Part shown: piece after piece, positions 1-53,702 of the stretch
How the letters are laid out: every line of letters starts with the position of its first letter
Numbering within the stretch: the first letter of the stretch is position 1
From: Levilactobacillus tongjiangensis
GTDB taxonomy: Bacteria > Bacillota > Bacilli > Lactobacillales > Lactobacillaceae
Assembly: GCF_003946345.1 (NCBI RefSeq)
Contig: NZ_RHNY01000017.1
Coordinates: forward strand, 1-53,702
DNA: 53,702 nt
Reading direction: 5' to 3'
Notes under the pieces: model-generated
What the model was told of the DNA's origin: nothing
Database searches by the model: none
The model's input: only the letters and a program-made list of their open reading frames with translations
Translations under genes and position numbers: made by a program

Positions 1-20
1 GGGGCAGTGTGCCCCTTTTA
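1..20 (+). terminator. Terminator of a gene left of the window
   Basis: The window opens with a six-base-pair stem (GGGGCA at 1-6, TGCCCC at 10-15) and a run of T at 16-19, the form of an intrinsic terminator reading rightward. The gene it would serve lies off the left edge. Confidence 0.6.
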
Positions 21-24
21 TTAT

Positions 25-64
25 ACAAAAAATTGGTGTTGATAGATTTCTCTATCAACACCAA
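25..64 (-). terminator. Orphan minus-strand hairpin with T run
   Basis: TTGGTGTTGATAGA (33-46) and TCTATCAACACCAA (51-64) form a perfect 14-bp stem with a 4-base loop. Read on the minus strand it is followed by six T, so it resembles an intrinsic terminator. The minus-strand yitT gene already has its own terminator at 129-161, so this one has no obvious client; it may be a backup terminator. Confidence 0.5.
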
Positions 65-128
65 ATATCATAGAACCTTCTTTTTTAATTGAGTCGTCAC
101 ACAATAATTACTTTAACCTATGGTTTGA

Positions 129-161
129 CAAAAAAAGGCAACCGCCAAACCCGCGGTTGCC
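129..161 (-). terminator. Terminator of yitT
   Basis: GGCAACCGC (137-145) pairs with GCGGTTGCC (153-161); on the minus strand the stem is followed by seven T. It lies directly after the yitT stop codon. Confidence 0.85.
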
Positions 162-173
162 AAAAACAAGTCA

Positions 174-1067
174 CTAACGTTTAAATTTACCCAGGAAACC
201 AGTCTTCGGTACCTCAAATGAGAAGCCTTCACCTAACGCTTCATTCACATTAATTACCGAAATGAATGCCCGGGGATCGGTTCGCTGAATGATTTGGCGT
301 AACCGATACAGTTCACTGGGTGCCACGACAACGTAGATCATCTTTCTTGGCTGGTGGGAAAAACCACCTTCGCCGCTGACTAGACTCACGCCCCGTTGCA
401 GTTCATCCATGATACTGTCCGTGATTTCTTGATAGTGATCCGACACCACAATGATTCCGCGAGCAGCGTAGGCGCCTTCCTGCGTAAAGTTAACCAACCG
501 GGAGTACACGTAGGAATAGATCAGCGTGTAGGCCATCTGCTGAATGTTGACGTAGACCAATGAAACCAGCAGGACCACGACATCCAGCCACAGCAACGTC
601 TTGCCCATTGGCACCCCCCGGAAACGTTCGAAGATGCGAGCAACGATATCCGTTCCACCGGTCGTTCCACCATACCGGTAGAGGAGTCCGGAACCGAAGC
701 CCCCAATTAACCCAGATGCCAGCGAGGCCAGCAAGAGGTCACCATGTAAGTCAATGGCAAATGGCACTCGTTGCCAGATCCACAACGAAATTGATAACAT
801 GAATGTTCCATAAATCGTGTAAATCGCCGATTGCCGCCCCAAGAACCGCCAGCCAATCAAGACGAGGGGGGCGTTAATTAGAAAAGTGGTGTATGCCGGG
901 TCAATTTTGAACAGGGCCCGCAGAATCAAAGTGATCCCGGAGATTCCACCATCGGCCAAATGGTTGGCAATGTTGAAGAATACCAACGCAAACCCCAGCA
1001 TGGCACAACCAATCCCTATCATTAATAAATCAACTGCACGGATCGATTCATCCTGTACTTGTGTCAA
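174..1067 (-). CDS. yitT: YitT family membrane protein (DUF161 plus DUF2179)
   Basis: 297 residues. The first two thirds are hydrophobic, with about five membrane segments (roughly residues 11-33, 52-75, 80-98, 105-135, 158-180), matching the YitT membrane domain. The last 80 residues (from about 215) are soluble and match the DUF2179 domain, which ends these proteins in Firmicutes and is thought to be a ligand-binding fold. The transported substrate of this family is unknown. Start is a TTG at 1067, preceded on the coding strand by GGGAGTGA. It is transcribed away from cca and is one of few minus-strand genes left of dif. Family identification is firm; function is not. Confidence 0.85.
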   Translation of the reverse strand: MTQVQDESIRAVDLLMIGIGCAMLGFALVFFNIANHLADGGISGITLILRALFKIDPAYTTFLINAPLVLIGWRFLGRQSAIYTIYGTFMLSISLWIWQRVPFAIDLHGDLLLASLASGLIGGFGSGLLYRYGGTTGGTDIVARIFERFRGVPMGKTLLWLDVVVLLVSLVYVNIQQMAYTLIYSYVYSRLVNFTQEGAYAARGIIVVSDHYQEITDSIMDELQRGVSLVSGEGGFSHQPRKMIYVVVAPSELYRLRQIIQRTDPRAFISVINVNEALGEGFSFEVPKTGFLGKFKR

Positions 1068-1244
1068 CCGCCGTCACTCCCAACATCTAAATTTCTCAAC
1101 TCATTCATCATAGCACACCGCTCTAGAAAACAGCGGACAAAACTCACGTCGTCTCAGCGAGTTTGAATTCAATTATGCCAGCGAATCTGTTAGACTGGCA
1201 TATAGAGCAGTCATACAGAAATAACTGGTAGAAGGGTGAGCGAA

Positions 1245-2441
1245 TTGAAGCTAGAACAATTACCACAGGAGTTTGAACTGGCCCGACCAGTTTTACAGAC
1301 CATCGAGCAGGCCGGCTATGAGGCTTATTTCGTCGGTGGGAGCGTGCGGGATACCATCTTGGGTAAAGACATTCACGACGTAGACATCGCCACCAGCGCT
1401 TATCCTAACGAGATTAAAGGCCTTTTCAAACGGACGGTCGACACGGGTATCGAACACGGAACCGTTATGATTCTGGACCACGGTACCGGCTATGAGACGA
1501 CGACCTTTCGTTCCGAGTCGACTTATACCGATTTCCGTCGACCAGACCAAGTCACGTTTGTCCGGTCACTGGAAGAGGACCTCAAGCGCCGCGATTTCAC
1601 CATTAACGCCCTGGCCATGAAGGAAGATGGGGCAGTCATTGATCTTTTTGATGGACTGACCGATCTCCAGGAACACCGAATTCGCGCCGTTGGCGACCCG
1701 CAGGAACGGTTTCACGAAGACGCTCTACGCATGATGCGGGCGGTCCGTTTCGCCAGCCAACTGGACTTCACCATTGAAGGGCCGACTAAGCAGGCCATTA
1801 CGGACCACGCGGCCCTACTCGAAAAAATTGCCGTTGAACGCACGCAAGTCGAATTGCTCAAGATGTTGCAGGGTAAGAAGCCACAACGCGGACTGCAAGA
1901 TATGTTAGACACCGGTCTCTGGCAGTATTGCCCAGATTTTGCTTCCCACGAGGTAGCCTTGACCGAACTGGCCCAACGACTCCATCAGGGGGCCACGTCT
2001 AACGAAGCCGCTTGGACGCTACTGGCGACCCAGTTTAAGCTGGACACCACTGCCATTGGTAGCTTCTTGAAACACTGGAAGACGGCCAATCAAACGATCA
2101 CGGCCGTTCAGACAGCCACCAGAACCGCTGAATTATTATTGCAGGGGGACCTGACTGCTTGGCAACTGTACCAATGCGGTGCAACCTTAACGCCGGTTGC
2201 CAATGAAGTCGCCGTTACCCTAGGAGCACCCGATCGCAGCACCCAGCTGGCCCACGACCTCGCTGCCTTACCGATTCAAACGAAGAAGGAACTCGCCATT
2301 TCTGGTGGGGATTTGATGAAGGCCGGCGTTAAACCAGGCCCACAACTTGGGGCCATTTTAGGTGACCTGGAATACCGGGTCGTCATGGGCGAATTGCCCA
2401 ACGAAAATGCAGCGCTGGTTGCTAACAGCACCGCCGATTAA
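1245..2441 (+). CDS. cca: CCA tRNA nucleotidyltransferase
   Basis: Adds or repairs the CCA end of tRNAs using CTP and ATP without a nucleic acid template. The class II signature is visible: GGSVRD at about residues 31-36, the metal-binding DxD in DVDIAT (Asp45 and Asp47) and the nucleotide motif RRDFTINALA near residue 115. About 398 residues, usual for the family. I place the start at TTG 1245 because AAGGGTGAG at 1233-1240 is then a well-placed ribosome binding site; a GTG at 1236 (three residues longer) would lie inside that site. First gene of a likely operon with the ABC-F gene 28 bp downstream, then thyA and dfrA. Confidence 0.95.
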   Translation: MKLEQLPQEFELARPVLQTIEQAGYEAYFVGGSVRDTILGKDIHDVDIATSAYPNEIKGLFKRTVDTGIEHGTVMILDHGTGYETTTFRSESTYTDFRRPDQVTFVRSLEEDLKRRDFTINALAMKEDGAVIDLFDGLTDLQEHRIRAVGDPQERFHEDALRMMRAVRFASQLDFTIEGPTKQAITDHAALLEKIAVERTQVELLKMLQGKKPQRGLQDMLDTGLWQYCPDFASHEVALTELAQRLHQGATSNEAAWTLLATQFKLDTTAIGSFLKHWKTANQTITAVQTATRTAELLLQGDLTAWQLYQCGATLTPVANEVAVTLGAPDRSTQLAHDLAALPIQTKKELAISGGDLMKAGVKPGPQLGAILGDLEYRVVMGELPNENAALVANSTAD

Positions 2442-2469
2442 GAATCTGATATAAGAGAGTGAGAAACTT

Positions 2470-4365
2470 ATGCAAACTTTACGCGCGGAAAACTTACACC
2501 GAACTTACGGTGAAAAAACGCTATTTGATAATCTGAATTTTATCATCAATGAACACGACCGCATTGGCCTGATTGGGGTCAACGGTAGTGGGAAGACCTC
2601 GCTGCTCAACACCTTAGCGGGTATCAGCAACGAACAATCAGGAGAGATCAACACCCCCAAGGATTACACCATTGGTTACCTGACCCAAAAGCCCGACCTC
2701 GACGAAAATATGACCGTGATGGACGCCGTTTTCTCTGGTGACCAGAAGGTCTTCGTGACGATTCGGCGTTATGAGGCCGCTTTGGCTGCATACGGCGAAC
2801 ATCCTGAGGACGACCAGGCTCAGAAACGTTACCTGGACGCCGAAGCTCAGATGAACGAGGAGGAAGCCTGGACCGCTGAAAGTGATGTCAAAACCATTTT
2901 GACACAGCTGAAGATCACAGACCTTTCTCAAGAGATCAAGACCATGTCCGGGGGCCAAATCAAACGGGTCGGCCTGGCACAAGTCTTGATTCAATCACCC
3001 GACCTCCTGTTGCTGGATGAACCTACCAACCACTTGGATTTTGATTCCATTGCTTGGTTGCAACAGTACCTGGCCAGCTATAAGGGCGCCTTACTGGTTG
3101 TTACTCATGATCGGTACTTCCTGGATCAGATTGCCAACCAAATTTGGGAACTGGATTTTGGGAAGCTTTATCAGTACCCCGGTAACTACCAAGCCTACGT
3201 TCAGGAAAAAGCCGAACGAGTCTCTCAAGAAGCCGATGCTGATCAGAAACAACAACAACTCTACAAAAAAGAATTAGCCTGGATGAAGGCTGGTGCCAAG
3301 GCCCGTTCTACCAAACAACAGGCCCGCATCAACCGGTTCAATGACCTAGCTAGCAACGTTGGCACGCGCCAGGTTCAAAGTAACGTGTCCATTTCCTTAG
3401 GCCAACAACGCTTAGGGAAAAAGGTCATCGAGCTTAAGGACGCTAATTTGAAGTTGGGCGACCACACCATTCTCAAGGACTTCAACGACCTGATCCAGGG
3501 TGGTGAACGAATCGGGATCAGTGGGGACAACGGGGCCGGAAAATCCAGTCTGCTCAACGTCATTGCCCAACGGTTACCATTGGACTCCGGTATCATTACG
3601 GTAGGGGAAACCGTCAAAATGGCGTACTACACGCAACAGATCGAACCCATTCCCGAAGATAAGCGAATGATCAGTTATCTCTCCGAGGTCGGGCAGACCG
3701 TCACGGATAATCAAGGAAACGCCGTCAGTGTGGCCGAACTTTTGGAACAATTCCTGTTCCCTCGGTTCATGCACGGAACCTTGATTCGTAAGCTTTCCGG
3801 TGGTGAGAAACGCCGGTTGTACCTACTAAAACTGCTGATGGAACAACCAAACGTTCTTCTGTTGGACGAACCGACCAACGACCTCGACATTGGGACGTTG
3901 ACCGTGTTGGAAGACTACATTTCTCAATTTGCCGGTACCGTTATTACGGTTTCTCATGACCGGTATTTCCTGGACAAAGTGGCCGACCGACTCCTCATCT
4001 TCACCGGCGATGGCAACATCGAACGTTACTCCGGTCGTTTCAGTAGTTATCTGGATGACGCTTTGAAACAAAAGAAGCACGCCGATGATAAGCCCAAGGA
4101 AAAGGCCCCCGCTAAACCAGCAGCTCAACCCGATGAACCCAAGAAAAAGGTCAAATTGACCTACGCGGAACAGAAGGAGTGGGAAGGTATCGAAGGTGAA
4201 ATCGATGGCTTAGAGGACCAGAAGTCTCAAGTCCAAGAAGCGATGAACGCCAACGGTGCCAACTACGATAAACTGGCCGATTTGCAGGCGCAGCTTGATG
4301 ATCTCGACAAACAGTTGGATGACAAGATGGCTCGGTGGGAATACCTGAGCGAATACGCAGAATAG
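2470..4365 (+). CDS. ABC-F family ATPase (Uup/YfmR type)
   Basis: 631 residues with two ABC domains and no membrane segments, so it is a ribosome-acting ABC-F protein and not a transporter. Domain 1: Walker A GVNGSGKT (about 36-43), signature MSGGQIKR, Walker [13 protein letters not shown]. Linker of charged helices at about 235-300. Domain 2: [29 protein letters not shown]. The C-terminal 75 residues, after a Lys/Pro-rich stretch, are predicted coiled coil, typical of the Uup/YfmR branch, which rescues stalled ribosomes. Both Walker B motifs keep the catalytic Glu. ATG start with GAGTGAGAAACTT upstream. Its stop lies 11 bp before the thyA start. Confidence 0.9.
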
Positions 4366-4376
4366 GAGTGACGGGT

Positions 4377-5327
4377 GTGTTAGAAGATGCTTACTTGGAT
4401 CTGGCCAAAAAGGTTTTAACTGAGGGTCACCAGAAGTCTGACCGAACGGGCACCGGAACGGTGAGTTTGTTCGGTTATCAAATGCGTTTTAACTTGCAGG
4501 AGGGCTTCCCCCTGTTAACGACGAAAAAGGTACCATTCGGCTTGATTAAGTCCGAACTACTCTGGTTTCTGAAGGGCGACACGAATATTCGTTTTCTCCT
4601 ACAACACCATAATCACATCTGGGACGAGTGGGCTTTCCAACGCTACGTTGATAGTCCCGACTACCATGGGCCGGATATGACCGACTTTGGCCGTCGTTCC
4701 TTAGTAGATACCGATTTCAAACAACAGTATCAGGCCGAAAAGAAGGCCTTCGACGACAAAATTCTAAATGACCAAGCCTTTGGCGACCACTACGGTGACC
4801 TCGGACTCGTCTACGGCAGTCAGTGGCGTGCTTGGCAGGGTAAGAATGGGGAAACCATTGATCAAATCGCCAACGTGATCGACACCCTGCGGACCCATCC
4901 AGATTCTCGGCGAATGATCGTATCTGCCTGGAATCCAGCCGACGTCCCATCAATGGCGCTGCCACCTTGTCACACGTTATTCCAATTCTACGTAAATGAT
5001 GGTAAATTGAGCTGTCAGCTCTATCAACGTAGTGGGGACATCTTCCTAGGGGTCCCATTCAATATCGCCAGCTACGCCCTCTTAACGTCCTTGATTGCTA
5101 AGGAGGTTGGCTTGGAGGTCGGCGACTTTGTTCATACGCTAGGGGACGCCCACATCTACAGCAATCACATCGAACAAGTTAAGACCCAGTTAGCGCGGAC
5201 ACCACACGAGGCACCCAAGTTGTGGTTGAATCCTGAAAAATCTAGCATTTTTGATTATGAAATGGCCGATATCAAGGTTGAAGGGTATGATCCAGAACCC
5301 GCCATCAAGGCCCCAGTGGCCGTCTAA
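4377..5327 (+). CDS. thyA: Thymidylate synthase
   Basis: Makes dTMP from dUMP using methylene-tetrahydrofolate, producing dihydrofolate for the next gene, dfrA. Catalytic Cys198 sits in the motif [10 protein letters not shown], and the phosphate-binding [14 protein letters not shown] follows. The 316-residue length and Cys198 numbering equal those of the classic Lactobacillus casei enzyme, including the roughly 50-residue insertion (about 85-140) typical of that form. The GTG at 4377 is chosen because AGGAG at 4364-4368 is eight bases upstream; longer in-frame starts at 4335 and 4368 would overlap the ABC-F gene or its stop region. Confidence 0.97.
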
Positions 5328-5348
5328 CCAGCTAAGGAGGACTGTACG

Positions 5349-5843
5349 ATGTTAATTTTCCTATGGGCAGAGAGCCAGGGCCACGTGATTGGCCACCGGG
5401 GCGAGCTGCCATGGCACTTGCCCGCAGACATGCACTTCTTCAAAACGGTCACGACCGGTAACACGATTGTGGCCGGCGCCCGGACGTTTGCTAGCTTTCC
5501 CAGTGCGTTACCCAACCGGACCAATGTCGTGGTAACCCACCACGATGCCAGCGAGTTTCCAGCCGGCGTGGTCGTATTGAACTCACTGGATGCTGTCCGC
5601 GATTACGCCCGCGAACGCCCCGAAGAAAAAATTTTCGTAGTGGGTGGGGCGCAAATCTTTGCCGGCCTCATGGACGACGTCGATTTGCTCTACAGAACGA
5701 CGATCGATGCCGGGTTTGACGGGGACACCTGGATGCCCACCATTGATTACAGCCGCTTCCAGCGAATCAACCGACAACCGGGTATCCGTAACGAAAAGAA
5801 TCCTTACGATTACACGTTTGAACAATTCCAACGTATCCAATAA
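5349..5843 (+). CDS. dfrA: Dihydrofolate reductase
   Basis: Reduces dihydrofolate to tetrahydrofolate with NADPH, closing the thymidylate cycle started by thyA 21 bp upstream. 164 residues. Visible features are the N-terminal strand followed by GHRGELPWHLPADMHFFK (substrate pocket, with the conserved Trp and Asp), TIVAGARTFASFP (NADPH site) and EKIFVVGGAQIFAGLM (glycine pair that binds the cofactor). ATG start with AAGGAGG at 5334-5340. Target of trimethoprim. Followed by a strong terminator. Confidence 0.96.
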   Translation: MLIFLWAESQGHVIGHRGELPWHLPADMHFFKTVTTGNTIVAGARTFASFPSALPNRTNVVVTHHDASEFPAGVVVLNSLDAVRDYARERPEEKIFVVGGAQIFAGLMDDVDLLYRTTIDAGFDGDTWMPTIDYSRFQRINRQPGIRNEKNPYDYTFEQFQRIQ

Positions 5844-5850
5844 ATAATTT

Positions 5851-5886
5851 GTGGCCGGCGAAATTTCTTTCGCTGGCCACTTTTTC
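5851..5886 (+). terminator. Terminator of the cca-thyA-dfrA unit
   Basis: A 13-bp stem (5851-5863 with 5873-5885 region; arms GTGGCCGGCGAAA and TTTCGCTGGCCAC) followed by TTTTT. It lies seven bases after the dfrA stop. Confidence 0.85.
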
Positions 5887-5900
5887 ATACTGGTGTTTTG

Positions 5901-6090
5901 TTGCCGCCTCCGGTTGCCGGACGTGGTGGCCGCTGTGGGGACCGCCTACGGCCTGAGAAACGGTCCTTCGGCTCGACTTGAAGCCCCGCTAAAATCGGCG
6001 GGGCTCCAAGCTCGTCCCGTGAGATAAGTTCGGTGCCCCACCGAACTTATCTCACCACCACTGCAACCACTACGCCCGGCAACCTGCGGC
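5901..6090 (-). repeat. Structured intergenic repeat, copy C (inverted)
   Basis: Read on the minus strand this 190-base segment has an outer stem (both ends contain GCCGC and GTTGCCGG), hairpin 1 with a perfect 16-bp stem TGAGATAAGTTCGGTG and loop GGG, then CGGG, then hairpin 2 with a 13-bp stem (CTTGGAGCCCCGC with one G-T pair) and loop CGATTTTA, then CGAGC, a third weaker stem, and the motif GTCCCCACAGC (complement of 5932-5942). The same order occurs in copies at 6391-6566 and 24183-24358, although the sequence of the stems is mostly different. It sits directly behind the dfrA terminator, between converging genes. Confidence 0.75.
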
Positions 6091-6213
6091 TACATATAAG
6101 CTTAAGTGTAAGTAGTATATTTCAACTTATTTAACGGTATCTGTTCAAGCAATTCAAAATATTACGAACGTGTTTGCACGCCTGTTAATCTGTACGTAAA
6201 CGCACACTATCTC

Positions 6214-6264
6214 AAAAAAAAAAGGAGCATGAAGTTCCCAAATTTCAGGAATCATTCGTGCTCC
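6214..6264 (-). terminator. Minus-strand terminator between the two repeat copies
   Basis: GGAGCA (6224-6229) pairs with TGCTCC (6259-6264), with inner TTCC/GGAA pairing. On the minus strand it ends in a run of ten T. The nearest minus-strand gene is the hemolysin-III gene ending at 6606, so its transcript may run through repeat copy A before stopping here. Confidence 0.7.
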
Positions 6265-6390
6265 AAAATACAAATTTAAAATTCGTTAAGCCCTAGTCAT
6301 CATTAGCTAACAACTATCATCGTGCATGTCACTGAGACCTTGCCAGCTACTCTCAAAATCTACGCTTCACTGCAATAATCCACAATTTCA

Positions 6391-6566
6391 GCGAAGGTGG
6401 GCAGGGGTGGAGCCAGCTGTGAAAATGGCGTTAACTAGCGCTTCTTGCTAGTTTAGGCCATGGGCGTATTTGAAGACACGGCATTTTCGCGGCTTTAAAT
6501 CGAGCGAGAAGCCCGTATTTTGGCTGAAGCGTCCCCACAGCAGGCGCCGCCCCTGGCTGCCGAAGC
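6391..6566 (+). repeat. Structured intergenic repeat, copy A
   Basis: Outer stem between GCGAAGGTGGGCAGGGGTGG (from 6391) and its imperfect complement ending at 6566; hairpin 1 at about 6426-6460 with 12 of 14 pairs; ATGGGCG; hairpin 2 at about 6468-6500 with a TTTT loop; CGAGCGAGAAGCCCG; motif GTCCCCACAGC at 6531-6541. It is clearly related in sequence to the copy at 24183-24358, sharing an uninterrupted run from TTGGCTGAAGCG through CCCCACAGCAGGC. Together with copy C it makes up most of the 720-base gap between dfrA and the hemolysin-III gene; the stretch 6091-6213 between them shows nothing recognisable. Confidence 0.85.
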
Positions 6567-6605
6567 GGCCATTCTAGCACATCTATCGCTTTTGAACCTA
6601 AGTAA

Positions 6606-7247
6606 TTAAGCGTAGAACAGAATTGAGAAATACATCAGACCAGTCCCCAGCATCACAAACAGATGCCAGATAACATGGCCAAACGGCACACCCTTAAAGC
6701 TGTACAACACTGCCCCCACGGTGAATGACACTCCACCGAAGAATAGGAGGGCAAATCCAACCGGTCCCAGACCCACGTACAACGGTTTGATGCCCATCAG
6801 ACACATCCAGCCCATCACCACGTAGATGACGGTGGAAACCTTTTGAAACCGGTTCAGCCAGATGGCCTTGTAGACGATCCCAATAATAGCCATGGCCCAG
6901 ATGATACCGAACATGGTCCAGCCCAGCGCACCGCCAACCACCAGTAGACTGTACGGCGTATAGGTTCCAGCAATCAGTAAGTAAATCGCGCAGTGATCAA
7001 ATATTTGAAAGACGTGACTCGCGCGGGTAAAGTACAAACTATGGAAAAGGGTTGAAGCGAGGTAAAATAGCACCAGAATGGCTCCGTAGATGGCGAAGGT
7101 CGTCATCCGGAGGGCGCCACCCTTACCGTGAGCCTGTAACAGTAGAATGACTAATCCGGCAATGCTTAAGGCAGCACCAATCCCGTGAGTGGCGGCGTTC
7201 AAAACTTCATTTACAATCTGGTAGGTGCGGCTACGTTCTTTTGTCAA
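6606..7247 (-). CDS. Hemolysin III / PAQR family membrane protein
   Basis: 213 residues with seven predicted membrane helices, the fold of the YqfA/hemolysin III branch of the PAQR superfamily. Conserved family residues are visible: HGIGAALSIAG in helix 1, STLFHSLYF and FDHCAIYLLIAGTYTP (His and Asp near the membrane face, probable metal ligands), and near the C-terminus GHVIWHLFVMLG. Function in lactobacilli is not established; the hemolysin name is historical. TTG start at 7247 with AGGAGG 12 bases upstream. Transcribed towards the dfrA unit. Confidence 0.88.
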   Translation of the reverse strand: MTKERSRTYQIVNEVLNAATHGIGAALSIAGLVILLLQAHGKGGALRMTTFAIYGAILVLFYLASTLFHSLYFTRASHVFQIFDHCAIYLLIAGTYTPYSLLVVGGALGWTMFGIIWAMAIIGIVYKAIWLNRFQKVSTVIYVVMGWMCLMGIKPLYVGLGPVGFALLFFGGVSFTVGAVLYSFKGVPFGHVIWHLFVMLGTGLMYFSILFYA

Positions 7248-7324
7248 ACCAAATCCTCCTTATACGGTGCATAACATTCATTGGTGTTCGTAAACAACTT
7301 ACTGAAAAAATCGACCAACTCTGC

Positions 7325-7330
7325 TATACT
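7325..7330 (+). promoter_or_regulatory. Candidate -10 of the degV promoter
   Basis: TATACT 71 bases before the degV start in the divergent intergenic region. No convincing -35 is seen 17 bases upstream (CTGAAA at 7302-7307), so this is tentative. Confidence 0.35.
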
Positions 7331-7400
7331 ATTACCGTATGTTTCATTACGCATATTGTAGCATAAACCAAAATCTCTGGTCAGAAAGAGTGGGATACCC

Positions 7401-8252
7401 ATGGCTAAAATTAAAATTGTTACGGACTCTTCTGCTGGTCTTACCGATCAACAGATTCAAGACTATAACATTACCATCATCCCGTTAACGGTCATGATCG
7501 ATGATACGATTTACGTTGAACGGGAATCCATTACGAATAAAGAATTTATCGAAAAGATGAAGACGTCTAAGACGTTACCAAAGACGAGTCAACCGCCACT
7601 GGGTAAATTTGTTGAAACCTTTGATAAATTAGGGGAAGATGGCAGTAGCGTTATCTGCTTTACTATGTTGGCTGCCATCAGTGGCACGGTCCACACCGCC
7701 GAACAAGCCGCCCAATTGTCCAAGACGGATGTCACAGTCGTCGACAGTCAGTATACCGATCAGGCGCTGGCGTTCCAAGTCGTTGAGGCTGCCAAGTTAG
7801 CCGCTGAGGGTGGCGACAAGCAGGCCATCTTAGACCGCGCCGTTGCCGTTCGCGACCACACCAAGCTCTTCATGGGTGTCGTTACATTGGAAAACATCTT
7901 AAAGGGTGGTCGGCTTAGCCGGGCCGCTGGCATGTTGACCTCCTTGCTCAACATTAAAATTGTCTTACAAGTTACCGGTGGGGAATTGAAGATTCGGGCC
8001 AAGGGTCGCGGTATGAAGACCATTGACCGGTACTTCGATAAAGTTTACGAGCAGATCAAGCAGACGCCAGACATCGTGGCCATTGGGATTTCTCACGTAG
8101 AAGCCTTTGATGCCATCGACAAGATTCAGGGTCACTTACACGAAATCTTGCCTGACAAAGATGTCCTGGTACGAGAGACCGTTCCGATCATCGCCACCCA
8201 TGGTGGTCCGGGTGCCTTTGCTTTGATGTACTACACGGATCCTACCAAATAA
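7401..8252 (+). CDS. DegV family fatty-acid-binding protein
   Basis: 283 residues, two-domain DegV/FakB fold. Members bind a fatty acid and present it to a fatty acid kinase (FakA). Visible: KIVTDSSAGLT at the N-terminus with the conserved Ser, KTSQPPLGKFVETF (fatty acid pocket), and VTLENILKGGRLSRAAGM, whose Arg and Gly are conserved. Cytosolic. ATG start at 7401; the upstream AAAGAGTGGGA is only a moderate ribosome binding site. The gene is followed by a terminator, and then by ypmR and ypmS homologues as in the Bacillus neighbourhood. Confidence 0.9.
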   Translation: MAKIKIVTDSSAGLTDQQIQDYNITIIPLTVMIDDTIYVERESITNKEFIEKMKTSKTLPKTSQPPLGKFVETFDKLGEDGSSVICFTMLAAISGTVHTAEQAAQLSKTDVTVVDSQYTDQALAFQVVEAAKLAAEGGDKQAILDRAVAVRDHTKLFMGVVTLENILKGGRLSRAAGMLTSLLNIKIVLQVTGGELKIRAKGRGMKTIDRYFDKVYEQIKQTPDIVAIGISHVEAFDAIDKIQGHLHEILPDKDVLVRETVPIIATHGGPGAFALMYYTDPTK

Positions 8253-8270
8253 ATTCAATAGACTAGTAAG

Positions 8271-8299
8271 AAAAGGGGTGGCGATGCCACCGCTTTTTC
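8271..8299 (+). terminator. Terminator of degV
   Basis: GGTGGC (8277-8282) and GCCACC (8286-8291) with flanking AAAAG and CTTTTTCTTTTT. It overlaps the first codons of an alternative GTG start (8278) for the next gene, which argues against that start. Confidence 0.75.
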
Positions 8300-8322
8300 T
8301 TTTTCCTGAGGGGGATAAACTG

Positions 8323-9246
8323 ATGAAGCTTAAAAATTTCAGTAAGATTATTGGGGTAACCTTACTCCTGGTGATGATTGTTCTGGCCGCCTTAACGTAC
8401 TGGCATCCCGGAGCCCGCACCACTAGCTCCGGTACGCACCCAGCTGTCCGTCACCGTTCAACCGTTCGGGTCGTTGCGCTAGGTGACTCCCTGACGCAAG
8501 GCGTCGGTGATACCACTGACAATCAAGGGTATTCCGGTCGGTTGAAAACCATGATCCACAAAAAGGATAAGGTCAAAGTCGTCATGCACAATTACGGCAA
8601 GTCTGGCGACCGGTCTGATCAAATCGAAAAACGGTTAGTCGACAGTCGGCAGCAACAACGCCAAGTCCGGCGGGCCCAAGCCATCGTCATGACAGTTGGG
8701 GGCAATGATTTACTCCAGACCCTGACCAAAAACGTGACCATTAACCAACAGTCCCGATTGAACACGCAACTGACGACCGCTGAAAAGTCTTATGAAACTA
8801 AGTTAAAGAGTCTGTTGTCCACCGTCCGGAAGTACAATCCGAACGCGCCAATCTACCTCTACAGCATCTATAATCCCATCTACGTGTACTTTGCCAACCT
8901 AGACCAGATTACGGACGCTGTGGACGATTGGAACGCCGTGACGACCCAGACCGGACGGGACTTCTCGCACCTGTACATGGTTGACATTAGTCGGGCCATG
9001 TCCGTTGGTCAGTTCAAATCAGCCACGCAACAGGCTAAATTAAAGCGCCAGTCGCAACAGGCCAATGATGGCAAACTGTCGGCCAAGAGCTTCCAGGAAC
9101 AGATCCTGGCCAGCAGTAGTAGCGACGAACTCAATGATTACCTTTCATCGGCCGACCATTTTCACCCAAACGCGAAGGGGTATGACCTGATGACCGCCGC
9201 TGCCTTCAAGCAAATGCAGGCGCATCAACAATGGCTAAATAAGTAA
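8323..9246 (+). CDS. Membrane-anchored SGNH/GDSL hydrolase (YpmR-like)
   Basis: 307 residues. An N-terminal uncleaved anchor (about residues 9-25) puts the enzyme outside the membrane. SGNH blocks are complete: GDSLTQG with nucleophile Ser56, a block II Gly in NYGKSGDRS, VGGNDLL with the block III Asn, and DHFHPN near the end with the Asp278/His281 pair. These enzymes are esterases or acylhydrolases; the natural substrate is unknown. Start at ATG 8323 is chosen for the site GAGGGGG at 8308-8314; the upstream GTG at 8278 lies in the degV terminator. Followed by ypmS 15 bp downstream, probably co-transcribed. Confidence 0.9.
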   Translation: MKLKNFSKIIGVTLLLVMIVLAALTYWHPGARTTSSGTHPAVRHRSTVRVVALGDSLTQGVGDTTDNQGYSGRLKTMIHKKDKVKVVMHNYGKSGDRSDQIEKRLVDSRQQQRQVRRAQAIVMTVGGNDLLQTLTKNVTINQQSRLNTQLTTAEKSYETKLKSLLSTVRKYNPNAPIYLYSIYNPIYVYFANLDQITDAVDDWNAVTTQTGRDFSHLYMVDISRAMSVGQFKSATQQAKLKRQSQQANDGKLSAKSFQEQILASSSSDELNDYLSSADHFHPNAKGYDLMTAAAFKQMQAHQQWLNK

Positions 9247-9261
9247 GGAGGAATCGGCTTC

Positions 9262-9867
9262 ATGCAACGACATTCGCAGACTAAAACACCCACCCGAAAT
9301 TGGTGGAAGTGGGGCTTCATCGCCCTGGTGGCCGTCATCCTCGTCACCTTCATAACGATGGGCGTCAAAGCACTCGGTCCCGCCAACGTGCCCGCCACGG
9401 CGAAAGCGCCGGCGACGGAAACGACCAATATCAACGTGACGCTCAATAAGAAACAAGTCAACGCGTTGGCTGACTACTATGTAAATAAGTCACTTAAAAA
9501 TGAACCCCTTAAATATCGGTTCCAGGTGAGTGACCACGCGATGTTGACCGGATCCACCAAGGTTTTGGGCGCCAATGTCAACTTTGTTTTACTCTTCAAG
9601 CCAACCGTGTTATCCTCAGGAGACGTCCGATTAAAGGCCCAGAAGCTATCAATTGGCTCGTTGCCAGTTCCAGTCAGCTTCGTGATGAGCTACATCGCGA
9701 AGAACTATCCACTGCCTAAGTGGGTGGCGATGAACGTGAAGGAACAGACGATGACCTTGCACTTGACGGCCATTGGCAACGGCAAGAAGCTGTCTTACGC
9801 CGCTAAAAAAATCGATATGACCGGTGCCGGGAAGTTCGTCTTCCAGACCCGCATTCCGAAAAACTAA
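9262..9867 (+). CDS. ypmS: YpmS family protein (DUF2140)
   Basis: 201 residues: a short basic N-terminus, one membrane helix at about 15-37 and an extracellular beta-rich domain. The family signature is the stretch VNALADYYVNKSL followed by repeated strands ending FQTRI. Found beside YpmR-type SGNH hydrolases in many Firmicutes, suggesting a joint envelope role, but no biochemical activity is known. ATG start with AAGGAGG at 9244-9250. yozE follows 23 bp later. Confidence 0.85.
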   Translation: MQRHSQTKTPTRNWWKWGFIALVAVILVTFITMGVKALGPANVPATAKAPATETTNINVTLNKKQVNALADYYVNKSLKNEPLKYRFQVSDHAMLTGSTKVLGANVNFVLLFKPTVLSSGDVRLKAQKLSIGSLPVPVSFVMSYIAKNYPLPKWVAMNVKEQTMTLHLTAIGNGKKLSYAAKKIDMTGAGKFVFQTRIPKN

Positions 9868-9890
9868 CGTCCTAATAAAGGAGGATCGTC

Positions 9891-10112
9891 ATGCCTAAAA
9901 GTTTTTATCAGTTTTTGATGACGGAACGGAACCCCGAGAGCTACGATCCCGTGGCAACGTTCGCCAACAACGCATTTCTAGACAGTTCGTTTCCCAAACA
10001 AGAAACGGAATTTGATCCTCTGTCAAAGTATCTTGAAGAAAACGCGCCGTACCTACCTTCGATGACCATCTTTGATGATGCTTGGCAAATGTACTTAGCC
10101 GCTTTAGCCTAG
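9891..10112 (+). CDS. YozE family small protein
   Basis: 73 residues. N-terminal [12 protein letters not shown] is the hallmark of the YozE_SAM_like family: small helical cytosolic proteins of unknown function. Acidic, no signal, no membrane segment. ATG start with AAAGGAGG at 9877-9884. Last gene of the ypmR-ypmS-yozE run, with a terminator 30 bp after the stop. Confidence 0.85.
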
Positions 10113-10140
10113 CGAGGTTGTATCAGAATAGGAATTAAAG

Positions 10141-10166
10141 AAGTCCGCATTGGCGGGCTTTTTTCC
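10141..10166 (+). terminator. Terminator of the ypmS-yozE run
   Basis: AAGTCCGC (10141-10148) and GCGGGCTT (10153-10160) with an ATTG loop, followed by TTTT. Confidence 0.8.
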
Positions 10167-10476
10167 TTTGGGGTAATTTGGGCTGCAGCAGTGCGAGTTA
10201 AGTCGGCTTGACCAGGCTCGTTTAAGCCACCGGTGCCTATATTGACTTTTCCAGAGCGCTTGATTAATATTAGCCATATACAGTACTGGTATTAACAATA
10301 TTTATACGATACAGAAAAGCATTTGAACTTTTCTCAGGACATCTGCTTTTGACAGATTTGAAAGGCCGAATTGATGTTGAAGGGACTGGTGTTACTTGAA
10401 ATGACAGCCCCCACCTAGCGACACCAAGCCGGCTAAAATTGAAGTTATTATGAATAGGAAACGGAGGATTTCACTG
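10167..10476. other. Intergenic gap before a secreted protein gene
   Basis: About 310 bases without a convincing gene. It presumably holds the promoter of the secreted protein that follows, but I could not pick a clear -35/-10 pair. A weak inverted repeat GGCTT ... AAGCC lies at about 10203-10227. Confidence 0.4.
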
Positions 10477-11430
10477 ATGAAGGTTAACAAATTGATTGTC
10501 TCAGCGCTGACGATTCTAAGCGTATCCACTATGGGACTCGCAACAGTTGCGTCCAATGCGGATACGGCGTTGGCAAAGACTAAGGCAGCCAAAATCGTTA
10601 AAACGACTACATATAAAGCCAAGCACAAGGTTCACGTTACCAAGGGAAATCTGTACTCTACGGCTAAGCTCACGAAGGTTTCTCACAAGGCTAAGAACTA
10701 TAAACGGACGACATTCTACCGCATCAAGAAGGCCAAAGTTGTTAAAAGTAATAAGAAAAAAGCTGTATACAATTACGTTAAATCAACGAATGGCAAGACT
10801 AAAGGGTGGATTTGGCACAGCTATGTGAAGAATGGCAAGGCTCCAAAGGCTAAGGCGAAGAGTTTGAAAACAAAACGTAATGCTCAAGGTCTGAAGAAAG
10901 GGACAGCAAATAAAACTGCCATTAATAAACTTATGCCTGATGGTTACACCCTCACTAAGAGTAAAAAGATTCCAGGAACCAATATCAAGTTAAAGTCCAG
11001 CAAAGTCTATACTGCTGATGAAGATCTCTATATGATTGCTAAAAATGGACATCGAGTTTATCTCAAACCAGATAAACCAGGAAAGACAACTTACCGACAA
11101 TATGCGACGGAAGTTATTCCTGGGTTAAAGGATCCTAAGACCAAGTTCACCAATAATACTGGCCATTGGATCATGTATAGTGTTAGCGGCAATGGGATTA
11201 AGGAAACGGATAGCCATGGAGATAAAGATGGTTGGAGTGATAATGGACGAATTGCTGCGCCTATTAAAGGTTATAAGTATTTCAGTGATCTGTATGATCC
11301 AATTGCTGGGCATTTTCCTGAGATTGGATGGGCCATTAATAGTACAGGAACAAATGCGACTCTGTATAATTGGGATAAAAAAATCTTAATTAATACTCCA
11401 TCCGTGAATAAAGATAATTTGTCGTATTAA
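10477..11430 (+). CDS. Secreted basic surface protein of unknown function
   Basis: 317 residues with a standard signal peptide (MKVNKLIVSALTILS..., likely cleavage after ALA at about residue 34). The mature protein is very lysine-rich. Residues about 50-125 resemble the small beta-barrel (SH3-like) wall-binding modules of lactobacillus surface proteins, ending in a GWIWHSYVKNGK turn. The second half (about 150-317) shows no family I recognise. Start at ATG 10477 is preferred over ATG 10450 because GGAGG at 10463-10467 is correctly spaced and the signal peptide then starts normally. The 3' half is more AT-rich than neighbouring housekeeping genes, suggesting a different history. A terminator follows. 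Confidence 0.75.
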   Translation: MKVNKLIVSALTILSVSTMGLATVASNADTALAKTKAAKIVKTTTYKAKHKVHVTKGNLYSTAKLTKVSHKAKNYKRTTFYRIKKAKVVKSNKKKAVYNYVKSTNGKTKGWIWHSYVKNGKAPKAKAKSLKTKRNAQGLKKGTANKTAINKLMPDGYTLTKSKKIPGTNIKLKSSKVYTADEDLYMIAKNGHRVYLKPDKPGKTTYRQYATEVIPGLKDPKTKFTNNTGHWIMYSVSGNGIKETDSHGDKDGWSDNGRIAAPIKGYKYFSDLYDPIAGHFPEIGWAINSTGTNATLYNWDKKILINTPSVNKDNLSY

Positions 11431-11437
11431 GTTAAGT

Positions 11438-11471
11438 TAAAAAAGGAGCCTAAAATTAGGCTTCTTTTTTA
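11438..11471 (+). terminator. Terminator of the secreted protein gene
   Basis: Stem of AGGAGCCTAA with TTAGGCTTCT flanked by A and T runs; the T run continues for six bases. Symmetric, so it may work in both directions. Confidence 0.8.
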
Positions 11472-11534
11472 TTTGTTATGAATAATTTCTCACCCACATC
11501 AATGTGAGAAATATAAGTAAAGGAAGCTCTTATC

Positions 11535-11783
11535 ATGACTAACGAGAAATACTTACGTCTACATCATACAACTTTTGGCAGTTATCCCAAATTCTATCAA
11601 TAATTCTGAGTGTTGGAAGCTACTTTATATTTCTGGAATGGATTAAACGAAACTGCTGCTAGTCCACATAAAGGATTTAAACATTTTAATGAATTAGAAC
11701 CTGAATTGCAAGATAAGTTTGATGGTATTTGGAAAAGTTGCTTCTCAACCTTATTTGTGATTAATACAAACGATATAAAATAA
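11535..11783 (+). pseudogene. Small gene broken by two stop codons
   Basis: One frame beginning ATG 11535 (site AGGAAG upstream) reads MTNEKYLRLHHTTFGSYPKF, then hits TAA and TGA three codons apart at about 11601-11609, then continues in the same frame as VLEATLYFWNGLNETAASP through about 55 more codons to TAA at 11781. The amino acid composition after the stops (FNELEPELQDKFDGIWKSCF) is protein-like, so I read this as a decayed protein gene of about 82 codons. No family recognised. Confidence 0.45.
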
Positions 11784-12429
11784 AGTAACTGAATGTATGT
11801 CAGAACCAAGTTTTCACATATATTTAGCTACTTTTATACCTAGCTCTTTTTCACGAAGAGGTGAAGCTTGATGGACAAGTAAGGGCTAAATTTGATACAA
11901 ATTTAGTATTAAGCTTTCAGTTGCCGCACAATCTAGAAGTAAGAAATTAATAGGCGAGATGACAGCAAATAGGTTGTCATCTCACTTATTTGCGGTGTCA
12001 GTTAATTTACAAAATTGCTGCATACTAAAAGTCATCTACGACCATTTAAAGTTAATCTGATTGCCGGGTATCAAACTTACGAAAATCACTGTTTCTTAGA
12101 AGACATGGCATAGTTAATCGTTGTCTAACGATAATCTACAGCTTCAATATCTTTAAAAATGCTTTCGACTACTTCATTCCGCTCCGTAAGAAATTCTTTT
12201 GCCCTTGAAAGGTTTTAAAATACCTTATCTTCTAATTTAGAAGGAAAATAATACCTAATTATTGTATAATATATTTTATAATCCATTATTTCAGATAGTT
12301 GGTAGAACGATTTGAATGAATATCTAAAGAATACATACTTTCTAAATTATTGTCAGTACTAACTGGTGCAACTTGCTTACGTGTCTACCAATTAATCTAA
12401 TTAAATAATTTTTGAGGAGAGTTCTAATT
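11784..12429. other. Decayed AT-rich region with coding fragments
   Basis: No intact gene. Two stretches look like gene debris: a plus-strand frame at about 11831-11950 reading FHEEVKLDGQVRAKFDTNL and on to a stop, with no start, and a minus-strand frame at 12125-12214 reading RAKEFLTERNEVVESIFKD to a stop. Neither is long enough to assign. A short repeat unit (12283-12310, inverted) also occurs at 13558 and 14589. Confidence 0.4.
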
Positions 12430-13314
12430 ATGAAACCTTATGTAAAACGCATGGTACGGGCAGCTCTATTAGGAACCGCCATTTTATCGTTGTCAGCTTG
12501 AGGAAATCAGGACCTAATCAAGTTAACGAGAAGACGGTTTCCTTTATCAAGGATGCGCAATCACCTAATCAGCGAATTTGGTTCATGGCTAATTCCGAAC
12601 ATTCAGACACCTACGACCTCAGTAAGGATACGCATATTGAACCAGATTCTAGTGACTAAGAATGGCAAGGCAACTGTCTACAATACGCCAATCTATACGT
12701 TTCTGATGCGAGATATTGATGGGAAGTCTGATAAAAAAATAATTTCGATGGCCAAAGCTGAGGATAAGAAATACTACCACGAAACCATCCAAAAATCTAA
12801 GGACGATTTGCAGGAAAGAATTGATAGTGATAAGGGTATTCTGAAGAATAACACTTTTACTGCCAATGCTGATGAACGAAAGGATAAACAAAGATTAGAG
12901 TCAGATATCCAACACATGCTGGCTTTTCAGGCTAAATTTCCCGTTGCTAAGTATGAAAAGCCAACTGCAAAACCGCTCCGTGCATCCGTCGTAACCGATA
13001 ATTCAGGAAATAATGTCGTTCAAGAGAATATCGTTCACCAGCGGATTAAGCTGGATGACAAAGTTTGGAATTATAAATTCAAAGAGCATGGTTTACCGTT
13101 TAGCTATCCTGAAAACATTAAGTTAACTATGAGCAATGGTTTTAGCCAAACGTACGATTCACCCGTCAAAATTTTGAGTTCAATGTATGTTGGCTACACG
13201 AATGAAACGAATAATCAGCCCAACATCTACTTAACCACTAAAACAACTAATAAAGATACCAAGTCCGTGTTTGATTCATTAAAGACTAAAAAAGTGACTG
13301 AAGCTAAGGACTAA
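12430..13314 (+). pseudogene. Lipoprotein gene with two compensating frameshifts
   Basis: The frame starts at ATG 12430 with a lipoprotein signal peptide (MKPYVKRMVRAALLGTAILS then LSA) and meets TGA at 12499-12501, exactly where the lipobox cysteine is expected. One missing base there moves the reading to the next frame (SGPNQVNEKTVSFIKDAQSP onward to PDSSD), which meets TAA at 12657; one extra base there returns to the first frame, which stays open to 13314. The joined product would be about 295 residues. Residues after the second shift are intact (charged helix, then beta-rich C-terminus). An internal ATG at 12553 could only give a shortened product with a wrong N-terminus and no signal peptide. 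No known domain recognised. Confidence 0.7.
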
Positions 13315-13328
13315 AACTCGGAAAAGCC

Positions 13329-13514
13329 ATGCCCCTAAACTACATCTATGATGACACTGACAGTGATAATGGTCATCGAGATATTCTTCTCGACCCAGCG
13401 TACAACGTTATCAAAACAGGGACGTGGTATGATACTGAAAACCAGGTAGTCTTTAACGCATCAATTCTTGTACCAAGTAACATCACGGTCACGCCTACAC
13501 CAAAAGCCACTTAA
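13329..13514 (+). CDS. Short hypothetical ORF after the lipoprotein pseudogene
   Basis: 61 codons beginning MPLNYIYDDTDSDNGHRDIL. It has no signal peptide and only a weak upstream site (GGAAAAGCC). Composition is protein-like, and it may be the detached 3' end of the preceding broken lipoprotein gene or of a related gene. No family recognised. Confidence 0.3.
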   Translation: MPLNYIYDDTDSDNGHRDILLDPAYNVIKTGTWYDTENQVVFNASILVPSNITVTPTPKAT

Positions 13515-13557
13515 CTTGATTGTTGAGCGGTTTTTTGACGTTTGTTAAACGACCAAA

Positions 13558-13601
13558 AGCACCACTATCTGAAATAGAAAATAAAGGTATATAGAGCTGC
13601 G
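13558..13601 (+). repeat. Short dispersed repeat, unit 2
   Basis: AGCACCACTATCTGAAATAG followed by AAAATAAAGG closely matches 14589-14631 and, in inverted orientation, 12283-12310. Shared core is CTATCTGAAA. Nature unknown. Confidence 0.4.
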
Positions 13602-13609
13602 ACAATATA

Positions 13610-13657
13610 AAGGAACCCCCTCGAGTTGGATTTACGCCAATTCGAGGGGGTCCCTTC
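13610..13657. terminator. Hairpin between converging genes
   Basis: AACCCCCTCGAGTTGG pairs with CCAATTCGAGGGGGT, with outer AAGG/CCTT pairs, around a 7-base loop. There is no good T run on either side, but position between converging genes suggests a two-way terminator. Confidence 0.6.
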
Positions 13658-13706
13658 AACTAACAATCATGGTGTTCTTGATCATTGTGATAGCTTAGTG
13701 ATTTAA

Positions 13707-14306
13707 TTAATCCTTGGTTCCCAGGTTATGCCATCTCTTATTCGAGTACTTGTACGCGGTGATCTTATTGGATGACACAACGTCCCATTCGTGTTTAGTG
13801 GGGATAACATGACTGCCGTATTTGAAGATGACTTGCTTCTTTTGCGTTGGCTTGAAGTAGGAAGCAGTACTATGGGTCTTCTTGTCGTAATTCGTGTTGA
13901 ACTTCTTCATACCATTGTAAGCTTCAATCCGATAGCCATGAAACTTCTTGTAGCGAGGGTGCTTACCTTTTTGATACCAATTTGAGCCAAACTTTGTGAC
14001 TGAATAGATAGCATTAGGCGAGGACCTATACTTTCCAGAGGTCAAAATCCAATCATAGTTACTGAACGTGTGTGCAAGTTTATAATGCGCCCCGGGCAAA
14101 ATTTTGTGGGTAGCAAGAACCCGGTCACCCTTGTAGGCCGGATAACCAGGCTTGATTTTACTGACGGTAATCGGCTTGCGAATAGTTACCCAATGGTTGG
14201 TTGTCCAGTATTGACTGAACTTTGCGGCAGCCGGACTGGGAATGGCTAAAAATAGGCTGGCCGAGAGGGTGACAGCCGCTAAAGTGAAACCTTTATGTAA
14301 ATTCAT
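13707..14306 (-). CDS. Secreted protein of unknown function
   Basis: 199 residues. Signal peptide MNLHKGFTLAAVTLSASLFL with likely cleavage after PAAA (about residue 30). The mature part is rich in Tyr, Lys, His and Trp (KFSQYWTTNHWVTIRKP), a composition common in small lactobacillus wall-associated beta-barrel proteins. No catalytic motif seen. Start at 14306 is fixed by AGGAG eight bases upstream; a longer frame to 14360 lacks such a site. Transcribed against its neighbours. Confidence 0.75.
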   Translation of the reverse strand: MNLHKGFTLAAVTLSASLFLAIPSPAAAKFSQYWTTNHWVTIRKPITVSKIKPGYPAYKGDRVLATHKILPGAHYKLAHTFSNYDWILTSGKYRSSPNAIYSVTKFGSNWYQKGKHPRYKKFHGYRIEAYNGMKKFNTNYDKKTHSTASYFKPTQKKQVIFKYGSHVIPTKHEWDVVSSNKITAYKYSNKRWHNLGTKD

Positions 14307-14953
14307 CAGAATCGCTCCTTCATGTGTTACAACGCTAATCATCTCGTGGTCAGCGTTCATAGAGTTAGCTTACTATTTTGTGAACTGTTAGTAAATAGGG
14401 TTTGTAACCATATCTGGTAAATTGTTTCGTCTTATAATATTTTCTAAATAAAAATAAGTTAAATATTTATAACACAAAGAAAAAAGTGAATCGCAACATC
14501 AGCGACTGCTCACATTCAGGTAAGAAAAATTCAGTGTATCCGCAAAAAAACAAAAATAAGACTATTCCCACGGCTAATAACAACAAATAGCGCCACTATC
14601 TGAAACGAAGAATAAATGGTAAAATAGACTAGTTACTCAGATTCTCTGTTATCTTTTTGTATACCAACAACCGAAACGGTTAAAAATTAGCCGTATTGAG
14701 CGGCGCAAAATGAAAAATAGAACTGTCTTCTCAAATTCAGCTAACTATGAATTGAAGAACAAGCTTGTTAACCTGGTTACATGCAGCTTAATTCGTTTAC
14801 AAGAGGGGACAGTAAAAGCGATTCGTAAATTTTTAAGAGAAATTGCGACCGCAAACGACTGGAATATGCCCGAAATAGAATGGACATATGGCAATTTTGA
14901 CTATTTTAAGAACACCAAGGCGTCAAGCCCTTGGTATCAAAGGAGAAAAACTT
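14307..14953. other. AT-rich intergenic region upstream of rbgA
   Basis: About 650 bases. Contains the promoter side of the minus-strand secreted protein gene, an AACGCT ... AGCGTT inverted repeat at about 14329-14356 in that gene's leader, and a copy of the short repeat at 14589-14631. An open frame from 14710 runs into rbgA in another frame; its first 75 codons look mildly protein-like, but it lacks a good ribosome binding site, so I do not call it. Confidence 0.4.
14589..14631 (+). repeat. Short dispersed repeat, unit 3
   Basis: AGCGCCACTATCTGAAACGA then AGAATAAATGGTAAAATAG; matches 13558-13601 at about three quarters of positions. Confidence 0.4.
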
Positions 14954-15817
14954 ATGAGCATTATCCAATGGTTCCCTGGTCATATGGCCAAGGCCATCCG
15001 TCAAATGGAGGAGAACGTCCACCTCGTAGACATCGTGTTCGAACTGGTCGACGCTCGGATTCCCGCTTCCTCACGTAATCCCGAGGTAGCCCGCATTGCA
15101 CGGGACAAGCCCCATCTGATCATCATGACCAAGAAGGACCTTGCCGATCCACAACAAACTGCCGCTTGGCAACGTTACTACCATTCCCAAGACCAACCCG
15201 TCATCGCCATCGATTCTCGGGCCAACGTAACCCCCAAGCAGATCACCAAGATTGCGGCCAACATTTTGGCCGACAAGCTCGCTTCCGAAAAGGAAAAAGG
15301 CCTGAAGGAACGCCCAATGCGGGCCATGACTGTTGGAGTTCCTAACGTTGGGAAATCCACGTTACTGAACCACCTGGTCAATCACAAAGCTGCCCAAGTA
15401 GGCGATACTCCTGGGGTAACCAAGTCCCAACAGTGGCTCCGTTCCAACAAACACTTGGAACTGCTCGACACCCCCGGTATCCTTTGGCCTAAGTTCAAGG
15501 ACCAAGAGACCGCCCAAAAACTAGCCTTAACCGGTGCCATCAAGGAAAAGCTCTACGAAAAAGATGACGTGGCGCTCTTTGCTCTCAACTTCTTCCGGAA
15601 CTACCATCAACCAGCGTTGATCGAACGATACCACTTGGCCGACGCCGACTTAGAGTTGAGCGATGTCGACCTACTGATGAAGATTACGGAAAAGGTCGGC
15701 ATGCGTGACGACTACCTGCGGGCTAGCGACCGGTTGATTCTGGACGCCCGCCACAAGAAGCTGGGTGGCTTCACCCTGGACCGGGCACCCGAGGTAGGTG
15801 ACACCCCTAATGACTAA
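14954..15817 (+). CDS. rbgA: Ribosome biogenesis GTPase RbgA (YlqF)
   Basis: 287 residues. Circularly permuted GTPase needed for late 50S subunit assembly: the G4-like motif MTKKDLAD comes first (about residue 60), then G1 GVPNVGKST (about 128) and G3 LLDTPG (about 174). The N-terminal IQWFPGHMAKA is the RbgA/YlqF hallmark. C-terminal helical domain contacts rRNA. ATG 14954 with AAAGGAGA upstream. The last eight bases overlap the start of rnhB (ATGACTAA), so the two are translationally coupled. Confidence 0.96.
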   Translation: MSIIQWFPGHMAKAIRQMEENVHLVDIVFELVDARIPASSRNPEVARIARDKPHLIIMTKKDLADPQQTAAWQRYYHSQDQPVIAIDSRANVTPKQITKIAANILADKLASEKEKGLKERPMRAMTVGVPNVGKSTLLNHLVNHKAAQVGDTPGVTKSQQWLRSNKHLELLDTPGILWPKFKDQETAQKLALTGAIKEKLYEKDDVALFALNFFRNYHQPALIERYHLADADLELSDVDLLMKITEKVGMRDDYLRASDRLILDARHKKLGGFTLDRAPEVGDTPND

Positions 15818-16595
15818 GCAACCCAGCCTCAGCAGTTTAAAGCAAGAGCTCGCGGACGTCACTAGCCTAACTGACCCCCGTTTAGTCTCATTAACGGCTG
15901 ATTCACGGAAAGGTGCGCAATCACTCCTGAATCAGATCAAACGTCGTGTCGCAAAGGCTGAGGCGGCTGAGCTGGCATTTCAGGAGCGGCTACACTACGA
16001 ACGACCACTGTGGGCAGCCAATCAACTTGTGGCTGGCATCGATGAAGTCGGACGGGGGCCGTTAGCCGGTCCCGTGGTGACGAGTGCCGTCATCTTGCCG
16101 CAGGACTTCGACATCCCTTTGGTCAACGACTCCAAGCAGCTGACTCCTAAGGAACGCGAGCGCCTATACCCGCTGATTCTGGACCAGGCGACCGCCGTCA
16201 GCATTGGTATCGGGAGTTCCCAACTGATTGATCAAATCAACATCTATCAGGCGACTCGAGTTGCCATGCAGCTCGCCGTATTGGGCCTCGGCGTGCCTCC
16301 ACAGCATCTCATCGTGGACGCCATGCAGATTCCCGTCGACCTTCCGCAAACGCGGTTGATCAAGGGAGACGCCAAGAGCGCTAGCGTAGCGGCCGCCAGC
16401 ATCGTAGCCAAGGTCTACCGAGACCATCTCATGGACACCTATGACGTACTCTATCCCGGCTATGGCTTTACTAAGAATGCCGGTTACGGAACGGCGGAAC
16501 ACCTACAGGGTCTGGTTGACCGGGGCGTTACCCCGATTCACCGCCGAACTTTTTCACCGGTTCAAAAAATTATTGCTAACGAATCACGGAGTTAA
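15810..16595 (+). CDS. rnhB: Ribonuclease HII
   Basis: 261 residues. Removes RNA from RNA-DNA hybrids, including single misincorporated ribonucleotides. Catalytic residues lie in AGIDEVGRGPLAGPV (Asp-Glu pair), VDAMQ (Asp) and KSASVAAASIVAKVYRD. An N-terminal extension of about 70 residues before the catalytic domain is usual for the Bacillus/Lactobacillus form. ATG 15810 overlaps the rbgA stop; the GTG at 15798 is less likely because the GAGGTAGGTGA site would be too close to it. Confidence 0.95.
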   Translation: MTKQPSLSSLKQELADVTSLTDPRLVSLTADSRKGAQSLLNQIKRRVAKAEAAELAFQERLHYERPLWAANQLVAGIDEVGRGPLAGPVVTSAVILPQDFDIPLVNDSKQLTPKERERLYPLILDQATAVSIGIGSSQLIDQINIYQATRVAMQLAVLGLGVPPQHLIVDAMQIPVDLPQTRLIKGDAKSASVAAASIVAKVYRDHLMDTYDVLYPGYGFTKNAGYGTAEHLQGLVDRGVTPIHRRTFSPVQKIIANESRS

Positions 16596-16623
16596 TCCTT
16601 AAAAGGGATAGGAGGTTGCAGCC

Positions 16624-17505
16624 ATGCAACTGACACTTCGTGATTTTTTCATGCGTTTACCACTGATCCAAGGAATCGGCCCCCGCACAGCCCTAGCTTG
16701 CTGGCGGTGGGTGGAACAGCACCCTGAATTAACCGACATTGGTCCCACTGAGCTTGCCAGCATGCTTCAAGATTTAATGCTAACCGCTCAGCGTACCCAG
16801 CAGCTTAAAACCAATCTATTCACCGCTGAACTCAACCGGCAGGTAACTGAAAACCTGGAGCATACGGGCTGCCTGACCATCGTAGATGCGGCGTATCCCA
16901 TCCAGCTTAAAGAAACGTTCAATCCACCAGTTGCCTTGTATTTCCTCGGGGACGTCCGTTTCTTGCAGGGACTACAGTTAGCCGTCGTCGGTTCCCGGCA
17001 ACCCACGCCGTATGCCTTACGTGCCATGAGACTATTGCTGCCCCCAGTAGTGGAGCGCGGGCTCTGCCTAGTCTCGGGTCTGGCCCAGGGGGTTGATACC
17101 TTAGCGCATCAGGTGGCCTTAGCTCACCGGGGACCTACCATCGCCGTAATTGGCACCGGTCTCGATAAATGCTACCCGGCCGCCAACCGCGACCTCATGG
17201 ACTTGTTGATTCGCGACCACCTGGTGCTATCCGAGTATCCCTGGGGGACCGCGGGTGCCCGTCACCATTTTCCCGAACGCAACCGCATCATTGCTGGACT
17301 AGCCCAGAGCGTGCTAGTGATCGAAGCGGCCCACCATTCAGGCAGTCTAATCACGGCCAACATTGGGCTTCAGGAGAACCGCAACGTCCTCGCCGTTCCA
17401 GGGGCCGTCGACAGTCCCAATTCAGTGGGAACCAATGAACTAATTTTAGCGGGCGCGAAACCAATCTTGAATCCCGAACATATAATAGAAGAATTTTTTA
17501 GTTGA
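16624..17505 (+). CDS. dprA: DNA processing protein DprA
   Basis: 293 residues. Loads RecA on incoming single-stranded DNA during transformation. Rossmann-like core: VVGSRQPTPYALR, LVSGLAQGVDTLAH, IAVIGTGLDKCYP, HHFPERNRIIAGLAQ and AAHHSGSLITA, all standard Smf/DprA motifs. N-terminal helical part at about 1-80. The C-terminal winged-helix domain of longer members is absent, as in many lactic acid bacteria. ATG with TAGGAGG upstream. Its stop codon overlaps the -35 of the predicted topA promoter. Confidence 0.95.
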   Translation: MQLTLRDFFMRLPLIQGIGPRTALACWRWVEQHPELTDIGPTELASMLQDLMLTAQRTQQLKTNLFTAELNRQVTENLEHTGCLTIVDAAYPIQLKETFNPPVALYFLGDVRFLQGLQLAVVGSRQPTPYALRAMRLLLPPVVERGLCLVSGLAQGVDTLAHQVALAHRGPTIAVIGTGLDKCYPAANRDLMDLLIRDHLVLSEYPWGTAGARHHFPERNRIIAGLAQSVLVIEAAHHSGSLITANIGLQENRNVLAVPGAVDSPNSVGTNELILAGAKPILNPEHIIEEFFS

Positions 17506-17531
17506 CAAGCGCCCCCGACTTGAAATATCAT
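17502..17531 (+). promoter_or_regulatory. Predicted topA promoter
   Basis: TTGACA (17502-17507) and TATCAT (17526-17531) with an 18-base spacer. A small hairpin ATCCCG/CGGGAT at 17603-17620 lies in the resulting 5' leader. Confidence 0.55.
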
Positions 17532-17651
17532 GTGTGGGATTACTAGTGAAAAAATTAGCGAACTTTTAGTTCGACTTAGAACCAAATCGATACGGTCACT
17601 GAATCCCGGTAGAACGGGATTTACACCTATCATTCGAGGGAGTAATGTGTT

Positions 17652-19763
17652 TTGCCGACGAAAACAAAAACCAAAACAACGACAAAGAAACGGCGCAAGC
17701 CGCAAAAAAAATTAGTCATCGTGGAATCTCCAGCGAAGGCCAAGACAATTGAAAAGTATTTAGGGCGGACCTACAAGGTCATGCCTAGTCTGGGGCATGT
17801 GCGGGACTTGCCTAAGAGTTCGATGGGGGTCGATACTGAAAATGACTACGATCCGCACTACATCTCCATTCGTGGTAAGGGCGATGTGATCAAGGGCTTA
17901 CGGTCCGAGGCCAAAAAGGCCAAAGCCGTCTACCTCGCATCTGACCCTGACCGTGAAGGGGAGTCCATTGCCTGGCACTTAGCCCACGTCCTAAACCTGG
18001 ACGTGAAAGACAAGAACAGGGTCACGTTTAACGAAATTACCAAGGACGCCGTCAAGGAAGCCTTCAAGACGCCCCGGACCATTGACATGGACCTAGTGAA
18101 CGCCCAACAGGCACGGCGGATTCTAGACCGTTTAGTGGGATATTCCATCTCACCATTACTTTGGAAAAAGGTCAAGAAGGGGCTAAGTGCCGGTCGGGTT
18201 CAATCGATTGCGCTGTCCCTGATCATTCAACGGGAAAAGGAAATCAAAGCCTTCATCCCCGAAGAATACTGGACCATCGACGCAGACTTCAAGAAGGCCC
18301 GGCACACGTTTGGTGCCAGCTTCTACGGCCTGAACGGTAAAAAGGCTGGCCTGAAAGATAACGCCGCCGTCCAAGACATCCTGAACAAACTCGATAAAAA
18401 GGGTGACTTTGACATCACCAACGTGGTTCGTAAGGAACGGAAACGTTCACCCCAACCACCATTCACCACAAGTTCTATGCAACAGGATGCTAACCGTAAG
18501 TTAAACTTCAGAACACGGAAGACCATGATGGCTGCGCAACAGCTTTACGAAGGGATCAACCTGGGCAAGGAAGGTACGCAGGGGCTAATCACCTATATGC
18601 GGACCGACTCCACTCGGATCTCTAGCATTGCCAAGCACGAAGCCTCTACGTTCATTCACGAAAAATATGGGGCCGAATACGCTGCAACGAAGCCCATCAA
18701 GGGAAAGCTGCCTGAAGGGGCCCAAGATGCCCATGAAGCCATTCGACCAACCTCTGTTTTCCGAACCCCAGCTAGCCTGAAGGAACGGTTGAACAAGGAC
18801 CAATTCCGGCTCTACCAACTTATTTGGAACCGGTTCGTGGCCAGTCAAATGACGAACGCCATCATGGATACCATGGCTGTGACGCTGGAACAGAACGGCG
18901 TTACTTTCCGGTCCAACGGGTCCAAGATGAAGTTCGAAGGGTTCTTGAAAATCTACAAGGACGGTAAGGAAAAGGATAACCTGTTGCCCGACCTTGAGAT
19001 TGGTGACGTGGTCAAGTTAGCCAAGACTGATCCAGCCCAACACTTTACCCAGCCACCTGCACGGTATTCCGAAGCCAACCTGATCAAGGCGTTGGAAGAA
19101 AACGGTGTGGGCCGGCCATCGACCTACGCCCCAACGCTGGACACGATTCAACGCCGCTACTACGTTAAGTTAGTCGGCCGGCGCTTTGAACCGACTGAAT
19201 TAGGTGAAATCGTTGATGGCATCATCAACGACTACTTCCCAGACGTGGTCAACGTTGATTTCACTGCCAACTTGGAACACGAGTTAGATGGGATTGAAGA
19301 AGGGAAACAGGACTGGGTCAAGGTCATTGATAGCTTCTATCAACCATTCTCAACGGAAGTCGCCCACGCGGAAGACGCCATTGAAAAGATTCAGATCCGT
19401 GACGAACCCGCCGGCTTTGACTGTGACATCTGTGGCGCACCAATGGTCATCAAGATGGGCCGCTACGGTAAGTTCTACGCCTGCTCACGCTTCCCCGATT
19501 GCCGGAACACGAAGCCAATCGTGAAGGAAATCGGTGTGACCTGTCCCGTTTGTCATAAGGGTGAGGTCATCGAGCGGAAGTCCAAGAAGAACCGGATCTT
19601 CTACGGTTGTTCACGCTATCCCGACTGTGACTTCGTCTCATGGGACAAGCCAATCGGTCGTGACTGCCCTAAGGACGGCCACTACTTGGTTGCCAAGAAG
19701 ATTCGTGGCGGTAGCCAAATCGTTTGTCCTAACGGGGACTACGAAGAAGCACCCCAAAAGTAA
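17652..19763 (+). CDS. topA: DNA topoisomerase I
   Basis: 703 residues. Relaxes negative supercoils by cutting one strand. TOPRIM domain at the start ([17 protein letters not shown]; acidic triad in SDPDREGE), active-site Tyr315 in [10 protein letters not shown], then the four-domain type IA ring. Three zinc-ribbon-like C-terminal units: CDICGAPMV...[16 protein letters not shown]...CSRYPDC, and a degenerate one beginning [11 protein letters not shown] start with GAGGGAG about ten bases upstream and a lysine-rich leader of 20 residues. Has its own promoter at 17502. Confidence 0.97.
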
Positions 19764-19772
19764 AAAGTTATT

Positions 19773-19836
19773 AACGACAGGTTTGTCAGTCATGCTCGCG
19801 CAGTAACGCAGTGACCGATGAACCTGTTTTATTGTA
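19773..19836 (+). terminator. Terminator of topA
   Basis: ACAGGTT (about 19776) pairs with AACCTGT (about 19824) with inner TGTCA/TGAC pairing, followed by TTTATT. Confidence 0.65.
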
Positions 19837-19947
19837 TGGGTACCGGTCATTTTTAAACGGGCACCGGTCCAGAAAAAAACTGGTTGATGAGTTAGTTGTG
19901 TTTTTTTAAGCCATTTGCTAGCATTAACAAGTACAGGAGGTGTTCAC

Positions 19948-20883
19948 GTGGACCAAACAGTCACAGACTTTCTCACGTATCTGCAAGGTGAGCGACAGTA
20001 TTCTCCGGAAACCGTGAAGGCCTACCGCGAGGATCTGGAAGAATTTCACCAGTTTCTCGAAGACAACGGGGGCGTCAAGCCGTGGTCGGCAATCGACCAG
20101 TTGGATGTTGAGGTTTACCTCAGCAACCTCTATGATCACCACTACGCACGGACAACGATTTCCCGAAAGCTGTCCACGTTGCGATCACTTTACAATTTCC
20201 TGATGAGCAACGGGCAAGCAACCGACGATCCCTTTGCCTACATTCAGTTGAAACACCACCAGAACCACTTACCCCGTTTCTTCTACGAACGGGAAATGAC
20301 GGCCTTGTTTGCCGCGGCGGTTGCCAATCCGAATGAACAATTGGCAACCCGGGATTCAGCGGTGCTAGAAGTGCTTTACGGCACCGGCATCCGGGTCAGT
20401 GAATGTGTCAACCTGACGCTGCCCGACGTGGATTTTGATAACCGCATGATGTTGATTCACGGGAAAGGGAATAAGGAACGCTACGTGCCGTTCGGTCATT
20501 ACGCCGGCGACGCCCTGGAACGCTACTTTACAGCGGCCAGGACACCCCTGATGGCCACGCATCAACAGACACACGCCTTTGTCTTCATCAACTCACGGGG
20601 CGGTCAGCTGACGACAGCCGGGGTGACTTATTTGCTCAACCAGATCATCAAACGCAGTAGTCTGACGACGGATATTCATCCGCATATGTTGCGGCACACA
20701 TTTGCCACGCACCTCTTGAACCGGGGGGCAGATCTCCGGTCAGTCCAGGAATTGCTGGGGCACAGCAGCCTGTCCACGACGCAGATTTACACCCACGTAA
20801 CGCGGGAACACTTACAGCGGGATTACCGTCAGTTTTTTCCACGCGCAACCGAAGATAAGTCACATCAAAAGAAACCATCCTAA
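19948..20883 (+). CDS. xerC: Tyrosine recombinase XerC (CodV)
   Basis: 311 residues. N-terminal SAM-like DNA-binding domain (about 1-90) and C-terminal catalytic domain. Catalytic set visible: Arg149 in GTGIRVSE, Lys in [16 protein letters not shown] (His and Arg), LGH and nucleophile Tyr281 in TTQIYTHV. Acts at dif to resolve chromosome dimers; a dif-like site lies 13.4 kb downstream. GTG 19948 is chosen for GGAGG seven bases upstream. As in Bacillus codV-clpQ-clpY it heads an operon with hslV (17 bp gap) and hslU. Confidence 0.95.
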
Positions 20884-20899
20884 GGAGATCGATGAAACT

Positions 20900-21442
20900 A
20901 TGCCAGTAAAATTTGAAGCCACGACCATCTGTGCTGTTCGGCACAACGGCCACAACGCCATGGCAGGTGACGGGCAAGTCACCATGGGAGAAAAGGTCAT
21001 CATGAAGGGGACCGCGCACAAGATTCGCCGCATCTACAACAATCAAGTCGTTGTTGGATTTGCCGGTAGTGTCGCCGATGCCTTCAACCTTGAAGAAAAA
21101 TTCGAAGGCCAATTAAATGAATACAGTGGGAACCTGCAACGAGCTGCCGTTGAACTCGCCAAGCAATGGCGGTCCGACCAAGCACTCCAAAAGCTTGAAG
21201 CCTTACTGATTGTTATGGACAAGGACGAAATGTTGCTCGTTTCCGGCTCCGGTGAAGTCATCGCTCCAGACGACGACATCCTGGCCATCGGTTCTGGTGG
21301 TAACTTTGCCTTGGCAGCAGCCACGGCCTTACACCACCACGCTACCGACATGAGCGCCAAGGAGATTGCCGAAACGGCCATCCACATTGCTGGGGGCATC
21401 GACATCTTTACCAACGAAAACGTTATTTCTGAAGAACTTTAA
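20900..21442 (+). CDS. hslV: ATP-dependent protease subunit HslV (ClpQ)
   Basis: 180 residues. Proteasome-like peptidase of the HslVU complex. The N-terminus [17 protein letters not shown] aligns with the Escherichia coli mature TT(I/V) start, so the catalytic Thr would be Thr8 after a seven-residue propeptide, unless processing differs as for Bacillus ClpQ. AGDGQ and FAGSVADAF are family motifs. ATG start, AAGGAG upstream. Between xerC and hslU in one operon. Confidence 0.95.
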
Positions 21443-21463
21443 TTATTGAACGGAGGAATCACT

Positions 21464-22876
21464 GTGGACGCTATTAATAAAACGCCTAAAGAAATCGTGG
21501 CCTTACTTGATCAATACGTGATTGGTCAGGATGAAGCTAAAAAAGCCATTGCGATTGCCTTACGCAACCGTTACCGTCGGATGCAACTCGATGCCGACAT
21601 GCAAGAAGAAATTTCACCTAAGAACATGTTAATGATCGGACCGACCGGGGTCGGGAAGACTGAAATCGCTCGCCGGTTGGCTAAGATCGTGCACGCGCCC
21701 TTCACCAAGGTCGAAGCCAGCAAATTCACCGAGGTCGGCTACGTTGGCCGCGACGTTGAATCCATGGTCCGGGACTTAGTCGAAGTCTCCGTCAGCATGC
21801 AGAAGCAAGATCAGTTCAAGAATGTCCGGAGCGACGCCGTTCAAGCCGCTAAAAAGCGGTTAGTTAAGCTGCTGGCACCGGCCAAGAAGAAAGAAAACAA
21901 GAACAACAACGACTTTGCGAACATGATGAACATGTTCTCCCAGATGCAAAATGGCCAAACGCCTACGGCACCAACTGACCAAGAAGAAGTCACCGATGAT
22001 ATCCGCAACGAACGGTCATCTCTGGCGGATCAACTGAACAAGGGCTTGCTGGAAGACCACCAGGTCGAGATCGAAATGGATGATCCCCAACAAACCAATG
22101 CCACCGACAACAACATGCTAGGCCAAATGGGAATCGATTTGAACGACACCCTGGGCTCAATCATGCCTAAGAAGCGGATCAAGCGGACGGTCAGTGTGGC
22201 CGAAGCGCGTGAAATCCTGGTCGCTGAAGAATCTGAAAAATTGGTCAACAACGCTGACATCAACCACGATGCCATCAAACGGGCCGAAAACACCGGAATC
22301 ATCTTCCTGGACGAAATTGACAAGATCACCAAGGGCAGTGGCCAAAATAGCGGCGACGTTTCCCGTGAAGGGGTCCAACGCGATATCTTGCCAATCGTTG
22401 AAGGCACGCAGGTCAAGACGAAGTACGGCACCATCGACACCGATCACATTCTGTTCATCGCTGCCGGTGCCTTCGCTGAATCCAAGCCCAGCGATTTGAT
22501 TGCTGAATTACAGGGACGTTTCCCGATTCGGGTCGAATTAAACGACCTGAGCAAGCAGGATTTTGTCCGGATCTTAACTGAACCGAACAACGCCTTGATC
22601 AAGCAATACATTGCCTTGATTGGGACGGACAACGTGAAGGTGACGTTCACGATGGAAGCCATCGAACGGATTGCCGAATTGGCCTTTGAACTCAACCATG
22701 AGAACCAAAACATCGGTGCTCGGCGGTTACAGACGGTCCTGGAAAAACTCTTGGAAGACCTGCTCTACGAAGGACCTGACATGGGGACTGGTGACGTCAC
22801 AATCACCGAGAATTACGTTAACGATAAGATTGGTGACATCGTTCAGAACAAGGACTTGTCACGCTACATCCTATAA
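21464..22876 (+). CDS. hslU: ATP-dependent protease ATPase subunit HslU (ClpY)
   Basis: 470 residues. AAA+ unfoldase that feeds HslV. Walker A GPTGVGKTE (about residue 60), GYVGRDVESMVRDL pore loop region, inserted I-domain at about 110-240, Walker B IIFLDEIDKI, sensor region and the C-terminal LSRYIL tail that docks into HslV. GTG 21464 is used because GGAGG lies just upstream; the longer TTG start at 21446 precedes that site. In Bacillus codY follows; here a terminator and a LacX-like gene follow. Confidence 0.96.
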   Translation: MDAINKTPKEIVALLDQYVIGQDEAKKAIAIALRNRYRRMQLDADMQEEISPKNMLMIGPTGVGKTEIARRLAKIVHAPFTKVEASKFTEVGYVGRDVESMVRDLVEVSVSMQKQDQFKNVRSDAVQAAKKRLVKLLAPAKKKENKNNNDFANMMNMFSQMQNGQTPTAPTDQEEVTDDIRNERSSLADQLNKGLLEDHQVEIEMDDPQQTNATDNNMLGQMGIDLNDTLGSIMPKKRIKRTVSVAEAREILVAEESEKLVNNADINHDAIKRAENTGIIFLDEIDKITKGSGQNSGDVSREGVQRDILPIVEGTQVKTKYGTIDTDHILFIAAGAFAESKPSDLIAELQGRFPIRVELNDLSKQDFVRILTEPNNALIKQYIALIGTDNVKVTFTMEAIERIAELAFELNHENQNIGARRLQTVLEKLLEDLLYEGPDMGTGDVTITENYVNDKIGDIVQNKDLSRYIL

Positions 22877-22886
22877 AACATTACGG

Positions 22887-22916
22887 GAGCCAGGACAGTT
22901 GTCTTGGCTCTTTTTG
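22887..22916 (+). terminator. Terminator of xerC-hslVU
   Basis: GAGCCAGGACA (22887-22897) and TGTCTTGGCTC (22900-22910) followed by TTTTT. Confidence 0.88.
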
Positions 22917-22966
22917 GCGAGGTAGGGTATCATAGAGAGTAATGATTTAAGTCTGGGAGGAATTCG

Positions 22967-23842
22967 ATGATAACGCTTAACAACGAATATTTAACGGTTC
23001 AGGTCAACCCATTGGGTGCCGAACTATCGAGTGTCAAAGACAATGAGAGCGGTTTAGAATACATGTGGCAGGCGGATAAGGCCTACTGGGGTCGCCACGC
23101 ACCAATTCTCTTTCCCATCGTTGGTCGCTTGCAGGATAACCAGTATCGTCTCGACGGTAAAGTCTATCAAATGACCCAGCACGGGTTCGCGCGGGACCGG
23201 ACGTTTACCGTCGTCGATCAGGACACGACGCACGTTAGTCTTGAACTCAAGGCCGATGCCGAAACGAAAGCATTGTTCCCATCCGACTTCATCCTGACCA
23301 TCAGTTACGAACTGGTGGACCACCAATTGAAGTTTTCAGCGGACGTGGCCAATCCAGCGGACGATACGTTAACGTTTTCCTTGGGGGCCCACCCTGGGTT
23401 CAATGTCCCCCTGGGTGACCCAACCGCAGACTTTACGGATTACCAAGTCACCGTTTCACCGAAGAAGGTCTACCAACGTGTCCCACTAGTTGGCCCATAC
23501 AGCGACACGCAGCACAGCGTGCCCCTCGACCTGACGCAGCCACTGAGCTTGAATCACGGTCTATTTGACCACGATGCCCAGGTTCTGACGTTAGACAACC
23601 ACGAGACGACAGTGATGTTGAGTACGCCAGATAGCGACCATGGTGTCGCTTTGACAGTGGCCGCACCATACCTCGGTATCTGGTCACCATACCCGAAGCA
23701 AGCACCATTCGTTTGTTTCGAGCCTTGGTGGGGCTTAGCCGATGACGTTCAGGCGACCGGTGATTTAGAAACCAAGGTGGCCATCCACCATTTGGCTGGC
23801 CACGAGAACTTTCAGGCGGCTTACCAGATTACTTACTTCTAA
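22967..23842 (+). CDS. Aldose 1-epimerase family protein (LacX-like)
   Basis: 291 residues of the galactose-mutarotase-like fold, closest in pattern to the LacX branch: ILFPIVGRLQDNQYRLDGK, MTQHGFARDR, LGAHPGFN and the C-terminal CFEPWWGLADD. The conserved His of HGFAR and the His of GAHPGF are the expected sugar-binding and acid residues. Probably interconverts anomers of a hexose or hexose phosphate; substrate not deducible. ATG with GGGAGGA upstream. Monocistronic after the hslU terminator. Confidence 0.88.
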   Translation: MITLNNEYLTVQVNPLGAELSSVKDNESGLEYMWQADKAYWGRHAPILFPIVGRLQDNQYRLDGKVYQMTQHGFARDRTFTVVDQDTTHVSLELKADAETKALFPSDFILTISYELVDHQLKFSADVANPADDTLTFSLGAHPGFNVPLGDPTADFTDYQVTVSPKKVYQRVPLVGPYSDTQHSVPLDLTQPLSLNHGLFDHDAQVLTLDNHETTVMLSTPDSDHGVALTVAAPYLGIWSPYPKQAPFVCFEPWWGLADDVQATGDLETKVAIHHLAGHENFQAAYQITYF

Positions 23843-24182
23843 ACTAAAAGTTGAAGTGCTCGTTGTAATCCAGCATTAGTTAGCAGCGATATTGTTAATT
23901 GGTTGCGCTCCGGCGGCCAGGGATTCTGATTGCGTTTTGACATGATCATCGTTGAGGCCTTATACAAACTATATTGCACTGCAGTTGGTAGTAGACGCGG
24001 GGCTTTCAAGACATCAAGCTGTGTCGGCATCGGTTCAACCCATAGCTGACAAACGGTAAGTGAGAGGAGACAAATTAGGCTGCCTAATTCACACATTAAT
24101 ATTGTTATCTGACTCTCTAAGCAGTTAAACAGCACACGTTAAGTTTGGTAGCACCTATTTTCCGTTAAACTCATCAATTTGA
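23843..24182. other. Intergenic gap between lacX-like gene and repeat copy B
   Basis: About 340 bases. A minus-strand open frame (24135 to 23839) would encode about 98 residues ending AGLQRALQLLV, but no start in it has a ribosome binding site. It may be gene debris; I do not call it. Confidence 0.35.
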
Positions 24183-24358
24183 GCGGAGGTGGTCAAGGGG
24201 TGGGCCGGCCGTGAAAATGACTTAAGCTAGCGGTTTATGCTAGCTTAAGTCATGGGCGCCTTTGAAGACACGGAGTTTTCGTGGCTTCAAAGCGAGCGAG
24301 AAGCCCGCTCTTTGGCTGAAGCGTCCCCACAGCAGGCCCACCCCCTGACCACCGGAGC
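24183..24358 (+). repeat. Structured intergenic repeat, copy B
   Basis: The cleanest copy. Outer stem: GCGGAGGTGGTCAAGGGGTG at 24183 pairs with the strand ending at 24358 (CACCCCCTGACCACCGGAGC). Hairpin 1: TGACTTAAGCTAGC at about 24218-24231, complemented perfectly at about 24239-24252. ATGGGCG follows. Hairpin 2: CTTTGAAG and CTTCAAAG with inner CACG/CGTG and a TTTT loop (about 24259-24292). Then GCGAGCGAGAAGCCCGCTC, and the motif GTCCCCACAGC at 24323-24333. It lies between the converging lacX-like and plsY genes. Confidence 0.85.
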
Positions 24359-24386
24359 ACGAACACTCACATAATATTTAACAGAA

Positions 24387-24427
24387 AACGAAAAGGGCTC
24401 CCAACGACAAAAGTCATTGAGAGCCCT
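24387..24427 (-). terminator. Terminator of plsY
   Basis: GGGCTC (24395-24400) and GAGCCC (24421-24426) with inner CAACGAC/GTCATTG pairing; on the minus strand it ends TTTTCGTTTTC. Confidence 0.85.
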
Positions 24428-24435
24428 CAGTGTTC

Positions 24436-25074
24436 CTATTTAGCGTGATGCTTACGGTAGCCATGACCGAAGGGAACCATAGATTCAGTTCCCTGACGGA
24501 TCCGCGTAATGTTCGTCCGGTGACGATAAAAGACAAAAATCGTCAAGATCAACGCAATCCCGGTCAAATACCAGTCCTGAAAACCTAACGAGATCAATGT
24601 AATCAGGCTAAAGGCAATCATGCTGGCAAGACTGACCATACTGGTCCAATAGATCAGACTGACCCACAGGCCGGCTGCAATCACAAACATGATGGGATTG
24701 TAAGCCAGTAGCATCCCCGCTGAGGTGGCCACCGCCTTACCACCTTTGAAGTGGTCGAAGACCGACACAGTATGTCCCAGAACGGCCATGAGGCCGAACA
24801 AGAGTGGCGTTGCCGTTCCGAGGACGGTCGTCACAGGGACAGCTAACCCGGGGAAGAAGGTGGGCAGCAACGTTGCAACCGTCCCCTTAGCAATATCCAG
24901 AACCATCACAATGGTTCCAGCATACGGTCCTAAGACCCGGTACGTATTCGTTGTCCCAATGTTCCCCGAGCCAGACTGTCGAATATCCGTTTGAAAAAAG
25001 GCTTTGCCGACCCAGACACCATTGGGAATGGCGCCCAGGAGGTAGGCCACAAGAAGTAAGCCAATTAATTTCAC
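24436..25074 (-). CDS. plsY: Acyl-phosphate glycerol-3-phosphate acyltransferase PlsY
   Basis: 212 residues with about five membrane helices. Makes lysophosphatidic acid from acyl-phosphate, the first committed step of membrane phospholipid synthesis. Motifs: GSGNIGTTNTYRVLG (motif 1, near residue 36), GHTVSVFDHFKGGKAVATSAG split around the phosphate-binding glycines (motif 2, near 100) and a modified third motif near the C-terminus before a basic tail. ATG at 25074 with GGAGGAAATACTTGTG upstream. Divergent from parE, a frequent pairing in Firmicutes. Confidence 0.95.
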   Translation of the reverse strand: MKLIGLLLVAYLLGAIPNGVWVGKAFFQTDIRQSGSGNIGTTNTYRVLGPYAGTIVMVLDIAKGTVATLLPTFFPGLAVPVTTVLGTATPLLFGLMAVLGHTVSVFDHFKGGKAVATSAGMLLAYNPIMFVIAAGLWVSLIYWTSMVSLASMIAFSLITLISLGFQDWYLTGIALILTIFVFYRHRTNITRIRQGTESMVPFGHGYRKHHAK

Positions 25075-25256
25075 AAGTATTTCCTCCGCTCCGGTTTGGT
25101 GGAATCATCACTGATCACCACAAATTAAGCTGTCCTATATTTTAGCATGTTTTAACCGGAACGCCAATTATCTCTGAAATTCTAGCACGGTTTTAACTTC
25201 CTGTGGTATGATTATGAAGTTACTGGATACCATCAGGGCGGCATTGGACGAACCGT

Positions 25257-25285
25257 TTGAACATATGTTCGCTTTGGGGTAAACT
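25257..25285 (+). promoter_or_regulatory. Predicted parE-parC promoter
   Basis: TTGAAC (25257-25262) and TAAACT (25280-25285) with a 17-base spacer, 55 bases before the parE start. Confidence 0.5.
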
Positions 25286-25339
25286 AGAGAAGCACTGCAA
25301 TCTGTATTTTTAACGACTAAAAGTAAAGGGGATTTACGC

Positions 25340-27313
25340 ATGGCGAAAGCAAAACCAAAATATGACGATTCCTCCATTCAGGTTTTGGAGGGATTGGAAG
25401 CTGTTCGTAAACGTCCTGGTATGTATATCGGGTCAACCGACGGCCGGGGTCTGCATCACTTGGTCTACGAAATCGTAGATAACGCCGTCGATGAAGCTCT
25501 GGCTGGCTATGGTAAGGAAATCAACGTGACCATCCACCAGGACAATAGTATTACGGTCGTTGACCACGGGCGGGGTATGCCAGTTGGCATGCACGCTTCA
25601 GGAATTCCAACACCAGAAGTCATTCTCACTGTGCTGCATGCCGGTGGGAAATTCGGCCAAGGGGGGTACAAAACCTCTGGGGGACTTCATGGGGTCGGGG
25701 CTTCCGTGGTCAACGCCCTCTCCAGCGCACTCACGGTCACCATTGTCCGTGATGGCGTGCGGTATCAAGAAAAATTCAAAGACGGGGGCCATCCCCAAGG
25801 TACGCTGAAAAAGTTAGGCAATACTCGGGCCCATAACGGGACCACACTGACGTTCAAACCGGACAGTCAGATCTTCACGACCACCGTTTATAATTTTGGC
25901 ACCTTAGCGGAACGCTTACGGGAATCCGCCTTCTTACTAAAGGGCGTTAAGATTACCCTGACCGACGAACGCGAGGGTCAGGAACGTGAAGAAACCTATC
26001 ATTTTGAAGACGGTATCAAAGAGTTTGTTGGGTATCTTAACGAAGACAAGGATACGTTGAGCGACGTCATGTACTTTGACGGCAGTAAGGACGGTATCGA
26101 GGTTGAAGTAGCTGCCCAATACAACGATGGGTACACCGAAAACCTGCTTTCTTTCGTCAACAACGTTCGGACCAAGGACGGTGGTACTCACGAGGCTGGT
26201 ATGCGCAGTGGGTGGACTAAGGCGTTCAACGAGTACGCCCGCAAAGTTGGTCTTCTAAAGGATCGTGACAAGAATCTGGAAGGAACCGATGTCCGTGAAG
26301 GTCTCTCAGCCGTTATCTCTCTTCGAGTGCCCGAAAACCTCTTACAATTTGAAGGCCAAACGAAGGAAAAGCTGGGGACGCCTGAAGCCCGGACCATCGT
26401 TGACAGCGTGATCAGTGAACAACTCGGCTACTACCTCATGGAAAATGGGGACTTCGGGAAGATGCTGATCAAGAAGTCTACGCAGGCTCGGCAAGCGCGT
26501 GAAGCCGCTCGAAAAGCGCGTGATGAAAGCCGGAATGGAAAGCGGCATAAAAAACACGAACGCCTTCTCTCTGGCAAATTGACGCCCGCGCAATCCAAGA
26601 ACGCGGCCAAGAACGAACTGTTCTTAGTCGAAGGGGATTCCGCCGGTGGTTCCGCCAAACAAGGTCGGAATCGAAAGTTTCAAGCTATCCTGCCGTTACG
26701 GGGGAAGGTTTTGAACACCGAGAAGGCCAAACTACCTGACATTATGAAGAACGAAGAAATCAGTACCATGATCTACACGATTGGTGCTGGCGTTGGAGCC
26801 GAATTTAACATTGAGGACGCCAACTACGACAAGGTTATCATCATGACCGATGCCGATGACGACGGTGCTCATATCCAAATTCTCCTGTTAACGTTCTTCT
26901 ACAAGTACATGCGACCGATGATCGACGCCGGCCGGATCTACATTGCCTTGCCACCGTTGTACCGCATCAAACGGACCGGGAAAAACCAAGACATTGCGTA
27001 CGCTTGGACGAACGACGAACTCGCCGAAAAGACTAAGCAGATCAAGAACCACGGGTATAACCTTCAACGGTTCAAAGGGTTAGGTGAAATGGACGCCGAA
27101 CAACTGTGGGAAACGACCATGGATCCCGATAACCGGACCTTGATTCGTGTCCAAATTGACGACGCCGCCTTGGCAGAACGCCGGGTCACGACTCTGATGG
27201 GCGATAAGGTTGAACCACGCCGGAAGTGGATTGAAAACAACGTTCAATTTACCTTAGAGGAAGATAACTCGAGCCTGTTAGAAAACGATTCATCGACCTC
27301 ATCAACTGATTAA
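25340..27313 (+). CDS. parE: DNA topoisomerase IV subunit B
   Basis: 657 residues. ATPase subunit of topoisomerase IV, which unlinks daughter chromosomes. GHKL ATPase: EIVDNAVDEALAGYG, VDHGRGMPVG and GGLHGVGASVVNALS; TOPRIM: EGDSAGGSAKQGR and DADDDGAHI; C-terminal dimer contact TLMGDKVEPRR. The site for aminocoumarins lies in the first domain. ATG with AAAGGGG upstream. 31 bp before parC. Decatenation genes next to xerC and dif fit a terminus-proximal location. Confidence 0.96.
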   Translation: MAKAKPKYDDSSIQVLEGLEAVRKRPGMYIGSTDGRGLHHLVYEIVDNAVDEALAGYGKEINVTIHQDNSITVVDHGRGMPVGMHASGIPTPEVILTVLHAGGKFGQGGYKTSGGLHGVGASVVNALSSALTVTIVRDGVRYQEKFKDGGHPQGTLKKLGNTRAHNGTTLTFKPDSQIFTTTVYNFGTLAERLRESAFLLKGVKITLTDEREGQEREETYHFEDGIKEFVGYLNEDKDTLSDVMYFDGSKDGIEVEVAAQYNDGYTENLLSFVNNVRTKDGGTHEAGMRSGWTKAFNEYARKVGLLKDRDKNLEGTDVREGLSAVISLRVPENLLQFEGQTKEKLGTPEARTIVDSVISEQLGYYLMENGDFGKMLIKKSTQARQAREAARKARDESRNGKRHKKHERLLSGKLTPAQSKNAAKNELFLVEGDSAGGSAKQGRNRKFQAILPLRGKVLNTEKAKLPDIMKNEEISTMIYTIGAGVGAEFNIEDANYDKVIIMTDADDDGAHIQILLLTFFYKYMRPMIDAGRIYIALPPLYRIKRTGKNQDIAYAWTNDELAEKTKQIKNHGYNLQRFKGLGEMDAEQLWETTMDPDNRTLIRVQIDDAALAERRVTTLMGDKVEPRRKWIENNVQFTLEEDNSSLLENDSSTSSTD

Positions 27314-27344
27314 TCAAAATTCCGGTGAAAGGAGCAATTAATTC

Positions 27345-29792
27345 GTGAGTGAAGGACAAAAAATTCAAGAGCTAACGTTGGAAGAAGTTATGGGCGACCG
27401 CTTTGGTCGTTATTCCAAATCAATCATTCAGGAACGGGCACTTCCCGATATTCGGGACGGCCTAAAGCCCGTTCAACGGCGAATCTTATTTGCCATGAAC
27501 AAGGACGGCAACACCTACGACAAGGGGTTCCGGAAGTCCGCTAAATCTGTCGGGAACGTCATGGGTAACTTTCACCCTCACGGTGATAGTTCCATTTATG
27601 AAGCGCTGACGCGGATGAGTCAGGACTGGAAGGTTCGCGAACCGCTCGTTGAAATGCACGGGAACAACGGATCCATGGACGGGGACCCCGCAGCCGCCAT
27701 GCGGTATACGGAAGCTCGTCTCAGTAAGTTGGCGGGTGAAATGCTCCGTGACATCGACAAGGATACCGTGGAAATGGTCCTTAACTTCGATGATACCGAG
27801 TACGAACCTACCGTCTTGCCAGCCCGATTCCCCAACCTGTTGGTTAACGGATCCACTGGAATCTCAGCGGGTTACGCCACCGAGATTCCGCCGCACAATT
27901 TAGGAGAGGTTGTGGACGCCTTAGTCTACCTCCTGAGTCACCCCAAGGCTGAATTGGCCGAACTGATGACCTACGTGCAGGGACCAGACTTTCCAACTGG
28001 TGGAATCATCCAGGGGAAAGACGGTATCGTCAAAGCCTACGAAACTGGTCGGGGTCGGATCGTCGTACGGTCCAAGACTAAGATTGAACCCCTTCGCGGA
28101 AACAAGAGCCAAATTACGGTGACGGAGATTCCTTACGAAGTCAACAAGGCCCAACTCGTTAAAAAAATTGATGAAATTCGGTTAAACAAAAAAGTTGAAG
28201 GCCTCGCTGAAGTCCGGGACGAAACTGACCGTGAAGGCTTACGCATTGCCATTGAACTCAAACGAGATGCGGATGCTCAGGGGGTCTTGAACTACCTGTT
28301 TAAGAACACTGAACTCCAAATCACGTACAACTTCAACATGGTGGCCATCAACCACCAACGGCCAGAACACGTTGGCCTCAAGACTATCCTGTCAGCGTAC
28401 TTAGAACACCAACGCACGGTGATTACTAAGCGGACCCAGTACGACCTGCAAAAGGCGCTGGATCGGCAGCATATCGTCTTAGGGTTGATCAAGGCTCTGT
28501 CGATTCTCGATGAAGTCATCAAAACCATTCGGGCCAGCAAGGACCGGCGCGATGCGCGGGACAACCTGGTCAGTGCCTACGATTTCTCAGAAAAACAAGC
28601 GGACGCTATCGTGGCCCTGCAGTTATACCGGTTGACCAACACCGATGTGACTCAGCTAGAGGCCGAATCCGCCAAACTCTCAGCCGCTATCGAAGAGGAC
28701 CGGAAGATTTTGGCTGACCCCAAGACGTTGAACGCTGTTCTGCGGAAGGAATTAAAGGCCGTTGCCAAGGAATACCGGAACCCACGTCGGACTGAGATTC
28801 AGGACCAGATCGAAGACCTGAAGATCAAGACGACCGTCACGGTTGCCGATGAAGACGTCGTCGTTTTAGTGAGCCACGATGGTTACCTGAAACGCTCCGG
28901 CGTCCGTTCCTACACGGCGTCGGACCCCGCAGACAATGGGTTGAAGGATGAGGATTACCCAATCTTCATGCAACAATTGAGCACGTTGGATCACTTGATG
29001 ATGTTCACCAACAAGGGTAATCTGATTTACCGGCCCGTCCACGAAATCAGCGATGTGAAGTGGAAGGAAACCGGTGAACATATTTCTCAGACCATCGGCT
29101 TAGAGTCCGATGAAGAAATCGTGGCCACCTTCGCCTTTAAGACGTTGAAGGAGGCCGGTCACTTCTTGATTGCAACCAGTGATGGCTATATCAAGCAGAC
29201 TGCCTTTAAGGACCTGACACCGGGTCGGACGTATAAGAGTCGCGCTGCGGTCTATGAGAAACTGAAGAATCCGGATGCCAGTGTCGTTCAGGTCAAATAC
29301 CTGACGGAACCCGTTGAACAAGGAATCCTCTTAATTTCCAAGAACGGCTACGCGCTGCGTTACACCTTGGATGAAGTTTCCATCAATGGGGCCCGGACCA
29401 CCGGTGTCCGTTCCATGGACCTGCGTGACGATGATGAGGTTGTTAACCTAGCCATGGTCACAGATAGTGATACAATTGCGCTGATCACCCAACGTGGGGC
29501 CTTCAAGCGACTAGCAATGAAAGAACTGTCAGTCACGAGTCGGGCCCGCCGGGGAGTGGTCGTCTTACACGAATTAAAGCGCGAACCACACCGAGTCGTC
29601 GATTTCATGACGATTCCAGCGGGGAACCCCGCACTAGAGATTCTGACGGACAGAGAACGGACTCACGATGTCTTGCCAACCGAACACCCACTCAGCGGTC
29701 GCTACTCCAACGGCTCGTTCGTTGTGGATACTGATGTTGAGGGGACGCCGGTTCAGTTACGTCTCAAACCAACGGAACTAGTCTTGGAATAA
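27345..29792 (+). CDS. parC: DNA topoisomerase IV subunit A
   Basis: 815 residues. Breakage-reunion subunit. Winged-helix region with catalytic Tyr121 in AAMRYTEARLS. The quinolone-resistance region reads HPHGDSSIYEALTRMSQDWK with the susceptible-type Ser and Glu. Coiled coil at about 370-460 and a C-terminal beta-pinwheel (from about 500) as in ParC. GTG 27345; the AAAGGAG site is about 11 bases upstream, slightly long. Operon with parE. Confidence 0.96.
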   Translation: MSEGQKIQELTLEEVMGDRFGRYSKSIIQERALPDIRDGLKPVQRRILFAMNKDGNTYDKGFRKSAKSVGNVMGNFHPHGDSSIYEALTRMSQDWKVREPLVEMHGNNGSMDGDPAAAMRYTEARLSKLAGEMLRDIDKDTVEMVLNFDDTEYEPTVLPARFPNLLVNGSTGISAGYATEIPPHNLGEVVDALVYLLSHPKAELAELMTYVQGPDFPTGGIIQGKDGIVKAYETGRGRIVVRSKTKIEPLRGNKSQITVTEIPYEVNKAQLVKKIDEIRLNKKVEGLAEVRDETDREGLRIAIELKRDADAQGVLNYLFKNTELQITYNFNMVAINHQRPEHVGLKTILSAYLEHQRTVITKRTQYDLQKALDRQHIVLGLIKALSILDEVIKTIRASKDRRDARDNLVSAYDFSEKQADAIVALQLYRLTNTDVTQLEAESAKLSAAIEEDRKILADPKTLNAVLRKELKAVAKEYRNPRRTEIQDQIEDLKIKTTVTVADEDVVVLVSHDGYLKRSGVRSYTASDPADNGLKDEDYPIFMQQLSTLDHLMMFTNKGNLIYRPVHEISDVKWKETGEHISQTIGLESDEEIVATFAFKTLKEAGHFLIATSDGYIKQTAFKDLTPGRTYKSRAAVYEKLKNPDASVVQVKYLTEPVEQGILLISKNGYALRYTLDEVSINGARTTGVRSMDLRDDDEVVNLAMVTDSDTIALITQRGAFKRLAMKELSVTSRARRGVVVLHELKREPHRVVDFMTIPAGNPALEILTDRERTHDVLPTEHPLSGRYSNGSFVVDTDVEGTPVQLRLKPTELVLE

Positions 29793-29928
29793 GACAATCT
29801 GTGCGACTTTGCGAGCAGAAATCGTTGCGCTTTTAGTGTAAACGGCCTATCATATACAGTAATAGTAACCATTAGTTGGCAGGTCGTTAATTAACGGACC
29901 CCGTCACAATGATAAGGAGCAAAAGCGG

Positions 29929-30888
29929 ATGAAGACGAAGCAGGAAAGCATTTTTTCTTCAAAAACCCTGACGTATTTCCTACAGCTTGCTGAGACCATG
30001 AATTACACGCAGGCTGCCCAGATTTTAGGCATCACGCAACCAGCATTAACGCAGCAGATCAAGAAACTGGAACGAACGGTGGGCGCACCACTATTCTATT
30101 CAGTCGGCAAAAAACTGCGGTTATCCGACGCGGGATATACCATGCTCGACGCGACGCACAAGATTTATGGCATTCTCAACCAAGCTACTGACGAGATTCA
30201 ACAATCGACCAGTGCCACGCAAGGTGAAATCAACATCGGGTTACTGGCATCCATGGAAGATGCTGTTTTTGAGGATTTTGCCATTCTGTCGTATCAAAAC
30301 AATCCGGATCTCAAAATTTCCTTCCACATGTTAACCCGGAAGGAAATTTGGGAGCGCCTGGAAAACAACAAGATTGATTTGGCCATCATGTACTTGCCCG
30401 ATGACTCCATTAAGAACTGGAAACCGTACGAATCGAAGAAGATTATTTCGGACGACCTGTTGTTCATTCACCATGATGAACAGTTGGCCAAGAAACGGCG
30501 GATCAAGTTCAAGGACACCACCGAGAACGTTTGGGCCATGTATCCAGATGGGTACTACTTGAACCAAACGTTGCATGAAGCCTACAAGAATCAATTGGCT
30601 GATTTTCCCAAGAGTGTGGCGAACTTTACCACACCGACGCAGTTGCTCCATTTTTCCATGCAGACACAATCCGCGACTGCGTTACCAAATTCGTTTATGA
30701 TTGGGCAGGACGACTTACCCAACACCTGGACGGCCCATTTTGATCCAAACATTCGGTTCGACTTGGCCTTCGTCTTCCGGAAGGGTAAGGCAGAAATCCC
30801 CCGTATTAGTCACTTCTTGGCGCAGTTTGACCGGTACTTGCATACCGACGATTACATTTCCCGCCTTAAACAACTTCGGAACCAATAA
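29929..30888 (+). CDS. LysR family transcriptional regulator
   Basis: 319 residues. N-terminal winged HTH (about 13-70): LTYFLQLAETMNYTQAAQIL, GITQPALTQQIKKLE, typical LysR. C-terminal periplasmic-binding-protein-like effector domain from about 95 (INIGLLASMEDAVFEDFAIL). No divergent target gene is adjacent, so regulon and effector cannot be deduced. ATG with AAGGAGC upstream. The 36-bp gap to ppaC has no terminator, so read-through is possible. Confidence 0.9.
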   Translation: MKTKQESIFSSKTLTYFLQLAETMNYTQAAQILGITQPALTQQIKKLERTVGAPLFYSVGKKLRLSDAGYTMLDATHKIYGILNQATDEIQQSTSATQGEINIGLLASMEDAVFEDFAILSYQNNPDLKISFHMLTRKEIWERLENNKIDLAIMYLPDDSIKNWKPYESKKIISDDLLFIHHDEQLAKKRRIKFKDTTENVWAMYPDGYYLNQTLHEAYKNQLADFPKSVANFTTPTQLLHFSMQTQSATALPNSFMIGQDDLPNTWTAHFDPNIRFDLAFVFRKGKAEIPRISHFLAQFDRYLHTDDYISRLKQLRNQ

Positions 30889-30923
30889 ACTAAAAATATT
30901 ATTTGTTAAAGGAGTTCTATCTA

Positions 30924-31853
30924 ATGAGTAAAGCATTGATTTTCGGTCACCAAAATCCAGATACGGACGCTATCGTTGCCGCTAAGGCCTTCGCTTACTT
31001 CCAAACCCAGAAGGGCCTGGATGTTGAAGCCGTTGCCCTGGGCGAACCTAACATGGAAACTAACTTCGTATTGAATCACTTTGACGAACCAGCACCACGG
31101 GTCATCAAAACTGCTTCTAACGAAGTTGATCACGTTATGTTAGTCGACCACAACGAAGCCCAACAAAGTGTTGAAGACATCGACAAGGTGACGGTTACCC
31201 ACGTCGTTGACCATCACCGGATCGCTAACTTCGAAACGAAGTTGCCTTTGTACTACCGGGCAGAACCAGTTGGTTGTGTCAGCACGATTTTGACCGAAAT
31301 GTTCGACGAAGAAAAAATCGAAATCCCAGCTAAGTTAGCTGGTTTGATGCTTTCCGCTATCATTTCAGATACATTGTTATTACAATCCCCAACGACGACT
31401 GACAAGGACCGCGAAGCAGTTCGTGCCTTGGCTGAAATCGCTGACGTGGATGTTCAAAGCTACGGTATCGAAATGTTAAAGGCTGGGACTAACCTGGCAG
31501 CCAAGTCTGACAAGGAACTCATCGACGGTGACGCTAAGTCATTCGACATGGGTGGCAAGAGCGTACGGATCGGCCAAATCAACACGGTCGACTTAGACGA
31601 CGTTTTGTCCCGTCAAGCTGGTTTGGAAAAGGAAATGCAAGCTGAAATGGCCGCTGACGGTTATGACTTGTTCATTACCTTAGCTACCAACGTTTTGAAC
31701 AGTGACTCAGAACTCATCGTTGCCGGTGAACCTAAGAGTGCTGTCGAAACGGCCTTCAACACTAAGCTGGACAACAACCGTGCCAGCTTACCTGGCGTTG
31801 TTTCCCGGAAGAAGCAAGTGGTACCACCATTGACCGCTGCCTTCGAAGGCTAA
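30924..31853 (+). CDS. ppaC: Manganese-dependent inorganic pyrophosphatase
   Basis: 309 residues, identical in length to the Bacillus enzyme. Class II (DHH family) pyrophosphatase that hydrolyses PPi and drives biosynthesis. Metal ligands in [17 protein letters not shown] and VVDHHRI; the C-terminal DHHA2 domain carries [10 protein letters not shown] that binds substrate. ATG 30924 follows AAAGGAG. Codon choice is strongly biased as expected for a highly expressed gene. Followed by a strong terminator. Confidence 0.96.
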
Positions 31854-31878
31854 TTTAAGATAATTTACGTTCTAACGA

Positions 31879-31920
31879 ACACCTTTGCCCAGTTTTTGAC
31901 TGGGTAGAGGTGTTTTTTTA
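31879..31920 (+). terminator. Terminator of ppaC
   Basis: AACACCT with AGGTGTT, and inner GCCCAGT with ACTGGGT, followed by seven T. Confidence 0.9.
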
Positions 31921-31999
31921 AGCCGCCTAAAATGGGATTCGCTATAATACTGTCGATGGTAGTCGTTAGGCATCTTCCTTCGAGGGAGAGGGATTATGC

Positions 32000-32572
32000 A
32001 TGACAAGAAGCTGGTATCGGGGAATTATTACCGCAGTTATCGCTGTTGGTCTGTTACTCACGCAGGTCGGCAATATTGTTGCTTTAGCAACGACTGCCAC
32101 ACCATTTGGTCCGGAACGTTTCGCGAGTGATCATGCCACGTACGTGATCGATACCAAGTCGGCCTATTACCGGCACATCTGGGAGAGTGCCATCTACGCT
32201 TGGAATAAGACTGGTGCGTTTCATTTCAAACAGGGCTCAGCGGCACACGCTCAGATTCAATTGTCGACGGCTTCTCAGTCCCAATCTGTCTCAATGGGGC
32301 AGGACGTTGGTCTAACAGATTTCTGGTCTAGAAATGACTACCTAAAGTCTGTTAAGTCAACACTGAACACCCAGCTGCTGCAGGAATATGGCTACTCACA
32401 ATCCGACGACTTACACGTCGCTGAACATGAGTTGGGTCACACGATGGGCTTAGGTCACAATCCATCTAAGCGTAGTGTCATGTACTACCGCAACCGCGAT
32501 GAGGGTATCCAAAAAGTAGATATCCAAGCCGTTAAACTTCGCTACACGTTGCCTGCTGGCGAAGCAAGTTAG
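32000..32572 (+). CDS. Secreted matrixin-like zinc metalloprotease
   Basis: 190 residues. Signal peptide at about 1-30 (basic MTRSWYRG, hydrophobic stretch, cleavage near ALA). Zinc site HELGHTMGLGH (His143, Glu144, His147, His153) followed by a Met-turn in SVMYYRN, the metzincin/matrixin signature. The catalytic domain is minimal, with no propeptide Cys switch seen. Likely acts outside the cell on an unknown protein substrate. ATG about 32000 with GAGGGAGAGGG upstream; a -10 like TATAAT lies at 31943-31948. Confidence 0.88.
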   Translation: MTRSWYRGIITAVIAVGLLLTQVGNIVALATTATPFGPERFASDHATYVIDTKSAYYRHIWESAIYAWNKTGAFHFKQGSAAHAQIQLSTASQSQSVSMGQDVGLTDFWSRNDYLKSVKSTLNTQLLQEYGYSQSDDLHVAEHELGHTMGLGHNPSKRSVMYYRNRDEGIQKVDIQAVKLRYTLPAGEAS

Positions 32573-32580
32573 GACTATAA

Positions 32581-32623
32581 AACGTTATCACGGGAGCTGA
32601 GCTCTCAGTGATAACGTTTTTTT
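32581..32623 (+). terminator. Terminator of the matrixin gene
   Basis: AACGTTATCAC (32581-32591) and GTGATAACGTT (32608-32618) with inner GAGCT pairing, then TTTTT. Confidence 0.9.
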
Positions 32624-32707
32624 AATCAAATTAATTGTAATTTTGACAAAGAGGCATAAACTAGAAATAGGCTTATTAGTTGTGTACAATTGATTGGAGG
32701 AATTTGA

Positions 32708-33148
32708 ATGGCATCTCAAGAGAATCAGGCAGATTTAAAGAAACGATTGACAGCTGAACAGTTTGCCGTCACGCAACATGCAGCCACAGAAGCCGCGTTC
32801 ACTGGTGAGTACGATCAATTCTACGAACCCGGTATCTACGTCGACGTGGTGAGTGGTCAACCATTGTTTAGCTCCACCGATAAGTATGATGCCGGTTGTG
32901 GTTGGCCATCCTTTAGCAAGCCTATCGATGCGGCCAACGTCAAGGAAAATACGGATCATTCATTTGGGATGGTTCGCCAGGAAGTCCGAAGTACTGATGC
33001 CGCTTCTCACTTAGGTCACGTCTTTAATGACGGGCCCGCTGAGACTGGTGGTCTACGCTACTGTATCAACTCGGCGGCGCTGAAATTCATTCCCGCCAAT
33101 GAGTTAGACGCTAAGGGGTATCATGATTTTGAACAACTCTTTAAGTAA
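32708..33148 (+). CDS. msrB: Peptide-methionine (R)-S-oxide reductase
   Basis: 146 residues. Repairs the R form of methionine sulfoxide. Catalytic Cys119 in [21 protein letters not shown] and [10 protein letters not shown] complete the active site. The two zinc-binding CxxC pairs are absent, as in the zinc-free MsrB type. ATG with GGAGGA upstream; TTGACA at 32643-32648 may be its -35. Followed by msrA at 34 bp, the partner for the S form. Confidence 0.95.
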
Positions 33149-33182
33149 ATAGACTCTTTAATCGAATAGAAAGGGTGAGTCG

Positions 33183-33704
33183 ATGAGTCAATTTGAAACA
33201 GCCATTTTTGCTGGCGGATGCTTCTGGTGTATGGTTCAACCATTTGATACGCAACCGGGAATTCAATCCGTTATCTCTGGTTACACCGGTGGGCATACCG
33301 TCAATCCAACGTACGCTGAGGTTGCGAGCCATACCACCGGCCACACCGAAGCCGTAAAAATCACATTCGATCCAGCTATCATCAGTTACGCGCAACTGGT
33401 TGAAATCTATTGGCGGCAAACCGACCCCACGGATGCCAGTGGTCAGTTCCAAGATCGCGGCGAAAGTTATCGACCAGTCATCTACGTTAACGGTCCTGAA
33501 CAACGTCGCGCGGCCGAAGCCTCTAAGTCAGCGTTAGCGGCCAGCGAACGCTTTGACGACCCAATTGTCACCACGATTGAGGACGCCCAACCATTTTATC
33601 CCGCCGAAGAGGAACATCAGGACTTCTACAAACGCAATCCATTCCGTTACCAGATTGAAGAAATGGGCGGTCGCCAAGATTTTATCCAAAATAAATGGCG
33701 TTAA
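33183..33704 (+). CDS. msrA: Peptide-methionine (S)-S-oxide reductase
   Basis: 173 residues. Catalytic motif GGCFWC with Cys13 near the N-terminus, then SGYTGG and the conserved YWRQTDPTD region. No clear C-terminal recycling cysteines, so regeneration may use the second Cys of GCFWC. ATG with AAAGGGTGA upstream. Likely operon with msrB. Confidence 0.95.
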
Positions 33705-33750
33705 TACCCATTCTGTATGCTACAATTATGGGTAAAGGATGGTGTTTTCA

Positions 33751-34194
33751 GTGGGATATGTACGTGATTTACGGCAAAAAGTTGGTCAGGAACCCTTAAT
33801 TGTGGTCGGCTCCGCAGCAGTCGTTCGTCGTCACCAGCAACTCTTATTGATCAAACGAACGGATAACTTGCTTTGGGGACTGCCAGCTGGTTCTAAGGAA
33901 CTCAACGAAAGTGCTGAAGACACTGCGCGACGTGAATTACGTGAGGAAGCTGGCTTAATCGCAACTGACGCTAAACTCATGACGGTTGCCAGTGGTTCCG
34001 GCATGCAATACACGTATCCCAACGGCGATTCAATTGATTCCGTGACGGTTGTTTACGCGTTAACGGTGACTGGCGAAGCACAGCCAGATAATATCGAGAC
34101 GAGTTCGGCTAAATTTTTTGACCTGCAGCAGTTGCCGGAGAATCTGACGCCGTTAACGCGACAAATCCTACAAGAAATTTCACTAATCAACTAA
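33751..34194 (+). CDS. NUDIX hydrolase
   Basis: 147 residues. Nudix box GSKELNESAEDTARRE then LREEAGL (G x5 E x7 REx2EExG). The N-terminal GYVRDLRQKVGQEPLIVVGS is typical of lactobacillus proteins annotated as ADP-ribose or dinucleotide pyrophosphatases. GTG 33751 is preferred over ATG 33739 because AAAGGATGG sits at 33734-33742. Last gene before dif on the left arm; a terminator follows. Confidence 0.88.
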   Translation: MGYVRDLRQKVGQEPLIVVGSAAVVRRHQQLLLIKRTDNLLWGLPAGSKELNESAEDTARRELREEAGLIATDAKLMTVASGSGMQYTYPNGDSIDSVTVVYALTVTGEAQPDNIETSSAKFFDLQQLPENLTPLTRQILQEISLIN

Positions 34195-34203
34195 CGTAAA
34201 ATT

Positions 34204-34256
34204 AATCAGCAAACCGAGACGCGTAAAGTTGCGTTTAGGATTGCTGATTTTTTTTG
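34204..34256 (+). terminator. Terminator of the NUDIX gene
   Basis: AATCAGCAA (34204-34212) and TTGCTGATT (34241-34249) with inner ACGC/GCGT, then eight T. Confidence 0.85.
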
Positions 34257-34286
34257 AAGATTAGATCAATGAGGCTGGGATTGGCT

Positions 34287-34350
34287 TTCAAGTCTACTTT
34301 CGATAATATATATTATGTAAAGTAGAATAGCTTTTCGCCGTAGACTTGAA
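34287..34350. repeat. 11-bp perfect inverted repeat around dif
   Basis: TTCAAGTCTAC (34287-34297) and GTAGACTTGAA (34340-34350) flank the site asymmetrically; the left copy overlaps the first two bases of dif, the right copy lies 16 bases beyond it. Role unknown. Confidence 0.6.
34296..34323 (+). other. dif: Chromosome dimer resolution site (dif)
   Basis: Left 11-base arm ACTTTCGATAA, six-base centre TATATA, right 11-base arm TTATGTAAAGT. Compared with the Bacillus subtilis dif sequence as I remember it, 24 of 28 bases agree, including the whole centre and the inner parts of both arms. The imperfect palindrome extends three bases outward on each side (TCT ... AGA, 34293-34326). It is the target of XerC/XerD-type recombinases at the end of replication. 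Its position coincides with the switch of coding strand in this window, which supports the call. Confidence 0.88.
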
Positions 34351-35411
34351 GAATGGCCATGCCCTTTCTTTTGAATGTGTCGTTATTTTTTTGCGACGCT
34401 ACTTATATACTTGTTGGTTAAAAAATAAAAACAAAGCAGCTAAGTTGCTCAGCAAGTTACTGCCGACATCCGTGTGTCGACTGATCATGATGCTCAGAAA
34501 ATTGTTTGCGTCACCGCTGACCGAACTTATCCGCCAGCTTGCCGGCTGTAATCATCTGCTTGCAGCCAAATTAGTTTAATTTCGATTAAGTGCTGCCGTC
34601 TGTCAGCAAACCTATTTACCGATTAAAGTCAGCCAAAACTGGCAATTTACAGGCGTATTCTCCGTTAATTTCATGGTCAGGTCTCCGTCTAAAGTCTGAA
34701 CGTGTGCTTAGAATCAACGTCCAAAATCACGTTTTGACAGTCGAACCCAGCAGCACTTGGTTCTGTGACATTGCTGCCAGTTCTTAAGCTAAAGTACCAG
34801 GCAAACACGGACTACCAATCAATAATCAGAAATTACTTGCTGCCCAGCTCAGTGATGGCAGCTGCTAAGCTTAAACAGTCAGTTAGAGTTTCCAAATAGT
34901 TTGACGGATTCGATTGCTAATGTGGGCATCAACGACTGGCTAGCTGGGATTTTGTTAAACGCCGTCCAAGTTGATGTTTAGGTGCTATTTTTCTTGAATA
35001 TGATACAACATGCGTGACGTGTTATGTGCCTAAATACTGTTGCTACAGTGATTATGGTTTGATAACTGCTGATTTCATCCAACATGTTAAGTAGCTTAAA
35101 GGCCCGACAACTGCTGCTATACCAGTATTTAACAGGATTTGAACGTAACCGTAAGTAACAATGTTCTTCAACCAACATAAGCTTGTAGTTCAAACACCGA
35201 AAAACGGCTATATAACAGGCATTACGCCCATTTTTAACCCCAATATGCTAACTGACTCTATAGGTCATAATAGTACTATTCAAACTACTACTTTCATTAA
35301 AACAAATATTTTAAAGATAGTAATAAGCAAAAATAAGACGGGGGACTTGCTAATTGAACCATTCACCGGTATCATATAACATATGAGAACATACGTTTGG
35401 AGGCCACTTCC
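34351..35411. other. Gene-free region between dif and xerS
   Basis: About 1.06 kb with no convincing gene on either strand. Open stretches exist (for example 34346-34579 and 34590-34787), but none has a ribosome binding site or recognisable sequence; they look like debris. The last 250 bases are AT-rich. I see no second dif copy, so no sign of an element integrated at dif by Xer. Confidence 0.5.
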
Positions 35412-36476
35412 ATGGAGAAACAACATTACTTAAAATTAATTAACGAAGAACTGGCCACCGCACCCTGGTACGTCCAGGAATACTACCAGGCCAAAGCGAC
35501 CGTGCCCCTGTCTCCAGCCACCCTCTATCAGTATCTAACCGAGTACCGCCGCTTCTTCAACTGGTTGATCAGTGAAGGCCTGACGACAGCTACCTGCCCC
35601 GCTGACATTGATATTCAAGTGCTGGCTAGTTTAAAGAAAGAAACCGTTGAACTATACAAATCTGCTTTATTGAATCAAACCAAGCTCACGGGCGCCCCTG
35701 GTAGCCGAACCCATCCAACCATCAATCGCTCGTTAAACGCCCTCTCTTCACTCTTCAAGTACCTGACGGAAGATACCGAAGACGAGCACGGTGAAGCCTA
35801 CTTCGACCGTAACGTGATGCACAAGATTGCCCTGGTCCGAACCAGTGAGACCTACGCGACCCGAGCAGCCAACTTAAAAACCAAGCTCATGCTGGGCGAC
35901 ACGGATCATGATTACCTGGCCTTTATCGACAAAAAATACGAAGATCTGTTGTCACCGGCTAAAAAACGGTATTTTCACCGGGACAAACAGCGTGACCTAG
36001 CCATCAACGCCCTGCTGTTGGGCAGCGGCTTGCGGGTCTCAGAAGCCGCCAATGCTGACCTGCGCCACCTGAACTTGAAAACGGGCACGATTGGTGTGGT
36101 CCGTAAGGGTGGCCAACGGGACACGGTGCCGATTGCGCCGTGGACGTTGCCTTACATTCAAGACTATGTTGAGCACCGAACGGCGATTTATCACGCTACT
36201 AGTAGTGACCGGGCCCTTTTCCTCAGCAGCTACCGCGGCCAGGCCTCGCGCATGCAGGCCAATTCCATGGAAAAAATGGTGGCCAAGTACTCCGCCGCAT
36301 TTAAGGTCCGTATCACGCCGCATAAGCTCCGGCACACGTTAGCCTCAAAACTCTACCTAGCCACCAAGAACGAGCAGCTCGTGGCCACCCAGCTGGGACA
36401 GAACTCAACCAGTGCGACCGGACTGTATACTCATATTATTGATGAGGAACAACGGCATGGGTTGGAAAAAATGTAA
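35412..36476 (+). CDS. xerS: Tyrosine recombinase of the XerS type
   Basis: 354 residues. The N-terminus (APWYVQEYYQAKATVPLS, TLYQYLTEYRRFFNWL) matches XerS, the single Xer recombinase of streptococci and lactococci. Catalytic domain: Arg in GSGLRVSEAA, Lys in RKGGQRDTVP, HKLRH with His and Arg, and Tyr in GLYTHI. The usual LGH before the tyrosine reads LGQ (Gln330), an unusual replacement of a catalytic His/Trp. ATG 35412 follows GGAGG; an in-frame TTG at 35397 precedes the site. It is one of the few plus-strand genes right of dif. The genome thus has at least XerC and XerS types. Confidence 0.9.
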   Translation: MEKQHYLKLINEELATAPWYVQEYYQAKATVPLSPATLYQYLTEYRRFFNWLISEGLTTATCPADIDIQVLASLKKETVELYKSALLNQTKLTGAPGSRTHPTINRSLNALSSLFKYLTEDTEDEHGEAYFDRNVMHKIALVRTSETYATRAANLKTKLMLGDTDHDYLAFIDKKYEDLLSPAKKRYFHRDKQRDLAINALLLGSGLRVSEAANADLRHLNLKTGTIGVVRKGGQRDTVPIAPWTLPYIQDYVEHRTAIYHATSSDRALFLSSYRGQASRMQANSMEKMVAKYSAAFKVRITPHKLRHTLASKLYLATKNEQLVATQLGQNSTSATGLYTHIIDEEQRHGLEKM

Positions 36477-36562
36477 AATATTAATTGCTTTTTTCCTAAA
36501 AAGTTCCCTTAAAAATGTACTTTATTTTGGATTTAATTTAAAATCAGCGACCTAATTTTAGA

Positions 36563-36602
36563 AAAAGCCAGATTTCCTTATGAAAGGAAATCTGGCCTTT
36601 TA
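36563..36602. terminator. Two-way terminator between xerS and tetR
   Basis: AAAAGCCAGATTTCC pairs with GGAAATCTGGCCTTTT around an 8-base loop; A and T runs on both sides allow use by both converging genes. Confidence 0.9.
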
Positions 36603-36679
36603 GGCTGGTATAAATTTGGCTAGCTGCAGCATTTTTCATGCCAAGTTGTTTATATCATTTCTAATTTCATTAGTAGCGT

Positions 36680-37261
36680 TTACTTTAGAAAACGGTCATA
36701 CACCGGCATCAAAACCATATTGACCAAGTTATGAAAACGTTGCTTTGTTATTGGCTCATCGTCAAATAAACTGTCGAGTGTTAATAAGATAGGAATGTTA
36801 TAAAACTGTTGCGGCATTTCAGCTTTCAGATCACCACGAACTCGTGCTTGATCAAAAATCTTTTTGACAATCTGAGTCAGATAATTATCTTGATTAAGCT
36901 TGTCAAAATACTCACCAAGAGTAATACTACCTAGTCGTTCTTTAGCAAGCCCAATCATATTTTGATAATTCATTTGCGACATTGCAGTTACTATTTCATC
37001 AAATAACTTAATTAAGTCTTTTTGTACATTACCAGTATCGGGAATTTCTAAATTAAATTTCCCTATCTGTGTTCTCAATGCTGCCAAGACAATATCTGCT
37101 TTAGAATCCCACCGGCGATATAGTACATTTTTATTCGTACTGGCATTCTTCGCAATCATATCCATAGTTAAATCTTCATATTTAGTTGTCGCAATTAACT
37201 CTAACGTGGCTGACAAAATATCGTTTTCGAGTTGTTGCCCCCGTCGCCGTTTCTGTACCAT
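36680..37261 (-). CDS. TetR/AcrR family regulator
   Basis: 193 residues. N-terminal HTH (about 10-55): LENDILSATLELIATTKYED, MIAKNASTNKNVLYRRWDSK. The C-terminal ligand domain is AT-rich in codon use compared with its neighbours. Divergent from an MFS drug-efflux gene; the long palindrome at 37386-37425 in their shared promoter region is the likely operator. ATG with AGGAG nine bases upstream. Confidence 0.9.
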   Translation of the reverse strand: MVQKRRRGQQLENDILSATLELIATTKYEDLTMDMIAKNASTNKNVLYRRWDSKADIVLAALRTQIGKFNLEIPDTGNVQKDLIKLFDEIVTAMSQMNYQNMIGLAKERLGSITLGEYFDKLNQDNYLTQIVKKIFDQARVRGDLKAEMPQQFYNIPILLTLDSLFDDEPITKQRFHNLVNMVLMPVYDRFLK

Positions 37262-37362
37262 CTCATAAACTCCTATCCTAATCTCTTATTTAACTGTACC
37301 ACGAAATTGTTTAATATTTAACACTGAATTATTGCTATGAACAATCACCAAACGCAAAAACT

Positions 37363-37390
37363 TGACGAAAATCACCTTTAGAGATAAGAT
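37363..37390 (+). promoter_or_regulatory. Predicted MFS promoter
   Basis: TTGACG (37363-37368) and TAAGAT (37385-37390) with a 16-base spacer. The -10 lies at the left edge of the operator palindrome. Confidence 0.55.
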
Positions 37391-37425
37391 ACCTCAGTAC
37401 CTTAAATTAGGTACTGAGGTATCTT
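37386..37425. promoter_or_regulatory. TetR operator palindrome
   Basis: AAGATACCTCAGTACCT (37386-37402) and AGGTACTGAGGTATCTT (37409-37425) are perfect 17-bp arms around TAAATT. It overlaps the MFS -10 and start region, as expected for repression by the divergent TetR protein. Confidence 0.8.
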
Positions 37426-37443
37426 AAAAGTGGAGGCGTCAAC

Positions 37444-38859
37444 ATGAAAGAACAAAAATTACCACGAAACATCTTGAATCAAGCCTGGATCATCGTTTTA
37501 GGTGCCATCGCACCGCTTCTTGATTCAACGATGGTCAATATTGCCCTGAATCATTTAGTTAAGAGCTTCAATACCTCATTGAGTACCGTTCAGTGGGTCG
37601 TCACTGGCTATCTGTTAGCTATGGTAGTCGCTGTGCCCTTCACCGGCTGGCTCAACGATAAATTTGGTGGCAAAAATGTTTTCTTAGGGGCTGAGCTGTT
37701 ATTTGGTATTATGTCCCTTGCTGCCGGTCTTTCAGGAAACATCAACGTCTTGATTGGCTTTCGGTTCGTTCAAGGGTTCAGTGCTGGACTGATTACCCCA
37801 CTACTAACGACGTTACTGGTTGATATTGCTGGTACTAGTATGATGGGTCGTTTGATGGCCGTCGTTGGTCTGCCAGTCTTACTGGGACCAATTTTAGGAC
37901 CAGTCTTTGGTGGTGTTATTGTTCAATACTTAAATTGGCGTTGGATTTTCTTTGTGAATATTCCAGTAACCATCATTGCTTCGCTCTTTATTTGGTTAAA
38001 GCTGCCACGTACGGCGCCTAAGAACATCCATGCCAAATTCGATTGGCTCGGGGTCGCTTTACTTGCAGGGATGTCAGCCAGCATTGTCTATGGTGTTGTC
38101 CAAGCGAGTTCCAAAGCTAATTTTACCAATAGCACCACAATTACTTACCTGATCATCGGTGCAATTGCAGGTGTTCTGTATTTCATCTATGCCGCATTGA
38201 AAAAAGAACAGGCCATCGTGCCACTCTCCCTATTCAAACATGGGAACTTTGACGGTTCGGTGATTGGGCTATTTTTAGCCGGTGTCGCAACTAATGGTCC
38301 AATGCTATTGTTGCCACTATTTTTCCAAAATTTGCGTGGTCAATCAGTTGCAATGGCTGGGCTGTCACTGTTACCACAAGGCATTGGTATGTTGCTTGCG
38401 CGACCAATTATTGGCCGTTTGATCGATAGTATCGGTGCACGTTTTGTCATGCTTGGTGGACTAGCAATCACACTGATTGGCTCAGTTCCTTTCATCTACT
38501 TTAACCAAAAATCTGCTTATTGGCTGTTGATGGTGGTCCTCTTCATTCGCGGAATTGGAGCCGGTGCAATCATTAGCCCGCTTATGACCGATTCTTTCAT
38601 CGGTATTGACCCGAAACTGTCTGGTCAAGTTTCAATCGCAACTCGGATCATGCAAAACGTTGGTGGTGCCTTTGGGTCTGCTTTATTAGCCACCATTGTT
38701 GTGAATTATCAGACTAATCATAGTCACTTTTTGGGACTGAGCATGATTGCTTCAAGTTACCAACAAGGATTCTTATGGGCCGTCATCTTCACAGCATTAC
38801 TAGCGATTCCAGCACTGTTGTTGACCAACCGGTTAGGTAATCATAAACAAAATTCGTAG
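37444..38859 (+). CDS. MFS drug efflux transporter (DHA2, EmrB/QacA type)
   Basis: 471 residues with about 14 membrane helices. DHA2 motifs: LDSTMVNIALNHL in helix 1 (motif D1), GWLNDKFGGKNVF (motif A) and GPILGPVFGGVIV (motif C, antiporter signature). A proton-driven exporter of drugs or toxic compounds; substrate unknown. ATG with GGAGG upstream. Regulated with the divergent TetR gene through the palindrome at 37386. Runs against the prevailing minus orientation on this side of dif and may be acquired. Confidence 0.92.
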   Translation: MKEQKLPRNILNQAWIIVLGAIAPLLDSTMVNIALNHLVKSFNTSLSTVQWVVTGYLLAMVVAVPFTGWLNDKFGGKNVFLGAELLFGIMSLAAGLSGNINVLIGFRFVQGFSAGLITPLLTTLLVDIAGTSMMGRLMAVVGLPVLLGPILGPVFGGVIVQYLNWRWIFFVNIPVTIIASLFIWLKLPRTAPKNIHAKFDWLGVALLAGMSASIVYGVVQASSKANFTNSTTITYLIIGAIAGVLYFIYAALKKEQAIVPLSLFKHGNFDGSVIGLFLAGVATNGPMLLLPLFFQNLRGQSVAMAGLSLLPQGIGMLLARPIIGRLIDSIGARFVMLGGLAITLIGSVPFIYFNQKSAYWLLMVVLFIRGIGAGAIISPLMTDSFIGIDPKLSGQVSIATRIMQNVGGAFGSALLATIVVNYQTNHSHFLGLSMIASSYQQGFLWAVIFTALLAIPALLLTNRLGNHKQNS

Positions 38860-38903
38860 ACTATTTCGTAATCCTTAATCGACATTTTAAAATAATAACT
38901 ATT

Positions 38904-38956
38904 AAAATATCTGCTGTAATAAACAAGTCTTAATGTTTATACACAGCAGATATTTT
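38904..38956 (+). terminator. Terminator-like hairpin after the MFS gene
   Basis: AAAATATCTGCTGT (38904-38917) pairs with ACAGCAGATATTTT (38943-38956), with inner TAAACA/TGTTTA. The T run is interrupted. Confidence 0.7.
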
Positions 38957-38999
38957 AGTGTTTTATTTAAAATAGCCCATTTTTAGAAATATCGTTAGC

Positions 39000-39533
39000 T
39001 TAGTCTCGACAGCGTTTTCCTTCACTACGGTCATGATGCCGCTCGGCTTGAAGTTCAGCGTTAGCACGCATTTCCGTTGGATACTTTCGGCCAGCTAACC
39101 ACCAAACACACCCACGTTGCACCAACAAGGTGACGCCTAAATAGAGCAATAACGTGACTGAACTGCCGGTCCATAACCGATCAACACCCAAGTGACCGGC
39201 AATACCGACGACCCACCAGACCAACGTCAACCAATTCCCTTGGCGCATCACCAGTCCATTATCATCCACCCAGAACCGATACGACCAGGCCCGTAACAGA
39301 GCAAAGATAATCGCACTAGCTAAGCTCAAGCCACCAAAGACAACCACCTGTGAAGGACTGATCTGTAGATGCTGTTTGTTGAAAGCATCTCCAATTGACG
39401 CAGCTCCCAATAGTACCACCAGTACGAAAAATTTCATTTTAAAGCGAACCACTTTGGGGGCAAGCTGCCGTTTAATCACGACGAAAAGTAACCACGCACC
39501 CAACACCAAATTGGTCAAATCTAGATTTTGCAT
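39000..39533 (-). CDS. Multi-pass membrane protein of unknown function
   Basis: 177 residues with about five hydrophobic segments (roughly 8-22, 33-46, 60-82, 102-118, 124-142) and a charged C-terminal tail. The stretch VDDNGLVMRQGNWLTLVWWV recalls CcdC/DUF1453-like proteins, but I am not sure of the family. ATG at 39533 with GGGAGTTTGAG upstream. Monocistronic. Confidence 0.65.
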   Translation of the reverse strand: MQNLDLTNLVLGAWLLFVVIKRQLAPKVVRFKMKFFVLVVLLGAASIGDAFNKQHLQISPSQVVVFGGLSLASAIIFALLRAWSYRFWVDDNGLVMRQGNWLTLVWWVVGIAGHLGVDRLWTGSSVTLLLYLGVTLLVQRGCVWWLAGRKYPTEMRANAELQAERHHDRSEGKRCRD

Positions 39534-39591
39534 CTCAAACTCCCTTAAGCTATTTATTTAAGCCATTTCTGTAGTATACACCTTAAACCTA

Positions 39592-39627
39592 AAAAGTGGT
39601 CAATCCACATTTGGATTGACCACTTTT
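39592..39627. terminator. Two-way terminator hairpin
   Basis: AAAAGTGGTCAATCCA and TGGATTGACCACTTTT around CATT; perfect 16-bp stem with A and T ends, after the minus-strand oxidoreductase gene. Confidence 0.88.
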
Positions 39628-39651
39628 ACCTGTCTTTAAAAACAATCGAAT

Positions 39652-40611
39652 CTATGGCAACACGACAACCTTACCAAGCCCATCACTAGTCGCAAGATAC
39701 GCGTGAGCGGCTCGCGTTTCAGCTAGCGTAAAGACGTGCTCTGGGGTCACATCAACCTGGTGCTCTGCGATAAAGTCGAATAAGCTTTGGATACGTGCGG
39801 CATCAACGTGACCCGAATAAAATCCCGTCAGGTAACGATTGTTGGGGATGTCCATGATGGGATCGAAGCCATCAAGCGTCCAGACACCACCGAGCTCCCC
39901 GGTTGCGCTAACAATGCCCCATTCAGCCGTGTGCTGTAAGGAATCCCGGACGGCTGAGGGCCCCATCAAGTCCACAATCTTGTCGAATTCACCCGCACCC
40001 GCCGGCAAGACGTTAGCGTCGGGTGTATGCAGGACCTGATCAATCCCGAGCTGCTTCAGAGCGCTATCCTTACGCGTCGAGCGCGAGGTCCCCGTGACTG
40101 ACAGATTCAAACCGGATGCGTTCATTAATTTTAGCACCGCGACGCCCACGCCACTAGTGGCGGCACGAATCAACACACGGTCACCCGCCTGTAAGCGTAA
40201 GCTCTGATAGATACCAAACGCCGTATAGAAGGTCTCGGGCACCGCCGCCAGTTGGGCCCAGTCTAGCTTAGTCTTAATCGGATAGACCTGGTCGTTAGGC
40301 AACAGAACATATTCGGCATAACTGCCATCAAAGGCCCGACCCATTTCGCCCATTAAGGAAACAACGGTTTGACCAAGGTGAAATTGATCCGGTGCGCTGG
40401 TTTCATCAACCGTGCCAACAACTTCAATCCCTAATATTCGTGGGAACTGAACAGAAGGCGACTTGCCCTCCCGCGTAAAAATTTCCGAATGATTGATGCC
40501 AAATCCCCGAACCTTAACCCGTGTCCAGCCCGGTCGTACCGCGGGGGTTGGGACCTCCGTGTATTCCAAAACTTCTGGCCCACCTGGCCGATTAACGACT
40601 ACCGCATGCAT
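39652..40611 (-). CDS. Quinone oxidoreductase-like MDR protein
   Basis: 319 residues, zinc-free medium-chain dehydrogenase/reductase. N-terminal GroES-like domain with GFGINHSEIFTREG and PRILGIEVVGTVD; Rossmann domain with ATSGVGVAVLKLMNASG as the NADPH-binding loop. Lacks the cysteine zinc ligands. Probably reduces quinones or reactive enones. ATG at 40611 with GAAGGGAAGATC upstream. Single gene unit. Confidence 0.9.
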   Translation of the reverse strand: MHAVVVNRPGGPEVLEYTEVPTPAVRPGWTRVKVRGFGINHSEIFTREGKSPSVQFPRILGIEVVGTVDETSAPDQFHLGQTVVSLMGEMGRAFDGSYAEYVLLPNDQVYPIKTKLDWAQLAAVPETFYTAFGIYQSLRLQAGDRVLIRAATSGVGVAVLKLMNASGLNLSVTGTSRSTRKDSALKQLGIDQVLHTPDANVLPAGAGEFDKIVDLMGPSAVRDSLQHTAEWGIVSATGELGGVWTLDGFDPIMDIPNNRYLTGFYSGHVDAARIQSLFDFIAEHQVDVTPEHVFTLAETRAAHAYLATSDGLGKVVVLP

Positions 40612-40687
40612 GGCGTGATCTTCCCTTCATTTTGCAAAAACTAAACTGATCCGTCTTGCTATCAAGTCTACATCATCATACCATTAA

Positions 40688-41035
40688 TTAATCGGTCAAT
40701 TGGAAACTAGCATCAACAAGTTTCCGCAAGACCTCTTTGGACGGCACCTGACTGATATCCAGGGTAATCCAGTGTTGTTTCGTGAAATGCTGTCCCGGTA
40801 GGATGTAAGGCATCGTGTCAATGAGCTCGTCAATGCTGGCAGGGTTACATTTTAAATCCAGGTACAAGGTTTCATTTTTCTCGTAGGCCAGCCCAAATAT
40901 TTTCTTACTAGCCGCGTGTCGCAACGCGTCGAAGACAATCCGATTGCGGCGACCCGGGGCGTTAAACGGCTCATCAACATTAACTTTCTGGCCCTCGCTA
41001 CTAAATGCGATGAGGGCTTCTTTTGTCATTTCCAT
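40688..41035 (-). CDS. MmcQ/YjbR family protein
   Basis: 115 residues. Pattern of the MmcQ/YjbR fold: LALKCNP-like strand (LYLDLKCNPASIDEL), PYILPGQHFTKQHWITLDIS. Described as a cyclic nucleotide or DNA-binding-like fold, but the function is unknown. The ATG at 41035 lies two bases after the final TAA of the upstream XRE frame, whose last codons supply the GGAGAG ribosome binding site, so the pair forms an operon. Confidence 0.8.
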   Translation of the reverse strand: MEMTKEALIAFSSEGQKVNVDEPFNAPGRRNRIVFDALRHAASKKIFGLAYEKNETLYLDLKCNPASIDELIDTMPYILPGQHFTKQHWITLDISQVPSKEVLRKLVDASFQLTD

Positions 41036-41037
41036 AG

Positions 41038-41244
41038 TTATGACTCTCCTTCACTTCGATAGTCAAACAAGACGTCTACTGATGCGTTTAGAATCTATGC
41101 TAATTTAAAGGCCAGGCTTAGCGACGGATTATACTTATCGTTTTCAATGGCATTGATTGTTTGCCACGTCACGGCCGCCAATTTAGCCACCTTTGCCTGA
41201 GATAATTCTAGTGTTTTACGCCAAATGGCAATACTATTTTGCAT
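41038..41244 (-). pseudogene. Small XRE-type HTH regulator interrupted by an amber codon
   Basis: Starts at ATG 41244 (GGAAGG eight bases upstream). The HTH core reads RKTLELSQAKVAKLAAVTWQ then TINAIENDKYNPSLSLAFKL, the YozG-like small XRE pattern. TAG at 41095-41097 stops it after 49 residues, but the same frame continues with ILNASVDVLFDYRSEGES, exactly the normal family C-terminus, to TAA at 41038. A single base change (for example from CAG) explains it. The 49-residue product still contains the whole HTH and might work. A palindrome TTTGATATCAAA at 41295-41306 sits in its promoter. Confidence 0.75.
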
Positions 41245-41283
41245 CGCTTTCGCCTTCCTATGTCAATCCTATCTAACACTTTT

Positions 41284-41312
41284 AGTAAAACATGTTTGAT
41301 ATCAAATGTAAA
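41284..41312 (-). promoter_or_regulatory. Predicted promoter and operator of the XRE-yjbR pair
   Basis: On the minus strand TTTACA and TTTACT are 17 bases apart (complement of about 41284-41312). The spacer holds the perfect palindrome TTTGATATCAAA (41295-41306), a good candidate for autoregulation by the XRE protein. Confidence 0.5.
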
Positions 41313-41335
41313 AACTTTTTGACATTTATGACGGT

Positions 41336-41377
41336 GACCGAAAAAAGCGTCTGAGATCTTCGTCAATCCCAGACGCC
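41336..41377 (-). terminator. Terminator of the long MFS gene
   Basis: GCGTCTG (41347) and CAGACGC (41370) with inner GAT/ATC pairing; on the minus strand followed by TTTTTTC. Confidence 0.85.
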
Positions 41378-41386
41378 CACTAAAAT

Positions 41387-43090
41387 TTAGTTTCGATTCA
41401 GATAATCACGGCGTTTCCTGAACAGAAATACTGTCAATAGCATGCCAAACGTAAATGGCAGCGCCAATCGATATGGCCGCAAGAAGGCCTGGGTTAATTG
41501 TTGCTTAGTTTCGCGTCTGATTGTCGCAACCACGGGTGTCAAAGCCCTATTATCTTGAGTAATTTGGGTCGTCACGGCCTGGCTAACCTGTTGGTGGATA
41601 CGCCGTTTAACGGCAGCTGGTGCTTGGGTCAACTTATTTTTCTGCAAGGCTTGCTGATAGTTTAAGCGGATGAGTCGTTGCGTTTTCGGCTTATCGATGA
41701 ACGTTGTCTGTTGATGCTTAGGCGTTTTCTCCGTAGCTAACTGGGTTTTTACCTGCATCAGCGTGTCACGCTTCACCTTGTCTGTCACCGATAGAGCCTC
41801 GACGCCGTTCTGCGCAAAGGTCCAGATATTGGTTTTCGCCGTTAACAAATTCGCAGACAGTGCCGACACAAAAATGGCCACGGCTAGAGATGTCCCAATC
41901 TGCCGAAAAACACCAATGACGCTCTGCGAGGCCGTTAACAGATTGCCGGTGAAGTCGCCGGCCGCCAGTACCGTAATCGGTCCAATCACGATGCCGTAGC
42001 CTGCGCCCACTAGGATTGCTGCCACACAGACCTGCCAATAGATATTGGGATTCATTTGACTAAGGGCCACATAACCCCCAATCATCGACAGACTCCCCAT
42101 CAAAATGACAGCTCGCGGCCCCATCTTGGATAACAGCCAACCGCTGATGGGTGACCAGATGAAGATCATGAGCGAGGCCGGCGTAATCATCAGTGCTGCC
42201 AGGAGCTCCCCTTTATTTTGTACCTTCGTAAAGAAGCTCGGCATCAAGACTAATAGCGCAACCAGAAAGATACCGGACATCACGGTCACAACTGCTGACC
42301 CGACAAACTGTTTGTCCTTAAATAAAGCCAGCGGCACCATAGGTTGTTGACTATGTGCTTCGACCACAATAAAAGCAACCAGTGCAACCAGACTCAGTAG
42401 TCCAAGTCCCAGACCTCTCCCACTCGTCCACCCCCAGTCGCTACCCTTGACCAGCAACAGGGTTAGGCTGAATAACATCAGCATTGAGAGTAGCGAACCA
42501 GCAATATCTAAACGTTCCTTGGTTTGCTTGCTTTCATGTAGATCGAACAACCGCCAGCAAAGCACGAGCGAAAGCAAGGTAAACGGCACGTTGATCAAGA
42601 ATATTCCACGCCAACCAAAGAATTGCGTCATGATCCCGCCAATCGTTGGTCCCATGGCTGCCGCTAATCCCTGCGTGACGCCCAGTGTGGCAATCGCACT
42701 GGTTCGTTTTTCCATAGGAACGCTCTGAATGCCAATTGTCATACTGGCTGGGAAGACGATTGCTGCCCCCAAGCTCTGAATTCCCCGGCCCACAATTAGC
42801 CACGCCACATTAGCTGCTAATCCAGAAAATAGTGAACCGATTAAGAATAGCGCTAAGCCAAAAATGTAAAACCGGCTGCGGCCATGGATATCTGCTAGTC
42901 GGCCTAAGGGAATCGTCAAACTAGCAAACAAAATCGTATACAAATTGAGCGCCCATGAGAGCTGCTCCAGACTGGTCGATAACCCCGTTTGAATTGCTGG
43001 TAACGCAATGTTCATCACCGTCGTGTCCAGCATACATAGGAAAATTCCAATGGCCATTGTCCCAACTAACTTCGTAGCTTTTTTCAACAT
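41387..43090 (-). CDS. MFS transporter (DHA2) with a long loop before the last helix
   Basis: 567 residues, about 14 membrane helices. MLDTTVMNIALPAIQ in helix 1, PLGRLADIHGRSRFY (motif A), GPTIGGIMTQFFGWRGIFLI (motif C region). Between helices 13 and 14 lies a charged stretch of about 120 residues (about 420-540) rich in Gln, Lys and Thr, absent from the other two MFS proteins in the window. Drug or metabolite exporter. ATG 43090 with GAGGGGATC upstream. Divergent from a TetR gene with an inverted repeat operator between them. Confidence 0.9.
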   Translation of the reverse strand: MLKKATKLVGTMAIGIFLCMLDTTVMNIALPAIQTGLSTSLEQLSWALNLYTILFASLTIPLGRLADIHGRSRFYIFGLALFLIGSLFSGLAANVAWLIVGRGIQSLGAAIVFPASMTIGIQSVPMEKRTSAIATLGVTQGLAAAMGPTIGGIMTQFFGWRGIFLINVPFTLLSLVLCWRLFDLHESKQTKERLDIAGSLLSMLMLFSLTLLLVKGSDWGWTSGRGLGLGLLSLVALVAFIVVEAHSQQPMVPLALFKDKQFVGSAVVTVMSGIFLVALLVLMPSFFTKVQNKGELLAALMITPASLMIFIWSPISGWLLSKMGPRAVILMGSLSMIGGYVALSQMNPNIYWQVCVAAILVGAGYGIVIGPITVLAAGDFTGNLLTASQSVIGVFRQIGTSLAVAIFVSALSANLLTAKTNIWTFAQNGVEALSVTDKVKRDTLMQVKTQLATEKTPKHQQTTFIDKPKTQRLIRLNYQQALQKNKLTQAPAAVKRRIHQQVSQAVTTQITQDNRALTPVVATIRRETKQQLTQAFLRPYRLALPFTFGMLLTVFLFRKRRDYLNRN

Positions 43091-43109
43091 AAGATCCCCT
43101 CCTCAAGTG

Positions 43110-43142
43110 TTATCGTTAGTCTACGGGGATGGCTTACGATAA
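43110..43142. promoter_or_regulatory. Candidate operator between MFS and tetR
   Basis: TTATCGTTAG (43110-43119) and CTTACGATAA (43133-43142), one mismatch in ten pairs, 13-base spacer, in the 90-bp divergent region. Confidence 0.6.
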
Positions 43143-43180
43143 ACTAGATTTAGGTTACAGAAAGGGAGATGTTGTGACCC

Positions 43181-43714
43181 ATGAATCCACAGGAACGTAA
43201 GCAACAAAACTTGGCGACCATCTACCAGGCACTACTGGAGTTGATGATGCACAAACCCATGACGGCCATCTCCATCACTGAACTGTGTCACCGGGCTCGA
43301 GTTTCCCGGTCGTACTTTTATCGGCACTATCAAAACTTCGATCAAATTATCACCGCGTATCAAACACAAAACATGCTCAGTTACCTGCGCCGTTTGCCAC
43401 GTGTATCTCAAGTTGAACTCGCTGACCTAATGACGCATTACTTCAAGAATACCAAGTTAGAGGCCGAAACTTATCAGCTTCTGATTAAAAATGGCCAACT
43501 AGATATCCTCTTGCAAACGTTCCAAACCGTTTTTTATTTGCTGATCAAACAGGACCGTATCAGCGGACACAGTTCACGTTTAAATGAACCATATTATTTA
43601 GAGTACTTTTCTGGTGCCGTCATCAATATCACAGTCAACTGGGTCAAACGGGGTTTTGTTGAAACCCCAGAATATTTAGGGAAAATGGTGACTCAATTTA
43701 CGCTGAGACAATAG
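43181..43714 (+). CDS. TetR family regulator
   Basis: 177 residues. HTH at about 22-55: AISITELCHRARVSRSYFYR. The pattern RSYFYRHYQNFDQII and the C-terminal domain resemble the small TetR group with a TetR_C_7-like tail. Likely represses the divergent long-loop MFS gene. ATG 43181 with AAGGGAG about 12 bases upstream. Confidence 0.9.
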   Translation: MNPQERKQQNLATIYQALLELMMHKPMTAISITELCHRARVSRSYFYRHYQNFDQIITAYQTQNMLSYLRRLPRVSQVELADLMTHYFKNTKLEAETYQLLIKNGQLDILLQTFQTVFYLLIKQDRISGHSSRLNEPYYLEYFSGAVINITVNWVKRGFVETPEYLGKMVTQFTLRQ

Positions 43715-43810
43715 AAATGACACCACTCCAGTTGGCTAATCTGCCGATCTTTGCCCCCCCTACCTCCAGCAGATTAATCCTGTCTTGTAATCACATAATT
43801 TTAGAATACA

Positions 43811-43848
43811 AAAACGACCTCACCGCGGTTAATTCTGCGATGAGGCCA
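43811..43848 (-). terminator. Terminator of the DUF915 gene
   Basis: GGCCTCATCGCAG pairs with CCGCGGTGAGGTC on the minus strand, followed by GTTTTTG. Confidence 0.7.
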
Positions 43849-43925
43849 TTCAATTTGAAAAACTTAACCTAAGCTTGTCTGTCATTAGTCTAAGATATTA
43901 GTGCTTTACTGGTTCTCCACAACCA

Positions 43926-44768
43926 CTAGTTCTGGAGAAAATGAATCAACAGGCGGTCTACTCGCACATTATCATGTAGTTTACTGTGTTGGGCACCCGG
44001 CCCCATAATTTTTTGTTCCTGGTAGGACTTGGCCCGACTGGCAACCAAATACCGCAATGACTGGGATAAGGCGTTACTAACTGATCCATCTGAATGAGAC
44101 CCATCATCTTTATCACCGTAGATGTTCAGTACGTCAATCTGATTTTTCGGATAGGTCTGCCGGAGTGGCAACAAGGCCTGGTACTCCGGTTGCATCTTCT
44201 CAGGCTGCCCATTGGAACGCAGCTTCATCCGGTTAGGTTCATCATTTATTCCCAAAATGCCGTTAAAGTGGCCGGCAATGTCGACCTGCTTTTGTAGTTT
44301 AGGTAAGTTGGCCTGATTCTGCCGTAAATAATACATAATAGCCATATTACCCATTGAATGACCGACAACGTTGAACTTTTTAGCCTGATAAGTTTGTTGC
44401 AGTTTAACAACCGTTGCCTTGGCCCACCGACCCCATTGCTCAGGACTTGAATTCCGACTATCCTGATAATCTACCTCGACAATGGGGTGATAGTCACCCG
44501 CACGAAACTGGCCAGACAGGGTGACCTTTCCTCGTTTCGAAACGGTGGCCCGCACGATTGTCTTCGTTATCCCGGCATTTACGAGTGCATGGGCCATCTG
44601 ATTTTCAGCACGATAACTACTTCCCCAACCGTGGAAAAATAGTGTCGGCTCATATTTACTAGAATTGGGTAGCTTAGCTGTAGTAGAATGACCGCCACTC
44701 ACCCCGCAGGCCGACAGTCCCAACATCAATAAACCAATCCCCAGGAATCCAATCCACCTTTTTTTCAT
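43926..44768 (-). CDS. Alpha/beta hydrolase lipoprotein (DUF915)
   Basis: 280 residues. Lipoprotein signal: MKKRWIGFLGIGLLMLG then LSAC lipobox. Hydrolase core with FFHGWGSSYRAENQMA (oxyanion region), nucleophile elbow GHSMGN and C-terminal His in AQHSKLHDN. DUF915 proteins are common in lactobacilli, and the substrate is unknown. Start at 44768 is chosen because the lipoprotein signal begins there with GGGGGAAATCAC upstream; a longer frame to 44861 lacks a site. Confidence 0.9.
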   Translation of the reverse strand: MKKRWIGFLGIGLLMLGLSACGVSGGHSTTAKLPNSSKYEPTLFFHGWGSSYRAENQMAHALVNAGITKTIVRATVSKRGKVTLSGQFRAGDYHPIVEVDYQDSRNSSPEQWGRWAKATVVKLQQTYQAKKFNVVGHSMGNMAIMYYLRQNQANLPKLQKQVDIAGHFNGILGINDEPNRMKLRSNGQPEKMQPEYQALLPLRQTYPKNQIDVLNIYGDKDDGSHSDGSVSNALSQSLRYLVASRAKSYQEQKIMGPGAQHSKLHDNVRVDRLLIHFLQN

Positions 44769-44904
44769 GTGATTTCCCCCTATTAGTTGAACTAAACCTG
44801 ATAGTCCAAGTATAAGCCTTCGGGTGAACTCGAAGGCAAACTTTATTCTCAAGTCGAACAAAACAAAGGCAGTTTAACCAGAAGTCTTCAAAAATATGGA
44901 CAAC

Positions 44905-44937
44905 AAAAAAGCCCACTGATAACTTCAGTGAGCTTGA
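44905..44937 (-). terminator. Terminator of the cysteine hydrolase gene
   Basis: AAGCTCACTGAAGTTATCAG (minus strand) folds on TGGGCTT and is followed by TTTTTTG. Confidence 0.85.
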
Positions 44938-44942
44938 TTTCA

Positions 44943-45440
44943 TTAAGCATCTAACATCGTGACGAACCGGTGATTCCAAATGCCCTCAAAGAAGGCAATG
45001 GTTTGGTCAGCCGTCATGAATTTATTATCCACAGTGGTCGTTAGCCCCCGTGTCATTTGTAAGTCGTAACCAATACCGTGGGCCACTTTAGTCGTGGTAT
45101 CCACGCAGTATTCAACCTGAGCGCCACAGATTTCTAGTGACTCGGCAGCAAAACTCGTCAATACCCGCCGTAAGTTGGTATGGTAAAAGGCATTTGCGTG
45201 ATGCTTAGAAACTAAGGGGTCCGTATCGCGGTAATCTAGGTCGGGAATCAATTCCCAATCGTGGGTTCCTTGAACCAAGTCTTCATCCGAATGCTGGATA
45301 AAAACAATGGGCTTTTTGGCCTTGCGGTACGCCGCAATCCGGGCGTTGACACCGGCAAGGACTTGGGACATGTTCGCTGCGGTCTGTTCACCGTAACAAA
45401 CACCATTTTGAAGATCAATGACTAATAGAACGTCTGCCAT
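44943..45440 (-). CDS. Cysteine hydrolase (isochorismatase-like)
   Basis: 165 residues. Catalytic triad of the family: Asp in LLVIDLQNGV, Lys in PLVSKHHANAF and Cys in EICGAQVEYCVDTT. This short form is often annotated as nicotinamidase-related or isochorismatase hydrolase; substrate not determined. ATG at 45440 with AAGGAGG upstream. Single gene unit. Confidence 0.9.
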   Translation of the reverse strand: MADVLLVIDLQNGVCYGEQTAANMSQVLAGVNARIAAYRKAKKPIVFIQHSDEDLVQGTHDWELIPDLDYRDTDPLVSKHHANAFYHTNLRRVLTSFAAESLEICGAQVEYCVDTTTKVAHGIGYDLQMTRGLTTTVDNKFMTADQTIAFFEGIWNHRFVTMLDA

Positions 45441-45668
45441 GTTGATGGCCTCCTTCAGGAATCTTTCAGCTCAGCTTCTATCATACCCTATTTGTGGGGA
45501 CCATCAAACAATAAATATTCCAGCATTAAGCTATTTCTAGTTTGATGAGAATAATTCTAACGAGTTGCTTCCGTGAATAGACGCTTCGTACAGTCAAACT
45601 GGTTGTCCGCCTAGTACTCTACCAAAATCGAATTGAATTTTAAATAGCCCTGTCAGCCAGGCAAAGTC

Positions 45669-46961
45669 TCAAAGTTCTGGCACATCCGCGCGATGCCAGT
45701 AGAAGTATGCCAACGTTCCTAAACTAAATCCCACGACGATGCCCACTAAGATCCAGCTAATGCCAGCAATCGAGCCTCCTAACGAAATCGTGTGCCGGAG
45801 CCCAGCCATCGCCACAGTCATCGGTAAATACGGGTGAACCGCTCGATAAAACGGATTAGTCAGTTCAATGGGATACGTGCCACCCGACGCGCCAATCTGA
45901 AAAAGCATGAACAGTAGCATCAGCCAGGCCCCAGTCAGGCCAAACCACAAGCGGAAACATGTCACCAGACTGAAGAAGGCTAGCACAATCAACAAGCTCA
46001 GTAGGTAAGTTTTTCCTGGTTCCAAGGGTCGCAACCCAATAATATAGCGCACGCCTAACCACATGCAGGAAGCTGCCAACACAACAAATCCCCAGAGCAA
46101 GCCCATTTTATCTAACCAAGCGTAGACAAAGTTACGGTAATTTCCGTGACGTTTGCGAGCATCGTAAATAATATTCAGTGTGATGCACCCCACGAACAAT
46201 GAAATCGCCATAAAGTATGGTGCCATTCCTGTCCCATTATTAGCCACTGCCACCACGTCATGTTGCGTTAATTTCACGGGCATTGCCAGTTGCTTGAGCT
46301 GGTCAGCACGCCGGGGTGCACTTAGCTGTTGACTATGTTTAGCTAATCCGGTCGCAATCTTTTGGGTCGCTACCGCAACTTGAGTCGCTGGCAGACCTAA
46401 CAAGCTAGCCTGACTTACCTGAGCATGTTGGCTGGCCGTCACTTTCAACTGTTGTCCCGCACTCACCGCAGACTTTTGACTAGCCTGAAGCTCCGCTTGA
46501 ATGGCCGACTGGTTTAATTTTTCTTGAAGCTTCTGCATTGCGGTGGCCCCCATCTTAGCGGCTACCGTACTCTGCCCAGCGTTGGTATCGTATGTGAGTT
46601 GCAATTGTCGTGGCGCAGTTGCCAGATGGCGCAACGTCTTAGAAGCATTCGCCGGAATTTTTAAAACTAGAAATAATTGACCCGCCTTCAATTCACGTTG
46701 CGCCTTCGTTGCAGCCATCTGATGAAACTGCAAGGACTTCCCATCAACCAACTCCCGTGATACCGTTTGGCCCCAATGAAGCGTTTGCGTTCCCCGGTCC
46801 TGATTGACCACTGCCATGGGCAATCGGTGCATTTCTCCATACGGATTCCAAACGGACGCTAGAAATAAAGCGGCGTAGAATAATGGAATCACCAAAATGC
46901 CCAATAAAATCCGCCAAAGTGCTGGATGCTGCTTAAGGTATCGCCATTCCTGAGATTTCAT
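45669..46961 (-). CDS. YhgE/Pip-like ABC-2 type membrane protein
   Basis: 430 residues. One membrane helix near residues 17-40, a large extracellular part with Gln/Ala/Lys-rich helices (about 60-200), then about five membrane helices (250-425). The order and the phrase PMAVVNQDRG match YhgE/Pip and ABC-2 permease families, linked to export or phage receptor roles. Start at ATG 46961 follows GGGGGAG; longer frames to 47030 run through the operator. Downstream of a TetR gene on the same strand, with an operator-like repeat between. Confidence 0.85.
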   Translation of the reverse strand: MKSQEWRYLKQHPALWRILLGILVIPLFYAALFLASVWNPYGEMHRLPMAVVNQDRGTQTLHWGQTVSRELVDGKSLQFHQMAATKAQRELKAGQLFLVLKIPANASKTLRHLATAPRQLQLTYDTNAGQSTVAAKMGATAMQKLQEKLNQSAIQAELQASQKSAVSAGQQLKVTASQHAQVSQASLLGLPATQVAVATQKIATGLAKHSQQLSAPRRADQLKQLAMPVKLTQHDVVAVANNGTGMAPYFMAISLFVGCITLNIIYDARKRHGNYRNFVYAWLDKMGLLWGFVVLAASCMWLGVRYIIGLRPLEPGKTYLLSLLIVLAFFSLVTCFRLWFGLTGAWLMLLFMLFQIGASGGTYPIELTNPFYRAVHPYLPMTVAMAGLRHTISLGGSIAGISWILVGIVVGFSLGTLAYFYWHRADVPEL

Positions 46962-46980
46962 GTCTTTCTCCCCCTTAACC

Positions 46981-47003
46981 CGAATGAACGAATCATTCAT
47001 TCG
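46981..47003. promoter_or_regulatory. TetR-type operator upstream of the YhgE-like gene
   Basis: CGAATGA (46981-46987) and TCATTCG (46997-47003) around a 9-base centre containing AACGAATCATT. The TGAAC/CATTCA pattern is common in TetR operators. Confidence 0.6.
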
Positions 47004-47091
47004 ATTGCCACCCAGTCTAAGCAAGTCCATCTAAAATACAATTTTTTGAAATTGTTGGTCAGACCTTAGACCAGTCAGCTAATTAAGGGAC

Positions 47092-47733
47092 TTATTGATA
47101 ACTACGTCTCAACATTGCCTGCACGACCCCCAACATTTGCTCATCATCACTTCGAGCCATCTCCGTTTCAAAACTGTCATAGCGCTTGTGGGCACACCAC
47201 CAGAAAACCAGATCAACTACGACGACCCCGTTGCGTTGGGAATCGACTAACGTAGGTTGGTGCTGGTGTAAGAAGCTGCCTACCCGCTGATAAAGCTCCT
47301 GCCGTTGCTGTCGATAGAGCGCGGTCAATGCCGGATTCACGGTGGGGTTGTGCTCCAGAATCAAGAAGTAACGTCCGTAGCGTTTGAAGGCTGAAAACAG
47401 GGCCGTTAGCAATTGATCAAACGTTGTGGCCTGTTGGTTAGCCAGCTGATGATTCCAGTCCGCATAAGCGGCCTGGGTTCGCCGGACCAACTCCCGGGGA
47501 TCAGCAGGTTGAATCGGATAGATGGCATGTGGCAGACCAGTTACCGCTGGCAAGGTCGTCAGGAAAACATAGTCTAGCAACGCCGCCTTTCCGCTAAATA
47601 AACGATACAAGGTGCCCACGGCCACGTTGGCTCGCTGCGCAATCATCTGCATCTGAGTTTCATGGTAGCCAGGCTGAATGAACGGTTCACTCGCCGCCGC
47701 GTAAATTCGACGCAATTTTTCTTCATCGGTCAT
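47092..47733 (-). CDS. TetR/AcrR family regulator
   Basis: 213 residues. HTH at about 25-48: TQMQMIAQRANVAVGTLYRL. Followed by the typical all-helical ligand domain. It precedes the YhgE-like gene on the same strand (130-bp gap holding an operator), so it probably controls that gene. ATG at 47733. Confidence 0.9.
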   Translation of the reverse strand: MTDEEKLRRIYAAASEPFIQPGYHETQMQMIAQRANVAVGTLYRLFSGKAALLDYVFLTTLPAVTGLPHAIYPIQPADPRELVRRTQAAYADWNHQLANQQATTFDQLLTALFSAFKRYGRYFLILEHNPTVNPALTALYRQQRQELYQRVGSFLHQHQPTLVDSQRNGVVVVDLVFWWCAHKRYDSFETEMARSDDEQMLGVVQAMLRRSYQ

Positions 47734-47884
47734 GATTCACCAACCCCTTCCACTTTCATTAAACCGTATTCATCTAGAAAGTTCAGGCTTGGCCATGTTT
47801 CTAGCACACTCACCTTACAAACACATAGGGGACGACCACTCCCATCTCTGAGAATAATCGTCCACCTAATTAGACCGCTTGAAC

Positions 47885-49273
47885 TTAATGACGACTGGCT
47901 CCCGGTTTAAGGGTCACCGGTATCACCACACGCAAACGCTGCGACCAAACCACGCCTACCAAGGAAATGAGTCCTGTCCCCACCATGGTTGCCCGGAAAC
48001 CGCTAGCAAACGATAAACCTTGAAACTGGTAAAAGATCATGACGGCTATAGTCGTTCCCAAAGCCCCGCCCAACAGACGAAATACGTTGTAAATTCCCGC
48101 AGCTTTACCGATCATTGCTTGGGGAACCGCCCCAAGCACGGCCTTCTGCAGTGCCGGACCAGCCATAGATAACCCCACACCTGCCAGCATTAGCGGTATG
48201 ATGAACCACCCATAGCTTTGTTGGCTGAACAGCGCAATCAATAAGTACCCCAATCCCTGCAGGCATAAACCAACCGTGGCTACCCGCCGTTCACCAAATT
48301 TATCAACCGCCCGCCCCGCAAATGGCGCTACCACGACTAGCGTACCCGTCCAAGGTAACAATTCCAGCCCTGCTGTCAGCGCGGTCGCATGTGGCTGGGC
48401 TTGCAAGTACTGCGGTAGGAAGAAGACAACGCCATACATGGACCCGTAAAGTAAGGCCGTGGCGAGGTTGCCACCGGTGAAGGTTCGGTTGTGAAAAATT
48501 TTGAGTGGAATCATCGGCTGCGCTTCAGTCGACTGACGATAAATGAACCAACCGCCACATGCCACACTTATGACAGCAACAACCACAATCAGGCCAAGTG
48601 CTCGCATTCCTAGATGACCAGTCGTTGCGGACAACGCCCAGATAATACCGGCCATGGTCACAACGATCAATAGATTGTCACCAAAATTTAGGGGCTCACT
48701 GGCACCACGACTCTCCGGTAAGTGGCGGTGAATCAATGCCAGGGCTATGATTCCAATTGGGACGTTGATCCAAAAGATCCATTGCCAGGTCAGTTGCGCC
48801 ACAATGAAACCGCCTAGCGAAGGGCCCACGATTAGGGCTAGCCCACCAATTCCACTCCAAATACCTAACGCTCGTCCCCGTTGATTCGCTGGCAAGGTAT
48901 TGGTCAGAATCGCCATTGACATGGGCGTCATGACCGAAGCACCGACGCCCTCCACTACCCGGGCTAAAATCAACCAACCAATGTTGCTGGCCAACGCGCA
49001 CAAAACTGACCCAACCGTAAAGACCAAAATTCCTAAGCTATAGACCTTACGGCGGCCCCAACGCTCACCTAAGGCAACCCCTACCAGTAAGACAGCAGCA
49101 ATTGTGATGTTGTAGGCATTCAGTGCCCATTGCAGCGTACTGATTGAAATTCGAAACTCATTGCGAATTGCCGTAGATGCCGTAGTCACAATCATGGCAT
49201 CCATCATTGCCATGAAAAATCCCAACGATGTCAGAACTAGTACCCATTTAGACTGAAGCTCTTTTCCTGTCAT
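47885..49273 (-). CDS. MFS drug efflux transporter (DHA2)
   Basis: 462 residues, about 14 helices. MMDAMIVTTASTAIRNEF (helix 1), GVALGERWGRRKVY (motif A), GPSLGGFIVAQLTWQWIFWI (motif C region). Third DHA2 exporter in 12 kb. ATG at 49273. A perfect 11-bp inverted repeat lies 24 bases upstream, and an ArsR-type regulator gene lies just beyond it on the same strand. Confidence 0.92.
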   Translation of the reverse strand: MTGKELQSKWVLVLTSLGFFMAMMDAMIVTTASTAIRNEFRISISTLQWALNAYNITIAAVLLVGVALGERWGRRKVYSLGILVFTVGSVLCALASNIGWLILARVVEGVGASVMTPMSMAILTNTLPANQRGRALGIWSGIGGLALIVGPSLGGFIVAQLTWQWIFWINVPIGIIALALIHRHLPESRGASEPLNFGDNLLIVVTMAGIIWALSATTGHLGMRALGLIVVVAVISVACGGWFIYRQSTEAQPMIPLKIFHNRTFTGGNLATALLYGSMYGVVFFLPQYLQAQPHATALTAGLELLPWTGTLVVVAPFAGRAVDKFGERRVATVGLCLQGLGYLLIALFSQQSYGWFIIPLMLAGVGLSMAGPALQKAVLGAVPQAMIGKAAGIYNVFRLLGGALGTTIAVMIFYQFQGLSFASGFRATMVGTGLISLVGVVWSQRLRVVIPVTLKPGASRH

Positions 49274-49296
49274 TTCCCCGTCTCCCTACTCACTAA

Positions 49297-49322
49297 GATA
49301 GTTCAAATATCTTTGAACTATC
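49297..49322. promoter_or_regulatory. Operator palindrome upstream of the MFS gene
   Basis: GATAGTTCAAA (49297-49307) and TTTGAACTATC (49312-49322) around TATC, perfect. A matching half site CTTTGAACT is at 49795-49803, upstream of the ArsR-type gene, which suggests that regulator binds both. Confidence 0.75.
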
Positions 49323-49362
49323 TAAACATACCATTGGCAAGAACGGCTGACAAGCAGCAATT

Positions 49363-49394
49363 AAAAAAAGAGCAGTGCTTACAACACTGCTCTT
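49363..49394 (-). terminator. Terminator of the ArsR-type gene
   Basis: AAGAGCAGTG and CACTGCTCTT around a 7-base loop, followed on the minus strand by seven T. Confidence 0.88.
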
Positions 49395-49409
49395 GATTGG
49401 TCTAATCCC

Positions 49410-49697
49410 CTATAGATTTTGCCAGAAATGGGTGAAATACCGATCAAAGGTCGACCGGTCTAAAGTCACATATTTTTCGCGAGCCACTTTGTGGACACTA
49501 ATCAGCTCCGCCTCCTGGAGAATCTTAAAATGATACGAACCCGAAGTTTTACTAATCTTCATAACCTGACTGATTTCACCACAAGAAACCTCGTGATTCA
49601 ATTGATTCAAGTATCGGATTATTGCTAGTCGGATAGGGTCGGCCAGGGCCTTGAATACCTTGATGCTGTCTTCAGTTGTTTGCATTGATTTTGTCAT
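49410..49697 (-). CDS. ArsR-type winged-helix regulator
   Basis: 95 residues: VFKALADPIRLAIIRYLNQL, then SCGEISQVMKISKTSGSYHFKILQEAELIS, a clear ArsR/HTH_5 pattern. Only one cysteine, and no metal-binding CxC motif, so a metal sensor role is unlikely. Probably controls the downstream MFS gene via the palindrome at 49297. ATG at 49697. Confidence 0.9.
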   Translation of the reverse strand: MTKSMQTTEDSIKVFKALADPIRLAIIRYLNQLNHEVSCGEISQVMKISKTSGSYHFKILQEAELISVHKVAREKYVTLDRSTFDRYFTHFWQNL

Positions 49698-49818
49698 ATC
49701 TTTATCCTACTAGACTTGAAATTTTACGCAAGCATTTACGAATCTTCAAGGAATTAAATTTCCTTCCCATTACTTTTTGTATATAACAACTATTCTTTGA
49801 ACTGGTCCATCGTGATGG

Positions 49819-50208
49819 TCACTTATGCGGGCGCTTCTTCAACACCCGATTGATCTGGGTAACCCGTAGATGTTGATTCAGTCTGACCGTCCCACTAATA
49901 ACTAAATAGATTAACAGAAAGACTAGCCAAAATGTCCACCCAATTGGCCAATCATTGTAGGCCATCAATGCCACCATTAGGAGTGCCGTTCCAACCAGAT
50001 GAACTCCAAATGCTAACAACAAGGAAACTTCCACCTGACAATTATCAAAAATGAGACTAAGCACGCCAATCAAGGCACTCGTCAGAAGCAGGCTGACCCC
50101 ATTGCCAGGTGATACATGCGCCGGAGCTACCTGGAAGACGATCAATAGGAGGTACGTCACTGCACCATATCCCATACCCTGCAGGCCATACCGCAATCCT
50201 TTTTTCAC
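49819..50208 (-). CDS. DUF3021 family membrane protein
   Basis: 129 residues with four membrane helices. DUF3021 proteins accompany LytTR regulators in lactic acid bacteria and often modulate them. GTG at 50208 with GAGGGGGTAGCT upstream, 12 bases after the LytTR stop. Last gene of the ABC-LytTR operon. Confidence 0.88.
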   Translation of the reverse strand: MKKGLRYGLQGMGYGAVTYLLLIVFQVAPAHVSPGNGVSLLLTSALIGVLSLIFDNCQVEVSLLLAFGVHLVGTALLMVALMAYNDWPIGWTFWLVFLLIYLVISGTVRLNQHLRVTQINRVLKKRPHK

Positions 50209-50220
50209 AGCTACCCCCTC

Positions 50221-50676
50221 CTATAGCCCCAATTGGCTCATCAACGCTTTGACATACTTGCGGCTTACAACTGTCTTGATCTGCATTGATAGAATCGCCG
50301 TCAGGTTACCGGAAAAGCTGTCTTCCAGTGACTGAAGATGATTCAAATTCAACACCCCATGCTTGGAAACCTGAACAAAGTTGTCGTCACCCAAGCGGCG
50401 GACAAAACTTCGCAAGGTCTCGTGTGTGGTAATCGTCCCAGTAGTTGTATATAGCAATAACATCTCCTGCTGGATATCAGCTAGAATAATTGTGGCCGTC
50501 TTCACCAACAACAGCCGATCTGGCGTCTTCACGGGAATAAGTCCGGCATGGGGTGTCTGATAATTGTCTAAATAATCCAAAATGGCCGTTGTCTCCGGAC
50601 TCTGGGTCGCTGCCTGCACCACGACTAACGGATCAGTCGGGTCGATGGCCGCGTTCTGCTCAAATTTGTGGTGCAC
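50221..50676 (-). CDS. LytTR family DNA-binding regulator
   Basis: 151 residues. The N-terminal half (HHKFEQNAAIDPTDPLVVVQ) is typical of stand-alone LytTR proteins paired with DUF3021. C-terminal LytTR domain (about 50-150): IQQEMLLLYTTTGTITTHET, LRSFVRRLGDDNFVQVSKHG, VLNLNHLQSLE. GTG 50676 is chosen because a GGGGGG site lies upstream and it avoids overlap with the permease gene. It likely regulates its own operon; 9-base direct repeats with 21-base period in the leader (52498-52525) fit a LytTR site. Confidence 0.88.
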   Translation of the reverse strand: MHHKFEQNAAIDPTDPLVVVQAATQSPETTAILDYLDNYQTPHAGLIPVKTPDRLLLVKTATIILADIQQEMLLLYTTTGTITTHETLRSFVRRLGDDNFVQVSKHGVLNLNHLQSLEDSFSGNLTAILSMQIKTVVSRKYVKALMSQLGL

Positions 50677-50696
50677 CCCAATCCCCCCCATTTCAC

Positions 50697-51572
50697 TTAC
50701 CGTTCCTGAATTGATTGGTGCTGCCGGTGAAGCCGAACCCACACTGGTCCGAAGGCCAAAGCAGTCGCCCCAATCAAGATTAATCCCATTATGCGGTAAG
50801 TCTCTGGATGAGTCAATAAGGTTGACCAGTTGAGCCGGACACCCATCAATTGTTCAAAGTGAGTCCTGGCAATCCAGTTACCAGCAAAGGCTGTTTTTAA
50901 GTTACCCGCCATCAAATACTGTCGGTAAAGGGCGGCCACGTAGCTTCCTGGAACAAATTTAACCAAGTCTTGGGCAAAGGTGGGTAGAATACCAATGGGC
51001 ATGTAGGTACCCACTAGGAACCCGGCCGCCGTTCCCACGATAGTACCCAATTTGTTCAAAGTGTTCACCGCATGAACGCCTGAAATAATCACCGCATTTA
51101 CCATTGTTGCAAGAAGCGAGCTGATAACCATCAGTCCCAGCACTTTGCCGACTGTCGAACTCCCGAGAGTTACCCCATCCGTCAGGTAAAAGTTTCCCCA
51201 CATGATTATCAACATGACCGCCTGCATTAACGTGCCAATAATCGTCGCACTACACAGATAACTGGTAAATAAACGGAATGGACCGGCGTCAGTCAGTTCC
51301 AGATCAGCCGTTACGTGTTTCTCCTTGTCGTTTACCATCAGTGACAGACTGGTGAGGGTCGTCGTAATGCCGGTAATGGACAGGGTTCCACCGATTAGCC
51401 AGGTGTCGAGAAGTAGCTTGGCATGAGGCACCCGCTGCCAACTCGTTAACATGTTTTGTTTCAGGAAAACTAGGTATAGGATGAATGAAATGAGCGCCCC
51501 CAGTAGCGAGAAGAACACCCCGCTCCGATCCCGGAAGTACAGCAGCAAGTTGCGCTTAATCATTGCTAGCAC
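50697..51572 (-). CDS. ABC-2 type permease
   Basis: 291 residues with six membrane helices (about 21-42, 60-80, 112-135, 145-168, 175-198, 258-280). MIKRNLLLYFRDRSGVFFSL is typical for permeases of drug or lantibiotic-type exporters. GTG 51572 is used because AAAGGAG lies ten bases upstream and the gene then starts just after the ATPase stop (51574). Pairs with the ATPase to make a half-size exporter. Confidence 0.9.
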   Translation of the reverse strand: MLAMIKRNLLLYFRDRSGVFFSLLGALISFILYLVFLKQNMLTSWQRVPHAKLLLDTWLIGGTLSITGITTTLTSLSLMVNDKEKHVTADLELTDAGPFRLFTSYLCSATIIGTLMQAVMLIIMWGNFYLTDGVTLGSSTVGKVLGLMVISSLLATMVNAVIISGVHAVNTLNKLGTIVGTAAGFLVGTYMPIGILPTFAQDLVKFVPGSYVAALYRQYLMAGNLKTAFAGNWIARTHFEQLMGVRLNWSTLLTHPETYRIMGLILIGATALAFGPVWVRLHRQHQSIQER

Positions 51573-51573
51573 G

Positions 51574-52434
51574 TTAACGCATCTCCTTTCCAGTGAGAGC
51601 CAGGAAGGCATCATCCAGGGTTCCCGGTCGAAATTCAAAGTTACTGATCAATGGCCGATTCATCGTTAAGATATCCAAGGCGGCTTGCATCGTTGCTAGC
51701 CTAAAGGTAACCTGCGAACGTGTTTGATGGGTTGGTTGTAGCGCCACCTGGGCAATGAGTTGCGCAACATCTGGTGTCGTCACGGTTAAAATATCGGCAG
51801 CATAGCGGATCTTAATCTCAGCAGCAGTTCCCTGAGCCAATACGCAGCCATGATCGATCACGACGACATGGTCTGCGTTGTCAGCCTCGTCTAGGTAATG
51901 GGTCGTGAGAATGACAGTCAATTGCCGGTCTCGTTGTAAACGCTGAATCAGCGTCCAGATAGCGTGGCGGGTCTGAATATCTAGACCAGTCGTGGGTTCG
52001 TCCAAAAATAAAACGTCAGGGTCGTTAAGTAAGGCGCGAGCAATGTCGACGCGCCGTTTCTGACCGCCAGACAGGGTCCCGTAGCGTTGCTGCATGAAGT
52101 TGGTCAAACCCAGCTGTTGGCTTAGAGTGGCCACCCGGTCGGCTGGAACGTGATGATACTGGTCCGCCCGAATTTGGAGGTTCTCACGAACTGTTAAGCA
52201 GTTATCCAAAACACTCCCCTGAAAAACAACGCCTAATTTGGCGTGATGATCATAAATAATGGTCCCAGCGGTCGGTCGACTAAGTCCAATCAACATGTTC
52301 ATTGTCGTTGATTTGCCAGCGCCATTGGGACCGAGTAAAGCGGTAAAGCTGCCCCGTGTAATTCGTAAGTCGAGGGCGTTGACCGCAATTTTATTGCCAA
52401 ACCGTTTCGTTAAGTGTTTCGTCTCTAGTAGCAT
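51574..52434 (-). CDS. ABC transporter ATP-binding protein
   Basis: 286 residues. Walker A GPNGAGKST (about residue 35), Q-loop VVFQGSVLDN, signature LSGGQKRR, Walker B VLFLDEPTTGLD and H-loop TTHYLDEAD. DrrA/CcmA-type with a C-terminal extension. ATG 52434 is preferred; an ATG three codons earlier abuts the AGGAG site. First gene of the ATPase-permease-LytTR-DUF3021 operon with a structured leader. Confidence 0.93.
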   Translation of the reverse strand: MLLETKHLTKRFGNKIAVNALDLRITRGSFTALLGPNGAGKSTTMNMLIGLSRPTAGTIIYDHHAKLGVVFQGSVLDNCLTVRENLQIRADQYHHVPADRVATLSQQLGLTNFMQQRYGTLSGGQKRRVDIARALLNDPDVLFLDEPTTGLDIQTRHAIWTLIQRLQRDRQLTVILTTHYLDEADNADHVVVIDHGCVLAQGTAAEIKIRYAADILTVTTPDVAQLIAQVALQPTHQTRSQVTFRLATMQAALDILTMNRPLISNFEFRPGTLDDAFLALTGKEMR

Positions 52435-52585
52435 TCCCCTCATCTCCTATGCCAGGAGAATACACCCGGGGCGCGGGGATGTCTCACCTACCGGGACAAG
52501 TGGTATTCACTGCTCAGTAAGTGGTCGAAACAGCCGGGTGAAATCCTTGGAAGAAAATATGATTTTACCACCCACCCGGTTTCAA
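52435..52585 (-). promoter_or_regulatory. Promoter and structured leader of the ABC-LytTR operon
   Basis: On the minus strand: TTGAAA (52585-52580) and TCATAT (52562-52557) with a 17-base spacer form a good promoter. CCGGGTG in the spacer (52573-52579) and CACCCGG near +10 (52534-52540) form an inverted repeat; CCGGGTG recurs at 52463-52469, so the middle copy can pair with either. AAGTGGT repeats at 52498 and 52519 (21-base period). Finally TCTCCT, five bases, AGGAGA form a perfect 6-bp hairpin (52459-52443) that covers the ribosome binding site of the ATPase gene. Confidence 0.6.
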
Positions 52586-52607
52586 TTTTGAGCGCTCAAA
52601 TGACGGC

Positions 52608-52640
52608 AAAAAATGGTGGCCATCACTGGCCACCATTGTT
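52608..52640 (-). terminator. Terminator of the DUF5776 gene
   Basis: AATGGTGGCCA and TGGCCACCATT with a four-base loop; on the minus strand followed by TTTTTTG. Confidence 0.88.
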
Positions 52641-52647
52641 ATTTTGT

Positions 52648-53702
52648 TTATTTATCGGCTATAACTAACTTCTTATTAGCTGATACAAATTGCCCATTGC
52701 TTAATTCAAAGCGCGTAGTTAAGCGATAATGCTTCATCCCAACAACTTTTAGAGTTTTACCGGCTTTCACGTGTTTTCCTGCCTTACTCAGCTTCAGGTC
52801 TTGATAGCGGTCGATCCCCTGCTTATTCAAAATTTTGATTCTCTTAACTGATTTTTGATAATAGACTGGTGCCACAAAAGCTGATTTAGCCGTGATGTAA
52901 CCCGTCTTACCAGTGACATCCTTCACTTGATAACGCAGCAAACCGGACTTGGACCGTGCGTAACCAACCACCTTAAACATTGGTCGATTCGTGCGTTTGG
53001 TCTTAGGATAAGTTGCCACACGTTGACCTTTCGTAAACGTTGGCTTCTGATACAGATATAGCTTCTTTAGCCCATAAACGACCGTTTGCTTAGGTACCAC
53101 TGGACTTGGTGCAGCCTGGACAGTTAACGTAACCGTCTTAGTTTCACCGTTCGCAGCTTTGAGGGTCACTGAGTAGGTACCCGGCTTCTTGAGGTCAGCC
53201 TTACTCGTATCGACTGTGACCGGAATACTGTCACCACTGTTATTGGTGGCTTTGGCGTGGAACGTGGTCGCATCAACGCTCTGGCCAACTGTCACGGTTG
53301 CCTGCTGGTCAGCAGTGAAACTGGTTTGATCAATTACCGTTGGAGTAGCCGGTTTAGGCTTCAAGTAAATATAGAAATTCTGGAGAGAATAAGTGCCTCC
53401 AGCAGACTTGGTTAAAATAGCCTTGTTATGGGCCTCTTGCCTAGTCTTCACTAAATCAATCGTCATATTTTGAAGCTGATTAGCAGTAATTATCGAAGTA
53501 AGACCATCAAAATCGGTTGCTAATTTTTTTTGAAACTCTGCTGAATCTTTTCCGCCCGAACTCGTTGGATCACAGATCTGACTAAGTTCAGCAATTCCCT
53601 GATCACGTTTGGTTGGATCATTAGCATACCCGTTGTGCTAGTTAATTAGCTGCCAGGTATCTACGAATAAAAGTTGTTCTAATCGACTTTTGAAGCCACG
53701 CA
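52648..53702 (-). pseudogene. DUF5776 surface protein, amber-interrupted and cut by the window edge
   Basis: The minus-strand frame is open from the right edge (RGFKSRLEQLLFVDTWQLIN), meets TAG at 53638-53640 and continues HNGYANDPTKRDQGIAELSQ to the stop at 52648, about 330 codons. After a helical region comes a bacterial Ig-like domain (about VIDQTSFTADQ to VTLTVQA) and then a full DUF5776 wall-binding domain (YGLKKLYLYQKPTFTKGQRV, MFKVVGYARSKSGLLRYQVK, TTRFELSNGQFVSANKKL). The first ATG after the amber with a fair position is 53466, without a strong site. The N-terminal part and signal peptide lie off the window. Confidence 0.75.

Follow-up and report, generated by a model that had tools for sequence, protein, structure and literature searches.

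An apparently undescribed and very numerous family of folded ~190-nt elements in Levilactobacillus, linked in part to MITE-like units

The structured repeats found in a 53,702-nt stretch of Levilactobacillus tongjiangensis (NZ_RHNY01000017.1, positions 1 to 53,702, here called the window) are members of a very large and apparently undescribed family of folded elements of ~190 nt, which is present in Levilactobacillus and in some of its relatives. A sequence-only reading had reported two structured copies, inverted to each other, in one intergenic region, with a third copy elsewhere. The two copies were recovered by a covariance model search on the strands first given, with refined ends, and the third was located as well, while the observation itself turned out to be much larger than that reading described. 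Three weaker rows of the covariance model in the window were antisense echoes of these copies, named C, A and B, so that the total is three. The features are as follows:

5848..5886, plus: terminator-like hairpin and T run of gene 5349-5843, directly before copy C (by eye)
5901..6094, minus: copy C, a type 2 structured arm in the CACGGGACGAGC form (covariance model 172.9 bits, E 2.2e-46; RNA fold z -12.3)
5932..5942, minus: GTCCCCACAGC of copy C, giving the 3' side of the inner GGG(A)/(T)CCC stem and of the outer stem's inner end (motif scan, family alignment)
5977..6010, minus: hairpin P3 of copy C (inverted repeat and fold)
6019..6055, minus: hairpin P2 of copy C, with a perfect stem of 17 bp around a 3-nt loop (inverted repeat)
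6095..6385, no strand: spacer between the divergent arms C and A, containing a terminator-like hairpin with an A/T run at ~6214-6264 (minus-strand reading, by eye)
6386..6572, plus: copy A, a type 1 structured arm in the CATGGGCG form, paired 5'-to-5' with copy C (covariance model 155.5 bits, E 1.3e-41; RNA fold z -5.2)
6425..6461, plus: hairpin P2 of copy A (sequence and fold)
6465..6502, plus: hairpin P3 of copy A (boundaries set by eye on the family alignment)
6531..6541, plus: GTCCCCACAGC of copy A (motif scan)
24178..24364, plus: copy B, a type 1 structured arm (covariance model 176.9 bits, E 1.8e-47; RNA fold z -9.2)

Copies C and A sit between two convergent ORFs, 5349-5843 (plus) and 6606-7247 (minus), which from a reading of their translations look like a dihydrofolate reductase and a haemolysin-III type membrane protein, respectively. 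Each arm has its 3' end towards the 3' end of the gene closer to it, and the two 5' ends are opposed across 291 nt, a spacer in which the inverted-repeat search reported none at the settings used. The 11-base motif that had been placed just before the closing strand, GTCCCCACAGC, is present in all three copies, at 5942-5932, 6531-6541 and 24323-24333; with up to one mismatch it has four matches in the window versus 0.82 expected, and four or more were reached in 0 of 100 shuffles. Pairing in the first hairpin of copy C (P2), previously counted as 16 of 16, extends to 17 of 17 complementary positions around the 3-nt loop.

The exact motif occurs 89 times in the 2.72-Mb genome, compared with 2 occurrences of its reversed control. 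Eighty-three of these copies were used to build the covariance model and six odd ones, truncated or aberrant, were left out; the alignment, consisting of exact-motif copies alone, hence leans toward that motif. Across the genome the model retrieves at least 150 copies, all with E below 1e-31. A scan of 400 kb of the same genome gave 91 rows, comprising 62 non-overlapping copies by a rule-based count and 29 rows that were dropped, each being antisense to a better row. Extrapolation from these 400 kb suggests ~420 copies per genome, and the repeat takes up 10,877 of the 400,000 bases, so that a single structured repeat, for which we found no description in Rfam or the literature, makes up ~2.7% of this chromosome sample from a lactic acid bacterium. 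The 62 copies include a third arm type of ~157-167 nt, scoring ~50-72 bits. At one locus of G032 (C1:2036158-2036537; L165 8158-8537) two third-type arms stand in tandem with their starts 213 nt apart, where G000 has one, which probably represents a tandem duplication.

Further copies, which the sequence-only reading had proposed to seek in related genomes, are present in 34 of the 35 genomes of the genus. The number of arm matches is 0 in G025, two in G012 and ten in G004, and ranges from 31 to at least 73 in the other 32. Matches were found in at least 65 of 251 genomes and at least 10 of 40 genera of the family, and in at least 12 of 295 genomes of the order, of which 11 lie within Lactobacillaceae and one, weak (4.6e-6), outside; these family and order counts are lower bounds because 10 or 8 candidates were scored per genome. 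In a pattern scan of named genomes, the matches listed include many Levilactobacillus species and Lactiplantibacillus mudanjiangensis, while those in unrelated phyla, also many among the matches listed, are probably due to chance. No arms were found on plasmids with two arm queries or on phages with one, and a MITE query against plasmids gave no match. With hundreds of paralogous copies, spread over at least 34 genomes of the genus and these genera of the family, covariation, strand and post-transposition selection become directly measurable.

Structured, high-copy intergenic repeats are known from a relative of the lactic acid bacteria, Streptococcus pneumoniae, in the form of BOX and SPRITE elements. 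The arms described here are also structured, high-copy and intergenic, but would be set apart through Rfam, whose 4227 families gave no match in the window at the gathering level. At three further loci only sub-threshold Rfam rows were obtained (E 0.034-0.98), far below the gathering scores; those lying over copies were L073 on the minus strand (E 0.35) and mir-34 (E 0.034, twice, from one copy present in two loci). No description of the repeat was found in the open-access literature, a scope outside which most subscription papers fall; the sequence-only reading had likewise been unable to name the family. An excerpt of PMC2864571 speaks of 104 candidate RNAs. In the part of the MITE review PMC10969869 that was available, BOX and SPRITE of S. 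pneumoniae are named, and no word starting with "lactobacill" or "IS4" occurs. As far as the corresponding part of PMC2817692 describes them, REP/BIME repeats with their RAYT are likewise high-copy intergenic palindromes of alternating orientation, but the elements studied here are ~190 nt long with several helices, and the distribution of Y1 transposases differs from that of the arms. The Y1 family PF01797 was detected in 23 of the 35 genomes and is absent from, for example, G002, G003, G021 and G022, although these contain at least 73, at least 73, at least 73 and 41 arm matches, respectively; a Y1 transposase is therefore not found wherever the repeats abound, as it would be for REP with RAYT, and was rejected as mobiliser.

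The common fold consists of a long outer stem (P1), a GGG(A)/(T)CCC stem closing the inner junction, and three hairpins, P2, P3 and the short P4, with a mostly conserved T.T mismatch in P2 and a mostly conserved A.G mismatch in P3. The 3' strands of the inner stem and of the innermost part of P1 are contributed by GTCCCCACAGC. The 83 aligned copies have a mean pairwise identity of 65% (maximum 93%), and pairing is present in 94.3% of the cells over 64 pairs, 48 of which show changes on both sides. Double-change cells amount to 770, compared with 231.7 +/- 12.8 in 500 shuffles and 71-133 after sliding the partners by 1-3 columns; the structure string was derived from the same alignment, which favours the true over the slid versions, though hardly by this much. 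Covariation is thus far above both controls, as expected of a structured RNA family, and the claim that structure was kept without sequence, the mark of selection on an RNA or on folded DNA, is supported.

A probable origin of the arms is suggested by related genomes, in which arm pairs lie within MITE-like units of 0.5-0.6 kb, bounded by a 14-bp terminal inverted repeat (TIR) and target duplications of 7-9 bp. Five pairs can be aligned into units, at most ~590 bp long, with the ends CTAAAGGTTGAAAG...CTTTCAACCTTTAG or close variants; four of them have a common spacer of ~73 nt and one is internally deleted. The two-arm unit was mapped as follows:

G000:C23:116242-116674, G000:C23:63723-64158, G000:C1:50523-50951 and G031:C56:72021-72457: two-arm unit of ~570-590 bp with the conserved ~73-nt spacer

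The exact TIR was found in 23 of the 35 genomes of the genus, its reversed control in none. Among 24 TIR pairs, counted at a spacing of 120-1600 bp with up to two mismatches per TIR and with all loci read, eight are flanked by an exact 7-9-bp duplication (for example TTTGACTAA, TTATTAGC, TAAGTGAA and GACGCGAC), one of them in the window's own genome (L106, 266 bp), and at the other 16 an exact duplication is absent. Two arms between the TIRs, always in the "-+" arrangement, are found in five units (L186, L285, L294, L328 and L330); others hold one arm or none. A 224-bp TIR unit of G013 (L331 424-647) is flanked by an exact duplication of 8 bp and gives no match to the arms, indicating that arms are not an obligatory part of MITEs with this type of TIR.

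The same 14-bp TIR forms the ends of an intact 1559-bp insertion sequence in G014, which is flanked by an 8-bp duplication (CTGATTAA) and encodes a transposase of 450 aa matching NCBIfam NF049925 (IS4 family, 470 bits) and Pfam DDE_Tnp_1. This IS carries no arms, so the link between arms and IS consists of the TIR alone. The units of the relatives thus combine TIR, target duplication and ends in common with an autonomous element, and the comparison with MITEs, already suggested by the sequence-only reading, established a link for part of the family but yielded no named MITE family. The features of the G014 IS would agree with the ISPepr1 subgroup of the IS4 family: the subgroup table of PMC2266710, the portion relied on here, gives 1500-1600 bp, a 7-8-bp duplication and the ends YT-AA-YTT, and the G014 IS has a fitting length and duplication, an IS4 transposase and the ends CTAAAGGTT, in which the single departure is a G at base 7 where the table has Y. 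The arms form no part of this IS. Shortened IS4 relatives were observed at L359, L360, L371 and L372 (G017 and G029), with C-terminal transposase pieces adjoining the TIR (131-153 aa aligned, 58-68% identity). A multi-copy element of G011 (L333-L339, L341 and L343, at contig ends) shares this TIR and shows two differing ends, both with terminator-like hairpins; the assembly lacks its interior, as the contigs break ~40 nt inside the element.

Compared with bacterial MITEs as the available part of PMC10969869 presents them, the units are alike in being short, non-coding and intergenic, with TIRs, target duplications, high copy number and folding transcripts, and their TIR is likewise common with an autonomous IS. 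They are unlike in containing two separately folded, multibranched and divergent arms, and in that most arms are without a TIR and the fold of one strand is nevertheless under selection. A TIR within 140 nt at up to four mismatches was found for only 14 of 63 arms from a hand-picked list, versus 3-4 of 63 in controls. For the three copies of the window the best TIR candidates within 140 nt have 6, 5 and 7 mismatches out of 14. Around single arms, 8-mers common to both flanks occur in 12 of 83 copies, with 11.5 expected, and thus give no sign of duplications. An IS4 transposase was not found in the 0.68 Mb (overlaps included) of the window's own genome that were searched. The TIR-less arms may stem from older units whose ends have decayed, or from units that belong to other TIR families. 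We consider it probable that the arms originated in MITEs, an origin that we infer for the TIR-less copies, those of the window included.

An IS3-type fragment by a TIR-like end on Lactiplantibacillus carotarum plasmids was ruled out as the autonomous element: among the relatives listed, all but the two plasmids themselves begin to match the 300-base query only around its base 40, which places the TIR outside the fragment. A reverse transcriptase does not fit the distribution of the arms either, since 25 of the 35 genomes, among them G000, have no match to PF00078. An IS5-type transposase was observed near a TIR-like end on a plasmid of Lacticaseibacillus paracasei.

The explanation that we favour is that the ~190-nt arms spread as divergent pairs in short, non-autonomous MITE-like units (TIR - arm - spacer - arm - TIR), which an IS4-family, ISPepr1-like transposase would move in trans. 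After insertion the TIRs and often one arm would be lost, and selection would then maintain, at the site of the arm, the fold that its own sense strand adopts. The sense strand might act as a folded non-coding RNA whose transcription runs outwards from the intergenic side, and perhaps insulates the neighbouring gene. For part of the family, the common TIR, the target duplications and the intact IS with the same ends are observed directly. Taken as a whole, we give this explanation about an even chance; that RNA rather than single-stranded DNA acts is the somewhat likelier alternative, while an insulating role for the neighbouring gene is doubtful.

The step of selection in place was examined at orthologous loci of two relatives, G031 and G032, which have 93% and 90% identity to the window's genome over aligned syntenic blocks. 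The main test comprised 15 orthologous groups without a TIR-like end, with 19 comparisons and flanks of 110 nt (1 of 38 flank sides was dropped as unalignable). Changed sites amount to 247 of 3574 (6.9%) in the arms versus 556 of 3824 (14.5%) in the flanks, and the arm is slower than its flanks in 19 of 19 comparisons. Single changes at paired sites exchange Watson-Crick pairs with G-U in 37 cases and with A-C in 15 (p 0.003), unpaired sites show no strand bias (C/T 35, A/G 38), and 10 of 13 double changes kept pairing. The constraint is imperfect: of 67 single changes that fell on paired sites and involved at least one standard pair, 30 disrupted it in one species. The complete set of 18 groups adds one group whose G032 copy has the TIR at one mismatch and two with ends at four mismatches, and gives 7.3% for arms versus 13.9% for flanks, a slower arm in 21 of 23 comparisons, 49 G-U versus 21 A-C changes and pairing kept in 14 of 18 double changes; with two TIR-bearing groups included, the counts become 52 versus 21 and 14 of 19. 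The slower divergence of the arms, the compensatory changes and the preference of G-U over A-C indicate that the sense-strand fold is selected in place, and we regard selection on this fold as probable.

The same loci bear on the possibility that the arms are functionless relics, dead parts of MITEs whose fold stems from folded founders, with template switching in palindromes or gene conversion restoring the pairs. Many copies are truncated or were lost through deletion between species, and the six odd motif copies mentioned above are truncated or aberrant. Copy C itself is missing at the corresponding site in G031 and present in G032, which may be a loss because at least three of nine other aligned absences are internal deletions that left both edges. 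Retained pairing in 14 of 18 double changes would also be expected from quasi-palindrome correction. Template switching, however, has no preference for G-U over A-C, yet such a preference is seen at the TIR-less orthologs next to unbiased unpaired sites, and arm divergence is half that of the flanks, so that we judge relics to be unlikely.

With selection in place still preferred over relics, the paralogous copies inform on which strand folds. Over the 64 pairs of the 83 copies, G.T pairs number 318 and A.C pairs 87. Without three pairs of inherited wobble the numbers are 184 versus 83 (in 33 pairs versus 13), and with the helix arms aligned by Watson-Crick pairing alone 198 versus 56. RNA energy is lower for the sense strand in 77 of the 83 copies. 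The bias is present whether the gene on the 5' side is co-directional with the arm (43 copies, G.T 96, A.C 53) or opposed to it (35 copies, G.T 81, A.C 27), five copies having no called gene on that side, which indicates that the arm's own strand matters and not the strand transcribed by the neighbour.

A single-stranded DNA element, whose folded sense strand would be recognised in its DNA form by, for example, a protein of mobility or replication, would account for this independence from transcription. RNA constraint is expected to give a G.T to A.C ratio above ~2-4 to 1, and the observed ratio of only ~2-4 to 1 was judged weak for it. Promoters are not enriched upstream of the arms either (score 8.25 sense, 8.27 antisense, 8.14 shuffled). 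The orientation of the copies in the 400 kb is even, though (31 "+" and 31 "-"), implying no lagging-strand preference; Y1 transposases are absent from 12 of the 35 genomes, several of them arm-rich; and IS4-type transposases act on double strands. A DNA element of this kind therefore appears slightly less probable than relics.

The arrangement of the arms relative to genes raises the further possibility of a cis-acting structure in the mRNA of the neighbour, such as a 3'-UTR stabiliser, a processing site or a terminator, as proposed for REP-like repeats. Neighbouring copies are mostly divergent, 5'-to-5': copy pairs up to 700 nt apart in the 400 kb comprise 17 "-+", three "--" and no "+-" or "++", and those in the G031 and G032 pieces 14 "-+", one "+-" and one "--". 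Genes on the 3' side are nearer, with median gaps of ~90-150 nt versus 345-410 nt on the 5' side (59 copies between called ORFs, from a hand-picked element list, with ORFs overlapped by the element over more than 35% removed beforehand), and 11 of 83 copies have the terminator of the facing gene immediately 3' of the arm, versus 1-3 in other positions. Both observations speak for a role in the neighbour's mRNA. A cis-acting structure would, on the other hand, predict opposite G.T/A.C biases in sense and antisense arms, and the reverse was found, the own sense strand folding for both directions of the 5' gene; moreover, a sense hairpin with a T run within ~140 nt 3' of the arm, as an intrinsic terminator would have, is present in just 1 of 83 copies. 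We hold this explanation to be quite improbable.

Spread by reverse transcription, retron- or intron-like, could explain why the odd motif copies are 5'-truncated or aberrant, but 3' truncations would be invisible among them because the search used a 3' motif, and both the distribution of PF00078 and the TIRs with target duplications of the readable units, which indicate a DDE transposase, leave this route with hardly any credit.

Returning to MITE-spread arms with a fold selected in place, a broader reading may tentatively be offered, to which we assign rather less than even odds: the arms would constitute a class of functional folded non-coding RNA (or single-stranded DNA fold) that is new, and that IS4-type MITEs have brought to several hundred sites in each genome of Levilactobacillus and, in a patchy manner, to other Lactobacillaceae. 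It would now work at individual sites through its own strand, independently of the neighbouring genes, so that transposon arms would have been domesticated on the scale of the genome. Should the sense strand be expressed, few structured RNAs of bacteria would be expected to match it in number; otherwise, the family would provide a clean system for the study of selection on DNA folding. G025, G012 and G004, with their 0, 2 and 10 matches, represent natural comparison strains for the function or the mobiliser of the arms.
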